From Rhizobium binae (GTDB lineage Bacteria; Pseudomonadota; Alphaproteobacteria; Rhizobiales; Rhizobiaceae), in the NCBI RefSeq assembly GCF_017357225.1, contig NZ_CP071604.1:1863001-1927000 (forward strand): a DNA stretch of 64,000 nucleotides, given 5' to 3'. A program made the position numbers and the translations under genes. Position 1 is the stretch's first letter, and each line of letters starts with the position of its first letter. The notes under the pieces were generated by a model. That model did not search any database. It saw nothing but the letters and a program-made list of their open reading frames with translations, and had not been told where the DNA came from. Shown one piece after another: positions 1 through 64,000 of this stretch.

Positions 1-588
1 TTCTACGTCGCTTTCGCCTCGGCAGCTGAAGCCCTCGGATGCGGTGACGAGTTGGAGACCGTTTCTTGTCTTTTGCTCAGGAAGCTTCATGACCGGGGCG
101 GCTACCTCGCAGCACCCGGATTGAACGGCGAGGAAGCCTTCCGGTTCCTGAATGCTTCCGCCGAGGGGCGATACGAAGATTGCCGCAAGCTCATCGCGAA
201 TCCCACGGGTCTTCTGCCAGCAGTACTGCTCGTGTTGAAGCAGATCGGACTCTCCGGTCAGGCGGAAGGTGCAATGCGAGGATTCGACCATACGAATATC
301 AACTTTTTTATCCCCGATAATTACTGCGATTTCGGAGGTCGGGTGATCGAGGATGGCACCAATTTCACCCTGAACATCGGCCACACGATCTTCACGATCG
401 ACGATGTCTCCATGGAGTGGGGGACGATCGCCGATGGCCTACGATCCAACACTGCCCTGGCGACAACCTCCGTCAGGGGCGCTTGTTTACTGGCGTCTCT
501 TCTTCGACCAGATCGGATCCCATGGTTCCTGATCGCCGAGCACCAGACAGCAGAGCCAGCCAGCACTAACGACACGGTTGAGGCATAG
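1..588 (+). CDS. Unknown protein, 3' part of a gene cut by the window edge
   Basis: The reading frame is open from base 1, so the gene begins before the window and only about 195 C-terminal residues are visible. A TTG at 52 could be read as a start but has no convincing ribosome site. I do not recognise the family. The visible part is mixed alpha/beta in character, with a short stretch reading HTNINFFIPDNYCDFGG near the middle and an acidic, Thr/Ser-rich tail. It lies upstream of two micro-genes on the same strand (118 bases away) and faces the caspase-helicase operon, so it may belong to the same accessory locus. No signal peptide or membrane segment is visible in the part seen. Confidence 0.6.
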   Translation, partial: FYVAFASAAEALGCGDELETVSCLLLRKLHDRGGYLAAPGLNGEEAFRFLNASAEGRYEDCRKLIANPTGLLPAVLLVLKQIGLSGQAEGAMRGFDHTNINFFIPDNYCDFGGRVIEDGTNFTLNIGHTIFTIDDVSMEWGTIADGLRSNTALATTSVRGACLLASLLRPDRIPWFLIAEHQTAEPASTNDTVEA

Positions 589-706
589 TGAACCGAAGTT
601 GGGGGAAACGAAGATGGATCCTTGCGACGCAGCCGCAGCCTACCTACTTTCTCTATGAGATGTCTAAGCCTCGCCTCACCACATGCTCGAATCGAGGGTG
701 ACTACC

Positions 707-853
707 ATGACGGAAAGAGATAGCAGCCAAGGAAGCAGAAGCGTGACGCCACGCACGACCACTCCGGCACAGCCGGATAGGTCACCGGGCGAAGTGTCGT
801 CTAATCCGGTGACTACAGGCGACGTTACGCCGCCCTCGCTGCCAAGACGCTAG
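707..853 (+). CDS. Micro-protein 1 (48 aa), Pro/Thr/Arg-rich, paralogue of the next gene
   Basis: ATG at 707, stop TAG at 851. The product is polar and probably disordered. It contains TPRTTT at residues 14-19, a TTG at 36-38 and ends PPSLPRR. The same landmarks in the same order occur in the next small gene (886-1041), which argues that both are real, related coding sequences and not chance frames. The family is unknown. The weak purine run AATCGAGGGTG just upstream may serve as ribosome site. It points toward the caspase-helicase operon and could be a regulator, inhibitor or substrate of that protein; this is inference. Confidence 0.5.
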   Translation: MTERDSSQGSRSVTPRTTTPAQPDRSPGEVSSNPVTTGDVTPPSLPRR

Positions 854-885
854 GCGATTGATAACGACCATCGAAGGGAAGACAC

Positions 886-1041
886 ATGTCCGGCAATGGA
901 AGCGATTACAGCCAGAAGAGCGCCACACCTAGAACAACAACGGTTCAGCCTCAGACTACCAGTGGTCATGGCGGGCAGCAGGGCTCCGTCCAACCACTGA
1001 CGACCGGATCGGGTGATCGGCCACCACCGCCGCGGCGCTGA
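886..1041 (+). CDS. Micro-protein 2 (51 aa), Pro/Thr/Gln-rich, paralogue of micro-protein 1
   Basis: ATG at 886 preceded by GAAGGGAAG, a good ribosome site; stop TGA at 1039-1041. It repeats the plan of the upstream gene: TPRTTT at residues 14-19, then a Gln/Thr/Gly-rich linker, PLTTG at 37-41, and a C-terminal PPPPRR. Nothing hydrophobic and no predicted fold. Its stop codon abuts the stop codon of the convergent membrane-protein gene with no base between (TGA|TCA). Only 32 bases separate it from micro-protein 1, so the two are probably co-transcribed. Function unknown; the conserved Arg sites are of interest because caspase-like proteases of bacteria often cut after Arg or Lys. Confidence 0.6.
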   Translation: MSGNGSDYSQKSATPRTTTVQPQTTSGHGGQQGSVQPLTTGSGDRPPPPRR

Positions 1042-1689
1042 TCATTTTCTCCAACCAACATCAATCTGCTTGATTTCCGACCGCGGAATGTAAGTGATGG
1101 TGGTGTCGCCCGCCGCGTTTACTTGATCGAATTCACGTCTCTCGTCGCCTTCGTATACAGCCGTCACATACATGGCGATACCGTCGTCATTCAGGATGAT
1201 CGGTTTGGTCGGGATTCCGGCCTGTTCCGGCAATGCCAGCAAACTTTCGACGATCTTACCGTTGGCAAGGTGAACTTGAACGAAGCTCCACCTCGTATCG
1301 GCTGACATTACTGATCTGAACGCCGATGTCTCGTGATCGTCGTGATAGATCTTCAGCTTCGACATTGCGGCCTTGACCCACTTCTCGAGATACTTGCGCC
1401 ACAAGAGCGCAAAGCCGACCGATCCGATGATGGCGAGCACGCTGATGATTGCGACGCTCTTGTAGTCCGACTCCACAACGGTGGTCGGCGCCCAGTAGCC
1501 GAGCTTCATCACCAGCCGCGCCACTACGTACGAGAACACCCGTCCGAGCGTTCCGAAGACCAGAACCTGCAAAAGGAAGTCTTCAGTCTTATGCTCGACC
1601 TTCTTGGTGGCCGTAGTCAGCTTGTAGCCGAGATAACCCGCCACGAGGACGATCTGGATTTCGAAGGGCAGTTTCAGGAGCTCATTCAT
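1042..1689 (-). CDS. Small membrane protein downstream of the caspase-helicase
   Basis: 215 aa starting at ATG 1689, eight bases after the stop of the caspase-helicase on the same strand, so almost certainly co-expressed with it. Three hydrophobic segments are visible (about residues 10-25, 45-65 and 75-98), followed by a soluble C-terminal half of about 115 residues rich in beta-type sequence, with a conserved-looking stretch around residues 130-205. This plan resembles DUF6338-type proteins as I remember them, but that could not be checked. A membrane partner next to a protease-helicase fusion would suit an effector that damages the membrane or a membrane anchor; that role is inferred from context only. 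Confidence 0.7.
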   Translation of the reverse strand: MNELLKLPFEIQIVLVAGYLGYKLTTATKKVEHKTEDFLLQVLVFGTLGRVFSYVVARLVMKLGYWAPTTVVESDYKSVAIISVLAIIGSVGFALLWRKYLEKWVKAAMSKLKIYHDDHETSAFRSVMSADTRWSFVQVHLANGKIVESLLALPEQAGIPTKPIILNDDGIAMYVTAVYEGDERREFDQVNAAGDTTITYIPRSEIKQIDVGWRK

Positions 1690-1697
1690 CGGGTCAT

Positions 1698-4600
1698 CTA
1701 CGCCACGAACTGGGGAATGACGGGCAGGGGTGCAGCCGCCGCTTTCGATTTGCGCTCTTCCGCCGATCGGGCTGCCCCTCGCACTACTGCAACTTTTTCC
1801 TTGTCGTCGCCGAGGAGACGAAGAATGTCACCGTCGTCAGCAGTCACGATTTTTGCGGTATCGGCCAACCCGGCTTCGACCAGGGCACAATAGTCGCCGC
1901 GCGTAAGGGTCGCTCCCGCCTCACGGGCGAGATCAGCGGCGGCGCCTGGCACGCCATAGGTTAACCGCACAGCGAGCCTCTGGATGCGCTCCGCCAAGTC
2001 GAGTTCAGGATACAGAATTTCCGCAACCCTCGCTGCAACACCGATCAGGTCCGCGGTACGCGAGGAAACGCTCCGGATCGGTCCCGCGGATCCCCCGAAC
2101 GCGCCGCCGTGCTGCCCCATCGTCACCTCGATTTCGCTCATCGACAGGCCGGAGACATACAGGAGCGTGGCCATAGCCTTTTTGGCTCTCAGAGTCGCGC
2201 TATGCTGATCGATTGCCTCTGAGTTCAGTCGGCGAATGACGTCCCATGGAACCTGTTGCTGACCAAGCATCGATGGCCATGTGTGCGGCTCCTTGTGGAT
2301 GCTCTTCCTGTTGATAGGGAAGTTGACCTCATCCAGTTCGACAGTGTTCTGAACCACCGTGAGGAGCACAGGCTCCGTTATCTGTGACGGTGGCAAATGC
2401 GAAAGAGCGTCGACAAGCCTGACGATCGATCCAACTTCGGTAGCGCTCTCTCCAGCAAGGCGACCGAGTGGCACCAGCGAGTAAAGCCCTTCGCTGTTCT
2501 TCTGGATCAGTCCATTGGCTTCCAAGTTCGAAAGTGCACGCACAAGATCGTCGTGCGACCAGCGCCATCCGTCCTGCTGTCGCCCAGCCAGGTATGCGCC
2601 GAAGCTGCTCTCAAGGAACGACACGATATCATCGCGGGCAACACCAGAGGCAGCGGAGCGAGGCAGTGCGACGAGAACGCGGACGACTAGAGAGCGGGGA
2701 TCCGTGCCGCTGGAGACAAAGCGCGAAGACAGGTCCTCCGGTTTACCAACCACGTAGCGGCGCCAGAGGTAGTCTTCTTCGCGGGCATTGATTGCCATCA
2801 GGTACGACGTGCCTTGGTCCGCGTATCCCAGACGGCCTGCACGACCAACCAGGTTCTTGTACTCGGCAACCGAATAGGGAACCGGGACTGGTCCGGGATG
2901 CTCAAGGCCCACGATAATCACACTGTTGGCGGGCGTGTTTACACCCATTGCAAGGGTGGTCGTCGCAGAAATGACCTGGAGCCCCGAGCCTTCGCGCCGG
3001 AATTCCTCCTCGATCACCTGGCGTTCGGCAGCCTGCAGGTCGGCGTTGTGGAACGCGACCCCATGCTGGAGATCCGCGATCAAATCGCGGTGCGCCTGCG
3101 AGGGGTCGAGCCGAGGCATTCGACGGAGGGCTTCGTCGGCAGGCGGCAGCCCCAACTGGGCCGCGAGATAGTTTCCAACGTTGCGGGACTCGCTCTTCGA
3201 CTCGCGGAAGACGATGACGTGCTCGCCATTGGTCGTCAGTTTGCGTAGGAGTGGAATAATCCAATCCTGCGCCGTTTCCTTCAGGCCCATCCGAACGACG
3301 ACACCACGCTCAATCTTCTCGGTCCCGTCCGAGGGATCGAGGTAGCGGAAGGAACCGTCGTAGCGCAGCACGCCCTCGCGCAGCGGTACGGGTCGCTCGG
3401 TGCGCCGAAGCAGCCTGCCGCCGAGCCATGTTTCCAAGCCGCCGGTATCGCCAATCACAGCGGAGAGGGCGATGATCTGCGGTTCGATGCCTTCACGTCT
3501 CCGCATCCTGATCAACGTCAGAATGAACTCGAGGTTGGCGCCACGTGACTGATCCGCAATCATCTGGACTTCGTCGACCACGATCGTGCCCGCCTGTGCC
3601 AAGATGTGAGGATAGGCCAGCGCCAGGGCCGCGAACTTTTCGTACGTGAGCAGGGCGATATCGTACTTGCCGCGAATCAACGGCGACACGTCGTCCGTTT
3701 CGCCGGTAGCCTCCAAAACACGGAGACCGAACCCGCCGTAAACTTTCTCGAAATGACGGCGCTTGTCCGCTACCAGCGCCTTCAACGGCAGGAGGAATAT
3801 CGCACGCTTCCGGTCCACGACCTGCCGCAGCGCAGCCAACTCGCCGACCATGGTCTTACCCGACGATGTTGGTGCGGAAACGAGAAGATGCTTTCCGTCG
3901 AGGATCCCGTAGTCGTTAATCGCTTCGACCTGAAGGGCATTAAACGAAGGTATCGCTTGTCCCCATGCGGTGACGATCTCGTCCGGAAAGCCATACGAAG
4001 CCAGGCTGGCAACATCTTCGGTGACCGCTGCCGGGCGTGCGGATGGAAACGCCGCCAGGTATCGAGCTCCCTCCGCAAAGACAGGCCAGTTCAGGCCGTC
4101 GATTTGGCCCCGCATAGCAGGGTTCTGGCTTTTCCCGATCTGGTGGGCCGCAGCCTTCACGCGGCCGGTGACATATTCCAGCACCTGGTAGACGGACAGC
4201 CTTCCGGCCTGAACGATCTCTGCCGGTCCGCGTAGTGCTTCCAATAGGTAGTAGGTAAGGAGCCCGTGACCGTGGCTCGAGAACTCCCAGGCTTCTTCCG
4301 ACGCCGCCGAGGCGGTGAGAATCAAGCGTCCGTTTCCAGCGAGCTTCTGAAGCCTAGCCTCGGTCGAAGCCATGCTGCGGGGAATGGCCGGTACCTGAAG
4401 AACCTTTGCACCGAGGCCGCCCGAAAAGCAGCAGTCGAGAAACAGGATCACCCGACGTGCCGGTATCTTCGAGAACCACTCCTGCAGCCGGTCGAGGGGA
4501 AGGGACGTGGCCTCGATATCGTAGTAGTCGGTATCGTGGACGATTAGTTCATGTGTTTGCGACCCGTGGCCGGAGAAGGCGATGACAACGGTATCTTCGG

Positions 4601-4802
4601 CATCGCACTGGGTCAGCTTATCGAGCTCAAACTCGATCCGAGAAAGGGTGGCATCCTGATCAGCCAAGAGGACGGTCGGTCCGCCAAGGGTATCGGAAAA
4701 GAGTGCGTCGAGCGCGGTCGCATCGCGAGCAGCGCAAGACAAGTCACCGATATCGGGCGACTGATAGCGGTCGACGCCAACAAACAAACCTCTGAAAGCC
4801 AT
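1698..4802 (-). CDS. Caspase-like protease fused to a Ski2-family DEAD/DEAH helicase
   Basis: 1034 aa from ATG 4802, chosen because AAAGGG lies eight bases upstream; a GTG at 4841 would add 13 residues. Residues 1-245 form a C14 caspase-like domain with the catalytic dyad visible: His79 in SGHGS and Cys125 in DCCFSG. A linker leads to a superfamily 2 helicase: Walker A APTSSGKT at about 310-317, DEVQ motif II near 420, the SAT-like LSAVIG motif, and motif VI GRAGRLG near 680. The C-terminal part has a winged-helix region and a helix-hairpin-helix segment as in Hel308/Ski2 enzymes. Both enzymatic halves look intact. It is followed by a membrane protein and opposed by two micro-genes. Caspase domains and helicases both occur in bacterial defence systems, so a nucleic-acid-gated protease is a reasonable hypothesis. 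Confidence 0.88.
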   Translation of the reverse strand: MAFRGLFVGVDRYQSPDIGDLSCAARDATALDALFSDTLGGPTVLLADQDATLSRIEFELDKLTQCDAEDTVVIAFSGHGSQTHELIVHDTDYYDIEATSLPLDRLQEWFSKIPARRVILFLDCCFSGGLGAKVLQVPAIPRSMASTEARLQKLAGNGRLILTASAASEEAWEFSSHGHGLLTYYLLEALRGPAEIVQAGRLSVYQVLEYVTGRVKAAAHQIGKSQNPAMRGQIDGLNWPVFAEGARYLAAFPSARPAAVTEDVASLASYGFPDEIVTAWGQAIPSFNALQVEAINDYGILDGKHLLVSAPTSSGKTMVGELAALRQVVDRKRAIFLLPLKALVADKRRHFEKVYGGFGLRVLEATGETDDVSPLIRGKYDIALLTYEKFAALALAYPHILAQAGTIVVDEVQMIADQSRGANLEFILTLIRMRRREGIEPQIIALSAVIGDTGGLETWLGGRLLRRTERPVPLREGVLRYDGSFRYLDPSDGTEKIERGVVVRMGLKETAQDWIIPLLRKLTTNGEHVIVFRESKSESRNVGNYLAAQLGLPPADEALRRMPRLDPSQAHRDLIADLQHGVAFHNADLQAAERQVIEEEFRREGSGLQVISATTTLAMGVNTPANSVIIVGLEHPGPVPVPYSVAEYKNLVGRAGRLGYADQGTSYLMAINAREEDYLWRRYVVGKPEDLSSRFVSSGTDPRSLVVRVLVALPRSAASGVARDDIVSFLESSFGAYLAGRQQDGWRWSHDDLVRALSNLEANGLIQKNSEGLYSLVPLGRLAGESATEVGSIVRLVDALSHLPPSQITEPVLLTVVQNTVELDEVNFPINRKSIHKEPHTWPSMLGQQQVPWDVIRRLNSEAIDQHSATLRAKKAMATLLYVSGLSMSEIEVTMGQHGGAFGGSAGPIRSVSSRTADLIGVAARVAEILYPELDLAERIQRLAVRLTYGVPGAAADLAREAGATLTRGDYCALVEAGLADTAKIVTADDGDILRLLGDDKEKVAVVRGAARSAEERKSKAAAAPLPVIPQFVA

Positions 4803-4883
4803 CGCATTCACCCTTTGTTCTTCAGGGGATTTTCCGGACACCAGCGGCGCCCGGAAAGCTCTTCTGCGACTGAACTCGCCTTT

Positions 4884-4921
4884 GTGGCAAAGATTACGTC
4901 AAAGTGGCAAAGTTCATGTCA
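4884..4921 (-). promoter_or_regulatory. Tandem 18-bp direct repeat upstream of the caspase-helicase
   Basis: Read on the minus strand, TGACATGAACTTTGCCAC (4921-4904) and TGACGTAATCTTTGCCAC (4901-4884) match at 15 of 18 positions with a period of exactly 20 bases, about two helical turns. The repeats sit about 80 bases upstream of the start codon, where an activator or repressor would bind. The second copy also contains the small palindrome CTTTG-CCA-CAAAG. No regulator gene is adjacent in the window. Confidence 0.45.
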
Positions 4922-4950
4922 TCTCACAATACTGAAGAACCGCAAGCCGC

Positions 4951-7900
4951 TCAGCTGCACCCGCTCGTCGCACCGCACGTGTCGCACTTCTCGCAGGTGC
5001 CGTTCCGCACCATCGTGAAGTTCTGGCATTCCGAGCACATGTTGCCGGTATAGCCCTGCATGATCGAGCGCTGGCGGCGTTCGGCTTCCACCTTCTTGGC
5101 TTCGGTCTTGGCCGTTGCCGCATCGGCTGCCGCCTTGTCGGAGAAGAGGGCAGTGGCGTCGCTGGTGATTTCTTCCATCACCTCTTCGGCGATCTCTTCC
5201 GCCAATTCCTTGGCGCGCTCCTCGTAATCGCGCTTGAAGGCGACGATTTCGGAGGTGGAGATGGCCGCGGTCGGCTCCAGCTTGCGGGCCGCAGAACCTG
5301 CAAAGGCGGTCACGGTGCCGGTGGAAGCGGCGCGGGCAGGGGCGGCGGTGGCCGCACCCTTGGGTTCGCCCGCCTGGCGTTCGCCGCCGGTGCCGGGAAC
5401 CAGCGTCGGCTTGTAGCCGCGGGTCCAGCCAGTGGAGAGCAGGTTGGTCTTGCCTTCCTGGATGCCCTTGCCGAGTGCGGTGTTGGAGAAATCAGACGTA
5501 TCGACATGGGCAAGGTCATGACGGCCGAGATAGGAGACGGCAAGCTCGCGGAACACGTAGTCGAGGATCGAGGTAGCGTTCTTGATCGCGTCGTTGCCGA
5601 TGACCATGCCGGCCGGCTCGAACTTGGTAAAGGTGAAGGCCTCGACATATTCCTCGAGCGGCACGCCATATTGCAGGCCGAGCGAGATGGCGATAGCGAA
5701 ATTGTTCATCATCGCCCGGAAGGCAGCCCCTTCCTTGTGCATGTCGATGAAGATCTCGCCGAGGCGGCCGTCACCGAATTCGCCGGTTCTGAGATAAACC
5801 TTGTGTCCGCCGACGGCGGCCTTTTGGGTGTAACCCTGGCGGCGGTTCGGCAGCTTCTCGCGTTCGCGCGAAACTCGTTCGATCACCCGCTCGATGATCT
5901 TCTCGGTGATGGTGACGGCCTGCGCGGCGACCGGCGCCTGCAGCAGTTCTTCCAGCGCATCCTCGTCGTCCCCGTCCTCGATCAGCGAGGCGTTGAGCGG
6001 CTGCGACAGCTTGGAGCCGTCGCGATAGAGCGCGTTGGCCTTCAGGCCGAGCTTCCATGAGAGCATATAGGCGTTCTTGCAATCCTCGACGGTCGCCTCG
6101 TTCGGCATGTTGATCGTCTTGGAGATCGCGCCAGAGATGAAGGGCTGGGCAGCCGCCATCATGCGGATATGGCTTTCCACCGAGAGATAGCGCCTGCCAA
6201 TCTTGCCGCAAGGATTCGCGCAATCGAAAACCGGCAGATGCTCGGCCTTGAGGAAGGGCGCGCCTTCCAACGTCATCGCGCCGCAGACATGGATGTTGGC
6301 CGCTTCGATGTCCTTCTTCGAGAAGCCCATATGGTCGAGCAGGTTGAAGCTCATGTCGGATAGCTGCTCGTCGGAAACCTTCAGCGTCTCCTTCAGGAAG
6401 TCGGCGCCGAGCGTCCACTGGTTGAAGACGAACTTGATGTCGAAGGCGCTCTTCAGCGCGGCGTTGACGGCTTCCACCTTCTCGTCGGTCAGGCCCTTGG
6501 CCTTCAGCGTCGACGGATTGATCGCCGGCGCCTGGTTCAGGTTGCCGTGACCGACGGCATAGGCCTCGATCTCGGCGATCTGGCTTTCCGAATAGCCGAG
6601 CGTGCGCAGCGCTTCCGGCACGGCGCGGTTGATGATCTTGAAGTAGCCGCCGCCGGCCAGCTTCTTGAACTTGACGAGGGCGAAGTCGGGCTCGATGCCC
6701 GTCGTGTCGCAATCCATGACGAGGCCGATCGTGCCGGTGGGCGCGATGACCGAGACCTGGGCATTGCGGTAGCCATGCTTTTCGCCGAGCTCGAGCGCCT
6801 TGTCCCAGGCCGATTTGGCATGGACAGCGAGATCCTGGTCGGGGTTTTCCGAATGGATCAGCGCGACCGGATGGATCGACAGCGCCTCATAGCCGGAGGT
6901 TTCACCGTAAGCGGCGCGGCGATGGTTGCGGATGACCCGCAGCATGCTCTCGCGGTTCGGCGCGAAGTTCGGGAACGGGCCGAGTTCGCCGGCGATCTCG
7001 GCCGAAGTCGCATAGCAGATGCCGGTCATGATCGCCGTCAGCGAACCGGCGATGGCGCGGGCCTCAGTGGAGTCGTAGGGAATGCCCGACGACATCAGCA
7101 GGCCGCCGATATTGGCGTAGCCGAGGCCGAGCGTGCGGTATTCGTAGGAGAGTTCGGCAATGCGCTTCGACGGGAACTGCGCCATCATCACCGAGATTTC
7201 GAGCACGACTGTCCACAGGCGAACCGCATGTTCGTAATCGCCGATATTGATGCGCTTGGTGGCCTTGTCCTTGAACTGCAAGAGGTTCAGCGAGGCGAGG
7301 TTGCAGGCCGTGTCGTCGAGGAACATGTATTCCGAGCACGGGTTAGAGCCGCGAATCGGGCCGCCGGCCGGCGACGTGTGCCAGTCGTTCATCGTCGTGT
7401 TGAAGTGGATGCCCGGATCGGCAGACGCCCAGGCGGCATAGGAAATCGTTTCCCAGAGGTCGCGCGCCTTCAGCGTCTTCATTACCCGGCCGTCCTTGCG
7501 GGCGGTCAGCTTCCATTCGCCGTCATTCTCGACGGCGCGCAGGAAATCGTCCTTGATCGAGACGGAGTTGTTGGAATTCTGGCCGGAGACCGTGAGATAG
7601 GCTTCCGAATCCCAATCGGTGTCGTAGGTCTTGAATTCGAGATCCTTATAGCCCTGGCGGGCGAACTGGATGACGCGCTGGACGTAGTTTTCCGGAACCT
7701 GATCCTTCTTGGCAGCGCGGATCTCGCGCTTCAGGGCAGGGTTCTTGGCCGGATCGAAGCAATCGCCATTGTCGCCTTCGCAATTGAAGCAGGCCTTCAT
7801 GATCGCCTTCAGGTGCCTGGCGACGATCTTCGAGCCGGTGACCAGAGCTGCAACCTTCTGCTCTTCCTTGACCTTCCAGTTGATGTATTCCTCGATATCG

Positions 7901-8763
7901 GGATGGTCGATATCGACGACCACCATCTTGGCGGCGCGGCGCGTCGTGCCGCCCGACTTGATGGCGCCGGCGGCCCGGTCGCCGATCTTCAGGAAGCTCA
8001 TCAGGCCGGAGGAGCGGCCGCCGCCGGAAAGCTTTTCGCCTTCGCCGCGCAGCATGGAGAAGTTGGAGCCGGTGCCGGAGCCGTATTTGAACAGGCGCGC
8101 CTCACGCACCCACAGATCCATGATCCCGCCTTCGTTGACGAGATCGTCCTCGACCGACTGGATGAAGCAGGCGTGCGGCTGCGGGTGTTCGTAGGCAGAC
8201 TTGGATTTGGTCAGCTTGCCGGTGAAGGGGTCGACGTAGAAATGGCCCTGGCCGGGACCGTCGATGCCATAGGCCCAGTGCAGGCCGGTGTTGAACCACT
8301 GCGGCGAGTTCGGCGCGACGCGCTGGGTGGCGAGCATATAGGCAAGCTCGTCCTTGAAGGCGGCAGCATCTTCTTCCGAAGAGAAATAGCCGCCCTTCCA
8401 GCCCCAATAGGTCCAGGTGCCGGCGAGACGGTCGAAGACCTGGCGCGCATCGATTTCGGAGCCGGTCTGTTCGTCTTTCGGCAGGTTCTTCAGCGCGGCA
8501 TCGTCTGGAACGGAGCGCCACAGGAAGGACGGAACGTCGTTTTCCTCGACCTTCTTCAGGCGGGTGGGAACGCCGGCCTTGCGGAAATACTTCTGCGCCA
8601 GAACGTCGGTGGCGACCTGCGAGAACTGCGCGGGAACGTCGATATTCTCGAGGCGGAAGACGATCGACCCATCCGGGTTCTTGATCTCGCTGGTCGCCTT
8701 GCGGAATTCAATATCCGCATAGGCGCCTTGGCCGGCCTTCGTGAAACGACGTTCGATGCGCAT
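4951..8763 (-). CDS. nrdJ: Adenosylcobalamin-dependent (class II) ribonucleoside-diphosphate reductase
   Basis: 1270 aa from ATG 8763, preceded by GCGAGGTC; upstream in-frame codons would add 36 atypical residues. It reduces ribonucleotides to deoxyribonucleotides using coenzyme B12, without oxygen or a separate radical subunit, in the cytoplasm. Visible hallmarks are the [11 protein letters not shown] region with the catalytic-site cysteine, the [17 protein letters not shown] segment, and a C-terminal cysteine cluster ([13 protein letters not shown]) that acts as a thiol shuttle or zinc site. Length agrees with the long rhizobial form. It stands alone, with a 600-base intergenic region upstream that holds an NrdR-box-like palindrome. 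Confidence 0.97.
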
Positions 8764-9158
8764 AGTCTTGACCTCGCGTTGGCGCCTGTCCCCAGGGCGC
8801 AAATTTCCTATCCGGCGGCACATTGTCGTCGTGCAGCCAGTCTCGTTTCCGTATCGTGACAGGGGTGTCATCCGGAGATGTCCTTCCTGTATCTTGTGGT
8901 GATGGTGGCTGCAAACGCTAAATATAGTATTAACAGCTTATTATCGCCAGTCCTGATGTCACTTTTTTTGGAGGCAGAAAACCGCGCAGAGTTCCCTGCG
9001 GGCCAGAACCGGTGCCGGCGCAATGCCCCCAATCTGCGTCTTGTTTTTCAAAGGGAACCGGGCTCGTTACCTCCGGTCCTGTCGCCGCCGCAACATCAGG
9101 AACAGTAAAGTTTGAAACGGCTGATTCCGTCAAGGGCTGGTTTTTAATTGAATGGTAA

Positions 9159-9174
9159 CCACAACATCTTGTGG
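9159..9174. promoter_or_regulatory. NrdR-box-like palindrome
   Basis: CCACAACATCTTGTGG has six-base inverted arms and fits the remembered NrdR box pattern (AC-rich arm, central AT, GTG arm). NrdR represses ribonucleotide reductase genes, and nrdJ is the next gene downstream on the minus strand, although about 395 bases away. Only a half-site is found nearer the gene, so the pairing normally seen for NrdR is not evident. Confidence 0.45.
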
Positions 9175-9346
9175 ATGCGCCTGTGGAGATTGGGGAAAGC
9201 CGGGGAGCGCTGAAAATACAATGACTTGCGGGCGTTCCCGGCTAAGGAAAATGCCGCAGGGGCAAAAAAGTGTCCCGCGGCAAATCTTGTGATGGCATTT
9301 CCAGCGCAAATGCGCATGCCGATTCGCAGGCGAAATCAGCGCTGTT

Positions 9347-9377
9347 GAAGTGCGCCGACGATGAGCGGCGCACCTTC
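9347..9377 (-). terminator. Hairpin just downstream of gpt
   Basis: GAAGTGCGCC and GGCGCACCTTC form an inverted repeat with one bulge around a short loop, ending about ten bases after the gpt stop codon on the minus strand. There is no T-run, so termination may be weak or Rho-assisted. Confidence 0.35.
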
Positions 9378-9388
9378 GATTGTCGCGA

Positions 9389-9883
9389 TCAGCGCGCGCC
9401 CTTGGCAATCGGCTCCTGGTAGGTGAAGCCCATATCCCAAGGGAAGTAGATCCAGGTGTCCTGGCTCACCTCGGTGATGAAGGTGTCCACGGTCGGCACG
9501 CCCTTCGGCTTGGCATAGACGCAGGCAAAATGCGCCTTGGGCAGCATGGTGCGCACCTGCGCGGCGGTCTTGCCGGTATCGGTGAGATCGTCGACGACAA
9601 GCACGCCTTCACCGCCGTTTTCCGCAAGCTCGGGCGCAATTCCCTTGAGCAGCACCATGTCGCCCTGGTTCACATAATCATGATAGGAGGCGATGCAGAC
9701 GGTTTCGATCAGGCGGATGTTCAGTTCGCGCGAGATGATCGCGGCCGGAACGAGGCCGCCACGGGTGATGCAGACGATCGCCTTGAACGTCTGGTCGAGG
9801 CCGGCAAGCCGCCAGGCAAGCGCGCGCGCATCGCGGTGGAACTGATCCCAGGAAACGGGAAAGGCTTTATCGGGAAGGGACAT
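9389..9883 (-). CDS. gpt: Xanthine (hypoxanthine/guanine) phosphoribosyltransferase
   Basis: 164 aa from ATG 9883; the frame extends upstream but that part is not protein-like for this family. The enzyme salvages xanthine and guanine by joining them to PRPP to give XMP and GMP. The PRPP-binding loop [11 protein letters not shown] is at residues 95-105, and WIYFPWD near 144-150 is the usual base-recognition end. Slightly longer than the E. coli enzyme (152 aa). No operon partner is obvious: the next gene on the same strand is 200 bases upstream. Confidence 0.93.
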
Positions 9884-10083
9884 CGGGCTGCTCCGCGGCA
9901 TGATAAAGATGACACGCCGTTTGCCGGCGACCGGACGGGCTTGCAGCGGCGATCGGCAAAACAGGAAATCGCGCGAGCCGGAACTGCGCGAAATCGGCCG
10001 AGGCTCGAAGCCCTCATCGGTCGCTGCAATTAGCGGGATTTGCCGGCAAAAGGCAAGAGCGGCCAACTATTCCGGCAAGAGGC

Positions 10084-10926
10084 TCAACGCGACAGCAGCG
10101 TCAGCGCCGTCATCGATTGCAGCAAACTCCTCGTCGTGCCGCCGAAGATCAATTCCCAGAGCCAGGAATGGGTATAGGCGCCCATCACGAGAAGATCGAT
10201 GCTGTCGTCGGAAAGCCGGTTCTCGATGACATGCGAGGTGTTCTTATCAACGCTTCGGGCGGTCGAAAGCGTCGTCTTCACGCCGTGGCGGGCCAGTGTC
10301 GCGGCGATCTCGGCGCCTGCGGTCAGCGGCGATTGCAGTGCCGTCTCGGCCGGATCGACCGAAAAGATCTCGACCTCCTCGGCCGCTTTCAGGAACGGCA
10401 TCGCGTCAAAGGTTGCGCGCGCCGCCTCCTTCGAACCGTTCCACGCGATCAGCACGCGCTTGATCGGCTTCGGCTGGCGGATGATATAGGGGATCATCAG
10501 CACCGGCCGCCCGGTTTCGAAGAGGAAGTCCCCGACGTCGACATGGCTGTCGGAGGGGTTGGCCGGGTCGGCCTGCGAAGCGATCAGGAGATCGGCGCTG
10601 CGGGCGCTGTCGATTAGCGGCGCCGAGCCGTAGCCGGTCGATGTGGCAAAGCTGCGCCATTCGGAGGAGGCGCCGGCGGCCTGCGCTTTGGCGCGGAATA
10701 TTCCTTCGACGGCGGTCGTTTCGGCATGCGCCATGTCTTGCAGCGCCTGCACGGCGACCGGATCGGGGATTTCCATCGGCGCCACCAGCGGCATGGCGGA
10801 GATGTTCTCGGCATGAAGTCCGATGACATGAGCACCACTTTCGGCGGCAATGGCAAAGGCGAAATCGGCAACGGTGGCGCTATTGTCTCTCGTATCGATA
10901 ATGGCGAGAATGGTTTTGTAAGACAT
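10084..10926 (-). CDS. Universal stress protein, tandem UspA domains
   Basis: 280 aa from ATG 10926, with AAGGAG seven bases upstream. Two UspA-like halves are visible: the first begins MSYKTILAIIDTR, the second begins near residue 150 at IKRVLIAWNGS and ends with a MGAYTHSW...GGTTRSLL segment, the nucleotide-binding signature of the ATP-binding class. Proteins of this kind help survival in growth arrest or low oxygen. A FixK/FNR-type box lies 68 bases upstream of the start, suggesting induction under microaerobic conditions, which in rhizobia includes the nodule. Transcribed alone. Confidence 0.92.
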   Translation of the reverse strand: MSYKTILAIIDTRDNSATVADFAFAIAAESGAHVIGLHAENISAMPLVAPMEIPDPVAVQALQDMAHAETTAVEGIFRAKAQAAGASSEWRSFATSTGYGSAPLIDSARSADLLIASQADPANPSDSHVDVGDFLFETGRPVLMIPYIIRQPKPIKRVLIAWNGSKEAARATFDAMPFLKAAEEVEIFSVDPAETALQSPLTAGAEIAATLARHGVKTTLSTARSVDKNTSHVIENRLSDDSIDLLVMGAYTHSWLWELIFGGTTRSLLQSMTALTLLSR

Positions 10927-10993
10927 ATCAATTCTCCTTGCGCTGAAATGGCTGGCGCGAGCGAAGGAATGCACCGGACCCTTCTCCTGTTCC

Positions 10994-11007
10994 TTGACTG
11001 ATATCAA
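10994..11007 (-). promoter_or_regulatory. FixK/FNR-type box upstream of the universal stress gene
   Basis: On the minus strand the site reads TTGAT-ATCA-GTCAA, matching the FNR/FixK consensus TTGA(T/C)-N4-(A/G)TCAA at every defined base. It is 68 bases upstream of the start codon of the universal stress gene, about where an activator site centred near -40 would fall. Confidence 0.65.
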
Positions 11008-11031
11008 GGATGGCCAGTTCCCGTGCTGTCC

Positions 11032-11808
11032 TCAAGCCTCGGCGGAATGATTTTTGACGACCTCCTTTCTCCGGCGGATCGCGTCGATCATCGCATGCAC
11101 CTCGGCGCCGGCCGCATCGATCACCGCCTGCGCGCGGCCGCGCACGACGATCTCGGTCGAAAATTTCTGGCCGATATAACGCGGGTAGGAACCGATGCTG
11201 GTGTCCGGATGGGCTTTCTGAATTGCGGCAAGCGGCGTGCCGATGTCGCCTTCGCCGTAAGGGCAGGCGATGGCGAGCGAGAGCACCGGCGTGCCGGTTC
11301 GAAGCGTCGGCAGCACATTGTCGACCATCGCCTGGAAGACCTGCGGCACGCCGGCCATGACATAGACGTTGCCGATGATGAAGCCCGGCGCGGTCGAGAC
11401 CGGATTGGCGATATGGGCAGCCCCGCGCGGCATGCGCGCCATCCGCTGGCGCGCCTCGGTGAATTCCATTTCGCGGCGACGGTACATCTCGGCAAGCAGC
11501 GTCATCGCCGCCTCATCATATTCGCAGGGCAGGCCGAACGCCTTGGAGATCGCATCGGCGGTGATGTCGTCATGCGTCGGCCCGATGCCGCCCGAGGTGA
11601 AGACATAGTCATATCGGGCGCGAAGCGCGTTCAGCGCTTCGACGATCGCCTCCTCGTCGTCGGCGACGATGCGCACCTCCTTGAGATCGATGCCGGAAAG
11701 GGTAAGGAGCTCGGCGAGGTGACCGATATTCTTGTCCTTGGTGCGACCGGAAAGCAGCTCGTCGCCGATGGCGAGCATGGCGGCGGTGACGACGGTGTCA
11801 TGGCTCAT
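11032..11808 (-). CDS. CinA-like / MoCF domain protein (molybdopterin-binding fold)
   Basis: 258 aa from ATG 11808. The N-terminal 170 residues are a MoaB/MogA-type fold: GDELLSG at 15-21 and the TSGGIGPTHDD loop at 71-81. It lacks the C-terminal nicotinamide-nucleotide amidase domain of full-length CinA. Stand-alone proteins of this type are usually annotated as competence/damage-inducible or molybdopterin-binding, with unproven substrate, and some hydrolyse ADP-ribose-type pyrophosphates. It is transcribed toward the universal stress gene, but the FixK box between them suggests separate control. Confidence 0.85.
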   Translation of the reverse strand: MSHDTVVTAAMLAIGDELLSGRTKDKNIGHLAELLTLSGIDLKEVRIVADDEEAIVEALNALRARYDYVFTSGGIGPTHDDITADAISKAFGLPCEYDEAAMTLLAEMYRRREMEFTEARQRMARMPRGAAHIANPVSTAPGFIIGNVYVMAGVPQVFQAMVDNVLPTLRTGTPVLSLAIACPYGEGDIGTPLAAIQKAHPDTSIGSYPRYIGQKFSTEIVVRGRAQAVIDAAGAEVHAMIDAIRRRKEVVKNHSAEA

Positions 11809-12069
11809 TGGGTGTTCCGTGATGTGAAGCTGGTCAATAGGTAGCGCCCTGCGGCGGTATTGCAAACACTCGAAGACGAAGTGGAAAAGTGTAAGCGGTT
11901 TTTTGAAACGACCGATACGTCACGTTCGGCGATATCAAAACCGCAAGTGAATTTTCGTCTACAGGTGTTGAACACTGAGTTCTTCGCCGTTGGGCTGCGT
12001 CCGGCCGTTGGGGCTGGTAGAAGTCCACCGGTCACGAAATTCACCCACTGTTCCCAAGGAGAATAGAAG

Positions 12070-12666
12070 ATGGCGAAAGTTCTCGTTCTTTATTACTCGG
12101 CTTACGGCCATATCGAAACCATGGCCTATGCCGTCGCCGAAGGCGCGGAATCGGCCGGCGCCGACGTCACCGTCAAGCGCGTTCCGGAATTGGTTCCGGA
12201 AGACGTCGCCAAGGCATCCCATTACAAGGTCGATCAGGCCGCCCCGATCGCCACCGTCGACGAACTGGCGGATTATGACGCGATCATCGTCGGCGCCGGC
12301 ACCCGCTTCGGCACGGTCGCCTCGCAGATGCGCAATTTCTGGGATCAGACGGGCGGCCTCTGGTTCGCCGGCAAGCTGGTCGGCAAGATCGGTTCGGTCT
12401 TCACCTCTTCGGCAACCCAGCACGGCGGCCAGGAATCGACCATCCTCGGCTTCATCCCTACCTTCTTGCACCAGGGCATGGTCGTTGCCGGCCTGCCTTA
12501 CGCCTTCCAGGGCCAGATGGGCACCGAGGAAGTCAAGGGCGGCTCGCCCTACGGCGCGTCAACCATCACCAACGGCGACGGCTCGCGCCAGCCTTCCGAG
12601 ATCGAACTGGAAGGCGCGAAATACCAGGGCGCTCACATCGCCAAGCTTGCTGCCAAGCTTGCCTGA
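12070..12666 (+). CDS. wrbA: NAD(P)H:quinone oxidoreductase, type IV (WrbA)
   Basis: 198 aa from ATG 12070 with AAGGAG upstream. A flavodoxin-like FMN enzyme that reduces quinones by two electrons, limiting radical formation. The FMN phosphate loop [12 protein letters not shown] is at residues 8-19, and [13 protein letters not shown] and TQHGGQE carry the usual flavin contacts. Full length for the family. A terminator hairpin follows. A damaged second copy of its 3' half is found 2.8 kb downstream, after a SARP-type regulator gene. Confidence 0.95.
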
Positions 12667-12684
12667 TCTTTGATGTCGGAACGA

Positions 12685-12721
12685 AAGAGGCGTGGTGGGT
12701 GCGAACCCACCGCGTCTTTTT
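12685..12721 (+). terminator. Intrinsic terminator after wrbA
   Basis: AGGCGTGGTGGGT and ACCCACCGCGTCT pair around a GCGA loop (one mismatch), followed by TTTTT at 12717-12721. It is 19 bases after the wrbA stop codon. Confidence 0.8.
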
Positions 12722-12847
12722 GTTATCCCTGAGGAACTGGCGGCCCAATGGCGTGACAACGGCCTTTACGGCGCCTGTTTGGTGCAGGGACCGCGAGCGG
12801 TAATCTCAGCCGCTGTCCAGCGCGGCGCCTCTAAAGTCTATGCGCGT

Positions 12848-13066
12848 TTAGCCATCATAGTGGCCCGAAAGGGCGGCCTCGGCAGACTTAACAACCACAG
12901 CTATATTCACGCCCTTCGTCAAAATTGTCCCGGTCGAGCGAAGATCGGTCACCACTTTCAGATCGCCCGATTTGGGCTCCGGGAGAGGAACAACAGTGCC
13001 GTTGTCCAGATCAGCGATCCAGAGCCCGTCCCGACCTTCAATGCTAATAACAACAACGGTAGTCAT
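12848..13066 (-). CDS. Hypothetical 72-aa protein downstream of the SARP regulator
   Basis: ATG 13066 is preceded by GGAGGAAAAAAT, a strong ribosome site. The product begins MTTVVVISIEGRDGLWIADL and looks like a small beta-rich cytoplasmic domain, with no signal peptide or membrane segment. It starts 24 bases after the stop of the large regulator gene on the same strand, so it is probably co-transcribed. I do not recognise the family. It may assist or modulate the regulator, or be the gene it serves; this is inference from position. Confidence 0.6.
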   Translation of the reverse strand: MTTVVVISIEGRDGLWIADLDNGTVVPLPEPKSGDLKVVTDLRSTGTILTKGVNIAVVVKSAEAALSGHYDG

Positions 13067-13090
13067 ATTTTTTCCTCCAACGATTGATGT

Positions 13091-15019
13091 TTAAAATCCA
13101 GCTTTCTTCAGGCCTTCACGATAAAGATCTTTATGCCATTGTTCTTTACTTGGAACCGCAGACAACCATTTGTCCACATCGAAGTCCGGGTTGCCTTCGC
13201 GAAACCTCCTGACGAAAACCCGAGCTTTGTCCTGACGGCCCAACATCGCCCAGCTCGCGGCTGATAGCCTGTCCGCCAGACTCGGATCGGCCATTTGCCC
13301 AATGTAATCCAGGGAATCTTCAAAATCCCCGAGGGCGAAATTTGCTCCCGCCGCGGTCCAAAAATAGGTGTCGGGAGCAAGCGGGTTCAACTCGATGGCT
13401 CGCTCGATCTTTCGCAAGGCCATGGCGGGGAGCGAGCAATGAACCAACGTGTCTGCGTAGTCGGCTATCACGTCGGCGTAATGTGGAGCAAGGCTCTCCG
13501 CCACTTCCATCGCCTCGGCGCTTTCGTCAAATGCGCCCTGCAACAGTTTGGCGACCCCGAACTCGCGATACCCGTCGGCGAAGTCCGAACGCGTCGCGGT
13601 GGCCTGCCTTGCCAAAGTCTCCGCCGTTTGCAAAAGCTCGATATCACCTCGGGCGGTCAGCAACCATTCCTTCGAGTAGGTCCGCGCCATCGAACTCAGC
13701 GCGGGTGCAAAATCAGGGCTGACGCCGAGGGCGGCTTTCATTTCTTTACGCGCACGCCGCAGGTTCGGAAGCGTCAACCGCGTCAGATGCCGCCTGCCGA
13801 CAAGATAGTGATGATAAGCGACTGGGTTCAGATCTTCGCGCAACGCCTCGTGGCGTTCAATTTCACTACACACGGAAAGCGCGATCCGTCGGGCGACGGT
13901 TCTCCGGTCTTTGACCAGAGCCATTTGGTCGATGTTGAATCTTTCCGCCCAAACAATTTGATTTTGGTCGAAAAAGATCAGTTGGGCGAACAGGGTGACT
14001 TCATCGCCCGTATTGCTGATCCGGGTGTCGAGGATATAATTGACGCAATGCCTTTCAAAGAAGGCCTTCTGCGTCTCCAGCTGGTGGCCGATTTGAACCG
14101 CCGAATACGGCGCTATGACCTCTAGGCTGTTGAAGGCGCAAAATCCGATTGTGATATCTTCGATCAAAGACGCGGCTAGAAAACCGGCTTGGGGTCGGAC
14201 TGATTGATTCTTGGGCGGAAGCAGCACCAGGCGGGGAATTGCAATCCGGATATCTTGGGGTTCAAGGACTGCGGCCGCGAGTTTCGGCTGTGAAGACGCT
14301 TGTGTCGGGCCGAGCGAATTTCCGCCACCGTCATCGGATCTCGTGCGCGCCGCGATCCCTCGCAAAATCGCATTCCGCCGCTGTTCAAAGTAGGTCCGAA
14401 GGGACGCAACTTCCTCTTCCGCCTGGAATATCTCTATGAGCATTTGCAGCGTATTTGGATCCTTCGGCTCCGTCCGAAAGAGAATCACTGCAGCTTTCTT
14501 CAGGAGTTCGATTTCCTTCGGCGACTGCGCCAGTCGGGACGCCGTTTTCAACGTATTTCCGAGGAGCGCGATATGGCAATTTTCGCGCTCGGCGAGCCAC
14601 CGTTGAAACCGGCGGCTATGACTGTGAACCCGCCCCAGAAAAGGCTGGTCCATGAGCTTCACGAGTCGCTTAAGCCGCGAGAACGGTTCAACCCCTTCCT
14701 CCGTCTCGGATAACAGAATGTCGGAAGACAGAGACTCCCTATCAAGGGTGACCATGTTACCCTGGGATGAAAGGAAATTAATTCCGAGTTCAATTTGACG
14801 GGCCTTCATTCTCGAAATCAACTTACGCAAAGTCGCAAGCGTATCGTCCCTATCGGCGTCGCCCCACAGAAAGCTGACCAATGTTGTTCGATCCGCGGAC
14901 CCTTCATCGGTTGTAAGCAAATATGCGAGAAGCAACAGGCCTTTCTCGGGAAGCGCTACATCATTCCCGTCTCCGTCAACGAGCTGCAACCTACCGAATG
15001 TCTTGAGTACAAAAGCCAT
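13091..15019 (-). CDS. SARP-type transcriptional regulator with bacterial transcriptional activation domain and TPR repeats
   Basis: 642 aa from ATG 15019 with AAAGGG seven bases upstream. Residues 1-90 form an OmpR-like winged-helix domain (FGRLQLVDGDG, LLLAYLL, TLRKLISRMK), followed by a helical BTAD region to about 250. A central segment beginning IPRLVLLPP near residue 260 resembles the TolB/FlgO-like module found in rhizobial adenylate-cyclase-style regulators, and several TPR-like repeats occupy about 405-600. No receiver or cyclase catalytic domain is seen. Such proteins activate nearby targets; the only close candidate is the 72-aa gene after it. It sits between wrbA and a decayed wrbA copy, suggesting it arrived with a rearrangement. 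Confidence 0.8.
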   Translation of the reverse strand: MAFVLKTFGRLQLVDGDGNDVALPEKGLLLLAYLLTTDEGSADRTTLVSFLWGDADRDDTLATLRKLISRMKARQIELGINFLSSQGNMVTLDRESLSSDILLSETEEGVEPFSRLKRLVKLMDQPFLGRVHSHSRRFQRWLAERENCHIALLGNTLKTASRLAQSPKEIELLKKAAVILFRTEPKDPNTLQMLIEIFQAEEEVASLRTYFEQRRNAILRGIAARTRSDDGGGNSLGPTQASSQPKLAAAVLEPQDIRIAIPRLVLLPPKNQSVRPQAGFLAASLIEDITIGFCAFNSLEVIAPYSAVQIGHQLETQKAFFERHCVNYILDTRISNTGDEVTLFAQLIFFDQNQIVWAERFNIDQMALVKDRRTVARRIALSVCSEIERHEALREDLNPVAYHHYLVGRRHLTRLTLPNLRRARKEMKAALGVSPDFAPALSSMARTYSKEWLLTARGDIELLQTAETLARQATATRSDFADGYREFGVAKLLQGAFDESAEAMEVAESLAPHYADVIADYADTLVHCSLPAMALRKIERAIELNPLAPDTYFWTAAGANFALGDFEDSLDYIGQMADPSLADRLSAASWAMLGRQDKARVFVRRFREGNPDFDVDKWLSAVPSKEQWHKDLYREGLKKAGF

Positions 15020-15446
15020 TTTGCCCTTTAAGCCACCCACGGCCCGGCGTTTATATGAAGTGCAGTTTGCGTATTCTACCAGCAGAAGCCGCAAACGATG
15101 TCCTTGCGCCGGAACTTTGTCCCACTATGCTACGAAATTCAACAAGCTCATACGTGGTAGAGGTTATGCTATGATTTCTAGGCTAACTAACCAGGACAGA
15201 GCTGGCGTTTGGGATCACCTTCTTGCTGCGGTTTCAAGACGTTACAATGGGGACGCGGCGCAGGCGCGCATCCGAATCCTGGCCGCGCGGCGATCAAAGC
15301 TGTTACCGGGGCAGCGCAATCGAGGCTCACCTACATCAGCGGCGCCAGAGATGACATTCATGCTGAAACCTTTGCGCGTCCGCTTCTCGCTCATCTGCGA
15401 GAGTTGCTTTTTATTGAACCGCCCCACGACGCGCATGCCCTGGACA
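15020..15446. other. Gene-poor stretch between the SARP regulator and the wrbA fragment
   Basis: About 430 bases with no convincing gene. Short frames exist on both strands but none has a ribosome site joined to protein-like sequence. The part just before 15019 should hold the promoter of the regulator gene; I could not single out a -35/-10 pair with confidence. Confidence 0.4.
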
Positions 15447-15728
15447 CCTCTGGTTCGCCGGCAAGCCTGGTCGGCAAGATCGGTTCGGTCTTCACCTCTT
15501 CGGCAACCCAGCACGGCTGCCAGGAATCGACCATCCTCGGCTTCATCCCCACCTTCCTGCACCAGGGCATGGTCGTTGCCGGCCTGCCTTACGCCTCCCA
15601 GGGCCAGATGAGCACCGAGGAAGTCAAGGGCGGCTCGCCCTACGGCGCGTCAACCATCACCAACGGCGACGGCTCGCGCCAGACTTCCGAGATCCGGGCG
15701 CTCAGATCGCCAAGCTTGCCTCATCTTA
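15447..15728 (+). pseudogene. Decayed partial duplicate of wrbA (3' half)
   Basis: From CCTCTGGTTCGCCGG onward this matches the intact wrbA (12357 onward) with about six substitutions in 245 bases. It lacks the first 95 codons, has a one-base insertion in GCAAGCCTGG that shifts the frame, and two deletions near the 3' end (about 23 and 13 bases). No FMN phosphate loop remains, so no functional product is expected. High similarity suggests a recent duplication. Confidence 0.9.
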
Positions 15729-15915
15729 ATGCCGAAATGATCAAGGGGCGGCAGCCGTGGCTTGCTGCGCCTCTTCCGTTGTCTGCCTGCGCCTTGAGAC
15801 TTGAGCAGAACAGCTATGGGTGAGCGCCCCTGCCTTGTTCGTGCGATAAGAAGCCTGATATAGGCGATGGCGCGCGGCTCAATATTGAGTCGCGCGTTGC
15901 ATGGATCCAAAAGCA

Positions 15916-16001
15916 GGCCGCTTGCCGAAATTGGTAGACGGAAGGCACTTAAAATGCCTCGGGCTACGCCCGTGCGGGTTCGATTCCCGCAGCGGCCACC
16001 A
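15916..16001 (+). tRNA. tRNA-Leu(UAA), CCA encoded
   Basis: The acceptor arms GGCCGCT (15916-15922) and AGCGGCC (15991-15997) pair, followed by discriminator A and CCA. The anticodon stem AGGCA/TGCCT carries the loop CTTAAAA with anticodon TAA, reading Leu TTA codons. The long variable arm CGGGCTACGCCCG is typical of class II tRNA-Leu, and the T arm GCGGGTTCGATTCCCGC is canonical. tRNA genes often mark island borders; no integrase is visible nearby. Confidence 0.96.
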
Positions 16002-16300
16002 TCAAATAGATTTGAGGGCCTCAGCCGACACGCTCAACGTCACGGCTTGTAATGACAAGACACTGCCATTGGTACATAACCTCAAGGTTCCGGATTGCAG
16101 TCTCACAGTTTACAAGCTATGGCGGTCCAAAAGCGACAATGCGGTTGGGTGGACGTGCAAATCTCCTACAATTTTCAGTGTTACCCTATGTTCAGCCGAA
16201 TTTCCGCCGCCCGGATACGTTCCAGTCAGGTCGCTCGCGCGCTCGCGTTCATGCAGCCAGTGAAGCGGAGAAGCGCACCAGCCGGGAGTAGCATCAGGCC
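16002..16300. other. Gap between tRNA-Leu and the membrane protein
   Basis: About 300 bases with no gene I can support. No clear repeat of the tRNA 3' end (an attachment-site signature) is seen here. Confidence 0.4.
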
Positions 16301-18295
16301 ATGACCGTCCTTGCCGCCTGGCTTGCCGTGGTCGCGATTTTACTCTTCGGCCTCACCCTGCATCGCGCCCTTGTGCTTCGATTGAATCGTGGCGTTAATC
16401 CACCCGTTCACGACGGCACGGACCTGCTCTTGAGCGGCGTATTGCCCGGACTTGCTCTCGTCGGTGGGTTGGCAACCGTGTTCGGGGCGATTCATTTGCT
16501 GCGCGTGGAGATCGTGTTGCCGGTCGTCGCCATTTTAATGGTCTGGCGCCGGAATGACTTGCTGGGTGTTCTTGTCGACCTGCGCAATTTGGCGATGGTG
16601 GGCGTGCGGGCGACTGCCAACGGCGATCCTTTTCCCCTGTTGGCCACTGCCGCATTTGTCGGTCTAGCGTGCATCATATCGATTACGGCGCTTTTCCCGG
16701 CGGGATCGGCCGACGTCTGGGCATTTCAAATTCCGCTCGCCCAAAGCATCGTTTCCCACGGCGGCTTTGTGACGCCGCAGATTGATAGTAATTTTTACGG
16801 AAACATACCGCTTTTCTTCAACCTGCTTTTCGCCTGCGTCTTGCTGTTCGTGGATCACTGGCTCGCGGCAGGTCTGATTAACGGAGCGATTTTCCTCGGA
16901 TTCCTGTTGTTGCTGGCAAGTTGCGCACCCCGCTGGCGGGCCGCCGGATTGTTGCTGGTTTTCCTCCTGATCGCGCTCCAGCCGTTTTTCACGCCGGGTG
17001 CTGCGGTTCCTTTGACAGATCTTCCGCGATCGTGTTTTTCGGTCGCGGCCGTCCTTTTTCTTTGGCGCTACTTTGAAACCTCGCGACCTTCGGAGCTCGT
17101 CTCCTGCGCTTTGGTCCTGGGTGGAGCCGTTGGCGGCAAATATACCGAGCTTCAAATGGTGGGGTTGATCGGCTTGGCGCTGTTGCCTTCGATCTGTCGC
17201 GGTAAATTGACATTGTCGCTGTTCCTGACATGCCTTGCCGCCTTTTTGTGCCTTGCAGGCTACTGGTACGCTAAAAACCTTATTGCGCTCGGCAACCCGA
17301 TCTATCCTTTCGTCTTCGGACATCCAGGACTTTCGGATGAATGGATGGCGCGCTATCGCCTCGACGTGGGACGTCCCTTTGATCCGGCAAACCGAGTTTT
17401 CGTCACGGATCTGATGACCCGTCGGGGCTGGCATGACTTTTTCTTCATCCTGCATGATTGGTTTCTGGATCGCAGACGGTACGCGATTGTCGCTCTCATC
17501 CTTATTATCGGCGGCCTGATCGTCTCGCCGAGAAGAATATTCGTGCTTGCCGCAATGACCGCCGCGATGTTCGTCATCTGGTATACTGTCATGTTCAACC
17601 ATATCCGATGGGCGACGCCGGCTTACCTGTTGTATTTTTCGACTGCCTACGTCGGCGCCATCTTGATCGCGGAGAGCATTGCGACGAGCAGAGCCGCTCA
17701 GTCCGATGGGCTGATGGCCGAAATATCAGCGCGGCTGCGAACCAGACACAAGGCTATCCAGGGGCATTTGTTCGTATTTGCCGTGGCGCTGATCGCTCTT
17801 GTTGTTTTTTGTTTTCCTGCCATCAGATATGTCTCCCGCCCCCATGGGCAACCCTATTCGTGGATGGAGCAGGGAGTGATGGATGTTCTGTTGGGCCGGC
17901 AGAAACTTGACGATTTTCTCGGCGCTCAGCGCGAAGGCTACATTCTCTACCGCTACATTGCGGCGAATGATTTGAGGACGGTTTTCCAACCGTTCGATAC
18001 GGGCAGCACTCTGTATGCAGCGGCCTATAATGGAGGACATGATAAGGGATGGTTGCTGCCGCCTTACAAATTTCCTGAATCTGACGCCGATGTGGATGCC
18101 TTTATCACGCGCAACAACATTCGTTACTTCATCCGGGTAACCGAAAAAAAGGAGCTATTGACTGACCGCATAGGCGCAGCCAAGTTCGTGTTGGCCGAGA
18201 AGACCATTTCGCGAATGCTGCCGAAGTCGACCTTGTTGCTGAAAGACGGATTTGGATGGGAATTGTATCGGTTCGACGGCTTCCCCGCGCAATAA
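16301..18295 (+). CDS. Large multi-pass membrane protein, GT-C glycosyltransferase-like
   Basis: 664 aa from ATG 16301. About a dozen hydrophobic segments span residues 1-510, followed by a soluble C-terminal domain of about 130 residues. The motif GNPIYPF near residue 330, after an aromatic YWYAKN segment, and an acidic loop after the first helices (SADVW near 145) resemble GT-C glycosyltransferases that use polyprenyl-phosphate sugars. The exact family is not recognised, and substrate cannot be guessed. It stands alone downstream of tRNA-Leu, with a 300-base gene-free gap before it, and may be part of an acquired segment. Confidence 0.7.
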   Translation: MTVLAAWLAVVAILLFGLTLHRALVLRLNRGVNPPVHDGTDLLLSGVLPGLALVGGLATVFGAIHLLRVEIVLPVVAILMVWRRNDLLGVLVDLRNLAMVGVRATANGDPFPLLATAAFVGLACIISITALFPAGSADVWAFQIPLAQSIVSHGGFVTPQIDSNFYGNIPLFFNLLFACVLLFVDHWLAAGLINGAIFLGFLLLLASCAPRWRAAGLLLVFLLIALQPFFTPGAAVPLTDLPRSCFSVAAVLFLWRYFETSRPSELVSCALVLGGAVGGKYTELQMVGLIGLALLPSICRGKLTLSLFLTCLAAFLCLAGYWYAKNLIALGNPIYPFVFGHPGLSDEWMARYRLDVGRPFDPANRVFVTDLMTRRGWHDFFFILHDWFLDRRRYAIVALILIIGGLIVSPRRIFVLAAMTAAMFVIWYTVMFNHIRWATPAYLLYFSTAYVGAILIAESIATSRAAQSDGLMAEISARLRTRHKAIQGHLFVFAVALIALVVFCFPAIRYVSRPHGQPYSWMEQGVMDVLLGRQKLDDFLGAQREGYILYRYIAANDLRTVFQPFDTGSTLYAAAYNGGHDKGWLLPPYKFPESDADVDAFITRNNIRYFIRVTEKKELLTDRIGAAKFVLAEKTISRMLPKSTLLLKDGFGWELYRFDGFPAQ

Positions 18296-18501
18296 TGGCG
18301 ACCTTCGCATCCGCATCAGTCCGTTAGCTAGGCGCTCCACGGGCACAGATGCGCCGCTTGCCTCGTCTGCCTTAACTTCATAATTCCATTGAATATGCGT
18401 GTATATCGCGCATAAATCGAGCAATCGCTTGACAAGCGCATTTTTAGTGCAAGCATTGCGCCGCGACAGTTGAGTAAGTGTTGTCTTGTGGGAGTAAGAC
18501 G

Positions 18502-18633
18502 ATGGTTTACGATTGGAGTGGAGCCAAGGTTCGGCGGGTCCGGATCTTCAAGGCCGGTGCAGCGCTTGTGCTGGGAACCGCGATGGCCGCAATACCGCTG
18601 CTCTGGTGGGCGATGCAATTGCGCGATTTCTAG
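18502..18633 (+). CDS. 43-aa single-pass membrane peptide
   Basis: ATG 18502 is preceded by GGGAGTAAGACG, a usable ribosome site; the stop TAG is at 18631-18633. The peptide has a basic N-terminal part (KVRRVRIFK) then one hydrophobic segment at about residues 19-39 ending WWAMQLRDF. Positive-inside topology would put the N-terminus in the cytoplasm. The stop codon runs directly into a long perfect hairpin, which fits a small independent transcription unit. Family unknown. Confidence 0.5.
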   Translation: MVYDWSGAKVRRVRIFKAGAALVLGTAMAAIPLLWWAMQLRDF

Positions 18634-18634
18634 A

Positions 18635-18672
18635 GTGTCCTTAGCGCGTCCGAGCAGACGCGCTAAGGACAC
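18635..18672. repeat. Perfect 16-bp inverted repeat (terminator or dispersed repeat)
   Basis: GTGTCCTTAGCGCGTC, a six-base loop CGAGCA, then the exact complement. No T-run follows. It could terminate the 43-aa gene, but its length and perfection resemble short dispersed palindromic repeats I recall between rhizobial genes. Confidence 0.65.
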
Positions 18673-18740
18673 CCTACTCACCGCCGAACCGTACCAATTC
18701 CGAATTGGGATTTTCGGATTAGGTCTGTTCCGGGTAATAG

Positions 18741-19115
18741 TCAGCGTTCGGTGAGCGTAACGGGGCTCGACCCCCTGCTTTCGCGCCACCTGTTGATCAC
18801 CCAGCCGGCCAGCAGGCCGAGCGCGGCCCCCATCGCCTTGACGCCGGCATCATGCAGGCGGGGGTGGCGGGTCGGCGCGAAGTATTGCAGGTATTCGATG
18901 GCGGCCGCCCCTGCTATCAGCAGCACGGCCACCAGTTTCCACTGTCTGGGATAGGCGAGCGCGAAGGTGAGGCCGAGGAGCACATAGGCGCCGCCGCGGT
19001 CGGTATCGACGGTCGTGACCGTATGCGGTCTCAGCCCCAACGGCGAAACCGTGACAAAGAGGATCAAGGCGAGCAGCAGCCAGGCCAGCGGTTTTGCGAA
19101 TTTGAAGATCATCAT
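18741..19115 (-). CDS. VanZ-like membrane protein
   Basis: 124 aa with a GGAG-type ribosome site; ATG 19112 is an equally good start. Three to four transmembrane segments are visible (about residues 8-26, 44-58, 61-78 and 93-108), with the EYLQ...R..D pattern (EYLQYFAPTRHPRLHDAGV) typical of VanZ-like proteins. VanZ confers teicoplanin resistance in enterococci, but the widespread short homologues have no known role. Transcribed alone. Confidence 0.85.
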   Translation of the reverse strand: MMIFKFAKPLAWLLLALILFVTVSPLGLRPHTVTTVDTDRGGAYVLLGLTFALAYPRQWKLVAVLLIAGAAAIEYLQYFAPTRHPRLHDAGVKAMGAALGLLAGWVINRWRESRGSSPVTLTER

Positions 19116-19332
19116 CGCTCCATATAAGTGGCCGGCCTTTGCATTGACAGTTAAAATCAGTTCATCCGCCGCCGATTTTGCGATGGGCTTAAGAAAGCCT
19201 TCCCGAGGCCGGGGCCGGCATCAGGATATCGGCGGCTCGGTCAGCGAACCGGAAATGGCCGGAGCGGGCTTTCTTTTGCCAGCCGGCCTGTGCCATAGCG
19301 GCGTTGGCTATCATTAGGAATGGACCACGCCC

Positions 19333-20583
19333 GTGACGAGACTTGATGTCGAAAGCGCCGAGGAGGCAATGCGCAGCCTGTTTCCGGCAACGCCACTGCA
19401 GCTCAATGACCATCTCTCCGCCCGCTATGGCGCCGATATCTGGTTGAAGCGCGAGGATCTGTCGCCGGTGCGCTCCTACAAGATCCGCGGCGCCTTCAAT
19501 TTCTTCCGCAAAGCGATCGGGCAGGGGGCGGCCGGCAAGACCTTCGTCTGCGCTTCGGCCGGCAATCACGCTCAGGGCTTCGCCTATGTCTGCCGCCATT
19601 TCGGCGTGCCGGGCGTCGTCTTCATGCCGGTGACGACACCGCAGCAGAAGATCGACAAGACCCGCATGTTCGGCGCCGGATTCATCACCATCCGGCTGAT
19701 CGGCGATTTCTTCGACCAGTGCTACCAGGCCGCACGTGACCATGTTGAGGCGATCGGCGGCGTCATGGTGCCGCCCTTCGATCACGCCGATATCATCGAG
19801 GGGCAGGCGACCGTCGCCGCCGAAATCATGCAGCAATTGCCTGAAGGAACGGTGCCGGATTTGGTCGTGCTGCCGGTCGGCGGCGGCGGCCTTGCCGCCG
19901 GCATTACCGGTTACCTCGAAAGCATCGTGCCGAAATCGGCCTTTGTCTTTGCCGAGCCCGCCGGCGCGCCGAGCCTCAGGCGCAGCATCGAGGCCGGCCA
20001 GGTGACGACGCTTGCCAAGGTCGACAACTTCGTCGATGGCGCGGCCGTCGCCCGCATCGGCGACCTGAATTTCGCCGCTCTGCGCGATTTCCCGGCAAGC
20101 CAAGTGCAGTTGATGCCCGAAAATGCCATCTGCGTCACCATCCAGGAGATGCTGAATGTCGAGGGCGTCGTGCTGGAGCCGGCAGGCGCCCTGTCGCTGA
20201 CCGCGATCGCCGCGATGGATGCCCATGCGATTCGCGACAAGACCGTCGTTGCGGTCGTTTCCGGCGGCAATTTCGATTTCGAGCGCTTGCCTGACGTAAA
20301 GGAAAGAGCCATGCGTTACGCAGGGCTGAAGAAATACTTTATTCTCAGGCTTGCCCAGCGCCCCGGCGCGCTCAGGGATTTCCTAAGTCTGCTCGGCCCC
20401 GACGACGATATCGCCCGCTTCGAATATCTGAAGAAATCGGCGCGCAATTTTGGCTCGATCCTCATAGGCATCGAAAGCAAGGCGCCGGAGAATTTCGCCC
20501 GGCTGATCGCAAATTTCGAAGCCGCCGGCATGGGTTACGAGGATATTACCGAAAACGAGATCCTCGCCAGTCTGATCATTTGA
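19333..20583 (+). CDS. ilvA: Threonine ammonia-lyase (threonine dehydratase), biosynthetic type
   Basis: 416 aa starting at GTG 19333. It deaminates threonine to 2-oxobutanoate, the first step to isoleucine, using pyridoxal phosphate. The Schiff-base lysine is Lys50 in SYKIRGAFN; the phosphate-binding loop VGGGGLAAG is near 183-191. A C-terminal ACT-like regulatory domain starts near residue 335 (YFILRLAQRPGALRDFL), so isoleucine feedback is expected. Length fits the short IlvA class. A small HlyU-like gene follows 37 bases after its stop. Confidence 0.93.
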   Translation: MTRLDVESAEEAMRSLFPATPLQLNDHLSARYGADIWLKREDLSPVRSYKIRGAFNFFRKAIGQGAAGKTFVCASAGNHAQGFAYVCRHFGVPGVVFMPVTTPQQKIDKTRMFGAGFITIRLIGDFFDQCYQAARDHVEAIGGVMVPPFDHADIIEGQATVAAEIMQQLPEGTVPDLVVLPVGGGGLAAGITGYLESIVPKSAFVFAEPAGAPSLRRSIEAGQVTTLAKVDNFVDGAAVARIGDLNFAALRDFPASQVQLMPENAICVTIQEMLNVEGVVLEPAGALSLTAIAAMDAHAIRDKTVVAVVSGGNFDFERLPDVKERAMRYAGLKKYFILRLAQRPGALRDFLSLLGPDDDIARFEYLKKSARNFGSILIGIESKAPENFARLIANFEAAGMGYEDITENEILASLII

Positions 20584-20620
20584 CTTGGCGAGCGCGATGC
20601 CGCCGTGTTAGAGACGGATC

Positions 20621-20944
20621 ATGGCTTCCTTCCTTTCAAATCTCTTTTCGATGCTCTCTGGCGGCAAGACCGCTTCGGAGGCGGCAGGTCCTTCCGGCGA
20701 GCCGCAGCTTTATGGCGACTGCACGATCTATGCGGAGCCACGCAAGGAAGGCAGCCAATACCGACTGGCCGGCCGTATCGAAAAAAAGGTCGGCGACGAG
20801 GTGCTGGTGCGCAATTTCATCCGCGCCGATCTTTTCTCGTCCTCCGACGACGCGATCGAGTGCACAGTGCGCAAGGCGCACCAGATCATCGACCAGCATG
20901 GCCCGTCGCTCTTCGGCGACGGCGAGAAGCTTCGCCAGGTCTGA
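20621..20944 (+). CDS. HlyU-family small regulator
   Basis: 107 aa from ATG 20621. The protein is of the short alpha/beta HlyU family, with the recognisable core YGDCTIYAEPRKEG and YRLAGRIEKKVGDEV. In Vibrio, a protein given the same name activates haemolysin genes, but this rhizobial family is not an ArsR-type repressor and has no proven role. It follows ilvA closely and could be read through from it; the functional link is unclear. Confidence 0.8.
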   Translation: MASFLSNLFSMLSGGKTASEAAGPSGEPQLYGDCTIYAEPRKEGSQYRLAGRIEKKVGDEVLVRNFIRADLFSSSDDAIECTVRKAHQIIDQHGPSLFGDGEKLRQV

Positions 20945-21185
20945 AGGCGCGATCTGTTCCGGCTGAGGCCCCGGACCGAAATTCCTTGCTTTTCAATCGT
21001 ATGACTTGAGCGGTCAACCCTAATATGAGAACGCGCTCACGCAATCTTAAAGGATTGCGGCGAAAGCTATGGCCTGCAGGATTTGCAGGACGCGCCCTCG
21101 TGTGTGACTTTTTCGGACGATCGATCAAAGGATCCGCAGCCGCGATCGCCGCATCCGCGCGGCGCCGGTCTGCAGCCGAGGTGTC

Positions 21186-22457
21186 GTGATGGAGGCGCTC
21201 AACCTCGTTCTCTTCATCGTCGAAGCCATCGCCTATTTCATGCTGATGGTGACGCTTCTGCACTTCCGCCATCGGCTCGGTCTCGGGGTCTTCCTGACAG
21301 CGCTCGGCGTCATGCATTTCATGGAGACCTATCTGGCGGCGGTCTTTTACGTCTCGCTGCCGTTCGGGGATGTGTCGCCGGGTTCATCCGTTTTCTTCTC
21401 CGGCAAGCTGATGATGATCCTGATGCTGTACCTGTGGGAGGATGCCGCCACGGTGCGCCAACCGATCTACGGCCTGTTCCTCGGCAACCTGCTGACCGTC
21501 GGCATCGCCTGGGTGCTGCAAATGCACCAGCCGCTGCAACTATCGTCTAACCATACGCCCGACGTCGATTTTCTGAAGGAGATGGGTTGGCTGATGATCT
21601 GGGGCACGGCGCTGCTCTATGTCGATTCGCTCGGCATCATCCTGCTCTACGAAAAACTCGGCGATTTCTTCCGCAAGCGCGTCGTGCTGCGTTTCATGAT
21701 CTCCGGCTTCGCGCTGCTGACCTTCGACCAGGTCGGCTTCTTCGCGGCGCTGCATTATTTCCTCGATGTGCCGATCGCCGTATTCTGGGGTGGTTGGAAG
21801 GCGAAGATGCTTTCCGTCTGCCTCTATGGGGCAATGTTTGCGATCTATGAATATCGTATCCGCCGCCTCGGCGCCGATGCTGCCGCGCGCTCCATCAGTG
21901 ACGTCTTCGGCGATCTGACATTCCGCGAGCGCTACAATGATCTTCTGGAGCGCACCGGTCGCGACATGCTGACTGGCGTCTATGACCGTACGCGCATGGA
22001 GCTGGAAGCGCCGTTGATGTTGCGCGAGGCGCTGCGGCTGGGACTGTCTGCGACCGTTCTCATTATCGACGCCGATCACTTCAAGGACGTCAACGACGGT
22101 TACGGTCATCTTCAGGGTGACGCCGTGCTGAAATCGATCGCCGCCCGGCTCGGCACAACGCTGCGTTCCAGCGACCGCATCTTCCGCTTCGGCGGCGAGG
22201 AGTTTGTCGCCGTCTGCCCCGGCACGAACCACGAGGAAGGACTGTTGCTTGCCGAGCGTCTGCGTTGGACGATCGCGACCAGCGTCAAGACGCCGGATGG
22301 CAGTCCGGTCACCGTCTCTATCGGCGTTGCGACCGCCGACGAGGACGGCACCAGCTTCACCACGGTGCTGTCGGCTGCCGACGGCCGGCTTTACGCGGCA
22401 AAGAAGAGCGGCCGCAACTGCGTCGTCGGCCGATCCGGCGTGGTGAAGCTCGATTAA
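21186..22457 (+). CDS. Membrane-bound diguanylate cyclase (GGDEF)
   Basis: 423 aa beginning GTG-ATG at 21186/21189. Seven or so hydrophobic segments fill residues 1-225 as an N-terminal sensor region without a recognised domain name. The GGDEF domain covers about 255-420, with an intact active site GGEEF at 336-340 and an inhibitory I-site RSSD five residues before RIFRF-GGEEF, so it probably makes cyclic di-GMP with product feedback. No EAL domain. Transcribed alone. A PilZ protein (28315-28716) elsewhere in the window is a possible receptor of the same signal. Confidence 0.93.
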   Translation: MMEALNLVLFIVEAIAYFMLMVTLLHFRHRLGLGVFLTALGVMHFMETYLAAVFYVSLPFGDVSPGSSVFFSGKLMMILMLYLWEDAATVRQPIYGLFLGNLLTVGIAWVLQMHQPLQLSSNHTPDVDFLKEMGWLMIWGTALLYVDSLGIILLYEKLGDFFRKRVVLRFMISGFALLTFDQVGFFAALHYFLDVPIAVFWGGWKAKMLSVCLYGAMFAIYEYRIRRLGADAAARSISDVFGDLTFRERYNDLLERTGRDMLTGVYDRTRMELEAPLMLREALRLGLSATVLIIDADHFKDVNDGYGHLQGDAVLKSIAARLGTTLRSSDRIFRFGGEEFVAVCPGTNHEEGLLLAERLRWTIATSVKTPDGSPVTVSIGVATADEDGTSFTTVLSAADGRLYAAKKSGRNCVVGRSGVVKLD

Positions 22458-22707
22458 GCCGATCAGTCTCCCGATCAACGCGACAGGTCGGGTGCAGGCG
22501 CTTGAAGTGTTGCACGAATCAAAACAATCGGCTTCATGTCCGCCGCCATTCTGAGCCGGGTGTTCGTGGCGGGCTCTGTGGTCATCAGGATCCGTTCTAT
22601 TCCCTTCTGGTCCTGACGAGCCTGAGGCTGGTCTCCGTCCTGCTGTTCCTGGTGGGACAATCGTCCTGTCCCGTGTTGTCCGCCGCGTAAGGAATGGCTG
22701 ACCGAGG
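22458..22707. other. Gap between the GGDEF gene and the SDR gene
   Basis: About 250 bases without a gene I can support. Very short frames occur (for example 26 codons from about 22533) but have no supporting features. Confidence 0.35.
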
Positions 22708-22730
22708 CCGGGCAAGCTCGACTTGCCCGG
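22708..22730 (-). terminator. Hairpin downstream of the SDR gene
   Basis: CCGGGCAAG and CTTGCCCGG pair around a five-base loop, 11 bases after the SDR stop on the minus strand. No long T-run. Confidence 0.55.
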
Positions 22731-22741
22731 TCCTCGCTGAT

Positions 22742-23518
22742 TCATGCGGCGCGGAAGATCTTGGCGCCGGACGGTGCGCTCGTCATGCCGCCATCGACGG
22801 TAATCTCGATGCCGGTGACATTGGATGCGTCCTCGGAGGCGAGATAGAGCGCGGCTTTGGCGATCTCGTCGGCTTCGCTCATGCGCCCGAGCGGGCTCAT
22901 GCCGCCGATGCGGGCCTCGAGCGCCGACATCGCGTCTTCCGTCTGGGCCATCGGCGACCAGATCGGTGTCTTCGTGCCGCCGGGCGTCACCTGATTGACG
23001 CGGATCCCGCGCGGCGCCAGCTCGGAGGCCATATTGCGCGTCATCGCGCGGACCGCGGCCTTGGTCGCTGCATAGGCCGACCAGCCGGGAGCGCCGAGCA
23101 CGGCATGCACCGATCCGTTGAGGATGACTGAGGCGTCGTCGTTGAGATGCGGCAGGGCCGCCTGCACGGTAAAGAAAACGGCCGTAAGATTGGTGCTGAT
23201 GATCCGATTGAACTGCTCCGGCGACGTGTCACCGAGCGGTGTCGCGCCGCCAATACCGGCATTGGCGAAGATGATGTCGAACCTACCGACCTTTGCGGCA
23301 GCTTGCGCGAAGGCCCTTTCGGTGGCGATTACATCGGTAACGTCGAGGTTCAGCGCCACGACGCTGCCCCCAAGAGACTTTTCGGCGGCAGCGAGCGTTT
23401 CCGGATTGCGACCTGTGATCACGACCTTGGCGCCCTCATCGATGAAGGCCTTGGCGGTCGCAAGACCGATGCCGCTATTGCCGCCGGTGATTAGGGCGAC
23501 CTTGTTTCTTAGACGCAT
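22742..23518 (-). CDS. Short-chain dehydrogenase/reductase
   Basis: 258 aa from ATG 23518. Classical SDR: cofactor motif TGGNSGIG at 11-18, NAG at 86-88, catalytic Ser136, Tyr149 and Lys153 (YAATK). The Arg after the second beta strand (TGRN) favours NADP(H). Substrate not known. It is divergently oriented to a TetR-family regulator, with two palindromic operators in the 93-base gap, so the regulator very likely represses this gene until a small ligand appears, possibly an aldehyde, quinone or aromatic compound. Confidence 0.92.
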   Translation of the reverse strand: MRLRNKVALITGGNSGIGLATAKAFIDEGAKVVITGRNPETLAAAEKSLGGSVVALNLDVTDVIATERAFAQAAAKVGRFDIIFANAGIGGATPLGDTSPEQFNRIISTNLTAVFFTVQAALPHLNDDASVILNGSVHAVLGAPGWSAYAATKAAVRAMTRNMASELAPRGIRVNQVTPGGTKTPIWSPMAQTEDAMSALEARIGGMSPLGRMSEADEIAKAALYLASEDASNVTGIEITVDGGMTSAPSGAKIFRAA

Positions 23519-23543
23519 GATTCATGCTCCTCTTGGAAATGAC

Positions 23544-23565
23544 AACGATCTAGATTATGATCGTT
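23544..23565. promoter_or_regulatory. Candidate TetR operator 1
   Basis: AACGATC-N8-GATCGTT, a perfect 22-base inverted repeat in the gap between the SDR and tetR genes. Size and spacing suit a TetR-family dimer site. Confidence 0.6.
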
Positions 23566-23573
23566 ATCTACAA

Positions 23574-23591
23574 GGATTATGATTGTAATCC
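23574..23591. promoter_or_regulatory. Candidate TetR operator 2
   Basis: GGATTA-N6-TAATCC, a perfect 18-base inverted repeat 21 bases from the regulator start codon. It shares the ATTATGAT core with the first palindrome, so both may bind the same protein. Confidence 0.5.
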
Positions 23592-23611
23592 ACATAAGTC
23601 AAGAGGCGCCG

Positions 23612-24187
23612 ATGGGTCGTACGCAACTGGAAAAACAGAAGACGCATGAGAAGATCGTGGAGACTGCGTCCAGGCGTCTGCGCGAAGCGGGACTCGACGG
23701 CATCGGTGTTGCCGACCTGATGAAGGAGGCCGGGCTGACCGTCGGCGGCTTCTACAAGCACTTCGCTTCGCGTGACGATCTGGTCGCCGAGGCGATCCAT
23801 TCGGCTTTCGATTCATGGGGACGTAAGTTGGAGACCGAGGGGATCAACCCGGCGGAGATGACGGCTGCCGATATCGCCGAGCGTTATGTCAGCACCTATC
23901 ACCGCGACAATCCCGGCGAGGGCTGCCCTTTTGCAGCGCTAACCTCCGATATATCGCGCAGCGGCGAGAAGGCGCGAGCGATCGCGACGGATGGACTCAG
24001 GCGCAATTTCGCGGGATTGGCGAGCAGGGCCGCAGGAGCGGATGAAGGGGAGAGGCGACGCAAGGCGATCATGGCCTTCGCGATGATGGCTGGCGGCGTC
24101 GGCCTTGCCAGGATTTCCTCCGATGAGGCGCTGTCAGCCGAAATCCTCGAGACGATCCGCGATTTTGTCGCTGCTATCGACAAATGA
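23612..24187 (+). CDS. TetR-family transcriptional regulator
   Basis: 191 aa from ATG 23612 (AAGAGG upstream); an upstream in-frame start at 23579 overlaps the operator and is less likely. The N-terminal helix-turn-helix is clear: VETASRRLREAGLDGIGVADL then GLTVGGFYKHFASRDDLV (recognition helix). The C-terminal ligand domain, with a Cys in PGEGCPFAALTSD, is of the LmrA/YxaF-like type. It probably represses itself and the divergent SDR gene through the palindromes between them. Confidence 0.92.
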   Translation: MGRTQLEKQKTHEKIVETASRRLREAGLDGIGVADLMKEAGLTVGGFYKHFASRDDLVAEAIHSAFDSWGRKLETEGINPAEMTAADIAERYVSTYHRDNPGEGCPFAALTSDISRSGEKARAIATDGLRRNFAGLASRAAGADEGERRRKAIMAFAMMAGGVGLARISSDEALSAEILETIRDFVAAIDK

Positions 24188-24214
24188 CAACGGCCGGCGA
24201 AGGGCCGGCCGTTG
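24188..24214. terminator. Bidirectional hairpin between tetR and azoR
   Basis: CAACGGCCGGC and GCCGGCCGTTG form an 11-base stem in the short gap between two convergent genes, starting at the tetR stop codon. T-run weak, so a bidirectional attenuating hairpin is the cautious reading. Confidence 0.6.
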
Positions 24215-24241
24215 CATTACACCAAAGCGTTGGAGAGCCGA

Positions 24242-24856
24242 TCAGGCGGCCAGCGCGATTTCCTGGACGCGCGACTTGGCGGCGTCAATGGCCTTTTCGG
24301 CGGCTTCCGGGCCGAAGGCGAGGCCTTCGACATAGATGGTTTCGACGTCTGTGATGCCGAGGAAGCCGAGAACCGACTTCAGGTAAGGCACGGCATGGTT
24401 CAGGGGAGCGGCCGGACCCTGCGAGTAGACGCCACCCGAGGCGAGAACGACATAAACCTTCTTGCCTGCGACGAGACCGACCGGGCCGCTTTCCGTGTAC
24501 TTGAACGTCACGCCGGCGCGGGCGATATTGTCGATCCAGGTCTTCAGCGACGAGTAGATATTGAAGTTGATCAGGCCGGTGCTGATGACGATCGTGTCGG
24601 CAGCAAACAGTTCGGCGACGAGTTCGTCGGAGATTTTAACCGCGGCGATCTCTTCGGCGGTACGGGCTTCCGCCGGCTTGCGGATCGCGCCGGTAAAGAG
24701 GTCATCGATGTGCGGCAGCGGATTGGCGGCGAGGTCGCGGCGAACAACGACGCTGCCCGGCTTCTGGTTCTTCAGCTTTTCGGCGAGGTCGACGGCGATC
24801 GGCGTCGAGAGCGAGTCGGCACGCGGGCTGGACGTCAGAAGAAGGATGGACGACAT
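24242..24856 (-). CDS. azoR: FMN-dependent NADH-azoreductase
   Basis: 204 aa from ATG 24856. A flavodoxin-like quinone/azo reductase that uses NADH and FMN. Family marks are the N-terminal SSPRADSLST phosphate-binding loop at 9-18, GLINFNIYSSLKTWID near 95-110, and ASGGVYS near 139-145. It likely serves in quinone detoxification; azo dyes are incidental substrates. It is divergent from a LysR-type gene that probably controls it, an arrangement common for this pair. Confidence 0.93.
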   Translation of the reverse strand: MSSILLLTSSPRADSLSTPIAVDLAEKLKNQKPGSVVVRRDLAANPLPHIDDLFTGAIRKPAEARTAEEIAAVKISDELVAELFAADTIVISTGLINFNIYSSLKTWIDNIARAGVTFKYTESGPVGLVAGKKVYVVLASGGVYSQGPAAPLNHAVPYLKSVLGFLGITDVETIYVEGLAFGPEAAEKAIDAAKSRVQEIALAA

Positions 24857-24954
24857 GCTGCATTTCCTTTCGAATTGAATTGGACGGCTCGTTGCTGGGA
24901 AGTGAGCCGCTGTGTCGAGGGGGAAAATAAGTCTGGCCCGCTATCGAAAAAACT

Positions 24955-25962
24955 GTGATAATGTCGATCGAAACTATCGATAGAATGGATGAGATGCTTC
25001 CGAACCCGACTTTGGACCAGTTGCTGGTGTTTTTGACCGTTGCCGAAACCGGCAGCTTTTCGGCCGCATCGCGCGCGCTCAACCGTGCGCAGTCGGTCGT
25101 CAGCTATACGATCGCCAATCTGGAAGCGCAGCTTGAAATGCCGCTTTTCGAGCGCTCCGGCGCGCGCCAGCCGAAGCTGACGGAAGCGGGCAAGGCAATG
25201 CTCGAGGATGCGCGGCGCATTCTCGGCGACCTGCAGCTCATGCGCGCGCGCGTCAAGAGCCTGCGGGAGGGCCTCGAAGCCGAGGTTTCCGTCGCCATCA
25301 GCGTTATGGTGCCATCGCGGGCCGTCGTGGACGTGCTGCACGAATTCCGCGAAAGATACCCGACCGTTTCGTTGAACCTTAATGTCGGTGAACTTGGAAT
25401 GGTCATGGATCTCGTTCTGAGCGGCAAGGCGACGGTCGGTATCGGCGGCGCGGTGCTCAAGCCGGACGATTCGATGGTCACGGAACGAATCGGCCATTCC
25501 TTCATGGTGCCGGTCGCCGCGCCCGACCACCCGCTTGCCGCGATCGGCCGGCCGCTCATGCTCGGCGACGTGCGCGAGGAAGTGCAACTCGTCGTCACCG
25601 ACGCGTCAGGTCGGACGAAGGGGCGGGATTTCAACGTTCTGTCCTACAAGACGTGGCGCGTCAGCGATATTGCGACAAAGCACCAGCTCATTAAGGCCGG
25701 GCTCGGCTGGGGCGGTCTTCCGGCATCCGTCATCCATGACGATCTGCGCAGCGGCGCGCTCATCCATCTCGATCTGGATGCCTATGAACAGGGCGAGTAT
25801 TCGATCTATTCGATGCGCCAGCTCGCCAATCCGCCAGGGCCTGCCGCCAGCTGGATGATCGACGCCTTCCGCACGCGGCTTTCCCATTGCCCGAACCAGG
25901 CCGATTTCCATGCCGAGATGGCGGAGCTGCGTGACACCGCTCCGCCGCTCGCGGCCGAATGA
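24955..25962 (+). CDS. LysR-family transcriptional regulator
   Basis: Up to 335 aa from GTG 24955; ATGs at 24961, 24985 and 24994 are alternatives and the true start is uncertain because none has a strong ribosome site. The helix-turn-helix is plain: LDQLLVFLTVAETGSFSAASRAL then SVVSYTIANLE. The remaining 230 residues form the periplasmic-binding-like effector domain. In the gap toward azoR, CTATCGA at 24941 and the palindrome CTATCGATAG at 24974-24983 are possible binding half-sites. Confidence 0.9.
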   Translation: MIMSIETIDRMDEMLPNPTLDQLLVFLTVAETGSFSAASRALNRAQSVVSYTIANLEAQLEMPLFERSGARQPKLTEAGKAMLEDARRILGDLQLMRARVKSLREGLEAEVSVAISVMVPSRAVVDVLHEFRERYPTVSLNLNVGELGMVMDLVLSGKATVGIGGAVLKPDDSMVTERIGHSFMVPVAAPDHPLAAIGRPLMLGDVREEVQLVVTDASGRTKGRDFNVLSYKTWRVSDIATKHQLIKAGLGWGGLPASVIHDDLRSGALIHLDLDAYEQGEYSIYSMRQLANPPGPAASWMIDAFRTRLSHCPNQADFHAEMAELRDTAPPLAAE

Positions 25963-25988
25963 CGAAGGCGCGCAGCCGCGCCTTCGTC
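25961..25988. terminator. Bidirectional terminator hairpin between the LysR gene and cpdB
   Basis: GACGAAGGCGCG and CGCGCCTTCGTC form a 12-base perfect stem with a four-base loop, overlapping the LysR stop codon and serving two convergent genes. Confidence 0.7.
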
Positions 25989-26001
25989 GATATGCCTTCC
26001 G

Positions 26002-27990
26002 TTAAAGAAGCAGCCTGAACTTCGAGAAGCCGTCGGCCCCGTCGCCGGCGTCCTCGATCTTGACGCTCTTGACCGCGGCGAGGAACTGCTTCGCCTTGGG
26101 GCTGCTTTCGAAGGTCACCGTCGTGCCCGGCAGCGGCTTGAAGGTCCAGTTCGCATCGGCCGACGGATTGATCGTGCCCTGCTCGTGGACGTAGCGCACG
26201 ATGACGTCGCGGTTGGTGTCCGGCGCCTGGAAGATCACCTTGTCGGCAGCGATCTCGGGGAAACTGCCGCCGCCGCCGGCGCGGTAATTGTTGGTGACGA
26301 CGACGAACTTCTGGGCCGGATCGATCGGCTTGCCGTCGAAGGTGAGGTTCTGGATGCGGTTGGCATCCGGATTGATCGCCTTACCGGAGGAATCGTATTT
26401 CGGCGGCTGCGACAGGTCGATCTGGTATGCAACGCCATCGATCACGTCGAAATTGTAAGACGGGAAGTCGGTATTGAGCAGCGGCGCATCCTTCGCCCCG
26501 ACGTCGATGTGATTGAACATGCCGGCCGACATTTCCAGCCAGTTTTTCACCTGGGCGCCGGTAATCGCGACAGCCTGCACCGTGTTCGGATAGAGATAGA
26601 GGTCGGCGACGTTCTTGATGGCGATATCGCCGGCCGGGACATCGGTATAGTAATCGGCGCCGCCGCGCCCGCCGGCCTTGAAGGGGGCAGCCGCTGAGAG
26701 CACCGGCAGATCCTTGTACTCGGTGTCGGCAAGCATCTGCTTGATGTACCAGGTCTGGGCCTGGCTGACGACCTGCACGGAAGGGTCGTCGGCGACGAGT
26801 GCGAAATAGGAATAAAGCGGTGCGGAGGTCTTGCCGACCGGCGTGCGGACATAGGCGAGGGTCGCCTCATGCTCGGCCTTGGCGGCTTCGACCACGTCCT
26901 TTTTGTCGGCGTAGTCGGCGACCACCTTCTTCTTGTCGTCGCGATGGTAGATCGGCCGCGCTTCCGAGGTGAAGTCGACGATCTTCCAACTGTTGCCGTC
27001 CTTTTCGAGCAGAAGGTCGATGAGGCCGAGATGCGAGCCCCAGAACCCGGCCATGACAGCGGGTTTGCCATGCAGCGTGCCCTTGACGGGATCGGCATTG
27101 GCGATGCCGTCCCAACTCTTCGGGCCGGGGAAGACGAGATGCTGGTGGCCGGTGAAGATCGCATCGATCCCTTCGACGGCGGCGAGATGCAGCGAGGCGT
27201 TTTCCATCTTTTCGGACGGCGCGGCTCCGTCTATGCCGGAATGGGAGAGCGCAATGACGACATCGGCGCCGGCTTCCTTCATCGCGGGAACCCAGGCCTT
27301 GGCGGCCTCGACGATGTCGCGCGTCTGCGCTTTGCCTTCGAGGTTCTTGATGTCCCAGAGCATGATCTGCGGCGGTACGAAACCGATGAAGCCGATCTTG
27401 ACCGGGCTCTCCTTGCCGGCGCCGTCTTTGATCTGCTTTTCCACGATGATGTAGGGTTTGAAGAAGAGATCGTCCTGCTTCGGATCCGAGGCGAGCTGGC
27501 CCTTGGTCAGGTTGGCGCAGACGAAGGGGAAATTGGCGCCGGACAGGACCTTGAACATGAAGTCGAGGCCGTAATTGAACTCGTGATTGCCGAGTGTCCC
27601 GACCGTGTATCCGAGCGTGTTCATTGCCTTGATCACAGGATGGATGTCGCCGTCCTTCATGCCGTGCTGATAGGCCATGTAGTCGCCCATGGGATTGCCC
27701 TGCAACACGTCGCCATTGTCGATCAGCAGCGAATTGACGGCCTCTGCGCGGATATTGTCGATGATCGTTCCGGTGCGCGACAGGCCCATCGTTTCGTTCG
27801 GCTTGTCGGCGTAATAGTCATAAGGAAAGACGTTGACGTGAATGTCGGTCGTTTCCATCAGCCGGAGATGCGCCTGGTTGGCGCTGGCGCGGGCGCTGAA
27901 CGGGTGCAGTAGCACCAGGGCGGAAGTGGCGGCGAGACCGCCAAGCAGGGAACGGCGGCTCATGACGCCGACATCGAAAATGGAAGACAT
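26002..27990 (-). CDS. cpdB: Periplasmic 2',3'-cyclic-nucleotide 2'-phosphodiesterase/3'-nucleotidase
   Basis: 662 aa from ATG 27990 with AAGGAG upstream. A twin-arginine signal is visible at residues 11-40 (SRRSLLGGLAATSALVLL), so it is exported folded. The N-terminal metallophosphatase domain shows DIHVN, NGDVLQGN, GNHEFNYG, HSGIDG and TGHQH, the two-metal ligands. The C-terminal half is a 5'-nucleotidase-C domain that binds the base. It turns cyclic nucleotides from RNA decay into nucleosides and phosphate. Tat export is notable, since the E. coli protein uses Sec. Transcribed alone. Confidence 0.94.
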   Translation of the reverse strand: MSSIFDVGVMSRRSLLGGLAATSALVLLHPFSARASANQAHLRLMETTDIHVNVFPYDYYADKPNETMGLSRTGTIIDNIRAEAVNSLLIDNGDVLQGNPMGDYMAYQHGMKDGDIHPVIKAMNTLGYTVGTLGNHEFNYGLDFMFKVLSGANFPFVCANLTKGQLASDPKQDDLFFKPYIIVEKQIKDGAGKESPVKIGFIGFVPPQIMLWDIKNLEGKAQTRDIVEAAKAWVPAMKEAGADVVIALSHSGIDGAAPSEKMENASLHLAAVEGIDAIFTGHQHLVFPGPKSWDGIANADPVKGTLHGKPAVMAGFWGSHLGLIDLLLEKDGNSWKIVDFTSEARPIYHRDDKKKVVADYADKKDVVEAAKAEHEATLAYVRTPVGKTSAPLYSYFALVADDPSVQVVSQAQTWYIKQMLADTEYKDLPVLSAAAPFKAGGRGGADYYTDVPAGDIAIKNVADLYLYPNTVQAVAITGAQVKNWLEMSAGMFNHIDVGAKDAPLLNTDFPSYNFDVIDGVAYQIDLSQPPKYDSSGKAINPDANRIQNLTFDGKPIDPAQKFVVVTNNYRAGGGGSFPEIAADKVIFQAPDTNRDVIVRYVHEQGTINPSADANWTFKPLPGTTVTFESSPKAKQFLAAVKSVKIEDAGDGADGFSKFRLLL

Positions 27991-28314
27991 GGAACTCTCC
28001 TTCAAGGATCATGCAATCGTCCGGCCGGTCAGGATTAGGACGAATTGGCGAGGAGTACACTGTGAAAATGACAGGACGTCAAAACGATCGACAGGAAAGG
28101 TGAAATGATTTCGAAATGCAATGCGTGGTACAGCCCTCCGGCTCAAATCCATCGAGGGCGGATCCAGGGCCGGCATTGGTTGGCTCCATCGACATCGGCA
28201 ACGTCGACGCCGGCCTGCCGCAGACGCAAAGCTCTCGTTCCGCTCGACGTGAATGTCAACCAGTAGCGGCTGAAACGATTTCAGCCGCTCCTTTGCCACA
28301 GAAGCGGTGCAGCC
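27991..28314. other. Gap between cpdB and the PilZ gene
   Basis: About 320 bases holding no gene I can support. It contains the cpdB promoter region; CTGTCAT near 28065 (minus strand) is one perfect Pho-box half-site but its partner half is poor. Confidence 0.35.
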
Positions 28315-28716
28315 TTAAGATTTCAGCGTCAACGTCGCCGAACGAGGCGGACGCTCGATATTGGTCGCGGCTCTCAGTTGGCGCACCGCCAGCACGGGGC
28401 GTATTTCCTGATGGAAGAAGCGGAAATAGGAGGAGACCTGCGCCCGCGCATTCGAATTCACGTCGAACTGGATGCCGATCCGGCCATTGTGCTTCCAGCG
28501 GATGATGCCTTCGAGCAGTCCAAGGTTTTCGGCTTCGATGCGCACCTTGCTGCCGGAAGCGGCATGGAGCGGCGCCTTCGTCTCAAGGGCGGCGCCAGTC
28601 ACCGACAGGTTGAGAATTCGGACATCCACTTCGCTGTTCAGATATTTGACGCTGCCGAAGACACGGCAATTCTTCCGATCTGCCTTCCGCGCCGTGATTT
28701 TCAAGTTGCTGCTCAT
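28315..28716 (-). CDS. PilZ-domain protein (probable cyclic di-GMP receptor)
   Basis: 133 aa from ATG 28716. A single PilZ domain: RKNCR at 14-18 is the RxxxR half and NLSVTG at 36-41 the (D/N)xSxxG half of the cyclic di-GMP site, both intact. Beta-barrel segments follow to about residue 100, then a helical tail. Such single-domain proteins change motility, polysaccharide export or protein partners when they bind the messenger. The GGDEF protein at 21186-22457 is one possible source of the signal. Confidence 0.9.
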   Translation of the reverse strand: MSSNLKITARKADRKNCRVFGSVKYLNSEVDVRILNLSVTGAALETKAPLHAASGSKVRIEAENLGLLEGIIRWKHNGRIGIQFDVNSNARAQVSSYFRFFHQEIRPVLAVRQLRAATNIERPPRSATLTLKS

Positions 28717-28799
28717 GGTGGCTCCCTTAGTCGCGAAGGGAGCATAGCGCCGGAAAATTGAAATGGTTTTAGGGGCTTGGCTAAAATTGCAGTGAAACC

Positions 28800-29681
28800 T
28801 CAATTGGCGGCAGCCGTCCTGCGCCCCACCACATGTTCGCGCCAGACGGTGAAAATGCCGGCGGCAACAACGATGATCGAGCCGATGATCGTGTTGAGAC
28901 TGAGCGTTTCGTCATAAATCGTTACACCGATGATCGAGGCATAGACTAGTGACAGATAGGTCAGCGGCTGGACGGCGGCGGCATCGAGAAGATCGTAGGC
29001 GCGGATCAGGAAATAATGGCTGGAAATGCTGGTCACGCAAACAAGCGCCATCCAGCCCCAGTCTCCCACGGACATCCAGCTCCAGTAGAATGGGCCGACG
29101 ATGGTCATGGTGAGGGCGCCGATGACGCCGGTATAGAAGAAGCTGGTCATCGACGAATCGTCGCGGCTGGCGAGACGGGTGGCAATGACATAGAAGGCGA
29201 AGTTGAAGCAAGAAAGAACGGCCAGAAGCAGTTTCACATCGAAAAACTCGCCTTCCGGCCTCAGGATCAGCAGCACCCCGAATAGTCCGACGGCGATCGC
29301 CGTCCACCGTCGCCAGCCGACCCGCTCGCCGAGGATCGGCATCGACAGGAGCGCGATCAGGATTGGCGTCGCGGAAAAAATCGCTTGTGAGCGCGCAAGG
29401 CCAATCACTGCGAAGCAGGTGATGGCCAGAACCACCTGGACGGCAAGCAGCACGCCGCGCACCACCTGAAGAAGTGGACGCTTGGTGCGGGCAGTCGCCT
29501 TGAGGCCGCCGCGCATCTTCGAAGCGAGGATGATCGTGAACAGCGCGAAGGCCCAGTAGCGAATCATCGTCACGAAGATCGGCGGGTAGGCAGATGCCAG
29601 ATGCTTCGAGATGGCGTCCTGCAAAGAGAAGATGGTGATCGCCAGCAGAGCGAAAATATAACCGGGGGTCTTCGATGTCAT
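28800..29681 (-). CDS. EamA/DMT-family transporter
   Basis: 293 aa from ATG 29681. Ten transmembrane segments in two EamA repeats are visible (about 1-140 and 150-285), with the usual SLVYASIIGVTIYDE near the end of repeat two. These drug/metabolite transporters export amino acids, purines or other small molecules; substrate not predictable. An Lrp-type regulator gene lies upstream on the same strand (72 bases), so control by amino-acid supply is plausible. Confidence 0.9.
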   Translation of the reverse strand: MTSKTPGYIFALLAITIFSLQDAISKHLASAYPPIFVTMIRYWAFALFTIILASKMRGGLKATARTKRPLLQVVRGVLLAVQVVLAITCFAVIGLARSQAIFSATPILIALLSMPILGERVGWRRWTAIAVGLFGVLLILRPEGEFFDVKLLLAVLSCFNFAFYVIATRLASRDDSSMTSFFYTGVIGALTMTIVGPFYWSWMSVGDWGWMALVCVTSISSHYFLIRAYDLLDAAAVQPLTYLSLVYASIIGVTIYDETLSLNTIIGSIIVVAAGIFTVWREHVVGRRTAAAN

Positions 29682-29752
29682 GATTTGCCATTGAACGGGA
29701 ACGCCTGCGCGTTGCGAAAGTCTGGGCAGGGATTCGGCAAATAAGCAAGGCC

Positions 29753-30214
29753 TCAAAGCCCCACATTCGGCCTGTCGATGATTTCTCTGAGCGCGAAGCT
29801 CGAATTGATCTTGACCACATGGGGAAGCGCCGACAGCCAGTCGCGATGGATGCGTTCGTAATCCTCGAGGTCGCGGGCAGCGACCCGGAGGATATAGTCA
29901 TATTCGCCCGACATCAGGTAGCAGACGAGCACATTCGGACAGAGCTTCACCGCCGCTTCGAATTCCGCCAGCGTCTTGGCGAACTGGCCCGAGAGCGAGA
30001 TATGCACGATGGCAATCATCTTGTAGGCGAGCGCCTTGTGCGAAAGCCGGGCGTGATAGCCGTCGATGACGCCGCTCCGTTCGAGGATGTCGAGCCGGCG
30101 CGAACAGGCCGAAGGCGACAGGCCGATCTTTTCGGCAAGTTCGGCGTTGGTGATGCGGGCATTGGCCTGCAGCACCTTGAGAATCGTAAGATCGATGGTG
30201 TCGAGATCGGTCAT
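29753..30214 (-). CDS. Lrp/AsnC-family regulator, probable activator of alanine dehydrogenase
   Basis: 153 aa from ATG 30214; the frame continues upstream but without family-like sequence. The helix-turn-helix (ARITNAELAEKIGLSPSACSRR) fills about residues 15-36, and the RAM ligand-binding domain follows with the MSGEYDYILRV segment. It is divergent from ald across 154 bases. In rhizobia this pair is typical of AldR-ald, where the regulator senses alanine and switches on catabolism, which is the most likely role. Confidence 0.92.
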   Translation of the reverse strand: MTDLDTIDLTILKVLQANARITNAELAEKIGLSPSACSRRLDILERSGVIDGYHARLSHKALAYKMIAIVHISLSGQFAKTLAEFEAAVKLCPNVLVCYLMSGEYDYILRVAARDLEDYERIHRDWLSALPHVVKINSSFALREIIDRPNVGL

Positions 30215-30368
30215 TCGAAGAACTTTCGAAGAATAATGATAACGTCGCAATAATCCGCGAAAAATCGGTTCCATGCAAATCGTCTTTGCAAGGACATTTC
30301 GCCGTCTTGGTGGTTGGATTTGTAGCGAGGAGATCCGCGACCGCGGAGACAAAATGAGAGGAACGCCA

Positions 30369-31487
30369 ATGCGTGTCGGTTGCCCGAAGGAAATCAAGAA
30401 CCATGAGTATCGTGTCGGCCTGACGCCGGCTTCGGTGCGCGAATACGTCGCCCATGGCCACGAGGTCTGGGTCGAGACGAAAGCCGGCGCCGGCATCGGC
30501 GCCGATGACGCCGCCTACGCCGCGGCTGGCGCGAAAATCGCCGCCTCCGCCAAGGACATCTTCGAAAAGTGCGACATGATCGTCAAGGTGAAGGAGCCGC
30601 AGCCCTCCGAATGGGCGCAGCTGCGTGACGGTCAGCTTCTCTACACCTATCTGCATCTGGCGCCCGACCCCGAACAGACCAAGGGTCTGATCGCCTCCGG
30701 CGTCACCGCGATCGCCTATGAGACGGTGACCGACGAACGCGGCGGCTTGCCGCTGCTGGCGCCGATGTCAGAGGTGGCAGGACGCCTGTCGATTCAGGCG
30801 GGAGCGACCGCGCTGCAGAAGGCCAATGGCGGTCTCGGCGTCCTGCTCGGCGGCGTACCCGGTGTGCTGCCGGCCAAGGTGGCGGTGATCGGCGGCGGCG
30901 TTGTCGGCCTGCATGCCGCCAGGATGGCCGCCGGCCTCGGCGCCGATGTCAGCATTCTCGACAAGTCGCTGCCGCGCCTTCGCCAGCTCGACGACATTTT
31001 TGCGGGCCGTGTGCACACGCGTTATTCCAGCATCCAGGCGTTGGAGGAGGAAGTCTTTTCGGCCGACCTCATCATCGGCGCCGTGCTCATCCCCGGGGCG
31101 GCTGCCCCGAAGCTCGTCACGCGCGAAATGCTGTCCGGCATGAAAAGGGGCTCCGTCATCGTCGACGTCGCCATCGACCAGGGCGGTTGCTTCGAGACCT
31201 CGCATGCGACGACTCATTCCGATCCGACCTACGAAGTCGACGGCGTGGTGCATTACTGCGTCGCCAACATGCCGGGCGCTGTGCCCGTCACCTCCGCGCA
31301 CGCGCTGAACAACGCAACGCTGGTCCATGGCCTGGCGCTCGCCGACCGCGGCCTGCGCGCCATTGCCGAAGACAAGCACCTGAGAAACGGTCTCAATGTG
31401 CATAAGGGCCGCATCACCAGCAAGCCGGTCGCCGAAGCCCTCGGCTACGAAGCCTTCGCGCCGGAGAGCGTATTGAACGTAGCGTAA
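30369..31487 (+). CDS. ald: Alanine dehydrogenase
   Basis: 372 aa from ATG 30369, preceded by GAGAGG; the exact usual length. It interconverts L-alanine and pyruvate plus ammonia with NAD. The N-terminal [20 protein letters not shown] is the family signature, and the Rossmann loop [12 protein letters not shown] lies near residues 172-184. In rhizobia the enzyme sets the alanine/ammonium balance in bacteroids. Control by the divergent Lrp-type gene is expected. Confidence 0.96.
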
Positions 31488-31503
31488 GCTCCCTGACTCT
31501 GGG

Positions 31504-32013
31504 TTAGGTGAGGGCGTCGGTCTTTGTCAGGGCCGGCGTCCTTATCTTGTCGATTCGGCATTGGAAGCAGTTGTTGCGGGCCGAGCGCACATGCACATAG
31601 GCAATCTCGGGCCGCGCCAGCAATGTCTCGGCATAGGCGGGAATATCGGCGATAGCGGTCACCGCGCCGGTGCCGTAGATGATGCGGTTGTTTTCGCCGT
31701 AGCCGCGCACGATGAAATCGCGGCTGGTCGTCAGCACCGGCGGCAGGATTTCATCCGCGGCGTAACGTGCGCAGGGTTGCTTATGCAGGAAAATCGGTCC
31801 GGTTTCGGCATAAGGCTGCAGCTCCGGGAAGGGCCGGTAGGCAAAGACCAGCATCTCCTCGCCCTCTTCGATATTCTGCAGGCAATGGCGGCAAGGGTTG
31901 CCGTCACCGTCTGATATCATCGTCTCCGGCAGGTTGTCATAGGCGTCTCTGCCGCCGTTCCAGAGGGCTCTAGCATCGGCAGTCGGCATCGCGGCAAAAC
32001 GAATGGTGGTCAT
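31504..32013 (-). CDS. DUF1203-family protein
   Basis: 169 aa from ATG 32013 with AAGGAG upstream. The family pattern is clear: NPCRHCL at 39-45, EEMLVFAYRPF, GPIFLHKQPC, and a C-terminal NNCFQCRI. The paired cysteines suggest metal or redox binding, but no function is known for the family. Convergent with ald and transcribed alone. Confidence 0.85.
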   Translation of the reverse strand: MTTIRFAAMPTADARALWNGGRDAYDNLPETMISDGDGNPCRHCLQNIEEGEEMLVFAYRPFPELQPYAETGPIFLHKQPCARYAADEILPPVLTTSRDFIVRGYGENNRIIYGTGAVTAIADIPAYAETLLARPEIAYVHVRSARNNCFQCRIDKIRTPALTKTDALT

Positions 32014-32280
32014 GGCAAATCTCCTTGATGGTTGCCATGAAAGTGCACCCGGACCGCCGTCCGAGCCACCCGTTTCTTGCGCCTGTTATTGTTTGTCGAG
32101 ATCGCCGCGGCAAAACCTCGGGCACGCCAATTCATCAACGTTTGAGGGAACTCAAGGCCCGGGATGACGGAGAGCGTGGTTGGCATTCTGGCCAGTTTCG
32201 CGCCGGCGTACGGAGACACACCACCACGGGTGCTTCATTAGGCCGGCTCTTAGCACGCCCTTACACAGCAGACCAATCCA

Positions 32281-32841
32281 TCAAGCTTTCCGGACAAGCT
32301 CCAGCAGTTCCTTGTCGCTGAGCGGCCGAACGATTCCGGTGCCGGTCGAAACCGGGGAGAAACCGTACATCTGATAGAGCTGCAATGCGCGCGGATGGTC
32401 GAGATTGTTGGTGGTGGTGGTGACCCGCTTCGGATTGAGCGACCAGATGGCATAGAGTGCCTGCAGCAGGAACCACTTGCCGATGCCGAGGCCGAGCGCA
32501 TGTTCGATCAGGCCGAAATGGCTGAGTTCGATCGTATCCTCATCCTCGCAGAAATATTCATAGAAGCCGGCCGGGGCGCCGTTCACATAGAGGACGCTGA
32601 TATTGTTGCGCTTGTCGTTCAGTGTCGCGGCAAGTTGCTCGTCGCTCATGCGCAGCCGGTCTACCCATTGCCAGCGCGCGCCCACCTGCCGGTAGAGATA
32701 GCGGTAGAAGGGCAGCGGTATGCCGGGCGCGCGCATGATCGCCGTCTGGATATTGACCGGCACCGGCATGCTGGCCTTCGGCGCTGCCGTCATTTCCAGC
32801 CGGGTAATGTGAGCTTTCAGCGAAGCGGGTGTCTTTCCCAT
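32281..32841 (-). CDS. GNAT-family N-acetyltransferase
   Basis: 186 aa from ATG 32841, five bases after the sseA stop, so it is the last gene of the cysK operon. The GNAT acetyl-CoA motif is seen as LIEHALGLGIGKWFLLQAL (about 112-130), followed by the typical NLDHPRALQLYQMYGFSPV end. Substrate unknown; position with cysteine metabolism hints at a small-molecule amine, but that is weak. Confidence 0.85.
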   Translation of the reverse strand: MGKTPASLKAHITRLEMTAAPKASMPVPVNIQTAIMRAPGIPLPFYRYLYRQVGARWQWVDRLRMSDEQLAATLNDKRNNISVLYVNGAPAGFYEYFCEDEDTIELSHFGLIEHALGLGIGKWFLLQALYAIWSLNPKRVTTTTNNLDHPRALQLYQMYGFSPVSTGTGIVRPLSDKELLELVRKA

Positions 32842-32846
32842 GGCGA

Positions 32847-33719
32847 TCAGGCTTTGACCGGCGTCGGCGGACCGATGACCACGGGCGTATCGTCACGACT
32901 GCCCCATTCGCTCCAAGAGCCGTCGTAAAGTTTGTTGTCCTGATGGCCGAGCGATTCCAACGCCAGCGTGATGATGGCAGCCGTGATTCCCGAGCCGCAG
33001 GAGGTGACGACCGGCTTCGAAAGATCGATGCCGGCATCCTCAATCGTCTGGCGCAGTTCGGGCAGTGATTTGAACCGGCCCCGGCTGGCGAAGACGCCGG
33101 AAGGCAGGCTGCGGGCGCCGGGCATATGGCCGGAGCGCATGCCGGCCCGCGGTTCAGGCTCGGTGGCGGCGAAGCGACCGGCGCTGCGGGCATCGGCGAT
33201 CTGCATCGCGCCGCTCGAGACGATGTCGCGCATGGCATCGAGCGTCACCACGCGGCTCGAATCGAAGTTCGGCGTAAACGTCGTCGGCGCATGGCTGGCC
33301 GTCGTCGTTTCGAGCGGACGCCCCTCGGCCTTCCAGCCGTCGAGACCGCCGTCGAGCACGAAGACGTTTTTTGCCCCCATCACCCGGAACAGCCACCAGA
33401 CGCGCGGCGAGGCGAACAGGCCGATGCCGTCATAGACGACGATCCGATCATTCTCGCTGATGCCGAGCCGGCCGACTTCGGCAGCGAAATAGTCGGGTGA
33501 GGGTATCGTGTGCGGCAGCGACGCTGAATGGTCGGCGATCTTGTCCTGATCGAAACGGATGGCGCCGGGAATATGGCCGGCCGCATATTCGGCATCCGCA
33601 TCGCGTTTCTGCACCGGCAGATAGAAGGAGGCGTCCAGCACACGCAGATCCGGTTTGCCGAGTTCGGCCTGCAGCCAGTCGGCCGAGACGACGAAACGGC
33701 TCTTGCTCTCAGTCATCAT
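32847..33719 (-). CDS. sseA: 3-mercaptopyruvate sulfurtransferase
   Basis: 290 aa; two adjacent Met codons offer the start. Two rhodanese domains: the N-terminal one is inactive, the C-terminal one carries the active-site loop CGSGIT with Cys241, the 3-mercaptopyruvate form. It moves sulfur from mercaptopyruvate to acceptors such as cyanide or thioredoxin. It is third in the cysK-alaX-sseA-GNAT run, 11 bases after alaX, consistent with cysteine turnover. Confidence 0.93.
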   Translation of the reverse strand: MMTESKSRFVVSADWLQAELGKPDLRVLDASFYLPVQKRDADAEYAAGHIPGAIRFDQDKIADHSASLPHTIPSPDYFAAEVGRLGISENDRIVVYDGIGLFASPRVWWLFRVMGAKNVFVLDGGLDGWKAEGRPLETTTASHAPTTFTPNFDSSRVVTLDAMRDIVSSGAMQIADARSAGRFAATEPEPRAGMRSGHMPGARSLPSGVFASRGRFKSLPELRQTIEDAGIDLSKPVVTSCGSGITAAIITLALESLGHQDNKLYDGSWSEWGSRDDTPVVIGPPTPVKA

Positions 33720-33730
33720 GGTCTCCCCTG

Positions 33731-34468
33731 TCAGGCTTCGTCGCCGGGCGCACCGAAGCGGATGCGGAAGCGCCGGTTCTCCTTGCCCTTCTTCTCGATC
33801 TTGGCGATGTGAATCTGGCCGACTTCCTGCGTTTCGGAAACATGTGTGCCGCCGCAGGGCTGGCTGTCAATCGAGGAGTTCTTGCCGATGCAGACGAGGC
33901 TGACACGACCGAGCCCCATCGGCGGGCGTACGTTCTTCGATTTGACGATATCGGGATTGGCCGCAAGCTCGTCGTCGGTGATCCATTGCAGGTAGATGGG
34001 ATGGTTCTGGCCGACCAGTTCCATCAGCCTGGCCGTGACCTCGTCCTTGTCGATCGTCTCGCTCATATCGAAGTCGATGCGGCTTTCTTCCTCGCCGACC
34101 GCCGCCCCGGTGATCGGATAGGGGCAGACGACGGACAGCAGGTGGCAAGCCGTGTGCATGCGCATCAGCCTGTAGCGGCGCGGCCAATCGACATGCAGCA
34201 CCAGCGTCTCGCCGATCTCAGGCTGCGGCTCATTTTCGAGCGGCACATGGATGATGACACCCTTGCTCGCGCCATGTTTCGTCTGGCCGAGCGCGATCGT
34301 GCTGCCGTCGGCGCGTTCAAGCTGACCGGTGTCACCGGGCTGGCCGCCCGATGCCGCATAGAAGCAGGTCTGGTTGAGTTCGATGCCCCCGTCGTCGTGT
34401 ACGGCGGTGACGACCGCCTCGCATGTCGAGAGATAGAAGTCGTCACGATAGAGGGCATTGACGGGCAT
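33731..34468 (-). CDS. alaX: Alanyl-tRNA editing protein AlaX (trans-editing)
   Basis: 245 aa from ATG 34468, five bases after the cysK stop. It is a free-standing copy of the AlaRS editing domain that removes serine (or glycine) wrongly attached to tRNA-Ala. Zinc ligands are visible: His105 and His109 in HTACH, Cys205 and His209 in CGGTH. The N-terminal GGQPGDTG is the usual glycine-rich motif, so this is the longer AlaX-M type. Its place after cysK fits serine handling. Confidence 0.92.
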   Translation of the reverse strand: MPVNALYRDDFYLSTCEAVVTAVHDDGGIELNQTCFYAASGGQPGDTGQLERADGSTIALGQTKHGASKGVIIHVPLENEPQPEIGETLVLHVDWPRRYRLMRMHTACHLLSVVCPYPITGAAVGEEESRIDFDMSETIDKDEVTARLMELVGQNHPIYLQWITDDELAANPDIVKSKNVRPPMGLGRVSLVCIGKNSSIDSQPCGGTHVSETQEVGQIHIAKIEKKGKENRRFRIRFGAPGDEA

Positions 34469-34473
34469 GGGTC

Positions 34474-35511
34474 TCACACGGGTTCATAGGGAACGTGTAT
34501 GTCGGACGACCGAGCCATCCAGCCCGGAACGGGCAGTCCTTTCGACCTCAGGAAATCCGGGTTGAAGAGTTTCGACTGATAGCGGTTGCCGTAGTCGCAG
34601 AGGATTGTCACCACGGTGTGACCGGGGCCGAGATCCCGGGCGAGATTGACGGCGCCGGCAATATTGATCGCCGTCGAGCCGCCGAGGCACAGGCCCTCGT
34701 TTTCGACGAGATCGAAAAGATAGGGAAGGGCTTCGGCATCGGAGACTCGGTAGGAAAAGTCCGGCGTGAAGCCCTCGAGATTGGCGGTAATGCGGCCCTG
34801 GCCGATGCCCTCGGTGATCGATGAACCTTCGGATTTCAGCGTGCCGTTCTGGTAGAATTCATAGAGAGCGGCGCCATCGGGATCGGCGATGCCGATCTTG
34901 ACGTTGGCCTTGAAAGCCTTGAGGCCGGCAGCGACACCTGCCAGCGTCCCGCCGGAACCAACGGAGCAGATAAAGCCATCGATTTTGCCGTCGGTATCCT
35001 TCCAGATTTCCGGCGCGGTCGTTTCGACATGCGCCTGCCGGTTGGCGACGTTGTCGAATTGGTTCGCCCAGATCGCTCCGTTCGGCTCGCTCTTTGCCAT
35101 TTGCTCGGCGAGCCGCCCCGATACCTTCACGTAGTTGTTCGGGTTCTTGTAGGGAACGGCGGGCACTTCGACGAGTTCGGCGCCGAGCAGTTTCAGCGCG
35201 TCCTTCTTTTCCTGGCTCTGCGTTTCCGGGATGACGATGACCGTGCGGTAGCCGAGCGCCTTGGCGACCAGCGTCAGGCCAATGCCGGTATTGCCGGCCG
35301 TGCCTTCGACGATGACGCCGCCGGGCCGCAGCAGTCCCTTCCGCTCGGCGTCGCGGATGATGAAGAGCGCGGCACGGTCCTTGACCGACTGGCCGGGGTT
35401 CAGGAACTCCGCCTTGCCGAGAATGGTGCAGCCGGTTAGAGCCGAGGCCCCCTTGAGTTTGATCAGGGGCGTGTTGCCGATGGCTTCGAGGACGGAGGGG
35501 TGGAAGGTCAT
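34474..35511 (-). CDS. cysK: Cysteine synthase A (O-acetylserine sulfhydrylase)
   Basis: 345 aa from ATG 35511. It makes cysteine from O-acetylserine and sulfide with PLP bound to Lys44 (NPGQSVKDRAA); the PLP phosphate loop EGTAGNTGIGL is at about 69-79. A C-terminal extension of about 30 residues beyond the common 310-320 aa form is typical of the alphaproteobacterial version. First gene of a four-gene operon with alaX, sseA and a GNAT enzyme. Confidence 0.94.
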   Translation of the reverse strand: MTFHPSVLEAIGNTPLIKLKGASALTGCTILGKAEFLNPGQSVKDRAALFIIRDAERKGLLRPGGVIVEGTAGNTGIGLTLVAKALGYRTVIVIPETQSQEKKDALKLLGAELVEVPAVPYKNPNNYVKVSGRLAEQMAKSEPNGAIWANQFDNVANRQAHVETTAPEIWKDTDGKIDGFICSVGSGGTLAGVAAGLKAFKANVKIGIADPDGAALYEFYQNGTLKSEGSSITEGIGQGRITANLEGFTPDFSYRVSDAEALPYLFDLVENEGLCLGGSTAINIAGAVNLARDLGPGHTVVTILCDYGNRYQSKLFNPDFLRSKGLPVPGWMARSSDIHVPYEPV

Positions 35512-35669
35512 GGAATCTGCCTCTTTCGAACTCTTACTTTAAGAACGGTCTTTTCGCTTCACAAGGCTGTGTTGGCAAGAAATGCTATTCCATGCCGCTG
35601 TCGGCCACGACAAAATTTCGCTTTCCCTGTCCGAAAAGGCGCATCACCCGCCATCCGCCGGTGGCGCAG

Positions 35670-35695
35670 TGATCCGAAGGTTGACTTTACTCGTA
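35670..35695 (+). promoter_or_regulatory. ECF-sigma-like promoter of the chrR-like gene
   Basis: TGATCC at 35670-35675, 16 bases, then CGTAG at 35692. TGATCC matches the -35 element I recall for RpoE/ECF11 of Rhodobacter. The identical pair with identical spacing stands upstream of the photolyase operon, which strongly supports a shared sigma factor. The start codon is 40 bases downstream of the -10. Confidence 0.7.
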
Positions 35696-35734
35696 GGGAT
35701 GATGACAAACCAGAACGCAACGCAGCAATAGGGC

Positions 35735-36394
35735 GTGGCCAAAACCGACATGGTTCACGAGCAGATCGAGACAATCGACGCATTGATCGCGCATTACGTC
35801 GCCGGTTCCTTGCCCGGGCCGGCGCGGGTGCTGGTACGATCCCATCTGCAAATGAAGCCGGATAATCGAAGCCTGGTGAGCAGCCTCGAGCTTTTGGCCG
35901 GGGAAGCCCTGGAAAGCACGTCGCAAGCCGCCATTGCCGATCGCGACCGGCGGCTTGCGGCGATCTTTTCCTCTGCTCCTCCCGCCTCCGAATCCCATGT
36001 TTCCAAGCCTCCCGTCAGGGCGCCGTTTCCCCCGGCTTTGCGCGATCTCCTCGGCTTCGAAGTCGAGGATGTTCCCTGGCGCAGGCGCTTGCCCGGCCTC
36101 AGGGAATATTCGTTCGAGATGGAGGGTTGCGAGGTCAGCCTGATGTGGATCCGGCCGGGCCGTGCCTTACCGGCGCACACCCATAAAGGCATGGAACTGA
36201 TCCTGATCCTCGACGGCGCCTTCAATGACGAACGCGGCCATTTTGGTCCCGGCGACATCTCCATCGCCGACGAGACCGTCGAGCATCGGCCGGTCGCCGA
36301 AAAGGACAGGCCGTGCATCGCCTTTGCCGTTTCCGACGGGCCGGTCAAGCTAACCGGATCCCTTCGTCAGATGATCGGCGACCTGATCGGCTGA
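35735..36394 (+). CDS. ChrR-like anti-sigma factor/cupin regulator, lacking the Cys zinc ligands
   Basis: 219 aa from GTG 35735 (ATG 35750 is an alternative). The N-terminal anti-sigma domain is recognisable (residues 10-60) and the C-terminal half is a metal-binding cupin with HTH at 148-150, Glu154 and His184. In Rhodobacter ChrR the zinc is held by two His and two Cys; here the His are kept (His20, His37) but the Cys positions are Lys41 and Asn44. Usually an ECF sigma gene lies immediately upstream; none is present here. It opens the photo-oxidative cluster and likely regulates it, probably by holding an ECF sigma encoded elsewhere. Confidence 0.82.
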   Translation: MAKTDMVHEQIETIDALIAHYVAGSLPGPARVLVRSHLQMKPDNRSLVSSLELLAGEALESTSQAAIADRDRRLAAIFSSAPPASESHVSKPPVRAPFPPALRDLLGFEVEDVPWRRRLPGLREYSFEMEGCEVSLMWIRPGRALPAHTHKGMELILILDGAFNDERGHFGPGDISIADETVEHRPVAEKDRPCIAFAVSDGPVKLTGSLRQMIGDLIG

Positions 36395-36492
36395 AAGCAG
36401 CCACAATGGTGTGATAAAGCCGTAAATCCGGGAGGAGATGAAAACTTCCGGACCTGTTGTCGTGGTGGCTAGGCAGAGCCGGAGGACATGTC

Positions 36493-37326
36493 ATGCGTGA
36501 TTTCATCGCCCGTCCCGAACATGGAATCGTCTGGATATCGGGCGCGAGTTCCGGCATCGGCCGGGCGCTTGCGCTGAAGCTCGCCGGCGAGGGATACAAG
36601 GTCGCCGTCACCGCCAGAAGCCATGAAAAACTGGTCGAGCTGCAGGCCGAGGCCCGCGGCCTTGACGGCAGCATCGTCGTTCTCGACGGCGACGTCACCA
36701 ATGCCGAAGACATGGAACATGCCATGGCCTCCATCGAATATGAGCACGGCACGCTCGCCATGGCGATCCTCAATGCCGGCATCTATCTGCCTGTTCACGC
36801 CGACGACTTGCACCGAGCCGATTTCGAAGAAAGCTTCGCCGTCAATCTTTCCGGCGTCGTCAATTGTCTCTTGCCGGCAATCCGCCATATGAAAGCGAAA
36901 GGGCAGGGGCAGATCGCCATCGTGTCCTCCGTCACCGGCTATGGCGGCCTGCCGACCGGCGCTGCCTATGGCGCCACCAAGGCCGCCCTGATCAACATGG
37001 CCGAAAGCCTGAAATTCGATCTCGATAAGCTCGGTATCCGCATCCAACTCATCAGCCCCGGCTTCGTCGACACGCCGGCCACGAGAAAGAATCACTTTCC
37101 TATGCCGGCCCTTGTTTCGACCGAAGAAGCTGCCCGGGAGATCGCCGCCGGGCTGAAATCGCAGGCCTTCGAGATCACCTTCCCGAAGCGCTTCACCATC
37201 CTGCTGAAGCTCGCGCGGCTGCTGCCTTACGGCGCTTATTTCGCGCTGGTGAACCGCGTAACCGGCTGGCGCGAACGGCCGTCTTCAACGGGACGCCATC
37301 CGGTGACGCCGCATCCGGCGGAATGA
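36493..37326 (+). CDS. Short-chain dehydrogenase of the photo-oxidative cluster
   Basis: 277 aa from ATG 36493 with GGAGGAC six bases upstream. SDR marks: SGASSGIGR at about 16-24, NAG near 95, and YGATK near 162. An SDR is a regular member of the RpoE/ChrR-controlled operons of Rhodobacter along with DUF1365 and CFA-like proteins, so a role in lipid or membrane remodelling is likely. It is 98 bases after the chrR-like gene and may share its promoter. Its stop abuts the convergent cfa stop (TGA|TCA). Confidence 0.9.
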   Translation: MRDFIARPEHGIVWISGASSGIGRALALKLAGEGYKVAVTARSHEKLVELQAEARGLDGSIVVLDGDVTNAEDMEHAMASIEYEHGTLAMAILNAGIYLPVHADDLHRADFEESFAVNLSGVVNCLLPAIRHMKAKGQGQIAIVSSVTGYGGLPTGAAYGATKAALINMAESLKFDLDKLGIRIQLISPGFVDTPATRKNHFPMPALVSTEEAAREIAAGLKSQAFEITFPKRFTILLKLARLLPYGAYFALVNRVTGWRERPSSTGRHPVTPHPAE

Positions 37327-38586
37327 TCAGCTGCGCGAGAACACGACCTGGCGCACATCGATATTGCGGGCGCGAAAGCCGGCTTCGCAATAGAACAGAT
37401 AGAATTCCCAAAGCCGCTTGAAACGCTCGTCGAACCCCAGCGGGCGGATGCGTTCCCAGACTGACCGGAAGCGCTCGCGCCATTCGGCCAGCGTCCGGGC
37501 ATAGTCGAGCCCGAAACCGAAGTCCCTGACCAGTGACAGATCGACCTTGCCGGCGAGTTCGGCGAGATGATTGCGCGTCGGCAGCATGCCTCCGGGGAAG
37601 ACATATTTCTGAATGAAGTCGGGGTTGCTGCGATATTGGTCGAAGGCTTCGGGCCGGATGGTAATGATCTGCAGTCCGGCCTTGCCGCCGGGCTTCAGAC
37701 ATTGGCGGAGCTTGGAGAAGTAGGACGGCCAATATTTCTCGCCGACCGCTTCGAACATCTCGATCGAGACGATCCGGTCATAGAGCCCTGTCTCATCGCG
37801 GTAGTCCTGAAAGCGGAATTCGACGCGATCCTCCAGGCCGGCTTTGCGGATACGCTCCTCGGCGAAGGCGAGCTGTTCGCGGCTGATCGTCAGTCCAGTA
37901 ACCTTGCAGTTCAGCTCGCTTGCGGCAAATTCGGCAAAACCGCCCCAGCCGCAGCCGATCTCCAGCACATGATCGCCGGACGCGATGCCGGTCGCGTCTG
38001 CGAGCGCGCGGTATTTGGCGTTCTGGGCCGATTGCAGGTCGTTGGCGCCGGTCGAATAGAGCGCTGAGGAATAGGTCATGCTCGGATCGAGCCATTGCCT
38101 GTAGAAATCGTTGCCGAGGTCGTAATGGGCGGAGATGTTGCGCTTCGAGCCTGCCCTGGTATTCGCGTTCATCCAGTGGCGGACGCGCTCAACGAGGCGG
38201 CCGACGCCGCGTTTGCCGTGCGAATAGCTGTGCGCTGCCTCGCCGTTGACGAGGAAGAGTTCGAGAAAGGCGGTGATGTCGGGGCTGTCCCAGTCTCCGT
38301 CCATGTAGGTTTCGGCGACGCCGATCGTTCCGCTCGTCAGCGCCCGATAGGCGAGGTTCCAGTTATTGAGGTTGAGCGCCGCTTTCGGCCCGGCCTTCTT
38401 ACCATCGATCAGCAGCCTGCGCCCGTCGGGCAGGGTGACCGCAAGCGAGCCGTGCTGCATGCGCAGAAGCCCGCGTAGCGCCAGCTTCGCCTTGAACGGT
38501 AGCCCTTTCACCAGGCGGGATATGTTTTCTGCCGTCAGCGTCACCGCGTCCCGGGCCAGCAGATTCCAGTCCTGCGCCTTGTTCAT
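37327..38586 (-). CDS. cfa: Cyclopropane-fatty-acyl-phospholipid synthase
   Basis: 419 aa from ATG 38586, with a strong ribosome site GGAGGAGG. It adds methylene from S-adenosylmethionine across double bonds of membrane lipids, protecting them from oxidation and acid. The SAM motif VLEIGCGWGG is at about 207-216, and the SIEMFEAVGEKYWP and FGLDYARTL segments are classical. Last gene of the phr operon. A hairpin whose 3' arm touches the ribosome site lies just upstream. Confidence 0.93.
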   Translation of the reverse strand: MNKAQDWNLLARDAVTLTAENISRLVKGLPFKAKLALRGLLRMQHGSLAVTLPDGRRLLIDGKKAGPKAALNLNNWNLAYRALTSGTIGVAETYMDGDWDSPDITAFLELFLVNGEAAHSYSHGKRGVGRLVERVRHWMNANTRAGSKRNISAHYDLGNDFYRQWLDPSMTYSSALYSTGANDLQSAQNAKYRALADATGIASGDHVLEIGCGWGGFAEFAASELNCKVTGLTISREQLAFAEERIRKAGLEDRVEFRFQDYRDETGLYDRIVSIEMFEAVGEKYWPSYFSKLRQCLKPGGKAGLQIITIRPEAFDQYRSNPDFIQKYVFPGGMLPTRNHLAELAGKVDLSLVRDFGFGLDYARTLAEWRERFRSVWERIRPLGFDERFKRLWEFYLFYCEAGFRARNIDVRQVVFSRS

Positions 38587-38596
38587 TCTTCCTCCT

Positions 38597-38614
38597 CCGG
38601 CATTTTTTTGCCGG
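38597..38614 (-). promoter_or_regulatory. Hairpin overlapping the cfa ribosome-site region
   Basis: On the minus strand CCGGCA-AAAAAA-TGCCGG runs straight into AGGAGGAAGAATG, so the 3' arm of the stem touches the cfa ribosome site. It could tune translation of cfa within the operon, or be an mRNA-processing site. Confidence 0.4.
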
Positions 38615-38682
38615 TTAAGGACGACGACACATCCGTAACGATGTGCTCGGGCGGCCTCCGGCCATTACGTGAAACGCTAATG

Positions 38683-39534
38683 TTATTCCGCTGCATCTGC
38701 AAGCTCGCGGGGTCGGTGGATGCTGACGTCAGGCGGCGGCGTCGGGCGCGCGATATAACGCGCACCCTTCAGCCAGAGCTTAAGCGCTTCCCAATGAATG
38801 CCCGCGACGACCTTGATGGTGAGGAGGGGGATGTGCGCCGTCAGCCTGAGCAGCGAGGCGCTGGTAAGAGGCATCTGCCGTCCTGAGAACGTCGCCGAAA
38901 GAAGTGGGCCGTCGCTATCGGTTTCGAGGATGCGCCAGCGAATTTGCTTACCGGGCGGCAGCATGCGGAAATGGTAGCGCGCCGTCATGCCGATGAAAGG
39001 CGAGACGTGGAAGAGCTTGTCGCAACTCTGGCGAAGCCCGCTTTCACACATCTCGCCATGGCCGACGGGGCAGACATAGCTGTGCCGTTCGCCGAAGGTA
39101 TTGCGCACCTCATAGATCATCGCGACGAGCGCGCCGTCGCCATCATAGGCGTGATAGACAGAGAGCGGATTGAAGACATAGCCAAGAATGCGGGGATAAC
39201 AGACAAGCAATATGCGCTCGGCACGTTCGAGACCGGCCTCGGCAAGCAGTCGGTCGGCATAGGCGCGCAACGTCGCGCCGCCGGCATCGGCATGATCCTG
39301 TTCGTGAAACGAGACGAGATTGCGTCGGTTGACGGAAAACAGCGCCGACAGGCGGCCAGCCTTCTGCAGCCCGTCGAGATCGACGAGCAGCGAGAATACC
39401 CGATAGCGGAAGCGATGGCCGAAGGGTTTCATGCGTTGATGCATGATGTCGCCGACATAGAGCGCTGCTGCGGCATGCGGCGGAGGGCCGTTCTCCGTCA
39501 TGCTGATACCGCGTCTTTTATCTCGCCCGCTCAT
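38683..39534 (-). CDS. DUF1365-family protein
   Basis: 283 aa from ATG 39534, which overlaps the FAD-enzyme stop codon as ATGA, showing translational coupling; an upstream start would add 49 unlikely residues. The family core LLVCYPRILGYVFNPLSVYH and YEVRNTFGERH is plain. DUF1365 genes travel with a FAD oxidoreductase and a CFA-type enzyme in photo-oxidative stress operons, and in Rhodobacter the set has been tied to furan or modified fatty-acid production. Biochemical role unproven. Confidence 0.92.
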   Translation of the reverse strand: MSGRDKRRGISMTENGPPPHAAAALYVGDIMHQRMKPFGHRFRYRVFSLLVDLDGLQKAGRLSALFSVNRRNLVSFHEQDHADAGGATLRAYADRLLAEAGLERAERILLVCYPRILGYVFNPLSVYHAYDGDGALVAMIYEVRNTFGERHSYVCPVGHGEMCESGLRQSCDKLFHVSPFIGMTARYHFRMLPPGKQIRWRILETDSDGPLLSATFSGRQMPLTSASLLRLTAHIPLLTIKVVAGIHWEALKLWLKGARYIARPTPPPDVSIHRPRELADAAE

Positions 39535-40868
39535 GCCGCGCTGTCCGGTTGGGATTCGTGGAAAATGGTTCGGGCAGTTCTCCAGGGTATGATCGCGCCC
39601 AGAGCTTCGGCTGCCGCCAAGCCGGAAACGAGCCCGTCCTCGTGGAAGCCGTATCCCGTCCAGGCGCCGGCGAAATGGCAATGATTCTCCCCCTGAATGG
39701 CCACGAGCGCCTGTTGCGCCGCCATGGCCTCGACTGAAAATTGCGGATGCTCGTAAGTGAATTCCGCAAAAACCCTGCGGGGATCCGGTTCGCGGTGCGG
39801 ATTGAGCGTCACGAACAGCGGGAATCCGTGTTCGATGCCCTGCAGCCGGTTCATCCAGTAAGTGACCGCTACACCCGCCATTCCATCCGTACGGCTCGAT
39901 CGCAGATAGTTCCAGGAAGCCCAGACCTTGCGCCGCTGTGGCATCAGCGCTTCATCGCGATGCAGGACGACGCGGTTCGGCTGGTAGGGGATGGCGGCAA
40001 GCACTGTGCTTTCCCGATTGGTGGCGTCGGCGAGCAGGCGCGCCGCCTGATCGCTATGGCAGGCGAAGATCACTTTGTCGAAGGAGCGTTCGCTGCCCGT
40101 TTCGTCGATGATGGTAACGCCATATTCGGAGCGGATCACCGCACGCACGCCGCAGGATAGTTTAACCCGCTCGCTAAGCGGCTGGAGCAGCCGGTCGAGG
40201 TAGGTGCGGCTGCCCCCGGTCACCGTGCGCCATTGCTGCTGCCGGCGGTAGATCAGGCGGTGATTGTCGAAGAAGTTGACGAAATGCTCTGCCGGGAACT
40301 GCAGCATGCGGGCCGATGGCGTCGACCAGATCGCTGCCGCCATCGGCACGAGATAGTTGTTGGTGAAGCCGGGCGAGAAGCCGCGCCAGTCGAGGTAGTC
40401 CCCGAGCGAGCGTGAGGCGAGGTGGCCGGCGGCGCGGTCTGCGAGGCACGTGCGGTTGAAACGCAGGATCTCGCGGATCATCCAGAGGAAGGAGGGGCGC
40501 AGCAGGTTCCGCTTCTGGGCGAAGATCGAAGAGAGCCCGCCGCCGCTCCATTCCAACTTGCCGCGGTCGAGTGAGAGCGAGAAGCTCATGTCGCTCGCAT
40601 GCGTTGCAACGCCGAGCTCGGCAAAGAGCGCGGTGAGGTTCGGGTAATTCAACTCGTTATAGACTATGAAGCCGGTATCGACCGCAATCCGGAACCCTTC
40701 ATAATCCACGTCGATCGTCGCCGTATGGCCGCCTGGCCGCGCCTGGCTTTCGTAAAGCGTGACATCATGCACCTGGCGCAACGCCCAGGCTGCGGAGGCG
40801 CCGGAAATGCCGGAGCCGATGACGGCGATCTTCAGTCGGCGCGGGGTGGAATGGAAATGCACGTTCAT
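39531..40868 (-). CDS. FAD-dependent amine-oxidase-like oxidoreductase
   Basis: 445 aa from ATG 40868, overlapping the photolyase stop by four bases. The dinucleotide-binding motif GSGISG is at 18-23 and the second FAD contact HFAGAWTGYGFHEDG is near the C-terminus. It belongs to the flavin amine oxidase/desaturase-like group that accompanies DUF1365 and CFA genes. A fatty-acid or cyclopropyl-lipid substrate is likely from the company it keeps. Confidence 0.9.
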   Translation of the reverse strand: MNVHFHSTPRRLKIAVIGSGISGASAAWALRQVHDVTLYESQARPGGHTATIDVDYEGFRIAVDTGFIVYNELNYPNLTALFAELGVATHASDMSFSLSLDRGKLEWSGGGLSSIFAQKRNLLRPSFLWMIREILRFNRTCLADRAAGHLASRSLGDYLDWRGFSPGFTNNYLVPMAAAIWSTPSARMLQFPAEHFVNFFDNHRLIYRRQQQWRTVTGGSRTYLDRLLQPLSERVKLSCGVRAVIRSEYGVTIIDETGSERSFDKVIFACHSDQAARLLADATNRESTVLAAIPYQPNRVVLHRDEALMPQRRKVWASWNYLRSSRTDGMAGVAVTYWMNRLQGIEHGFPLFVTLNPHREPDPRRVFAEFTYEHPQFSVEAMAAQQALVAIQGENHCHFAGAWTGYGFHEDGLVSGLAAAEALGAIIPWRTARTIFHESQPDSAA

Positions 40869-42316
40869 GCAACACCCTTTATGGCGTTGTAGGCCGCGAG
40901 CGCCCGGTTGCGGGCTCCGGCATGGTCGACAATGGGTTTCGGATAGGTTTCGCCAAGGATGACTCCGGCCTCGCCGAGCACACTCTTCGGCGCCTCAAAT
41001 GGCTGGTGGATGTATTTTGCGTCGAGCGTCCGAAGCTCCGGCACATGAGCCCGAACATAGTCGCCGTCGGGATCGAATTTCTCGCCCTGCAGCACCGGAT
41101 TGAAGATGCGGAAGAACGGCGAGGCATCCGCTCCGGAGCCCGCCACCCATTGCCAGCTTGCCGCGTTGTTGGCTGGATCGGCATCGACCAGCGTGTCCCG
41201 GAACCAAGCCTCGCCCCGGCGCCAGTCGACCATCAAGTCTTTGATGAGGAAAGAGGCGGCGATCATCCGCACGCGATTGTGCATCCAGCCGTAGCGCCAG
41301 AGCTGGCGCATACCGGCATCGACAATCGGATAGCCGGTCATGCCGCGGGACCACGCCTTGAAATTCTCTTCGCCGCTACGCCATTCGAAGCGATCAAAAC
41401 GATCGTCCCAGTTGGCCGAGGCAAGACGCGGGAAATGGAAGAGTAGATGATAGGAGAATTCGCGCCAGGCGATTTCCTTGCGGAAATGCACGATGTCGGC
41501 GGCAGGTACGTGTTTCGACAAGCCGCGCGTCGCATCCCAGATGCGGGCAGGGGAGATCTCGCCGAGCGCCAAATGCGGCGACAGCATCGATGTCGCCGGC
41601 TTTGCCGGATGGTCCCGGTTTTCCTTGTAGCCGTCGAGCCTATTCTCGATGAAGGTGCGAAGCTTTTCCTGGGCGCCTTCCTCGCCCGGCTTCCAGAGAT
41701 CGGCGAAATTACTCGTCCAATCCGGCCGCGTCGGCAGCAGTTTCCAGCTCTCCAGTTTTTCCGATGCGGGAAGCTTTGATGCCAGCTGTAGTTTCGACGG
41801 AATGTCCAGCGGCGGCTCGGGTTCGCCGGCGCTCTCCAGAGCGCGCCAAAACGGCGTATAGACGCGATAGGGCGTGCCGCTGCCGGTCATCAGCTGCGAA
41901 GGCTCATGCAGTAGCTGGCCGTCGAAACTTTTTACTTCGATCGCCTGCTTTTCCAGTTCGTGCCCGATGCGGGCGTCGATGGAGATGCCCGGCGGATCGT
42001 AGCGCTGATTCCAGAATACGGCTTCGGCGTCGCTTTCCCTGATGAGGGCGCGGAGCACTTCAAGCGCTTCGCCGCTTGCAAGCGTGAGCCCTCCGTGCCG
42101 TTTGCGCAGCGACGCGTCCAGCGCTTTCAGGGAGTTGTGCAGCCACCAGGCCTGCGCCGCCCCCAGCGGCCCGGTGCCCGCAGCCTCCAACTCCCTTATA
42201 TAGAGGGAAATGATCGGCCGCCCCGAAAGATGGGCGGCGTTGAGCGCCTTGTTATCATCAAGGCGCAAATCCTTGCGAAACCACAGGATGACAGGTTTTG
42301 TCGCGTCTCTTGCCAA
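40865..42316 (-). CDS. phrB: Deoxyribodipyrimidine photo-lyase (class I)
   Basis: 483 aa starting at TTG 42316; an in-frame stop lies shortly upstream and no ATG is nearby, so the rare start is likely genuine and may lower output. The enzyme repairs UV-made pyrimidine dimers with blue light. The N-terminal antenna domain opens ILWFRKDLRLDDN; the FAD domain shows WREFSYHLLFHFP, GYPIVDAGMRQLW, and NNAASWQWVAGSG. First gene of the operon phr-FAD-DUF1365-cfa, under the TGATCC-type promoter. Confidence 0.95.
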   Translation of the reverse strand: MARDATKPVILWFRKDLRLDDNKALNAAHLSGRPIISLYIRELEAAGTGPLGAAQAWWLHNSLKALDASLRKRHGGLTLASGEALEVLRALIRESDAEAVFWNQRYDPPGISIDARIGHELEKQAIEVKSFDGQLLHEPSQLMTGSGTPYRVYTPFWRALESAGEPEPPLDIPSKLQLASKLPASEKLESWKLLPTRPDWTSNFADLWKPGEEGAQEKLRTFIENRLDGYKENRDHPAKPATSMLSPHLALGEISPARIWDATRGLSKHVPAADIVHFRKEIAWREFSYHLLFHFPRLASANWDDRFDRFEWRSGEENFKAWSRGMTGYPIVDAGMRQLWRYGWMHNRVRMIAASFLIKDLMVDWRRGEAWFRDTLVDADPANNAASWQWVAGSGADASPFFRIFNPVLQGEKFDPDGDYVRAHVPELRTLDAKYIHQPFEAPKSVLGEAGVILGETYPKPIVDHAGARNRALAAYNAIKGVA

Positions 42317-42350
42317 TGAAGCCGTTTCCCATCTGTGCTTTTCAAGCTGC

Positions 42351-42376
42351 TACGGATGTACGGAAGGCCCGGATCA
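42351..42376 (-). promoter_or_regulatory. ECF-sigma-like promoter of the photolyase operon
   Basis: On the minus strand TGATCC (42376-42371), 16 bases, CGTAG (42354-42350), identical in both elements and spacing to the site before the chrR-like gene. The -10 is 34 bases from the TTG start codon. Confidence 0.72.
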
Positions 42377-42423
42377 AAAGTTTCAGCGCGCGAGGCGAGT
42401 TTTTCACTGCCGCCGCGACATGA

Positions 42424-42451
42424 AAAAAGGCCGGCGTGAACCGGCCTTTTT
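42424..42451. terminator. Bidirectional intrinsic terminator
   Basis: AAAAAGGCCGG-cgtgaa-CCGGCCTTTTT: a six-base GC-rich stem extended by A/T tails on both sides. On the minus strand it ends the small secreted-protein gene 53 bases after its stop and insulates the photolyase promoter. Confidence 0.88.
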
Positions 42452-42504
42452 CCAAGCATGAGGCGCGCTCGCGCGACGTGCTTTGGGAGGAGAGAATTGC
42501 CTGC

Positions 42505-42831
42505 TCAGTTGTCGTATTCGCGGCAGGCTTCGCTGATCGATGCGCCGCTCTGACCGCCGCGCGTATCGACGCCGGACATCTGCTGAGGCATGCCGGCGCA
42601 TTCCATCGTCTGCGGCCGGCCGATGCTCTGTGTCGTGGTCGGATCGACCGGAGCGACCTGCACCGGATGAATGCCATTGTCACTGTTGGTGTAATCGGAC
42701 GAATAGTTACCCGAACTCGGATCGGTCGAGCCGCCGTTCGTCGGCCCAATCGGATCGGGGTTCGACTGGGCAAAGGCCGACGATGCCATGCCGATCGCGA
42801 GCAGCGTAGCGGCGATAAGGGATCTTGTCAT
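42505..42831 (-). CDS. Small secreted protein of unknown function
   Basis: 108 aa from ATG 42831 with AAAGGAGG upstream. A Sec signal peptide is clear (MTRSLIAATLLAIGMASSAFA, cleavage after about residue 22). The mature part is rich in Asn, Ser, Gly, Pro and Thr, with two cysteines (MECAGM and EACREYDN) that could form a disulfide in the periplasm. Family not recognised. A GGAAC-N17-GTT site upstream suggests the general-stress sigma EcfG drives it. Confidence 0.75.
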   Translation of the reverse strand: MTRSLIAATLLAIGMASSAFAQSNPDPIGPTNGGSTDPSSGNYSSDYTNSDNGIHPVQVAPVDPTTTQSIGRPQTMECAGMPQQMSGVDTRGGQSGASISEACREYDN

Positions 42832-42874
42832 GAGGTTATCCTCCTTTGATTTTCATCTTGGATGACCCTGGGGT

Positions 42875-42899
42875 AACTGCGTCACGGAATCATTGTTCC
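42875..42899 (-). promoter_or_regulatory. EcfG-like general-stress promoter
   Basis: On the minus strand GGAAC (42899-42895), 17 bases, GTT (42877-42875), matching the alphaproteobacterial EcfG pattern except that the base before GTT is A, not C. It is 44 bases upstream of the small secreted-protein start codon. Confidence 0.4.
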
Positions 42900-43376
42900 G
42901 AAATTCGCGAAAAACTTGCACGCGGACCTTGCATGGTTACGCATAAACCTTAATGGCCGAAGCCGCTGGATCGCTGCCACTGCCTGCCTTAGGGCATGAC
43001 GAAACGCCAATCCGCAGCATGAGGCCGCTATGTTCGCTTCTCCCCGCGAGGCCGCAGAATTTGGTCTGCAGAATGGCTTATCCCGTTCGCACAGGTAAAC
43101 ACTTCTAATAGTTTACCCAGGGAAGCGAAAATGCTTTCCAAAATCGACGTACGAGCAGCCGTGACACCATAAAGGGCCAGAAACGAGGTTTGAATTAGGT
43201 CAGATTCGCCCCGCTATGTCGCATCGAGCCGCAGACGCAGACGAACAGTCCCCAGTCTTGAGAGTTAGGTATTGCGTGATACCAGCGCTCGGTCCGCGTT
43301 CAGTCTCCATAGCGGCCCAAGCCCTGCGTGTGCCAGATGCTTGGCGCTAGGGAACGACGTCTGCGCGAATAAAGTG
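42900..43376. other. Gene-poor stretch
   Basis: About 480 bases in which I see no gene, RNA or repeat I can support. It joins the core stress cluster to a region with an orphan membrane protein and a dead transposase. Confidence 0.4.
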
Positions 43377-43994
43377 TCACGGAAAAGAATTCGGAAAATC
43401 GTCGTCAACAATATAGAAATGATCAGCGAGTTTCGTGACAGAGATATATTCATCTGGCGGGGCGGAGGTGAGGCGAACGCAGTCCTTCTTTTCCGCGCAA
43501 CGTCGCTCCATTTGTTGCAGCCACGAAATTGATTGGGTGCCTGGCGGCAAGGCAATCTGGTCGCTCTCGTCGTAGACGAGGGTTCGATATGTTTTGGCAA
43601 CAAATGTGTCGTCCCAAGGAAACGTCTTGAACCGCGGCGTTTCAGGTTCGACTTCGACCCGTTGGACCTCTTGAAGATAGGTATTCTTGGTCAGGTCGAA
43701 CCGAAAATGGTCAGGCGTTATATCCAACCCCATAAGAATGCGATGTGAAAAAAAGACAAGAAAAGCGGCCAGAAAAAGTGAGAACACCCGTCTCCAGCGC
43801 ATTCGCATCAGGTTCATACAAAGCGAAATCAAAATCGTTGGCGCAAGCACAGTGAAAATTGCTAAATCGATGGTCCACCAGTCCAGCGTCGGAAACACCC
43901 ACCATGTCCACAGAAGCAGTTCGGGAACCAGGAACCACAAGACATAGATCAGCGTGAACTTGTCGCCCCTCCGCCATGTGCGCACACCACTCAT
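43377..43994 (-). CDS. Hypothetical membrane protein
   Basis: 205 aa from ATG 43994 (a GTG at 44000 is an alternative). Three hydrophobic segments lie at about residues 15-33, 38-58 and 68-86, followed by a soluble C-terminal domain of about 115 residues with a Cys pair (RRCAEKKDCV). I do not recognise the family. Base composition is lower in GC than the neighbours, and it lies beside a transposase remnant, so recent acquisition is likely. Confidence 0.6.
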   Translation of the reverse strand: MSGVRTWRRGDKFTLIYVLWFLVPELLLWTWWVFPTLDWWTIDLAIFTVLAPTILISLCMNLMRMRWRRVFSLFLAAFLVFFSHRILMGLDITPDHFRFDLTKNTYLQEVQRVEVEPETPRFKTFPWDDTFVAKTYRTLVYDESDQIALPPGTQSISWLQQMERRCAEKKDCVRLTSAPPDEYISVTKLADHFYIVDDDFPNSFP

Positions 43995-44139
43995 GCTCAC
44001 TTCACCGACTCCATCCTATCCGATCCTATTCTCCAACAGACTTACAGGCCTCCGCCGCGTGGAGGTCAATGCCTGAAACTTTGGACAGCTCCACTCCGGC
44101 ACTTGTTTACCTGAGTTCGAATGTTTTCGGTCGGGCTCC

Positions 44140-44822
44140 GGTTATCTTTGAGCCGATGGGGACATGGCGGAGATAGCCTCTGATGATGTCTTCGGGAGCA
44201 AGGCTCGGCGGATGGACGTATCGCCGGGTGCCACGCTCCTCGCCGGGGCGCCTTGGCGGAAGCGCGGAGCGCCTCGGCTTCCTTCGAGCGTATCGCCACC
44301 TCTTCTCGTGTCGTCGGACTTCGTCGAGGGCACCGCCGCCTTCCGGCTCGTCCTTCCGACGGAACGGCACGTTGGTCTCGTCGATCTCGATCATCCCGCG
44401 CAGGGGGCGTCTGTCCGGATCGACCATCGCCCCGCGAATTTTGTGGAGCAGAAGCCAGGCCGTTTTGTAGCTGCCGAGGCCCAACTTCGGCTGAAGCTGT
44501 AGGGCGGACATCCCATTGGAATGAGTGGCGAGTAGGTAGGCGGCCAGGAACCAGCTTCGAAGCGGGAGATGTGTGCCGTGCATCACCGTGCCAACGATCA
44601 GCGATGTCTGGGTGTCGGCACCCGGAGGACGTTCGCCTTCCATCATCATCATCGACGACGACACCCTGGCATTCCCAGACCCACGGCCGAGCCTCAAGTC
44701 GCTAGGCGCGGTTCCCGCCGCAACGTGAGCATCGAAAGCCGTCCTTCCAGCGCTTCTTCGCTAGATATTCCGCTCAGGCGTAATCGTCGGCGAAGTCCGA
44801 TGTGAACTTCTCCAGCGATGGA
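44140..44822 (-). pseudogene. Remnant of an IS1595-family transposase
   Basis: Translating the minus strand gives a zinc-ribbon start (KFTSDFADDYA, stop, AEYLAKKRWKDGFRCSRCGG, stop) then, after a frameshift, the ISXO2-like core TVMHGTHLPLRSWFLAAYLL, GMSALQLQPKLGLGSYKTAW and MIEIDET. Stops replace codons at two usually conserved positions, and sequence beyond the first catalytic Asp is scrambled. No terminal inverted repeats were identified. Not functional. Confidence 0.85.
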
Positions 44823-44825
44823 GGT

Positions 44826-45070
44826 TTATCGTTCGCCCAGCGCGTTGGAAACAGGCTTTCGCTCACGCCCTCCATTTACCAGACCGGATCGGCCTCCGCC
44901 TCGCCTGCGACCTGATCGCCACATCGGGCGCCACTGCTTTTTAGGGCAGATTTGCGACATCGTCGCCGACATTCTCGAAAGCTTGCAAAACATGGCGATT
45001 TGCCGTTTCATCGCGTCGGCGACTGCCATCTGACTCTTTTCCCGAAGGAATCAGCCTTTTGTCCCAGACG
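44826..45070. other. Gap between the transposase remnant and the HAD gene
   Basis: About 245 bases with nothing I can support as a gene; it may include eroded insertion-sequence end. Confidence 0.35.
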
Positions 45071-45739
45071 ATGCCCCGTGGCTTCGACAAGCCTTATGCC
45101 GCCTTCCTGTTCGATATGGACGGTACCATTCTCAATTCGATCCGTGCGGCCGAACGGGTATGGAGCGACTGGGCAAGGCGTCAAGGGCTCGATGTCGCCG
45201 ACTTTCTGCCGAAGATGCATGGCTCGCGCGGCATCGACACGATCGCCCGGCTCAACCTGCCCGGTGTTGATCCCGAACATGAAGCCAGGTTGGTGACCGA
45301 GGCCGAGATCGCCGATGTCAGCGATGTCGTTCCCATTCCCGGTGCCGCGGCATTCCTGAGTTCGCTGCCGCCGGATCGCTGGGCGATCGTCACCTCTTCA
45401 CCTTTGCGTCTGGCGCACCGGCGGCTGGAGGCGGCAGGTTTGCCGCGGCCGAGGTTCATGGTGACGGCCGAGGATGTGACGGTCGGAAAACCCAATCCGC
45501 AATGTTATATCCTCGGCGCCGAACGCCTTGGTGTCAGCTCAGAGGATTGCCTGGTGTTCGAGGATGTCGCTGCCGGCATCGCTGCTGGCGAGGCCGCGGG
45601 CGCCGATGTCATGGTCGTTACGGCTACCCATCACCAGAAGATGGAGACGCGTCACCCGACCCTCCCATCCTATGATGAGATCTCGGTCCGCATCTCGGAC
45701 GACCGCAAAATGCTCGTCGTCCCGAACGCGGCCTTATAG
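45071..45739 (+). CDS. HAD-superfamily phosphatase (sugar-phosphatase-like)
   Basis: 222 aa from ATG 45071; a TTG at 45059 would add four residues. HAD motifs are complete: FDMDGT at 14-19, the TSS motif near 105, Lys in VGKPNP near 140, and EDVAAGI near 165. The helical cap after motif I (C1 type) suggests a small sugar-phosphate or phosphoglycolate-like substrate, close to GPP/DOG phosphatases. Convergent with nasA and not obviously part of nitrate use. Confidence 0.88.
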   Translation: MPRGFDKPYAAFLFDMDGTILNSIRAAERVWSDWARRQGLDVADFLPKMHGSRGIDTIARLNLPGVDPEHEARLVTEAEIADVSDVVPIPGAAAFLSSLPPDRWAIVTSSPLRLAHRRLEAAGLPRPRFMVTAEDVTVGKPNPQCYILGAERLGVSSEDCLVFEDVAAGIAAGEAAGADVMVVTATHHQKMETRHPTLPSYDEISVRISDDRKMLVVPNAAL

Positions 45740-45764
45740 CAGGCCGCATTTGGTTTCCTGCCTT

Positions 45765-48422
45765 TCACTCCGCGGCGGCGGCAAGACAGCGGTCGATGAT
45801 CCTGCCGATTTCGCTGCGGCAGGAGCCGCAATTGGTTCCGGCGCTGGTTTCCTTGCCGACCGCCTCGACGCTGTGGCAGCCGCCGCGCACGGCAGCGGCG
45901 ATCTGATTGACCCCGACGCTGAAGCAGGAGCAGACGGTGGCGCCCGGATCCAGTCTGCCGGCCCCGGGGCGGCCTGCGACAAGCGCGAACCGTTTCCTCA
46001 AATCAGCATGCGCGGCGGACAACTGCGAGATCGCCCAGTTGCGCGCCACGGCGACCGGCTCGCGAGCAAGGAAGAGCGCGGCGAGCAGCGTCTCGCCATC
46101 GAAAAAGGCGAGCCGGAGGTCGCCAGATTGCCGGTCAGCATATCCCAGCGGTTCGATCTCATCAGGAATAGCGAAAACCGCCCGGCACCAAGCCGTCCAG
46201 TCCTCGACGGGTTTGCCGAAGGCAAGCTCCAGCCGCCAGCCGCCGTCCGCTTTCGCCAGCGCCCAATAAGCCGCATCAGGCGTGGCTGGTTTGACGGCCG
46301 AGACCGCGAAACCGAAATGGCTGGCGGGGAAGGGCCGGACGGCGACGGCGACGTTTTTCGACGCCGGCTGACCGGAAACGGGATCGGTGATCGGCGCGAC
46401 CACGGCGTCTATCCGCGCCTTTGCCGCAAACTGGTCGTTCCAGTGCATCGGCGCAAAGATGCCGCCGCGCGCCTGGCGATCGGTCACCAGCGCCCGGACG
46501 ATCGCCTTGCCGTGCGGGCTGTCGATCTCGACGAGGTCGGCGCTTGTTATACCGGTCTCGATCGCGTCGCGCGGATGGATCTCGGCAAACGGTTCGGCGA
46601 TATGGGCGGACAGCCGCGCGCTCTTCCCGGTCCGCGTCATCGTGTGCCACTGGTCGCGGATGCGCCCGGTATTCAGCGTGAAGGGGAGGTCGGCATTGGT
46701 GCGCTCGGTTGCCGGCGGTTCCACCGCGACGAAGCGCGCCTTGCCGTCGGTATGGTAGAAACCGCCATCGGCGAAGAAGCGGGTGACGCCGGGCGCGCTC
46801 CCTGCCGCCTGCGGCCATTGGAAGGGCGACAGTTCGTCATAGCCGGCGCCTGAGATACCGGCGTGGGCGCCGATGTCGAAGTCGCGGCTGCCGTTGTTTT
46901 CGAAGGCGGAAAGGGCGGCGTGTTCGGCGAAGATTTCGGGCGGCGCATCGAAATCGAAGGCGGCGGCAAATCCCATGCGGCGTCCGACCTCGGCAAGCTG
47001 CCACCAGTCCGGCTTCGCATCGCCTGGTATGCCGAGAAATGGCCGCTGTCTGGAAATGCGCCGCTCGGAATTGGTGACGGTCCCGTCCTTCTCGCCCCAA
47101 CCGAGCGAGGGCAGAAGCACATCTGCATGTCGAGCCGTATCCGTCTCCTTCAGAATGTCGGAGACGACGACGAAGGGACAGGCGGCAATCGCGCTTTCGA
47201 CGCTGTTCGCGTCCGGCATCGAGACGACGGGATTGGTGGCCATGATCCAGAGCGCCTTGATGCGCCCGTCGGCGACGGCGCGGAACATGTCGACCGCCTT
47301 CAGCCCGGGCTTGGCGGCAATCACCGGCGATTGCCAAAAGCGCTGGACGCGGTCGCGGTCTTGAGGGTTTTCGATCGCCATATGGGCAGCGAGCATGTTG
47401 GCGAGACCGCCGACTTCGCGCCCGCCCATGGCGTTCGGCTGGCCGGTCAGCGAGAAGGGACCCATGCCGGGGCGGCCGATGCGGCCGGTCGCCAGATGGC
47501 AGTTGAGGATGGCATTGACCTTGTCGGTGCCGGAGGAGGATTGGTTGACGCCCTGGCTGTAGCAGGTGACGACCTTCAACGTCGTCTCGAACAGGCGGAA
47601 GAATTCGCGGATCTGCATGGCCGGCAGGCCGGTCCGCTCCAGCAGATCGTTGATATCAAGTGCTGCGGCGGCCGCAAAGGCGCCTGCGAAGCCTTCCGTA
47701 TGGGAGGCGATATAATTCTGGTCGATCGCAGGGCTTGTCGCGAGATGGGCGAGCAGCCCCATGAACAGCGCGACATCGCCGTCCGGGCGGATGGCCAGAT
47801 GCAGATCGGCGATATCGCACGTCATCGTCCGGCGCGGATCAATGACGACGATGCGCATGTTCGGCCGCGCCGCCTTTGCGGCGGCCAGCCGCTGGTAGAT
47901 GACGGGGTGACACCAGGCGAGGTTGGAACCGGTGAGGACCACCAGATCCGCAAGCTCGATATCCTCATAGGTCCCGGGCACCGTATCGGCGCCAAAGGCG
48001 CGGCGATGTCCCGCGACGGACGAGGACATGCAGAGCCTGGAATTGGTGTCGATATTGGCCGAACCGATGAAGCCCTTCATCAGCTTGTTGGCGAGGTAGT
48101 AATCTTCGGTCAGCAATTGGCCGGAGACGTAGAAGGCGACGGAATCAGGCCCGTATTCGGCGATCGTTTCGGAAAAACGCCGGGCGACCAGATCGAGCGC
48201 CTCGTCCCAGCTGCTGCGTGCGCCTGCGATTTCGGGGTAAAGCAGCCGGCCGTCGAGATCGATGGTTTCGGCAAGCGCCGAACCCTTCGAGCAGAGCCGG
48301 CCGAAGTTCGACGGATGCTCGGGATCTCCCTTGACGCTGACGGCGCCGGCCTCGTCGATCGTGGCGATGACGCCGCAGCCGACGCCGCAATAGGGGCAGG
48401 TGGTCTTGACCTCAGCCGCCAT
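45765..48422 (-). CDS. nasA: Assimilatory nitrate reductase catalytic subunit
   Basis: 885 aa from ATG 48422, which overlaps the nirD stop by one base (TAATG). Cytoplasmic molybdenum (bis-MGD) enzyme that reduces nitrate to nitrite. The [4Fe-4S] ligands are Cys9, Cys12, Cys16 and Cys44; the MGD-binding domain runs to about 700. A C-terminal BFD-like [2Fe-2S] domain (CSCF...TNCGSC, about 828-870) takes electrons from the reductase partner. Last gene of narK-nirB-nirD-nasA. No nasB-like reductase subunit gene is nearby. Confidence 0.94.
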   Translation of the reverse strand: MAAEVKTTCPYCGVGCGVIATIDEAGAVSVKGDPEHPSNFGRLCSKGSALAETIDLDGRLLYPEIAGARSSWDEALDLVARRFSETIAEYGPDSVAFYVSGQLLTEDYYLANKLMKGFIGSANIDTNSRLCMSSSVAGHRRAFGADTVPGTYEDIELADLVVLTGSNLAWCHPVIYQRLAAAKAARPNMRIVVIDPRRTMTCDIADLHLAIRPDGDVALFMGLLAHLATSPAIDQNYIASHTEGFAGAFAAAAALDINDLLERTGLPAMQIREFFRLFETTLKVVTCYSQGVNQSSSGTDKVNAILNCHLATGRIGRPGMGPFSLTGQPNAMGGREVGGLANMLAAHMAIENPQDRDRVQRFWQSPVIAAKPGLKAVDMFRAVADGRIKALWIMATNPVVSMPDANSVESAIAACPFVVVSDILKETDTARHADVLLPSLGWGEKDGTVTNSERRISRQRPFLGIPGDAKPDWWQLAEVGRRMGFAAAFDFDAPPEIFAEHAALSAFENNGSRDFDIGAHAGISGAGYDELSPFQWPQAAGSAPGVTRFFADGGFYHTDGKARFVAVEPPATERTNADLPFTLNTGRIRDQWHTMTRTGKSARLSAHIAEPFAEIHPRDAIETGITSADLVEIDSPHGKAIVRALVTDRQARGGIFAPMHWNDQFAAKARIDAVVAPITDPVSGQPASKNVAVAVRPFPASHFGFAVSAVKPATPDAAYWALAKADGGWRLELAFGKPVEDWTAWCRAVFAIPDEIEPLGYADRQSGDLRLAFFDGETLLAALFLAREPVAVARNWAISQLSAAHADLRKRFALVAGRPGAGRLDPGATVCSCFSVGVNQIAAAVRGGCHSVEAVGKETSAGTNCGSCRSEIGRIIDRCLAAAAE

Positions 48423-48766
48423 TATTCAGCCGCCATCAACAGGCTTTCCAGCGCGATGAAGAGGGCGCCGTCCTCGTTGCGGACCGGTATGGTCCGCACC
48501 TCGCCCTCGTCGGCGCCGAGCGCTTTGCCGGTTTCCAGAGAGATCACCCAATTGTGCAGCGGGCAGGTGACGGCCTTGGCGTGCACGATGCCCTGGGAGA
48601 GCGGGCCGCCCTTGTGCGGGCAGTGATCCTCGATGGCAAAAACCTCGTTCTCGGCCGTACGGAAGACGGCGATCTTGCCCTGCGGCGTCTTCACGCAGCG
48701 CGCGCCGCGCAGGGGAATATCGGAGATGTCACCGATTGAATGCCAGTTTTCATTGGGCCAATTCAT
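48422..48766 (-). CDS. nirD: Nitrite reductase small subunit
   Basis: 114 aa. I choose ATG 48766 because AAGGAG lies six bases upstream; the nearer ATG 48772 touches that site directly. A Rieske-type domain with both ligand pairs intact, CPH near residue 43 and CPLH near 63, unlike E. coli NirD which lacks them, so it may carry a [2Fe-2S] centre. Partner of NirB in reducing nitrite to ammonium with NADH. Eleven bases after nirB. Confidence 0.93.
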   Translation of the reverse strand: MNWPNENWHSIGDISDIPLRGARCVKTPQGKIAVFRTAENEVFAIEDHCPHKGGPLSQGIVHAKAVTCPLHNWVISLETGKALGADEGEVRTIPVRNEDGALFIALESLLMAAE

Positions 48767-48776
48767 GTCCATCTCC

Positions 48777-51227
48777 TTACTCGGCTGCCTGCGGATAGCC
48801 GATCGTCGCCATCGGCTTGAATTCGTGTTTGTCCTTGCCGGAAACACGCTCCGACCAGGGATCGACCTGGGCAAATTTCTGGGAGAACACGAAGCGGTCG
48901 TAATAGGCCTTGCGCTTTTCGGCATCGTCCATGATCTGGCGGCGGATTTCGTCCAGACCGACCCGCTTGGCCCATTTGTAGATGCGCTCGAGATAGCGGG
49001 CCTGCTCGCGGTACATCTGCGTCAACGCCACGATATGCTCCAGCGCCTCGTCCTCAGTCTTCACCAGGCCGAGCACCTCGGTGCCCTTGATGTCGAGACC
49101 GGCCGCCCCGGCGAAATGGATCTCGAAACCGGAATCCACGCAGATCACCCCGATATCCTTGCAGGTTGCTTCGGCGCAATTGCGCGGGCAGCCGGAAACG
49201 GCCATTTTCAGCTTGGCTGGCGTCCATGAGCCCCACATGAATTTCTCGATGCGGATGCCGAAACCGGTGGAATCCTGGGTTCCGAAACGGCACCAGTCGG
49301 AGCCGACGCAGGTTTTGACCGTACGCAGGCCCTTGGCATAGGCTTGGCCGGAGACGAAGCCGGCCTTGCCGAGATCGGCCCAGACGGCAGGCAGGTCTTC
49401 CTTCTCGATGCCGAGCAGGTCGATGCGCTGGCCGCCCGTCACCTTGACCATCGGAATCTCGAATTTGTCGACGACATCGGCGATGGCGCGCAGCTCGTTC
49501 GAATTGGTGACGCCGCCCCACATGCGTGGCACGACGGAGTAGGTGCCGTCCTTCTGGATGTTGGCGTGGACGCGCTCATTGATGAAACGCGACTGGTAGT
49601 CGTCGGCATATTCGTCCGGCCAGTCGCAGACGAGGTAATAGTTGAGCGCCGGCCGACACTTGGCGCAGCCGCAGGAGGTCTTCCACTCCAGTTCCTGCAT
49701 GACGGCGGGAATGCTCTTCAGACCCTTCGCCTTGATCAGGCGGCGAACATCGTCATGGCCGAGTTCGGTGCACGTGCACATCGGCTGCACGGCGGACGGA
49801 TTGTAGCCGTCGCCGAGCGTCAGCGCCATCAACTGTTCGACGAGGCCGGTGCACGAGCCGCACGAGGCGGATGCCTTGGTGTGGGCGCGCACGTCGTCGA
49901 GTGAGGTCAGTCCTTTGCTCGTGATCGTCGAGGTGATCTTGCCCTTGCATACGCCGTTGCAGCCACAGATTTCCGCGTCATCCGGCAAGGCTGCAACGGC
50001 CGCCATAGGGTCCAGCGGCGACCCTCCCTGGTAGGCCTGGCCGAAGATCAGCGTCTCGCGCATCTCCGAAATATCGGTCGCTTTCTTCTTCAGATCATTG
50101 AACCAGGCGCCGTCGGCGGTCTCGCCGTAAAGCACGGTGCCGATGATCTTGTTGTCCTTCAGCACCAGGCGCTTATAGACGCCGGCGCTCGCATCGCGCA
50201 GCACGATCTCCTCGCGGTCATCACCGTCGGCGAAATCGCCGAGCGAATAGAGTTCGATGCCGGTGACCTTCAGCTTGGTCGGCGTGTCCGCATGCACGAA
50301 AGCCGGCGAACGGTCGTCGGAGAGATGTGCTGCGGCAATGCGGGCCATTTCGTAGAGCGGAGCGACGAGTCCGTAGACCATGCCGCCCACCTCGGCGCAT
50401 TCGCCGAGCGCAAAGATATCGCCGTCGGAGGTCTGCATGCCTGCATCGACGACAATGCCGCGATTGACTGCAAGCCCGGCATCCCGGGCAAGCCCGACAT
50501 TCGGACGGATGCCGACCGCCATGACCACGAGGGTCGCCGGAATGATGCGGCCGTCATCGAGCTCGATGCCCTCGACCCTGCCATTACCGATAATCGCCTT
50601 GGTATTTGCCTTGCAGATGACCTTGATGCCGCGTTCCTCGACCGCCTTCTGCAGGAGATAACCGGCGGCGGGATCGAGCTGGCGCTCCATCAGCGTCGGC
50701 ATGACGTGCAGCACGGTGACGTCCATGCCGCGCTGGGCAAGGCCGGCCGCCGCTTCCAGACCGAGCAGACCGCCGCCGATGACGACGGCCTTTTCGCGCG
50801 ACTGGGCGGCGAGCAGCATGGCCTGCACGTCGTCGAGGTCGCGATAGGTGATGACGCCGGGCAGATCCTTGCCGGGAACCGGGATGATGAAGGGCACGGA
50901 ACCGGTGGCGATCACCAGCTTGTCGTAGCTTTCGGTGACGCCATGGTCGGAGGTGACGGTCTTGGCGTCACGGTCGATGTTGACGATCTTGTGGCCCTTG
51001 TAGAGCGTGATGCCGTGCTTGATGTACCAGCCGTCACCATGAATGATGATCTGCTCGTAGTCCTTTTCTCCCGAGAGAACCGGCGACAGCATGATGCGGT
51101 CGTAATTGACGCGCGGCTCGGCATTGAAGATCGTGACTTCATAGCGTCCGGGCGCCCGTTCGAAGAGGTGCTCCAGCATGCGCCCGGGGGCCATGCCATT
51201 GCCGATGATGACGAGTTTTTCGGTCAT
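48777..51227 (-). CDS. nirB: Nitrite reductase large subunit, NADH-dependent
   Basis: 816 aa from ATG 51227. The N-terminal half is an FAD/NAD reductase (VIIGNGMAPGRML start, GGGLLGLEAA near 150). BFD [2Fe-2S] cysteines follow near 420 (CGCNGVCKG) and again near 495-530. The siroheme/[4Fe-4S] centre uses the pairs CVGSDWC near 642 and CPRNC near 680. It reduces nitrite to ammonium in six electrons. Between narK and nirD, 18 bases after narK. Confidence 0.96.
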   Translation of the reverse strand: MTEKLVIIGNGMAPGRMLEHLFERAPGRYEVTIFNAEPRVNYDRIMLSPVLSGEKDYEQIIIHGDGWYIKHGITLYKGHKIVNIDRDAKTVTSDHGVTESYDKLVIATGSVPFIIPVPGKDLPGVITYRDLDDVQAMLLAAQSREKAVVIGGGLLGLEAAAGLAQRGMDVTVLHVMPTLMERQLDPAAGYLLQKAVEERGIKVICKANTKAIIGNGRVEGIELDDGRIIPATLVVMAVGIRPNVGLARDAGLAVNRGIVVDAGMQTSDGDIFALGECAEVGGMVYGLVAPLYEMARIAAAHLSDDRSPAFVHADTPTKLKVTGIELYSLGDFADGDDREEIVLRDASAGVYKRLVLKDNKIIGTVLYGETADGAWFNDLKKKATDISEMRETLIFGQAYQGGSPLDPMAAVAALPDDAEICGCNGVCKGKITSTITSKGLTSLDDVRAHTKASASCGSCTGLVEQLMALTLGDGYNPSAVQPMCTCTELGHDDVRRLIKAKGLKSIPAVMQELEWKTSCGCAKCRPALNYYLVCDWPDEYADDYQSRFINERVHANIQKDGTYSVVPRMWGGVTNSNELRAIADVVDKFEIPMVKVTGGQRIDLLGIEKEDLPAVWADLGKAGFVSGQAYAKGLRTVKTCVGSDWCRFGTQDSTGFGIRIEKFMWGSWTPAKLKMAVSGCPRNCAEATCKDIGVICVDSGFEIHFAGAAGLDIKGTEVLGLVKTEDEALEHIVALTQMYREQARYLERIYKWAKRVGLDEIRRQIMDDAEKRKAYYDRFVFSQKFAQVDPWSERVSGKDKHEFKPMATIGYPQAAE

Positions 51228-51245
51228 GCGTTCAGGTCCCTTGGA

Positions 51246-52487
51246 TTAGGTTGCAGCCACAGGCGCGGAGTGGCCCTGGCGCGACAGTTGCTTGACGGAC
51301 AGGTGCATCCAGATCAGCGAGATCGCGACGATCGCGAAGAGCAGCAGGAAGCAGCTGGACCAGAGGCCAGTCATGTCCTTGAGGAGGCCGAAGGCGATCG
51401 GCAGGATGAAGCCGCCGAGACCGCCCATCATGCCGACGATCCCGCCGACGGCGCCGACGCTGTCGGGGTAGTAGGCAGGAATGTGCTTGTAGACGGCGGC
51501 TTTGCCGAGGCTCATGAAGAAGCCGAGCACGAATATGACGACGATGAAGATGACCGGTGTGATCGCCGTGGCCGGCAGCGAAAGGATGAGGGTGGCGACG
51601 GCCGACACGGCAAACATCGCGTACATGACGCTACGCGCGCCCTTCCTGTCCGACAGCACGCCGCCGAAGGCGCGGAAGATGCTGCCCGGGATGGAATAGG
51701 CCGCGGCGATCATGCCGGCAGTTTCCAGGTTGAAGCCGTAGACGCCGACCAGATAGCGCGGCAGCCACAGCGACAGGGCGACGAAGCCGCCGAAGGCGAA
51801 GAAATAGTAAAGCGAGAAGCGCCAGACCTGGACGTTCTGCAGCGGTGCGAATTCCTGGGCAAGGCTCTTGGAGGCGACGCCGCCCCCGCGCCGAAGACGG
51901 AAGGCCGGATCGTCTGACGTCGTGAACCAGAAGACGATTGCCATCAGCGCCAGGCAGACGGCCCAGATTTCCGCAACCGCCTGCCAGCCCCAGGCGAGCA
52001 GCACGAAGGGAGCGGCGAATTTGGTCACGGCCGCGCCGACATTGCCGGCGCCGAAGATGCCGAGCGCCGTGCCCTGCTTTTCCGCTGGGAAGAAGGGCGA
52101 GACGTAGGCGACACCGACGGCGAAGGAGCCGCCGGCGAGCCCGACGCCGAGGCCGGCGATCAGCATCTGCGTGTAGGTGTGTGCATAGGAAAGCAGGAAG
52201 GTCGCCACTGCGGCGGCAAGCATCGTCAGCGTGTACACCAGACGGCCGCCGTAACGCCCCGTCCAGACGCCGAGGACGATGCGCACGAGCGAACCGGTCA
52301 GAACCGGGGTGCCGACCAGCAATCCGAACTCGGCCTCGTTCAGGTTGAGCTCCTGCTTGATACGGACGCCGATGATCGCAAAGATCGTCCAGACGGCGAA
52401 ACAGAGGGTGAAGGCAACCGTGGAGATCCACAATGCTTTGGCTGGTTCGCCGGCGGACATGGGCTGCACTTTCTCGATGACAGACAT
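51246..52487 (-). CDS. narK: Nitrate/nitrite transporter, MFS (NarK/NasA type)
   Basis: 413 aa from ATG 52487, with GGAGAA upstream. Twelve transmembrane segments of the major facilitator fold, with the glycine-rich nitrate signatures AGLGVGLAGGSFAVGVAYVS (about 105-125) and GIVGMMGGLGGFILP (about 335-350), and the VRIVLGVWTGRYGGR loop. It brings nitrate in for NasA, and belongs to the single-domain NarK1-like class. First gene of the operon, behind the sigma-54 promoter and the leader terminator. Confidence 0.93.
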   Translation of the reverse strand: MSVIEKVQPMSAGEPAKALWISTVAFTLCFAVWTIFAIIGVRIKQELNLNEAEFGLLVGTPVLTGSLVRIVLGVWTGRYGGRLVYTLTMLAAAVATFLLSYAHTYTQMLIAGLGVGLAGGSFAVGVAYVSPFFPAEKQGTALGIFGAGNVGAAVTKFAAPFVLLAWGWQAVAEIWAVCLALMAIVFWFTTSDDPAFRLRRGGGVASKSLAQEFAPLQNVQVWRFSLYYFFAFGGFVALSLWLPRYLVGVYGFNLETAGMIAAAYSIPGSIFRAFGGVLSDRKGARSVMYAMFAVSAVATLILSLPATAITPVIFIVVIFVLGFFMSLGKAAVYKHIPAYYPDSVGAVGGIVGMMGGLGGFILPIAFGLLKDMTGLWSSCFLLLFAIVAISLIWMHLSVKQLSRQGHSAPVAAT

Positions 52488-52542
52488 GGCTTCTCCGTGG
52501 CCCGACAAGGTCGCGCCGATCCATCGCTGGGGGTTAAAAACA

Positions 52543-52602
52543 AAAAGCCGCTGGTCAGGCTGCGCTGCACGAGGTGCGCGAAATATCCTGATCAGCGGCT
52601 TT
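52543..52602 (-). terminator. Leader terminator of the nitrate operon (NasT-type attenuator)
   Basis: On the minus strand AAAGCCGCTGATCAGG and CCTGACCAGCGGCTTT form a 16-base stem with one mismatch, then TTTTTGTTTTT. It lies between the sigma-54 promoter and narK, so default transcription would stop here; an ANTAR protein such as the adjacent NasT would let it pass. A smaller hairpin GAGCGC/GCGCTC is upstream (52643-52661). Confidence 0.82.
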
Positions 52603-52704
52603 GCTGGTGACGCCCGCCGTTGGACGCCAAATCTTGGTTTTCTGCGAGCGCCTATTGCGCGCTCATGCTGCGCCGATCGCCATTGATCTGTGCGCTAGTA
52701 TCCC

Positions 52705-52721
52705 TGCAAACTGCGTGCCAG
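52705..52721 (-). promoter_or_regulatory. Sigma-54 (RpoN) promoter of the nitrate operon
   Basis: On the minus strand CTGGCACGCAGTTTGCA matches the -24/-12 consensus (TGGCAC-N5-TTGCA) at all key bases. It lies about 220 bases upstream of narK, leaving a leader of roughly 200 bases that includes the terminator. NtrC activation is expected; I found no convincing full NtrC site. Confidence 0.85.
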
Positions 52722-52872
52722 TTTGGTTGTCTTTCTTTAAGTGGTTGAAAAGAAAGGAATTGATAGTCGGCGCCTGTCTGCATCTTTTTGCGGCGGCCAA
52801 AAATCGTGCTAATCTTTTGTGCGTTGCGGTGAGGGTGGGCATCGAACTTTGCTGGCGTTTTGTGCAGGCCGA

Positions 52873-54150
52873 TCACGCCTCATCGCTGTGGGGAGCGAAG
52901 GGCGGGGCGCTTTTGACGGCAAAGCTCGCCACATAGTCCGGCAGTTCCGTCGGGTCGAAGACATGGCCGTCCATGAAGCGGTCGCGTTCGTCATTGCCTT
53001 CGATGCGGATATCGGCGTCGTCAGGTGCGTTTGCGTCGCCGAGAGCCGTGCGATAGAGGTCCGGACGATAGGCGGAAGCGGCTGCCCGCGCCTTGTTGAG
53101 GCTGGCCTCGGCTTGCCCCCAGCGGATCATCTGGCTGTAGATCCACAGCGCATGGCTCGGGCGGGGATAATTGGCGAAGCCGGAATGAAACTGGAAATAA
53201 TCGGCGATGATGCGCCGGTTTCCCCTGTCGTCGAGGCTGAATTCGCCGGCGAGAACGCGGCGAATGATATCGACGGGGGCGGCAATATAGCGCGGATCGG
53301 CAAGGGCGGCGGCCAGCGCGTCGTGGTTGTCCGGCAGGTCGCACCAGCGGGCTGCGGCGTCGAGCGCCACGATCAGCCGATAAACGGTCTCCGGATGGCT
53401 TTCCGCCCAATCCGGCCGCATGCCGATCACCTTTTCCGGGGCCGACGGCCAGATATCCTGTTTGGTGGCGACGATGCGGCCGAGACCGCGCTCCGAGGCG
53501 ACCATGTTCCAGGGGGCGCCGACGCAGAAGCCGTCGATCGCCCCGGCTGCCAGCGCGTCCGATGTCAGCGGCGGCGGCACGACGACAAGCTTGACGTCCC
53601 TATCGGGATCGATGCCGCCGGCCGCTAGCCAGTAGCGGAATTCGTAATTGTGCGAGGAGAAGGGGTAGGTGACCCCGAAGGTTGGCAGCGGCTCGCCGCG
53701 CGCCTTTATCGCCGCGATCGTTTTTGCCAGAGCATGGGCGTTATCTAGGGCGCTTGCCGTTTCCGGCAATCCGGTACCCTCTCGCATCCTGTCGAAGAGC
53801 CGCGTCGACAAGGTGATCGCATTGCCGCCGCGCCCAAGGGAAAACGGCGTAATCGTCGGCGAGGGATTGGAGCCGAGGCCGAGCATGGAGGCGACCGGCA
53901 TCGGCGACAGCATATGGGCGATATCGAATTGGCGGAATGCCAGCCGGTCACGGACATTCGCCCAGGAGACGTCCTTGACGAGATCGAGCGTCAGGCCTTC
54001 CTTCTGCGCGAAGCCGAATTCCGCTGCCGCGATGAGCACCGATGCATCGACGAGCGGAATGAAACCGGCCCGCAGCACTTTCGGGCCTTCATTGTTGGCG
54101 CGGGCGGGCAAAGGCAGGCCGCCGCCGGAACTGGCGGTCTTCGTCATCAT
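52873..54150 (-). CDS. nasS: Nitrate sensor NasS (NrtA/CmpA-like, cytoplasmic)
   Basis: 425 aa from ATG 54150 with GGAG upstream. It has the nitrate-binding-protein fold of NrtA (LRAGFIPLVDASVLIAAAE, the FSSHNYEFRYWLAAGGI loop, GAPWNMVA) but no signal peptide, so it stays in the cytoplasm and senses nitrate there. In other alphaproteobacteria, NasS binds NasT and releases it when nitrate is present. Follows nasT by 40 bases. Confidence 0.93.
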   Translation of the reverse strand: MMTKTASSGGGLPLPARANNEGPKVLRAGFIPLVDASVLIAAAEFGFAQKEGLTLDLVKDVSWANVRDRLAFRQFDIAHMLSPMPVASMLGLGSNPSPTITPFSLGRGGNAITLSTRLFDRMREGTGLPETASALDNAHALAKTIAAIKARGEPLPTFGVTYPFSSHNYEFRYWLAAGGIDPDRDVKLVVVPPPLTSDALAAGAIDGFCVGAPWNMVASERGLGRIVATKQDIWPSAPEKVIGMRPDWAESHPETVYRLIVALDAAARWCDLPDNHDALAAALADPRYIAAPVDIIRRVLAGEFSLDDRGNRRIIADYFQFHSGFANYPRPSHALWIYSQMIRWGQAEASLNKARAAASAYRPDLYRTALGDANAPDDADIRIEGNDERDRFMDGHVFDPTELPDYVASFAVKSAPPFAPHSDEA

Positions 54151-54190
54151 ATCCACTCCGGTTTCCTCCGGAAATTGGCCGGGTCAGCCA

Positions 54191-54778
54191 TCACATCAAA
54201 AGTCCCGCGGCGGTGACAACGCTCTGGGCGATTTCAGACATCTTCTTCTTTTCGTTCATCGCCGTCTGGCGCAGCAGGGCGAAAGCCTCTTCCTCGCTCA
54301 GGCCGCGTTTCCTCATCAATATACCCTTGGCGCGCTCGATGAGCTTGCGTTCCTCCAGCGCCGAACGGGCATCGGCAAGTTCCCGCCGCAATCGGCTGAA
54401 GGCATTGAAGCGGCTGACGGCCATGTCGAGGATCGGTTTGACGCGTTCCTTCTTCAATCCGTCGACGATATAGGCGGAGACGCCGGCCTCGACCGCAGCC
54501 TCGATCGAGGCCGTGTCGGAGCGATCGACGAACATGGCGATCGGGCGGCTGACCGTGCGCGTCAGCTGGAACAAATGCTCCATCATGTCGCGGTTCGGAT
54601 TTTCGATATCGATGATGATCACATCAGGCATCAGCGTTTCGATGGTTCGGGCGATGCCGTTGACCTCAAGGACCACGGTGACACGCGCATGCCCTGCCTC
54701 TCGCAGCCCTTCCTCGATGATGGAGGCGCGAATGGCATTTTCGTCGATCACCAGAATTGTCAGATCGCGATGCGTCAT
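54191..54778 (-). CDS. nasT: Antitermination regulator NasT (receiver-like plus ANTAR)
   Basis: 195 aa from ATG 54778. A response-regulator-like domain (residues 1-125), without a clear phosphorylation pocket, is joined to an ANTAR RNA-binding domain (about 130-190: ALEERKLIERAKGILM and EEEAFALLRQTAM). It binds leader RNA and prevents terminator formation when released by NasS. The matching target is the leader terminator upstream of narK. Confidence 0.94.
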   Translation of the reverse strand: MTHRDLTILVIDENAIRASIIEEGLREAGHARVTVVLEVNGIARTIETLMPDVIIIDIENPNRDMMEHLFQLTRTVSRPIAMFVDRSDTASIEAAVEAGVSAYIVDGLKKERVKPILDMAVSRFNAFSRLRRELADARSALEERKLIERAKGILMRKRGLSEEEAFALLRQTAMNEKKKMSEIAQSVVTAAGLLM

Positions 54779-54862
54779 TTGTATATTTATGACGCGCTGC
54801 AGCAATGATTGCAAGGCGTTCGCCTGAAAAATGTGCGAGAGCGATTCGTGCACAAAAAATAA

Positions 54863-55867
54863 TCAAACGGTTGTACTTTCGCGCGGGATCAGTGCAAAGC
54901 CAAGATCGATTTGCTGATCTTTTGACCTCAAGGAAGAAGTCAGCGCCGCGAGTACCTTTTCAGCGGCCAACTTTCCGGTTTCAAAACGCCGAGTTATTAC
55001 GGAGGAGAGCGAGGGCGCGGCGCAGGCGGCGAATTCCAGATCGTGAAATCCCATGATCGCGATGTCATCCGGTACGCGTATGCCGCGTTTGCGGCACTCC
55101 TGCATGGCGCCGAGCGCCAAATTATCGTCCGTGCAGAAAATCGCCTCTGGAGCCTTACCGCGGTCGCACGTCAAGGCGAAGAGGTCGGAGCCGAGCGCGA
55201 CGGAGCTGTGGCGCGGCTTCTCGGCGATGATTTGGAGGTCCGGCAAGCCAGCCTCTTCCATCGCCGCCCGGTAACCGTCGAAACGGGACCGGGCTCGATG
55301 GTCGAGGTTGCCGGTCAGAAAGGCGATGCGGCGGAAGCCGCCTTCGATCAGGTGGCGCGTCGCCGTCTGACCGGCTTGTTCCTGCGACATTCCGATGTTG
55401 AGATCGATCGGATCCGGGGAAAGCTCGAAGGTCTCGACGACGGGCAGACGGGCTTGGGTAAGAAGCTGCCGCGATAGCAGTGTGTGGTGCGTTCCAGTGA
55501 TGATAATCGCCTCCACCCTCTGTCCGAGAAGCGCCTTGATGGCGCTTTCCTCCTCGACCTCGGAATAGCGGCTATTGACGACGATTACCTGGAAGCCTGC
55601 CGCGACCAGGACGTCGTGAAGCGCAAACAGATATTCCGCGAAGATGACGTTGTAGAGGGTCGGAACAATGACGCCGACCGCATGCGTGCGCGCGGAGGCA
55701 AGGCGGCTTGCTGCTATATTGGGGACATAGCCGAGTTCCTTGACGGCGGCGTCGACGCGCAGCCGCAGGGCTGGCGAGACCGCATGAGGTTTGCGTAATA
55801 CCCTGGAAACCGTAATCGGGCTGACACCCGCGAGATTGGCAACGTCATCAAGGGTTATCCGCCGCAT
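54863..55867 (-). CDS. LacI-family repressor of the adjacent sugar transporter
   Basis: 334 aa from ATG 55867. The DNA-binding domain (TLDDVANLAGVSPITVSRVL, residues 5-24) is followed by the hinge and a sugar-binding domain. It is divergent from the CUT2 ABC transporter, with two CG-centred palindromes in the 226-base gap. It most likely represses the transporter until the sugar or a derivative binds. Sugar identity not predictable. Confidence 0.93.
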   Translation of the reverse strand: MRRITLDDVANLAGVSPITVSRVLRKPHAVSPALRLRVDAAVKELGYVPNIAASRLASARTHAVGVIVPTLYNVIFAEYLFALHDVLVAAGFQVIVVNSRYSEVEEESAIKALLGQRVEAIIITGTHHTLLSRQLLTQARLPVVETFELSPDPIDLNIGMSQEQAGQTATRHLIEGGFRRIAFLTGNLDHRARSRFDGYRAAMEEAGLPDLQIIAEKPRHSSVALGSDLFALTCDRGKAPEAIFCTDDNLALGAMQECRKRGIRVPDDIAIMGFHDLEFAACAAPSLSSVITRRFETGKLAAEKVLAALTSSLRSKDQQIDLGFALIPRESTTV

Positions 55868-55939
55868 GGAGTTCCGCCGCTCGTTTTAGAAAATCAGACT
55901 TCATATTCTCTCATGGCAGCAACATTGCCACAACTATAG

Positions 55940-55978
55940 TTGATAGCGCTAGCAAATGAGATTTGACAGCGCTGTCAG
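55940..55978. promoter_or_regulatory. Two LacI-type operators
   Basis: TTGATAGCGCTAGCAA (55940-55955) and TTGACAGCGCTGTCAG (55963-55978), both with a central GCGC as in LacI-family sites. The second contains the perfect palindrome TGACAGC-GCTGTCA. Centres are 23 bases apart. They lie between the repressor gene and the transporter operon. Confidence 0.75.
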
Positions 55979-56093
55979 CTATGTTAATCTTAAATTGTAC
56001 CGGAAGCGTAGGGGTGGAATCTTTTCCGGGCTAAATATGCACATTTAGAAGCATAGAAGAGGCGGCTCAGTTCGCCGGAGGAGGAGAACATCC

Positions 56094-57233
56094 ATGCATA
56101 AGGTGAAGAAAGCAAAACTCGCCCGCATTGCCGCGTTTTCTGCGTCCGCATTTGCCTTGCTCTGTGGCGCGGCCAGCGCGGAGCCTAAGGTCGTATCCGG
56201 TCCCGCCGCCGACCCCGGATGCATGGTGCCCTGGGCAGCGGACACGCAGTTCCTGCAATATCCGAAGAAGGATGGCCCCTATCGCATCGCGCTGGCCAAC
56301 GGCTATATCGCCAACACCTGGCGTATCCAGATGGTGCAGACGGCCAAGGCCTATGCCGCTCAACCGGATGTCGCGGCCAAGCTCAAGGAATTTAAGGTTG
56401 TTTCGACCGGCGAGGACGTGCCGGCACAGATCTCCGCAATCAACAACTTCATCGATGCAGGTTATGACGCCATCGTGGTGAACGCTCAAAATCCCACCGC
56501 CTTCGGTCCGGTGATCAAGCGCGCCAAACAGGCCGGTGTGATCCTCGTTGCCTTCGACAATATTCTTGACACCAAGGACGCGATCAATGTCAACGTCGAT
56601 CAGAAGGGCCTCGGTGTCATCTGGGCAGACTGGCTGATCAAGCATCTGCCGAATGGCGGCAAGGTGCTGGAAGTGCGCGGCGTCGCCGGCACTTCGGTGG
56701 ACACGGATCGTCACAATGGCATCCATGAGACCCTGGACGCCTCCGGCAAGAAATTCGCTGTGACCGAAGTGGTCGGAAAATGGGATGATGGCGTTGCTCA
56801 GAAGGCGACGGCCGATGCGATCGCCACCAACGGTCCGTTCGACGGCATCACCGCCCAGGGCGGCGATACCGGCGTCGTGCAGGCGATGATCGATGCCAAA
56901 CATCCCTTTGTTCCATTCGGCGGTGAGACGGAAAACGGTTTTCGCAAATTCTGCGCCGCCCATGCCGCCGACGGCCTGAAATGTTCGTCCGCCGGCACGG
57001 GTCCGGCCCAGGTCGCCGTCGCCATCAAGACCGCGATCGCCGCACTTGAAGGGCAGGTTGTGCCGCAGGCTATCAAATTGCCGACCGCGCTGGTTTCTGA
57101 CCCGGATTTCAAAGAGGGGCAGGACTACTACCCGGCCCAATCCGACAACTTCTTCGTCGGCAACTCTTTCCCGACCTGCGGCATCAATTTTACGGCCCAG
57201 GAAATCATGGGGCAGACCAAAGAGAACCAATAG
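56094..57233 (+). CDS. Sugar ABC transporter substrate-binding protein (CUT2)
   Basis: 379 aa from ATG 56094, behind GGAGGAGG. Sec signal peptide to about residue 29 (cut after ASA). The mature part is a ribose/galactose-type periplasmic binding fold (YRIALANGYIANTWR, the DNILDTKDAINVNVDQ segment, GGDTGVVQAM). It is longer than typical RbsB because of an N-terminal insertion. First gene of the four-gene operon, under the two operators. Confidence 0.92.
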   Translation: MHKVKKAKLARIAAFSASAFALLCGAASAEPKVVSGPAADPGCMVPWAADTQFLQYPKKDGPYRIALANGYIANTWRIQMVQTAKAYAAQPDVAAKLKEFKVVSTGEDVPAQISAINNFIDAGYDAIVVNAQNPTAFGPVIKRAKQAGVILVAFDNILDTKDAINVNVDQKGLGVIWADWLIKHLPNGGKVLEVRGVAGTSVDTDRHNGIHETLDASGKKFAVTEVVGKWDDGVAQKATADAIATNGPFDGITAQGGDTGVVQAMIDAKHPFVPFGGETENGFRKFCAAHAADGLKCSSAGTGPAQVAVAIKTAIAALEGQVVPQAIKLPTALVSDPDFKEGQDYYPAQSDNFFVGNSFPTCGINFTAQEIMGQTKENQ

Positions 57234-57309
57234 CAGCCTTCCTCGGATATGGTTGCGGGTGTTCGCACCCGCAATCTTGGCCACGACAGGGCGAACGGAG
57301 GCTGGGCGC

Positions 57310-58848
57310 ATGACTTTGTCCGAACCGATTTTCCGCATGGAAGGCATATCGAAGCGGTATGGCGGAGCCGTCGCGCTTAAGGATGCCAATATCGCCATTC
57401 GGCCAGGGGCGATTCATGCCGTCCTTGGCGAGAACGGCGCCGGCAAGTCCACACTGATCAAGATCATGGCGGGCGTCGTGGCGCCGGACGAAGGGCGCAT
57501 GCTGCTTGATGGCAAGGAGGTTACCTTTGCCTCGCCGGCGGCCGCCAATGCCGTGGGCATCGTCTGCGTTTTCCAGGAGCTTTCGCTCATTCCCGATCTG
57601 TCTGTCGCCGACAACATTGTCATCAGCCATCCGCCACAGAGGTTCGGTATGATAGACCGGCGCAAGCAGCGCAAGATCGCCGAGGAAGCGCTGGCTCGTG
57701 CCGGCGCGTCCGATATCCATCCGTCGGTACTGGTCAAAGAGCTACCCTTGTCTCGGCGGCAGATGGTGGAGATTGCCAAGGCACTTGCCCGTAAGCCGCG
57801 ATTGATGATCCTCGACGAGGCAACATCGGCGCTGACGCAGGCGGATGTCGAAAAGGTCTTCGCCGTACTGAAGCGCCTGCGCGCCGAAGGGATGGCGCTG
57901 ATCTACATCTCTCACCGCATGCACGAAATTGCCCAACTGGCCGATGACTGCACGGTTTTCCGCAACGGCCGTAGCATCGAATCCTACCCCGCGGGCACCA
58001 AGAGCGATCAGCAGGTAGTCGAACTGATGATCGGTCGTGAATATACCAATGTCTTCCCGCCGAAGCCCACGCATCCACTGGAGAAGAAACCGATCCTTTC
58101 CTGCCGCGATCTTTGCTGGGGCGATCGGCTGTCGGGCATCACTTTCGACATCCGGCCCGGCGAGATCATCGGCCTCGGCGGACTGGACGGGCAGGGGCAG
58201 CGCGATTTGCTGCTGGCCTTCTTCGGCGTACTGCGTGACCTGAAAGGGGAGATCGCGATCGACGGCATGCCGGTCAGACTGAAGAGTCCCCGTCAAGCCA
58301 AGTCTGACGGCATATCCATGGCGTTGATCCCCGAGGACAGGAAAACCGAAGGGTTGATGCTGTCGATGACCGTGCGCGAGAACCTCTCCATCGCAGCCCT
58401 CGACCGCATATCGCGCAGTGGCGTCATTGATCGGACGACCGAGCGTCGCGAAATCGACGAACTGTTCAAGCTTCTGGCAATCAAGGCTGCGACGATCGAC
58501 ATGCCCGTTGCCGGCCTTTCCGGCGGCAACCAGCAGAAGGTGGTCATTGCCAAATGGCTGATGAACCGGCCGCGCATTATCCTGCTCAACGATCCGACGC
58601 GCGGCATAGACGTCGGCACAAAGCAGGAAATCTATCTGCTGCTGCGCAAGCTTGCGGATTCCGGAGCGGCGATCATCTTCTACTCCACCGACTATGACGA
58701 ACTGATCGGATGCTGCGACCGGGTACTCGTCATGTATGATGGAAGCATTGTCCGCGAGCTTGAAGGCGCCGATATCAACGAACATGAGTTGATCGGCGCC
58801 GCGCTCAATATCGGCGGCGACTACGCACAACAAAAGGCAGCGCCATGA
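57310..58848 (+). CDS. Sugar ABC transporter ATP-binding protein (CUT2, two domains)
   Basis: 512 aa from ATG 57310; an upstream open frame overlaps the previous gene and is not coding. Two nucleotide-binding domains: the first has an intact Walker A GENGAGKST (40-48) but a changed signature LSRRQ near 146; the second has a degenerate Walker A (GLDGQGQRDLL) and an intact LSGGNQQKV near 402. This split is the RbsA/MglA norm. Overlaps the first permease by four bases. Confidence 0.93.
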   Translation: MTLSEPIFRMEGISKRYGGAVALKDANIAIRPGAIHAVLGENGAGKSTLIKIMAGVVAPDEGRMLLDGKEVTFASPAAANAVGIVCVFQELSLIPDLSVADNIVISHPPQRFGMIDRRKQRKIAEEALARAGASDIHPSVLVKELPLSRRQMVEIAKALARKPRLMILDEATSALTQADVEKVFAVLKRLRAEGMALIYISHRMHEIAQLADDCTVFRNGRSIESYPAGTKSDQQVVELMIGREYTNVFPPKPTHPLEKKPILSCRDLCWGDRLSGITFDIRPGEIIGLGGLDGQGQRDLLLAFFGVLRDLKGEIAIDGMPVRLKSPRQAKSDGISMALIPEDRKTEGLMLSMTVRENLSIAALDRISRSGVIDRTTERREIDELFKLLAIKAATIDMPVAGLSGGNQQKVVIAKWLMNRPRIILLNDPTRGIDVGTKQEIYLLLRKLADSGAAIIFYSTDYDELIGCCDRVLVMYDGSIVRELEGADINEHELIGAALNIGGDYAQQKAAP

Positions 58849-59840
58849 CCGGACTGGCTTTCGGCGAACGACGGTTTTGGTATGCGCAACAGAAAGGCAC
58901 GTTGTTTGCCGCACTGCTCTTCGCCACCATGTTCGCTCTCTACGTTTCGAACCACCCGGCGGGTTTTACCCCCAACGTCGTGCAGACGGCATCGAACAAG
59001 GCGACGCTGCTTGCGTTTGTTGCGATGGCCCAATGCCTGGTCGTCATCACCGCCGGCATTGACCTTTCAGCCGGCATGGTTTTGGTCCTCTGCAATTGCC
59101 TTGCCTCCTGGCTGGTCGTCGGAACGCCGCTGGAGACGGCGGCGGGCATCTTCGTGGTGCTGCTTGCCGGGCTCGGCTGCGGCATGCTGAACGGGCTCAT
59201 CATTATCTTCGGCCGGCTGCAGCCGATTGTCACGACGATTGCAACTAGCGCGATTTTCTACGGCTTAGCGCTATTGCTGAGGCCGACTCCCGGAGGCTCG
59301 GTCAACGAGGATCTGGCCGATGCGTTTACCTCCAAGCTTTTCGGGGTCGTTCCGGCTAGCCTCAGCGTCCTTCTTGCAGTTATCCTCGTCATCTGGATAC
59401 CGTTCAGCCGCTCGACGATAGGCAGGGCAGCCTATGCCGTCGGTTCGGCCGAGAATGCCGCCTTCATGTCGGCGATGCCAGTCAAGCGGGCAAAATTTGC
59501 CGCCTATGCCTTGGCTGGACTTCTTTCGGCAATCGGCGGGCTCTACCTCACCTTTTTCTCGTATACCGGCGAAGCGGCTCTGGCGAGTGGCAACGCCTAC
59601 ACACTCTATTCGATTGCGGCGGTGGTGCTCGGCGGCGTTTCCCTTGCGGGCGGCAAGGGAAGTGCCGTCGGCGCCGTCTTCGGCGCCTTGGCATTTCGAA
59701 CGATCGGCGATTTGCTGTTCGTGTTCGATTTCGATCCGCTTTGGCAGCCGCTGTTCCAGGGCGTAGTTTTGATGCTGGCGATCAGCATCGGCTGCATCGG
59801 CCTTTCACGGGTTCGCAATCGGCTGGAGTGGTTTCAATGA
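58845..59840 (+). CDS. Sugar ABC transporter permease 1
   Basis: 331 aa from ATG 58845 (ATGA overlap with the ATPase gene). About ten hydrophobic segments; the CUT2 motifs are CLVVITAGIDLSAGMVLV near 60-77 and VVLGGVSLAGGKGSAVG near 262-278. Forms the membrane channel together with permease 2; two different permeases imply a heterodimer. Confidence 0.92.
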   Translation: MTGLAFGERRFWYAQQKGTLFAALLFATMFALYVSNHPAGFTPNVVQTASNKATLLAFVAMAQCLVVITAGIDLSAGMVLVLCNCLASWLVVGTPLETAAGIFVVLLAGLGCGMLNGLIIIFGRLQPIVTTIATSAIFYGLALLLRPTPGGSVNEDLADAFTSKLFGVVPASLSVLLAVILVIWIPFSRSTIGRAAYAVGSAENAAFMSAMPVKRAKFAAYALAGLLSAIGGLYLTFFSYTGEAALASGNAYTLYSIAAVVLGGVSLAGGKGSAVGAVFGALAFRTIGDLLFVFDFDPLWQPLFQGVVLMLAISIGCIGLSRVRNRLEWFQ

Positions 59841-60820
59841 GCGAGGAAGCGTCCTCCATGCGCCAGCTTCGAGTGCCTGCACGCCTGCGCGGCGTCGATC
59901 CGGCCGTGGCAACCGCTTTCGGCTGCATTGTCGTGCTTTTGCTCGCAGGATCAATCTATTCGCCGAATTTCCTCTCGCCTGATTATCTGTTGCAGCAGTT
60001 GAAGGTGGCTTCGTTCCTCGGCGTCATCGCCACCGGCATGATGGCCGTTATCCTGCTCGGCCAGATCGACCTGTCAGTGCCGTGGATCGTAACGACCGGC
60101 GCGATGATGGCCTGTGCTGCGACCGCTTATGGTACGGCAGGCTCGGTGATAGCAATTCCGTTCGGCATCCTCTGCGGCGCCGCGATCGGTCTCGTTAATG
60201 GTTTGGCGGTCGGCTATCTCCGCATTCCCTCGATGATCATTACGCTGGCGACCAACGCCGTCGCGCAAGGTCTGATGGTCGTCTACACGGGCGGCTTTTC
60301 TCCGCAGGACTCGGCTTCATCGGCCATGCGGTTCCTGGCCACAGGCTACACGGTATCCGGACTTCCTAACGGCGTTCTCGTATGGCTGGCCGTCGGCTTG
60401 GCTGCGGTCTTCGTCCTGACACGCACGACATTTGGGCGGTCGCTCTATGCAATCGGGAACCGGGAGCGCGCCGCCTATCTGTCCGGCATCGACACCCGGC
60501 GCGTGACCTTGTTAGCTTTCGTCATGTCAGGCGGGCTGAGCGCACTCGGCGGCGTTCTGCTGGCCGGCTATGCATCAAAGGCATCGCAGTCGATGGGTGA
60601 CGCCTATCTCCTGCCTTCGATTGCCGCCGTGGTCCTCGGCGGGACGCATGTGCTCGGAGGCAAGGGTTCCTACCTCGGAACCGTGGCAGGGGTCATCCTG
60701 ATCACGCTCCTTCAATCGATCCTTTCGGTGATGCAGATCGAAGAGGCTGGCCGCCAGCTCATCTACGGCGCCGTCATCATCGGCATGCTTCTGCTCTATG
60801 GTCGTCAGAAGTTGGCCTGA
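59837..60820 (+). CDS. Sugar ABC transporter permease 2
   Basis: 327 aa from ATG 59837, with a four-base overlap to permease 1. Same RbsC-like plan: MMAVILLGQIDLSVPWIV near 60-77 and VVLGGTHVLGGKGSYLG near 262-278. Final gene of the operon; no catabolic enzyme gene follows, so the sugar is metabolised by genes elsewhere. Confidence 0.92.
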   Translation: MSEEASSMRQLRVPARLRGVDPAVATAFGCIVVLLLAGSIYSPNFLSPDYLLQQLKVASFLGVIATGMMAVILLGQIDLSVPWIVTTGAMMACAATAYGTAGSVIAIPFGILCGAAIGLVNGLAVGYLRIPSMIITLATNAVAQGLMVVYTGGFSPQDSASSAMRFLATGYTVSGLPNGVLVWLAVGLAAVFVLTRTTFGRSLYAIGNRERAAYLSGIDTRRVTLLAFVMSGGLSALGGVLLAGYASKASQSMGDAYLLPSIAAVVLGGTHVLGGKGSYLGTVAGVILITLLQSILSVMQIEEAGRQLIYGAVIIGMLLLYGRQKLA

Positions 60821-61220
60821 TTCCGTCGGCCCCGCGAAACTCTTCTGCGCGTCGCGGAAGCCGTGTGCAGGCCGACCCTCCTTTCAACCATGTGAGAGAC
60901 CCGGCCGCGTCTGTTGAGGCGGCCTTGGCAAGATCGATTTTCGCCGCTGCAGTCTCCGAAGCGACGGTAACGTTGGTCTTGTCATCGCGCCGGCGTACCT
61001 GGAAAAATAATGCCGGCGCAGGCCGCAAATCGAAAGAGCGTACCTTCGGTTATCGTGGTATATAGCTTAGAGAAATGCAGCGAAAACCGTGGGATGGGAG
61101 AGCTTTTCGCTCGCAGCTGATGCTATCCGGACGATTGCAATTTGTCACGACTGCGGCAGGCAGTCCCATGGCCGCCGTCTTGAGATAATGAAAACCAACA
61201 ACGGCTTTGGAGGGCCGACC
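60821..61220. other. Gap between the ABC operon and the peroxiredoxin gene
   Basis: 400 bases without a gene I can support. GGCCGC and GCGGCC at 60903-60924 could form a small hairpin, perhaps the operon end; no T-run. Promoter of the peroxiredoxin gene must lie near 61130-61200. Confidence 0.4.
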
Positions 61221-61880
61221 ATGAGCTTACGTATCAACGATATCGCTCCCGACTTTACCGCCGACACCACGCAGGGACCGATCAGCTTCCATGACTGGAT
61301 CGGCAACGGCTGGGCCGTGCTGTTTTCGCATCCGAAGAATTTCACGCCGGTCTGCACAACCGAGCTCGGCGCGATGGCAGGCCTGGCGGGCGAATTTTCC
61401 AAGCGCGGCGTCAAGATCATCGGCATCTCGGTCGATCCGGTCGAAAGCCATGCCAAGTGGAAGGGTGACATCAAGACGGCAACCGGCTTCGACGTCGACT
61501 ATCCGCTGATCGGTGATAAGGATCTCAAGGTCGCCAAGCTCTACGACATGCTGCCGGCAGGCGCCGGCGAGAGCTCTGAGGGCCGCACGCCCGCCGACAA
61601 TGCGACGGTACGTTCGGTGTTCATCATCGGCCCGGATAAGAAGATCAAGCTGATCCTGACCTATCCGATGACGACGGGCCGCAACTTCAACGAGATCCTG
61701 CGCGCCATCGATTCCATCCAGCTGACGGCAAAACACCAGGTGGCGACGCCGGCAAACTGGAATCAGGGCGAGGATGTCATCATCACCGCCGCGGTCTCCA
61801 ACGAAGACGCGATCACGCGTTTCGGTTCCTTCGATACGGTTTTGCCTTATCTCCGGAAGACGAGACAGCCGACGGCCTGA
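61221..61880 (+). CDS. 1-Cys peroxiredoxin (Prx6 type)
   Basis: 219 aa from ATG 61221 with GGAGGG upstream; the longer open frame upstream is not family-like. Reduces hydrogen and organic peroxides. The peroxidatic Cys45 is in FTPVCTTELG, and the C-terminal arm (about 165-219) is typical of the Prx6 subfamily. Only one cysteine is present in the protein, so a thiol partner is needed. Transcribed alone. Confidence 0.93.
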   Translation: MSLRINDIAPDFTADTTQGPISFHDWIGNGWAVLFSHPKNFTPVCTTELGAMAGLAGEFSKRGVKIIGISVDPVESHAKWKGDIKTATGFDVDYPLIGDKDLKVAKLYDMLPAGAGESSEGRTPADNATVRSVFIIGPDKKIKLILTYPMTTGRNFNEILRAIDSIQLTAKHQVATPANWNQGEDVIITAAVSNEDAITRFGSFDTVLPYLRKTRQPTA

Positions 61881-62030
61881 CCGGCGCTTTCATGCCTGTC
61901 CCGAAGCCGCCGCGGCCATCCAGCCCGGCGGCTCTTTCGCGCCGGCATTGCGGAAATGGGGAAGCGTCGCACCTCGATCAATGGTATCTAAGATGAGCGT
62001 CGCGATGATAGTCGAACCTGCTGAGATCCG

Positions 62031-62987
62031 ATGAGAGGGCGAAAGCGTCAGTCCGATAGAGCGAGGAGATCGGCGAAGGCCATGCTTTCGCTCTGTTTCC
62101 TGCTTTCCACGACGGACACGCCAAAGGCTCGGCCGGAAGAGAGGGCTGCCGAGCCGGCTTGCCTCTATTCGGGACCCTCGGCCTCGGGATCAGGCGAGAC
62201 GCTCTGCATCCGCAAGGACAGTTTCAATCGCGATCTCTGCGCCGCGATTGAGCATTTCGCCGAGGCCAACCAGTTGCCGCCGGATTATTTCGCCCGTCTC
62301 ATCTGGCGCGAAAGCACCTTTCGCCCCGACGCGGTGAGTTTCAAAGGGGCGCAGGGCATTGCGCAGTTCATGCCTGGAACGGCGAAACTGCGCGGTCTCG
62401 AAGATAGCTACCAGGTATTGGAAGCCCTGCGGAAATCGGCGCAGTATCTCGACGAGTTACGCGATCGCTTCGGCAATCTCGGCCTTGCCGCCGCCGCCTA
62501 CAATGCCGGCGAAAACCGCCTCGCCACTTACCTCACCTCGGGCAGATTACCTTACGAGACGCGGAGCTATGTGATGGCGGTCACCGCTCATACGGTCGAG
62601 GAATGGAAGGATAAGCCGCCGGAAATTGCGGCAGCCCCGCTCGACAAGGACAAGCCTTTTCTCGATGGCTGCGTGGCCCTCGCCGAAAGGCGGAGGTTGA
62701 AGGACCCGCCCTGGCGTCAGGAGGGCAACTGGGCGCCCTGGGGCGTTCAGCTGGCCGCGAATGCCGATGTGGCGGTGGCACGGCGCCTGTTTCTCGATGC
62801 CGTGCAGGTTCTGCCTTCGCCTTTGGATGCGGAGCAGCCGCTGATCCTGCGCCAGCGCGACCGCAGCTTCGGTTTCCGCCCGCGTTATGTCGCCCGCATC
62901 GCCCGGCAGACGCGTGTGGAAGCCAACGACCTCTGCAACCAGATCCGCCGGCACGGCGGCACCTGTCTTGTTTTCAAGAATCAATAG
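62031..62987 (+). CDS. Lytic transglycosylase (SLT domain)
   Basis: 318 aa from ATG 62031. A basic start and a short hydrophobic stretch (about 17-26) look like an export signal. The SLT domain covers about 72-190: catalytic Glu94 in IWRESTFRPDA, then GAQGIAQFMPGTA and AAAYNAGENRL. It cleaves the glycan strands of peptidoglycan. The C-terminal 120 residues are not recognised; two cysteines near the end (LCNQ...GGTC) may form a disulfide, as in SPOR-like tails. Confidence 0.9.
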   Translation: MRGRKRQSDRARRSAKAMLSLCFLLSTTDTPKARPEERAAEPACLYSGPSASGSGETLCIRKDSFNRDLCAAIEHFAEANQLPPDYFARLIWRESTFRPDAVSFKGAQGIAQFMPGTAKLRGLEDSYQVLEALRKSAQYLDELRDRFGNLGLAAAAYNAGENRLATYLTSGRLPYETRSYVMAVTAHTVEEWKDKPPEIAAAPLDKDKPFLDGCVALAERRRLKDPPWRQEGNWAPWGVQLAANADVAVARRLFLDAVQVLPSPLDAEQPLILRQRDRSFGFRPRYVARIARQTRVEANDLCNQIRRHGGTCLVFKNQ

Positions 62988-63082
62988 CCGGCCGGCTAGC
63001 TATTCTCGGCGAAAACTCCGCTTGCATGATCTTCGCCCGGCGCAGCATAGTCGGTGCGGATCATGCCAAAGGAGGAACGACG

Positions 63083-64000
63083 ATGCGGGTTTTGATCATC
63101 GGGGCGACGGGCCATGTCGGAACCTATCTCGTTCCGCGTCTGGTGGAGGCAGGTCACGACGTCGTCACCATCAGCCGCGGCGCCGCAAAGCCTTATACAG
63201 AAAACCGCGCCTGGGCTTCCGTCGACCAGCGCCGGATGGATCGGGCCGAGATGGAGCGGGTCGGCGAATTCGGCAAAGCCGTTCGCGATTTGAAAGCCGA
63301 TACCGTCATCGACATGATCTGCTTCACACTCGAAAGTGCCGAGCAGCTGGTGACGGCCTTGTCCGGGCATGTCGGCCACTTCCTGCACACCGGCACGATC
63401 TGGACACATGGTTACGCCACGACAGTGCCGACACGCGAGGAAGCGCCGAAGTCCCCTTTCGGTGACTACGGTATCCAGAAGGCGGCGATCGAAACCTATC
63501 TGCTGCAGCAGGCGAGGCTGCAAGGCTTCCCGGCAACCATCATCCACCCCGGCCATATCGTCGGCACCGGATGGGCGCCGCTCAATCCGGCCGGCAATTT
63601 CAACCCGGAGGTCTTCTCGATCCTCGCTCGGGGCGAAACCCTGGCTTTGCCCAATTTCGGCCTGGAGACCGTTCATCACGTCCACGCCGATGACGTGGCA
63701 AAGATGTTCATGGATGCAATTGCCCACTGGAACGCGTCGATCGGTGAAAGTTTCCACGCGGTTTCGGAGCAGGCCCTCACCCTTCGCGGTTATGCGGAGG
63801 CTATGTCGCGCTGGTTCGGGCGGGAGCCGAACCTCACCTTTGCCCCGTTCGACGCCTGGGCCGAAGGCCAGACGGCCGAGGATGCTAGGGCGACATGGGA
63901 GCATGTCGCCCGCAGTCCGAATTGCTCGATTGCCAAAGCCAGACGCCTGCTCGGTTATGCGCCGCGATATACGTCGCTGCAGGCAGTGCAGGAATCGGTC
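63083..64000 (+). CDS. NAD-dependent epimerase/dehydratase, cut by the window edge
   Basis: ATG 63083 is preceded by GGAGGAACGACG, and the frame stays open to the last base (306 codons). An extended SDR: the nucleotide loop GATGHVGTY is at 7-15, a Tyr in GDYGIQKAA near 130-138 gives YxxxK, and HPGHIVGTG follows. Similar proteins are annotated as sugar-nucleotide epimerases or isoflavone-reductase-like, with unknown substrate. The C-terminus lies beyond the window. Confidence 0.88.
   Translation, partial: MRVLIIGATGHVGTYLVPRLVEAGHDVVTISRGAAKPYTENRAWASVDQRRMDRAEMERVGEFGKAVRDLKADTVIDMICFTLESAEQLVTALSGHVGHFLHTGTIWTHGYATTVPTREEAPKSPFGDYGIQKAAIETYLLQQARLQGFPATIIHPGHIVGTGWAPLNPAGNFNPEVFSILARGETLALPNFGLETVHHVHADDVAKMFMDAIAHWNASIGESFHAVSEQALTLRGYAEAMSRWFGREPNLTFAPFDAWAEGQTAEDARATWEHVARSPNCSIAKARRLLGYAPRYTSLQAVQESV

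Follow-up and report, generated by a model that had tools for sequence, protein, structure and literature searches.

The nearest described systems to the gene studied here are, on the available part of their description, protease-HamA Hachiman and Canu (Tuck 2025, PMC12799240). In protease-HamA/HamB Hachiman, as that part reports, DNA and ATP hydrolysis drive the proteolysis of a neighbouring partner or effector; a trypsin-like protease is fused to HamA and acts on the nuclease HamM. In Canu (CanABC), a bacterial caspase activates its partner, a nuclease, in antiphage defence; CanA has an Ig-like fold and, in the same partial source, no helicase. The EACC1-caspase two-gene system, in the accessible text of Kaur 2020 (PMC7159879), combines an N-terminal caspase with many alternative C-terminal parts and is found beside a small membrane gene. 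Surveys list helicase activity for 12 prokaryotic caspase homologues and, for cyanobacterial orthocaspases, three cases each of a DEAD and a Helicase_C domain (PMC3501461; PMC8283722); in the accessible sections these are domain counts, given without a system, partner or function. The literature covered, which leaves preprints and most subscription journals outside, holds no account of a caspase–helicase fusion as a system.

A fusion of this kind is encoded in the 64,000-nucleotide stretch of Rhizobium binae DNA analysed here (the window). Like protease-HamA Hachiman, it pairs a helicase with a protease (PMC12799240, in the part available), but its protease is caspase-like and is fused directly to a Hel308-type helicase. 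HamB profiles match the helicase core over part of the profile (best score 108 bits), but neither HamA nor HamM is found among the window neighbours scanned, and the 10 genes to the left carry no HamA-type Pfam family. With no HamA gene beside the helicase, the locus is not filed under Hachiman. Canu has the pro-nuclease CanC next to its caspase; a nuclease family is likewise missing from the window neighbours scanned. The direct neighbours of the fusion gene are a membrane gene that matches neither PADLOC nor Pfam and, adjoining on the 5' side, a ribonucleotide reductase gene. The caspase matches the NCBIfam EACC1-type model NF047832, but at 97 bits against a cut-off of 140, and this score and the ribonucleotide reductase gene lead us to reject a place among the EACC1-caspases. 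Unlike the EACC1 membrane gene, as far as the accessible text describes it (PMC7159879), that of the window lies 3' and not 5', and its product is putatively DUF6338-like, with three predicted helices instead of one.

Caspase and helicase in a single chain

The fusion gene (1698..4802, minus strand) is an intact open reading frame of 1034 codons that starts at the ATG at 4802, and the preliminary description was correct in placing a protease and a helicase in one polypeptide within 1042..4802. An alternative GTG start at 4841 gives 1047 residues; this longer frame is not kept in the relative at locus L006, where one base is missing just before the ATG. The caspase domain (residues 6–230; 4113..4787, minus strand) belongs to Pfam Peptidase_C14 (E 5e-16; 59.5 bits versus a cut-off of 21.4). 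Counted from the ATG at 4802, the codons of His79 and Cys125 lie at 4566–4568 and 4428–4430 of the minus strand. This dyad, which had been named as intact, is kept in all 188 full-length relatives, a set that includes the window's own protein and about ten near-identical island copies, so there is no loss of the catalytic residues among these relatives. Part of the Cys125 conservation seen in the loci stems from the search design, because the catalytic-site peptide LDCCFSGG was among the seeds of the locus search; His79 and the relatives from the protein search are free of this seeding.

The helicase region (residues 283–1017; 1752..3956, minus strand) matches Hel308 models over nearly their full length, and the complete superfamily 2 helicase that had been claimed is present. 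The NCBIfam Hel308-type model (E 1.6e-80) is covered from position 20 to 710 of 739 and takes in the helicase core and downstream domains in Hel308 order; Pfam places DEAD at residues 290–450 (E 4e-22) and Helicase_C at 579–659 (E 9e-9). The scores fall far below the cut-offs for equivalog naming of Hel308-type models (271 bits versus 887 and 206 versus 1200), so the protein is related to Hel308 but is not the same protein. In Foldseek, the predicted helicase, a modest model with a pLDDT of 64, aligns best, across about 770 columns, with Hel308 and Pol theta; by sequence and model alike these repair helicases are its closest relatives. As in Hel308, HELQ and Pol theta helicases, almost the entire model is matched; unlike Hel308, the fusion adds an N-terminal caspase, and its motif II is of the DExQ type, whereas that of Hel308 is DExH. 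All 188 full-length relatives retain the helicase residues that were tested, and 185 of them have DExQ as motif II.

Distribution and genomic surroundings

The protein search returned 1782 homologues at E ≤ 1e-3, which rules out a chance fusion. The family is large and reported from many bacterial phyla, and the search for the same caspase–helicase order that the preliminary description called for finds it in many genomes. Closer to home the gene is sparse: a match at E ≤ 1e-100 occurs in one of 297 genomes of the taxonomic family, that of the window itself, and a match at E ≤ 1e-60 in 2 of 397 genomes of the order. Twelve hits lie on plasmids; the window copy sits on its genome's 4.5-Mb contig and on no plasmid-sized one. 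A near-identical island of up to 15.0 kb (98.9–99.98% identity) is shared by Bradyrhizobium, Rhodopseudomonas, Xanthobacter and Sphingomonas and ends beside an integrase gene; the Rhodopseudomonas copy extends over 7.0 kb, to the contig end. A phage origin is rejected, as none of the 50,697 phage records searched matches the fusion and a single locus of the family lies on a viral contig. Genes in the loci were called with our own simple caller, which called no fusion gene in L034.

Comparison of the neighbourhoods bears out an association with defence genes. Eight of the nine plasmid loci inspected (of the 12 hits) have defence-type genes within 9 kb, a count made without a control set and by reading annotated product names. 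The PADLOC families matched number 184 among 148 proteins at most three genes away and 62 among 150 proteins at least six genes away, a tally of families, not proteins, with control genes from the same 20-kb loci. After dereplication, and with each set limited to under 50,000 residues, 148 of the 294 clusters near the fusion and 150 of the 365 farther away were used, and since the near set contains more residues (49,322 versus 39,507), the difference may partly reflect size. A further caspase gene is present in 7 of 86 caspase–helicase loci, and five of these seven also have a TIR gene whose product is akin to ThsB of Thoeris; left out of this count are L051 (160 residues), two sets of fusion fragments (L078 and L079) and, in L090, the fusion gene.

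The window, too, has a second caspase-like gene, of which the 3' part lies at 1..588 (plus strand); the full gene encodes 645 residues, starts left of the window and spans contig positions 1861651–1863588. Other than the fusion itself, locus L006 contains no relative of it, so the second caspase is rejected as an obligate part and is perhaps a neighbour outside the system. A class II ribonucleotide reductase gene lies near the fusion in five loci (the window, L006, L007, L019 and L020). Just 5' of the fusion gene, an inverted repeat (CCGG..CCGG; 4831..4855, minus strand) was seen by eye, as it was in L005, L006, L007 and L087, with paired differences in L006. Allowing up to two mismatches, the window version matches the genome once; it is a possible operator or leader hairpin.

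Partner genes

The partner varies from locus to locus: in the window it is a membrane protein of DUF6338-like type together with a pair of proline-rich peptides, and elsewhere it is DUF2158, a 201-residue protein, or none that is evident. No partner is universal, and in many loci the neighbours fall outside any shared cluster. The commonest, DUF2158 (YodC-like), lies directly 5' at a distance of 2–11 bases in 20 of 80 loci; the window locus lacks it. On the helicase tree, the DUF2158 label and the DUF6338-type label each require at least two changes, and on this tree the membrane/peptide module joined the fusion family at least twice, as did the DUF2158 gene. The labels were assigned by hand from inspection of the loci; a later check confirmed the one given to L088 and L089, and that of L087 rests on the membrane gene, as no peptide was seen there.

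The membrane gene of the window (1042..1689, minus strand) starts 8 bases past the fusion stop, as had been described, and encodes a protein of 215 residues, probably a divergent DUF6338-like one. Its predicted structure has three long helices, which are taken to cross the membrane, and ends in a C-terminal β domain. Pfam gives no direct match, DUF6338 (PF19865) included; against PF19865 its relative in L103, at 42%, reaches 17.7 bits (cut-off 26.5), its relative in L104 has no hit and the L019 partner scores 127. Solved structures match the model only weakly, most of them being Sm-like, and with a best E of 0.02 no fold is assigned. One viral model matches at E 3e-5, that of a phage protein which is uncharacterised.

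Two similar genes for proline-rich peptides converge from the plus strand on the membrane gene. The nearer, s2 (886..1041; 51 residues), meets it tail to tail with 0 bases between, has dN 0.08 and dS 2.3 against L006 over 50 codons, and has a recorded protein 92% identical in Rhizobium bangladeshense. The other, s1 (707..853; 48 residues, or 56 from the ATG at 683), has dN 0.32 and dS 0.95, likewise against L006, over 48 codons. A DUF6338-type gene and a small proline-rich ORF recur together in 9 of 11 loci versus 64 of 1251 control genes, by criteria fixed after examples had been seen and with controls unmatched for base composition.

The membrane gene and the peptide genes are a separate small module. 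In the four other genomes of the genus that carry the membrane gene, no caspase–helicase lies within the 16–17 kb around it. The dedicated membrane partner that had been proposed is real among close relatives, where 11 of 35 membrane homologues apparently share a genome with one of the 120 caspase–helicase matches listed, but it does not extend to the family: of the 86 caspase–helicase genes called in the fetched loci, 3 are linked to the window's membrane family and three further ones to a DUF6338 gene that is more distant. It is therefore rejected as the general partner. Nor are the peptides supported as dedicated substrates of the fused protease, since the module occurs with no protease nearby.

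Possible function

Nearby defence genes and repeated partner gain suggest that a defence system not yet characterised may be built around the fusion. We infer a defence role for the family from sequence comparison, namely from the intact sites (188 of 188), the plasmid loci, the PADLOC matches, the caspase and TIR neighbours, the island, the partner gain and the analogy with Hachiman; counted against it are the lack of a universal partner, the module with no protease nearby and the absence of matches in the phage records searched, with one locus on a viral contig. We give even chances to the reading in which a mobile defence system has the fused gene as its constant core, where the helicase senses, the caspase cuts, growth stops and the partners are exchangeable. 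The Hel308-type half would load on and move along abnormal or foreign DNA, this binding or movement would switch on the caspase half, and the activated caspase would cut partner or host proteins, leading to growth arrest or death of the infected cell. In the window genome, the membrane protein would be expected to serve as effector or membrane anchor, and may be held in check via the peptides or the β domain until the protease acts. More tentative is a wider proposal, of a widespread mobile antiviral system with a Hel308-type sensor and a caspase in one protein, in which proteolysis gates exchangeable effectors that include the stand-alone DUF6338 membrane/peptide pair.

The same evidence bears on three other explanations. 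The fusion could be a one-gene defence protein whose caspase acts on host proteins, or cuts its own chain and so activates the helicase, with the membrane, peptide and DUF2158 genes independent of it. The lack of a shared neighbour cluster in many loci and the occurrence of the DUF6338/peptide module elsewhere without the fusion agree with this, but partners have joined repeatedly and in distant branches, and the distance to the fusion is 2–11 bases for DUF2158 (5', in 20 of 80 loci) and 8 bases for the window membrane gene (3'); we regard it as rather unlikely. The kinship with Hel308 and Pol theta repair helicases and the class II ribonucleotide reductase gene in five loci would fit a DNA-damage or genome-stability device, in which Hel308-like fork processing is the working part, the caspase trims or destroys repair proteins or itself, and defence neighbours are hitch-hikers on mobile DNA. 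A housekeeping repair gene, however, would not be as rare and patchy (1 of 297 and 2 of 397 genomes), and the plasmid and island copies and the defence genes close by also speak against this explanation, which we judge improbable.

An addiction module, with the membrane protein as toxin, the peptides as antidote and the protease as guard, would account for the recurrence of the DUF6338-type gene and the proline-rich ORF as a pair (9 of 11 loci versus 64 of 1251 controls) and for window-type peptides that run opposite to the membrane gene. It offers no obvious place for the helicase, though, and the window copy lies on a 4.5-Mb contig, not a plasmid-sized one; we judge it very unlikely.

If the reading of the fused gene as the core of a mobile defence system is true, the protein would be a one-protein counterpart of inflammasome-like signalling, with nucleic-acid sensing and caspase activation in a single chain, reported from many bacterial phyla, and the model would be open to immediate test. 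It would also point to an uncharacterised two-gene family, made up of DUF6338 and a proline-rich peptide.

The caspase–helicase fusion and its surroundings

The fusion is a single protein of 1034 residues (window 1698–4802, minus strand) in which Pfam finds a caspase-like peptidase domain (residues 6–230) and a helicase region. The latter (residues 283–1017) matches Hel308-type models, resembles Hel308 structures by sequence search, and has a predicted fold similar to that of Hel308/Pol theta (model pLDDT 64). The membrane gene (1042–1689, minus strand) begins 8 bases past the fusion stop; the coordinates that the preliminary description gave are correct. An inverted repeat 5′ of the fusion, which has one match in the genome with up to two mismatches allowed, suggests that expression of the fusion is regulated.

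Two other genes adjoin the locus. The first encodes a second caspase-like protein of 645 residues (G000:C1:1861651–1863588 in the window's own genome, plus strand, with its 3′ end at window 1–588), the C-terminal part of which has no assigned family. Three more caspase-domain matches cluster on another contig of this genome (G000:C4:443975–460519), and a gene for a patatin-like phospholipase and a pair of IS21-type transposase genes lie to the left of the window (G000:C1:1850647–1851915 and 1853772–1856100; locus L005). The other adjoining gene encodes a class II ribonucleotide reductase (window 4951–8871). Its relatives are also found near caspase–helicase genes in loci L006, L007, L019 and L020, which suggests a common insertion site.

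Conservation and distribution of the family

The protein search, in which scoring was limited to the 7996 candidates with the most shared words and 120 matches were listed, returned 1782 matches to the fusion at E ≤ 1e-3. A search of one genome for each species found 148 stretches that code for a relative, the best 80 of which make up the locus set. According to record titles, many of which are of metagenome bins, the loci belong to Pseudomonadota, Actinomycetota, Cyanobacteriota, Bacteroidota, Bacillota, Chloroflexota, Planctomycetota, Acidobacteriota, Gemmatimonadota, Deinococcota, others and one archaeal bin. The distribution of the gene is patchy; it is present in 1 of 297 family genomes at E ≤ 1e-100 (the window's own) and in 2 of 397 order genomes at E ≤ 1e-60. 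Residues H79, C125, K316, D410, E411, R654 and R657 are invariant in the 188 full-length relatives, of which 77 come from loci (among them the window's own) and 111 from the protein search; Q413 is kept in 185. Caspase homologues with helicase domains are counted in surveys (PMC3501461, PMC8283722 and PMC7475262), and the literature searched holds no description of the fusion as a system. The term DUF6338 occurs in a single paper of that literature.

Mobility and neighboring defence genes

Caspase–helicases occur in 12 of 72,556 plasmid records and in one viral contig locus, and are absent from all 50,697 phage records searched. Ten loci (L009–L015, L017, L022 and L028), several from isolates and several from bins, carry a near-identical island, and they come from four genera: Bradyrhizobium, Rhodopseudomonas, Xanthobacter and Sphingomonas. 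Nine of them are 98.9–99.98% identical to L011, over 14,968–15,003 bases in eight and over 6974 bases, up to the contig end, in the Rhodopseudomonas bin L009. The match boundary falls within 36 bases of one place, right after a phage-integrase family gene. Besides the fusion and this integrase, the island contains an IrrE/UvrD/PDDEXK gene and a DUF2158 gene.

At a threshold of E ≤ 1e-15, 184 PADLOC families are matched within three genes of the fusion (148 proteins) and 62 at six or more genes away (150 proteins), counts that refer to families, not proteins, with a quarter more residues in the near set. Among the 25 families listed per set are ThsA, type I and III restriction, Qat, SngB, AbiE and HmaB in the near set, and pAgo, type I restriction, DruE and PD-T4-6 in the far set. 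Nine loci of the 12 plasmid matches were inspected, and eight have genes with product names that we read as defence-type (TIR and caspase; multiubiquitin/ThiF/DUF6527; AbiEii; ABC-three component; phospholipase D and Fic; restriction–methylation and SAVED; Piwi); the ninth has none. An additional caspase gene is present in 7 of 86 caspase–helicase loci (the window's own, L020, L032, L068, L070, L088 and L089), accompanied by a TIR gene in L020, L032, L070, L088 and L089; the TIR genes of L020 and L088 exceed the Pfam ThsB_TIR cut-off.

Partner genes of the fusion

In 20 of 80 loci the fusion is preceded, at a distance of 2–11 bases, by a DUF2158 (YodC-like) gene, the identity of which was checked by Pfam in L028 and L056; 12 of the 21 loci in the DUF2158 cluster represent the single island, either as copies of it or as close relatives. 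A 201-residue protein of unassigned family is encoded 5′ of the fusion in L008, L032 and the plasmids L088 and L089, and its relative 3′ of the fusion in L064. True DUF6338 genes are found 5′ of the fusion in L019, L021 and L035. The window's membrane family recurs 8 bases 3′ of the fusion in L006, and L087 has at this position a shortened version of the membrane gene with an insertion element behind it. The link between membrane gene and fusion is frequent among close relatives: for 11 of 35 membrane homologues, the recorded length of the longest contig equals that of one of the 120 listed caspase–helicases. In a FastTree phylogeny built from 65 fusion proteins, 22 of which carry a partner label, the DUF2158 and DUF6338-type labels need two changes each, two being forced by starred branches; we read both partner types as gained repeatedly.

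The membrane/peptide module

Two small ORFs, s1 (707–853, plus strand) and s2 (886–1041, plus strand), converge on the window's membrane gene, with the s2 stop directly abutting that of the membrane gene. Both end in TTG..PP..RR and both are present in L006. Comparison with L006 over short alignments (dN 0.32/dS 0.95 for s1, dN 0.08/dS 2.3 for s2), and a recorded protein 92% identical to s2, support s1 and s2 as coding. The membrane gene is found in 5 of 148 genus genomes, the window's own included, and two of the other four copies are only 30–31% identical. Each of these four copies faces one or two convergent small ORFs rich in proline, and no caspase–helicase was found in the surrounding 16–17 kb.

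In L019, L021 and L035, the DUF6338 gene is followed by a same-strand peptide ending in TTGSGVKPP(P)SKP. Of the 16,468 small ORFs in the loci retrieved, 11 carry the TTG..PP..[RK] ending, 10 of them next to a DUF6338-like gene, a descriptive count since the motif was derived from those same ORFs. DUF6338 exceeds its Pfam cut-off in 8 of 190 class genomes. When these eight genes are pooled with those of L019, L021 and L035, 9 of 11 are immediately followed on their own strand by a proline-rich small ORF, compared with 64 of 1251 among control genes (Fisher p 2e-10; criteria fixed after the first examples), or 6 of 8 once three close relatives are dropped. A DUF6338 gene with a proline-rich small ORF is a candidate new two-gene family. 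DUF6338 genes followed by such ORFs were seen in L107, L108, L109, L110, L111 and L113. At L102:5443–16651, perhaps a prophage, the membrane/peptide module has nearby an integrase and a gene with weak similarity to a phage minor tail protein (below the Pfam cut-off). A phage-tail gene in L103 was dropped, as a recheck did not support it, whereas the 201-residue partner on the two plasmids, the integrase, the ribonucleotide reductase and the TIR genes were upheld.

A possible mode of action

Caspase-like enzymes of this type often cleave after basic residues, and on this one ground the proline-rich peptides are candidate substrates. The nearest tested mechanism is that of the protease–HamA Hachiman, in which DNA and ATP hydrolysis drive proteolytic nuclease activation, and in Canu a bacterial caspase performs such activation (both PMC12799240). 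By analogy, and from the anatomy of the fusion, DNA-driven helicase action would turn on the caspase half, and the active caspase may then cleave partner or host proteins.
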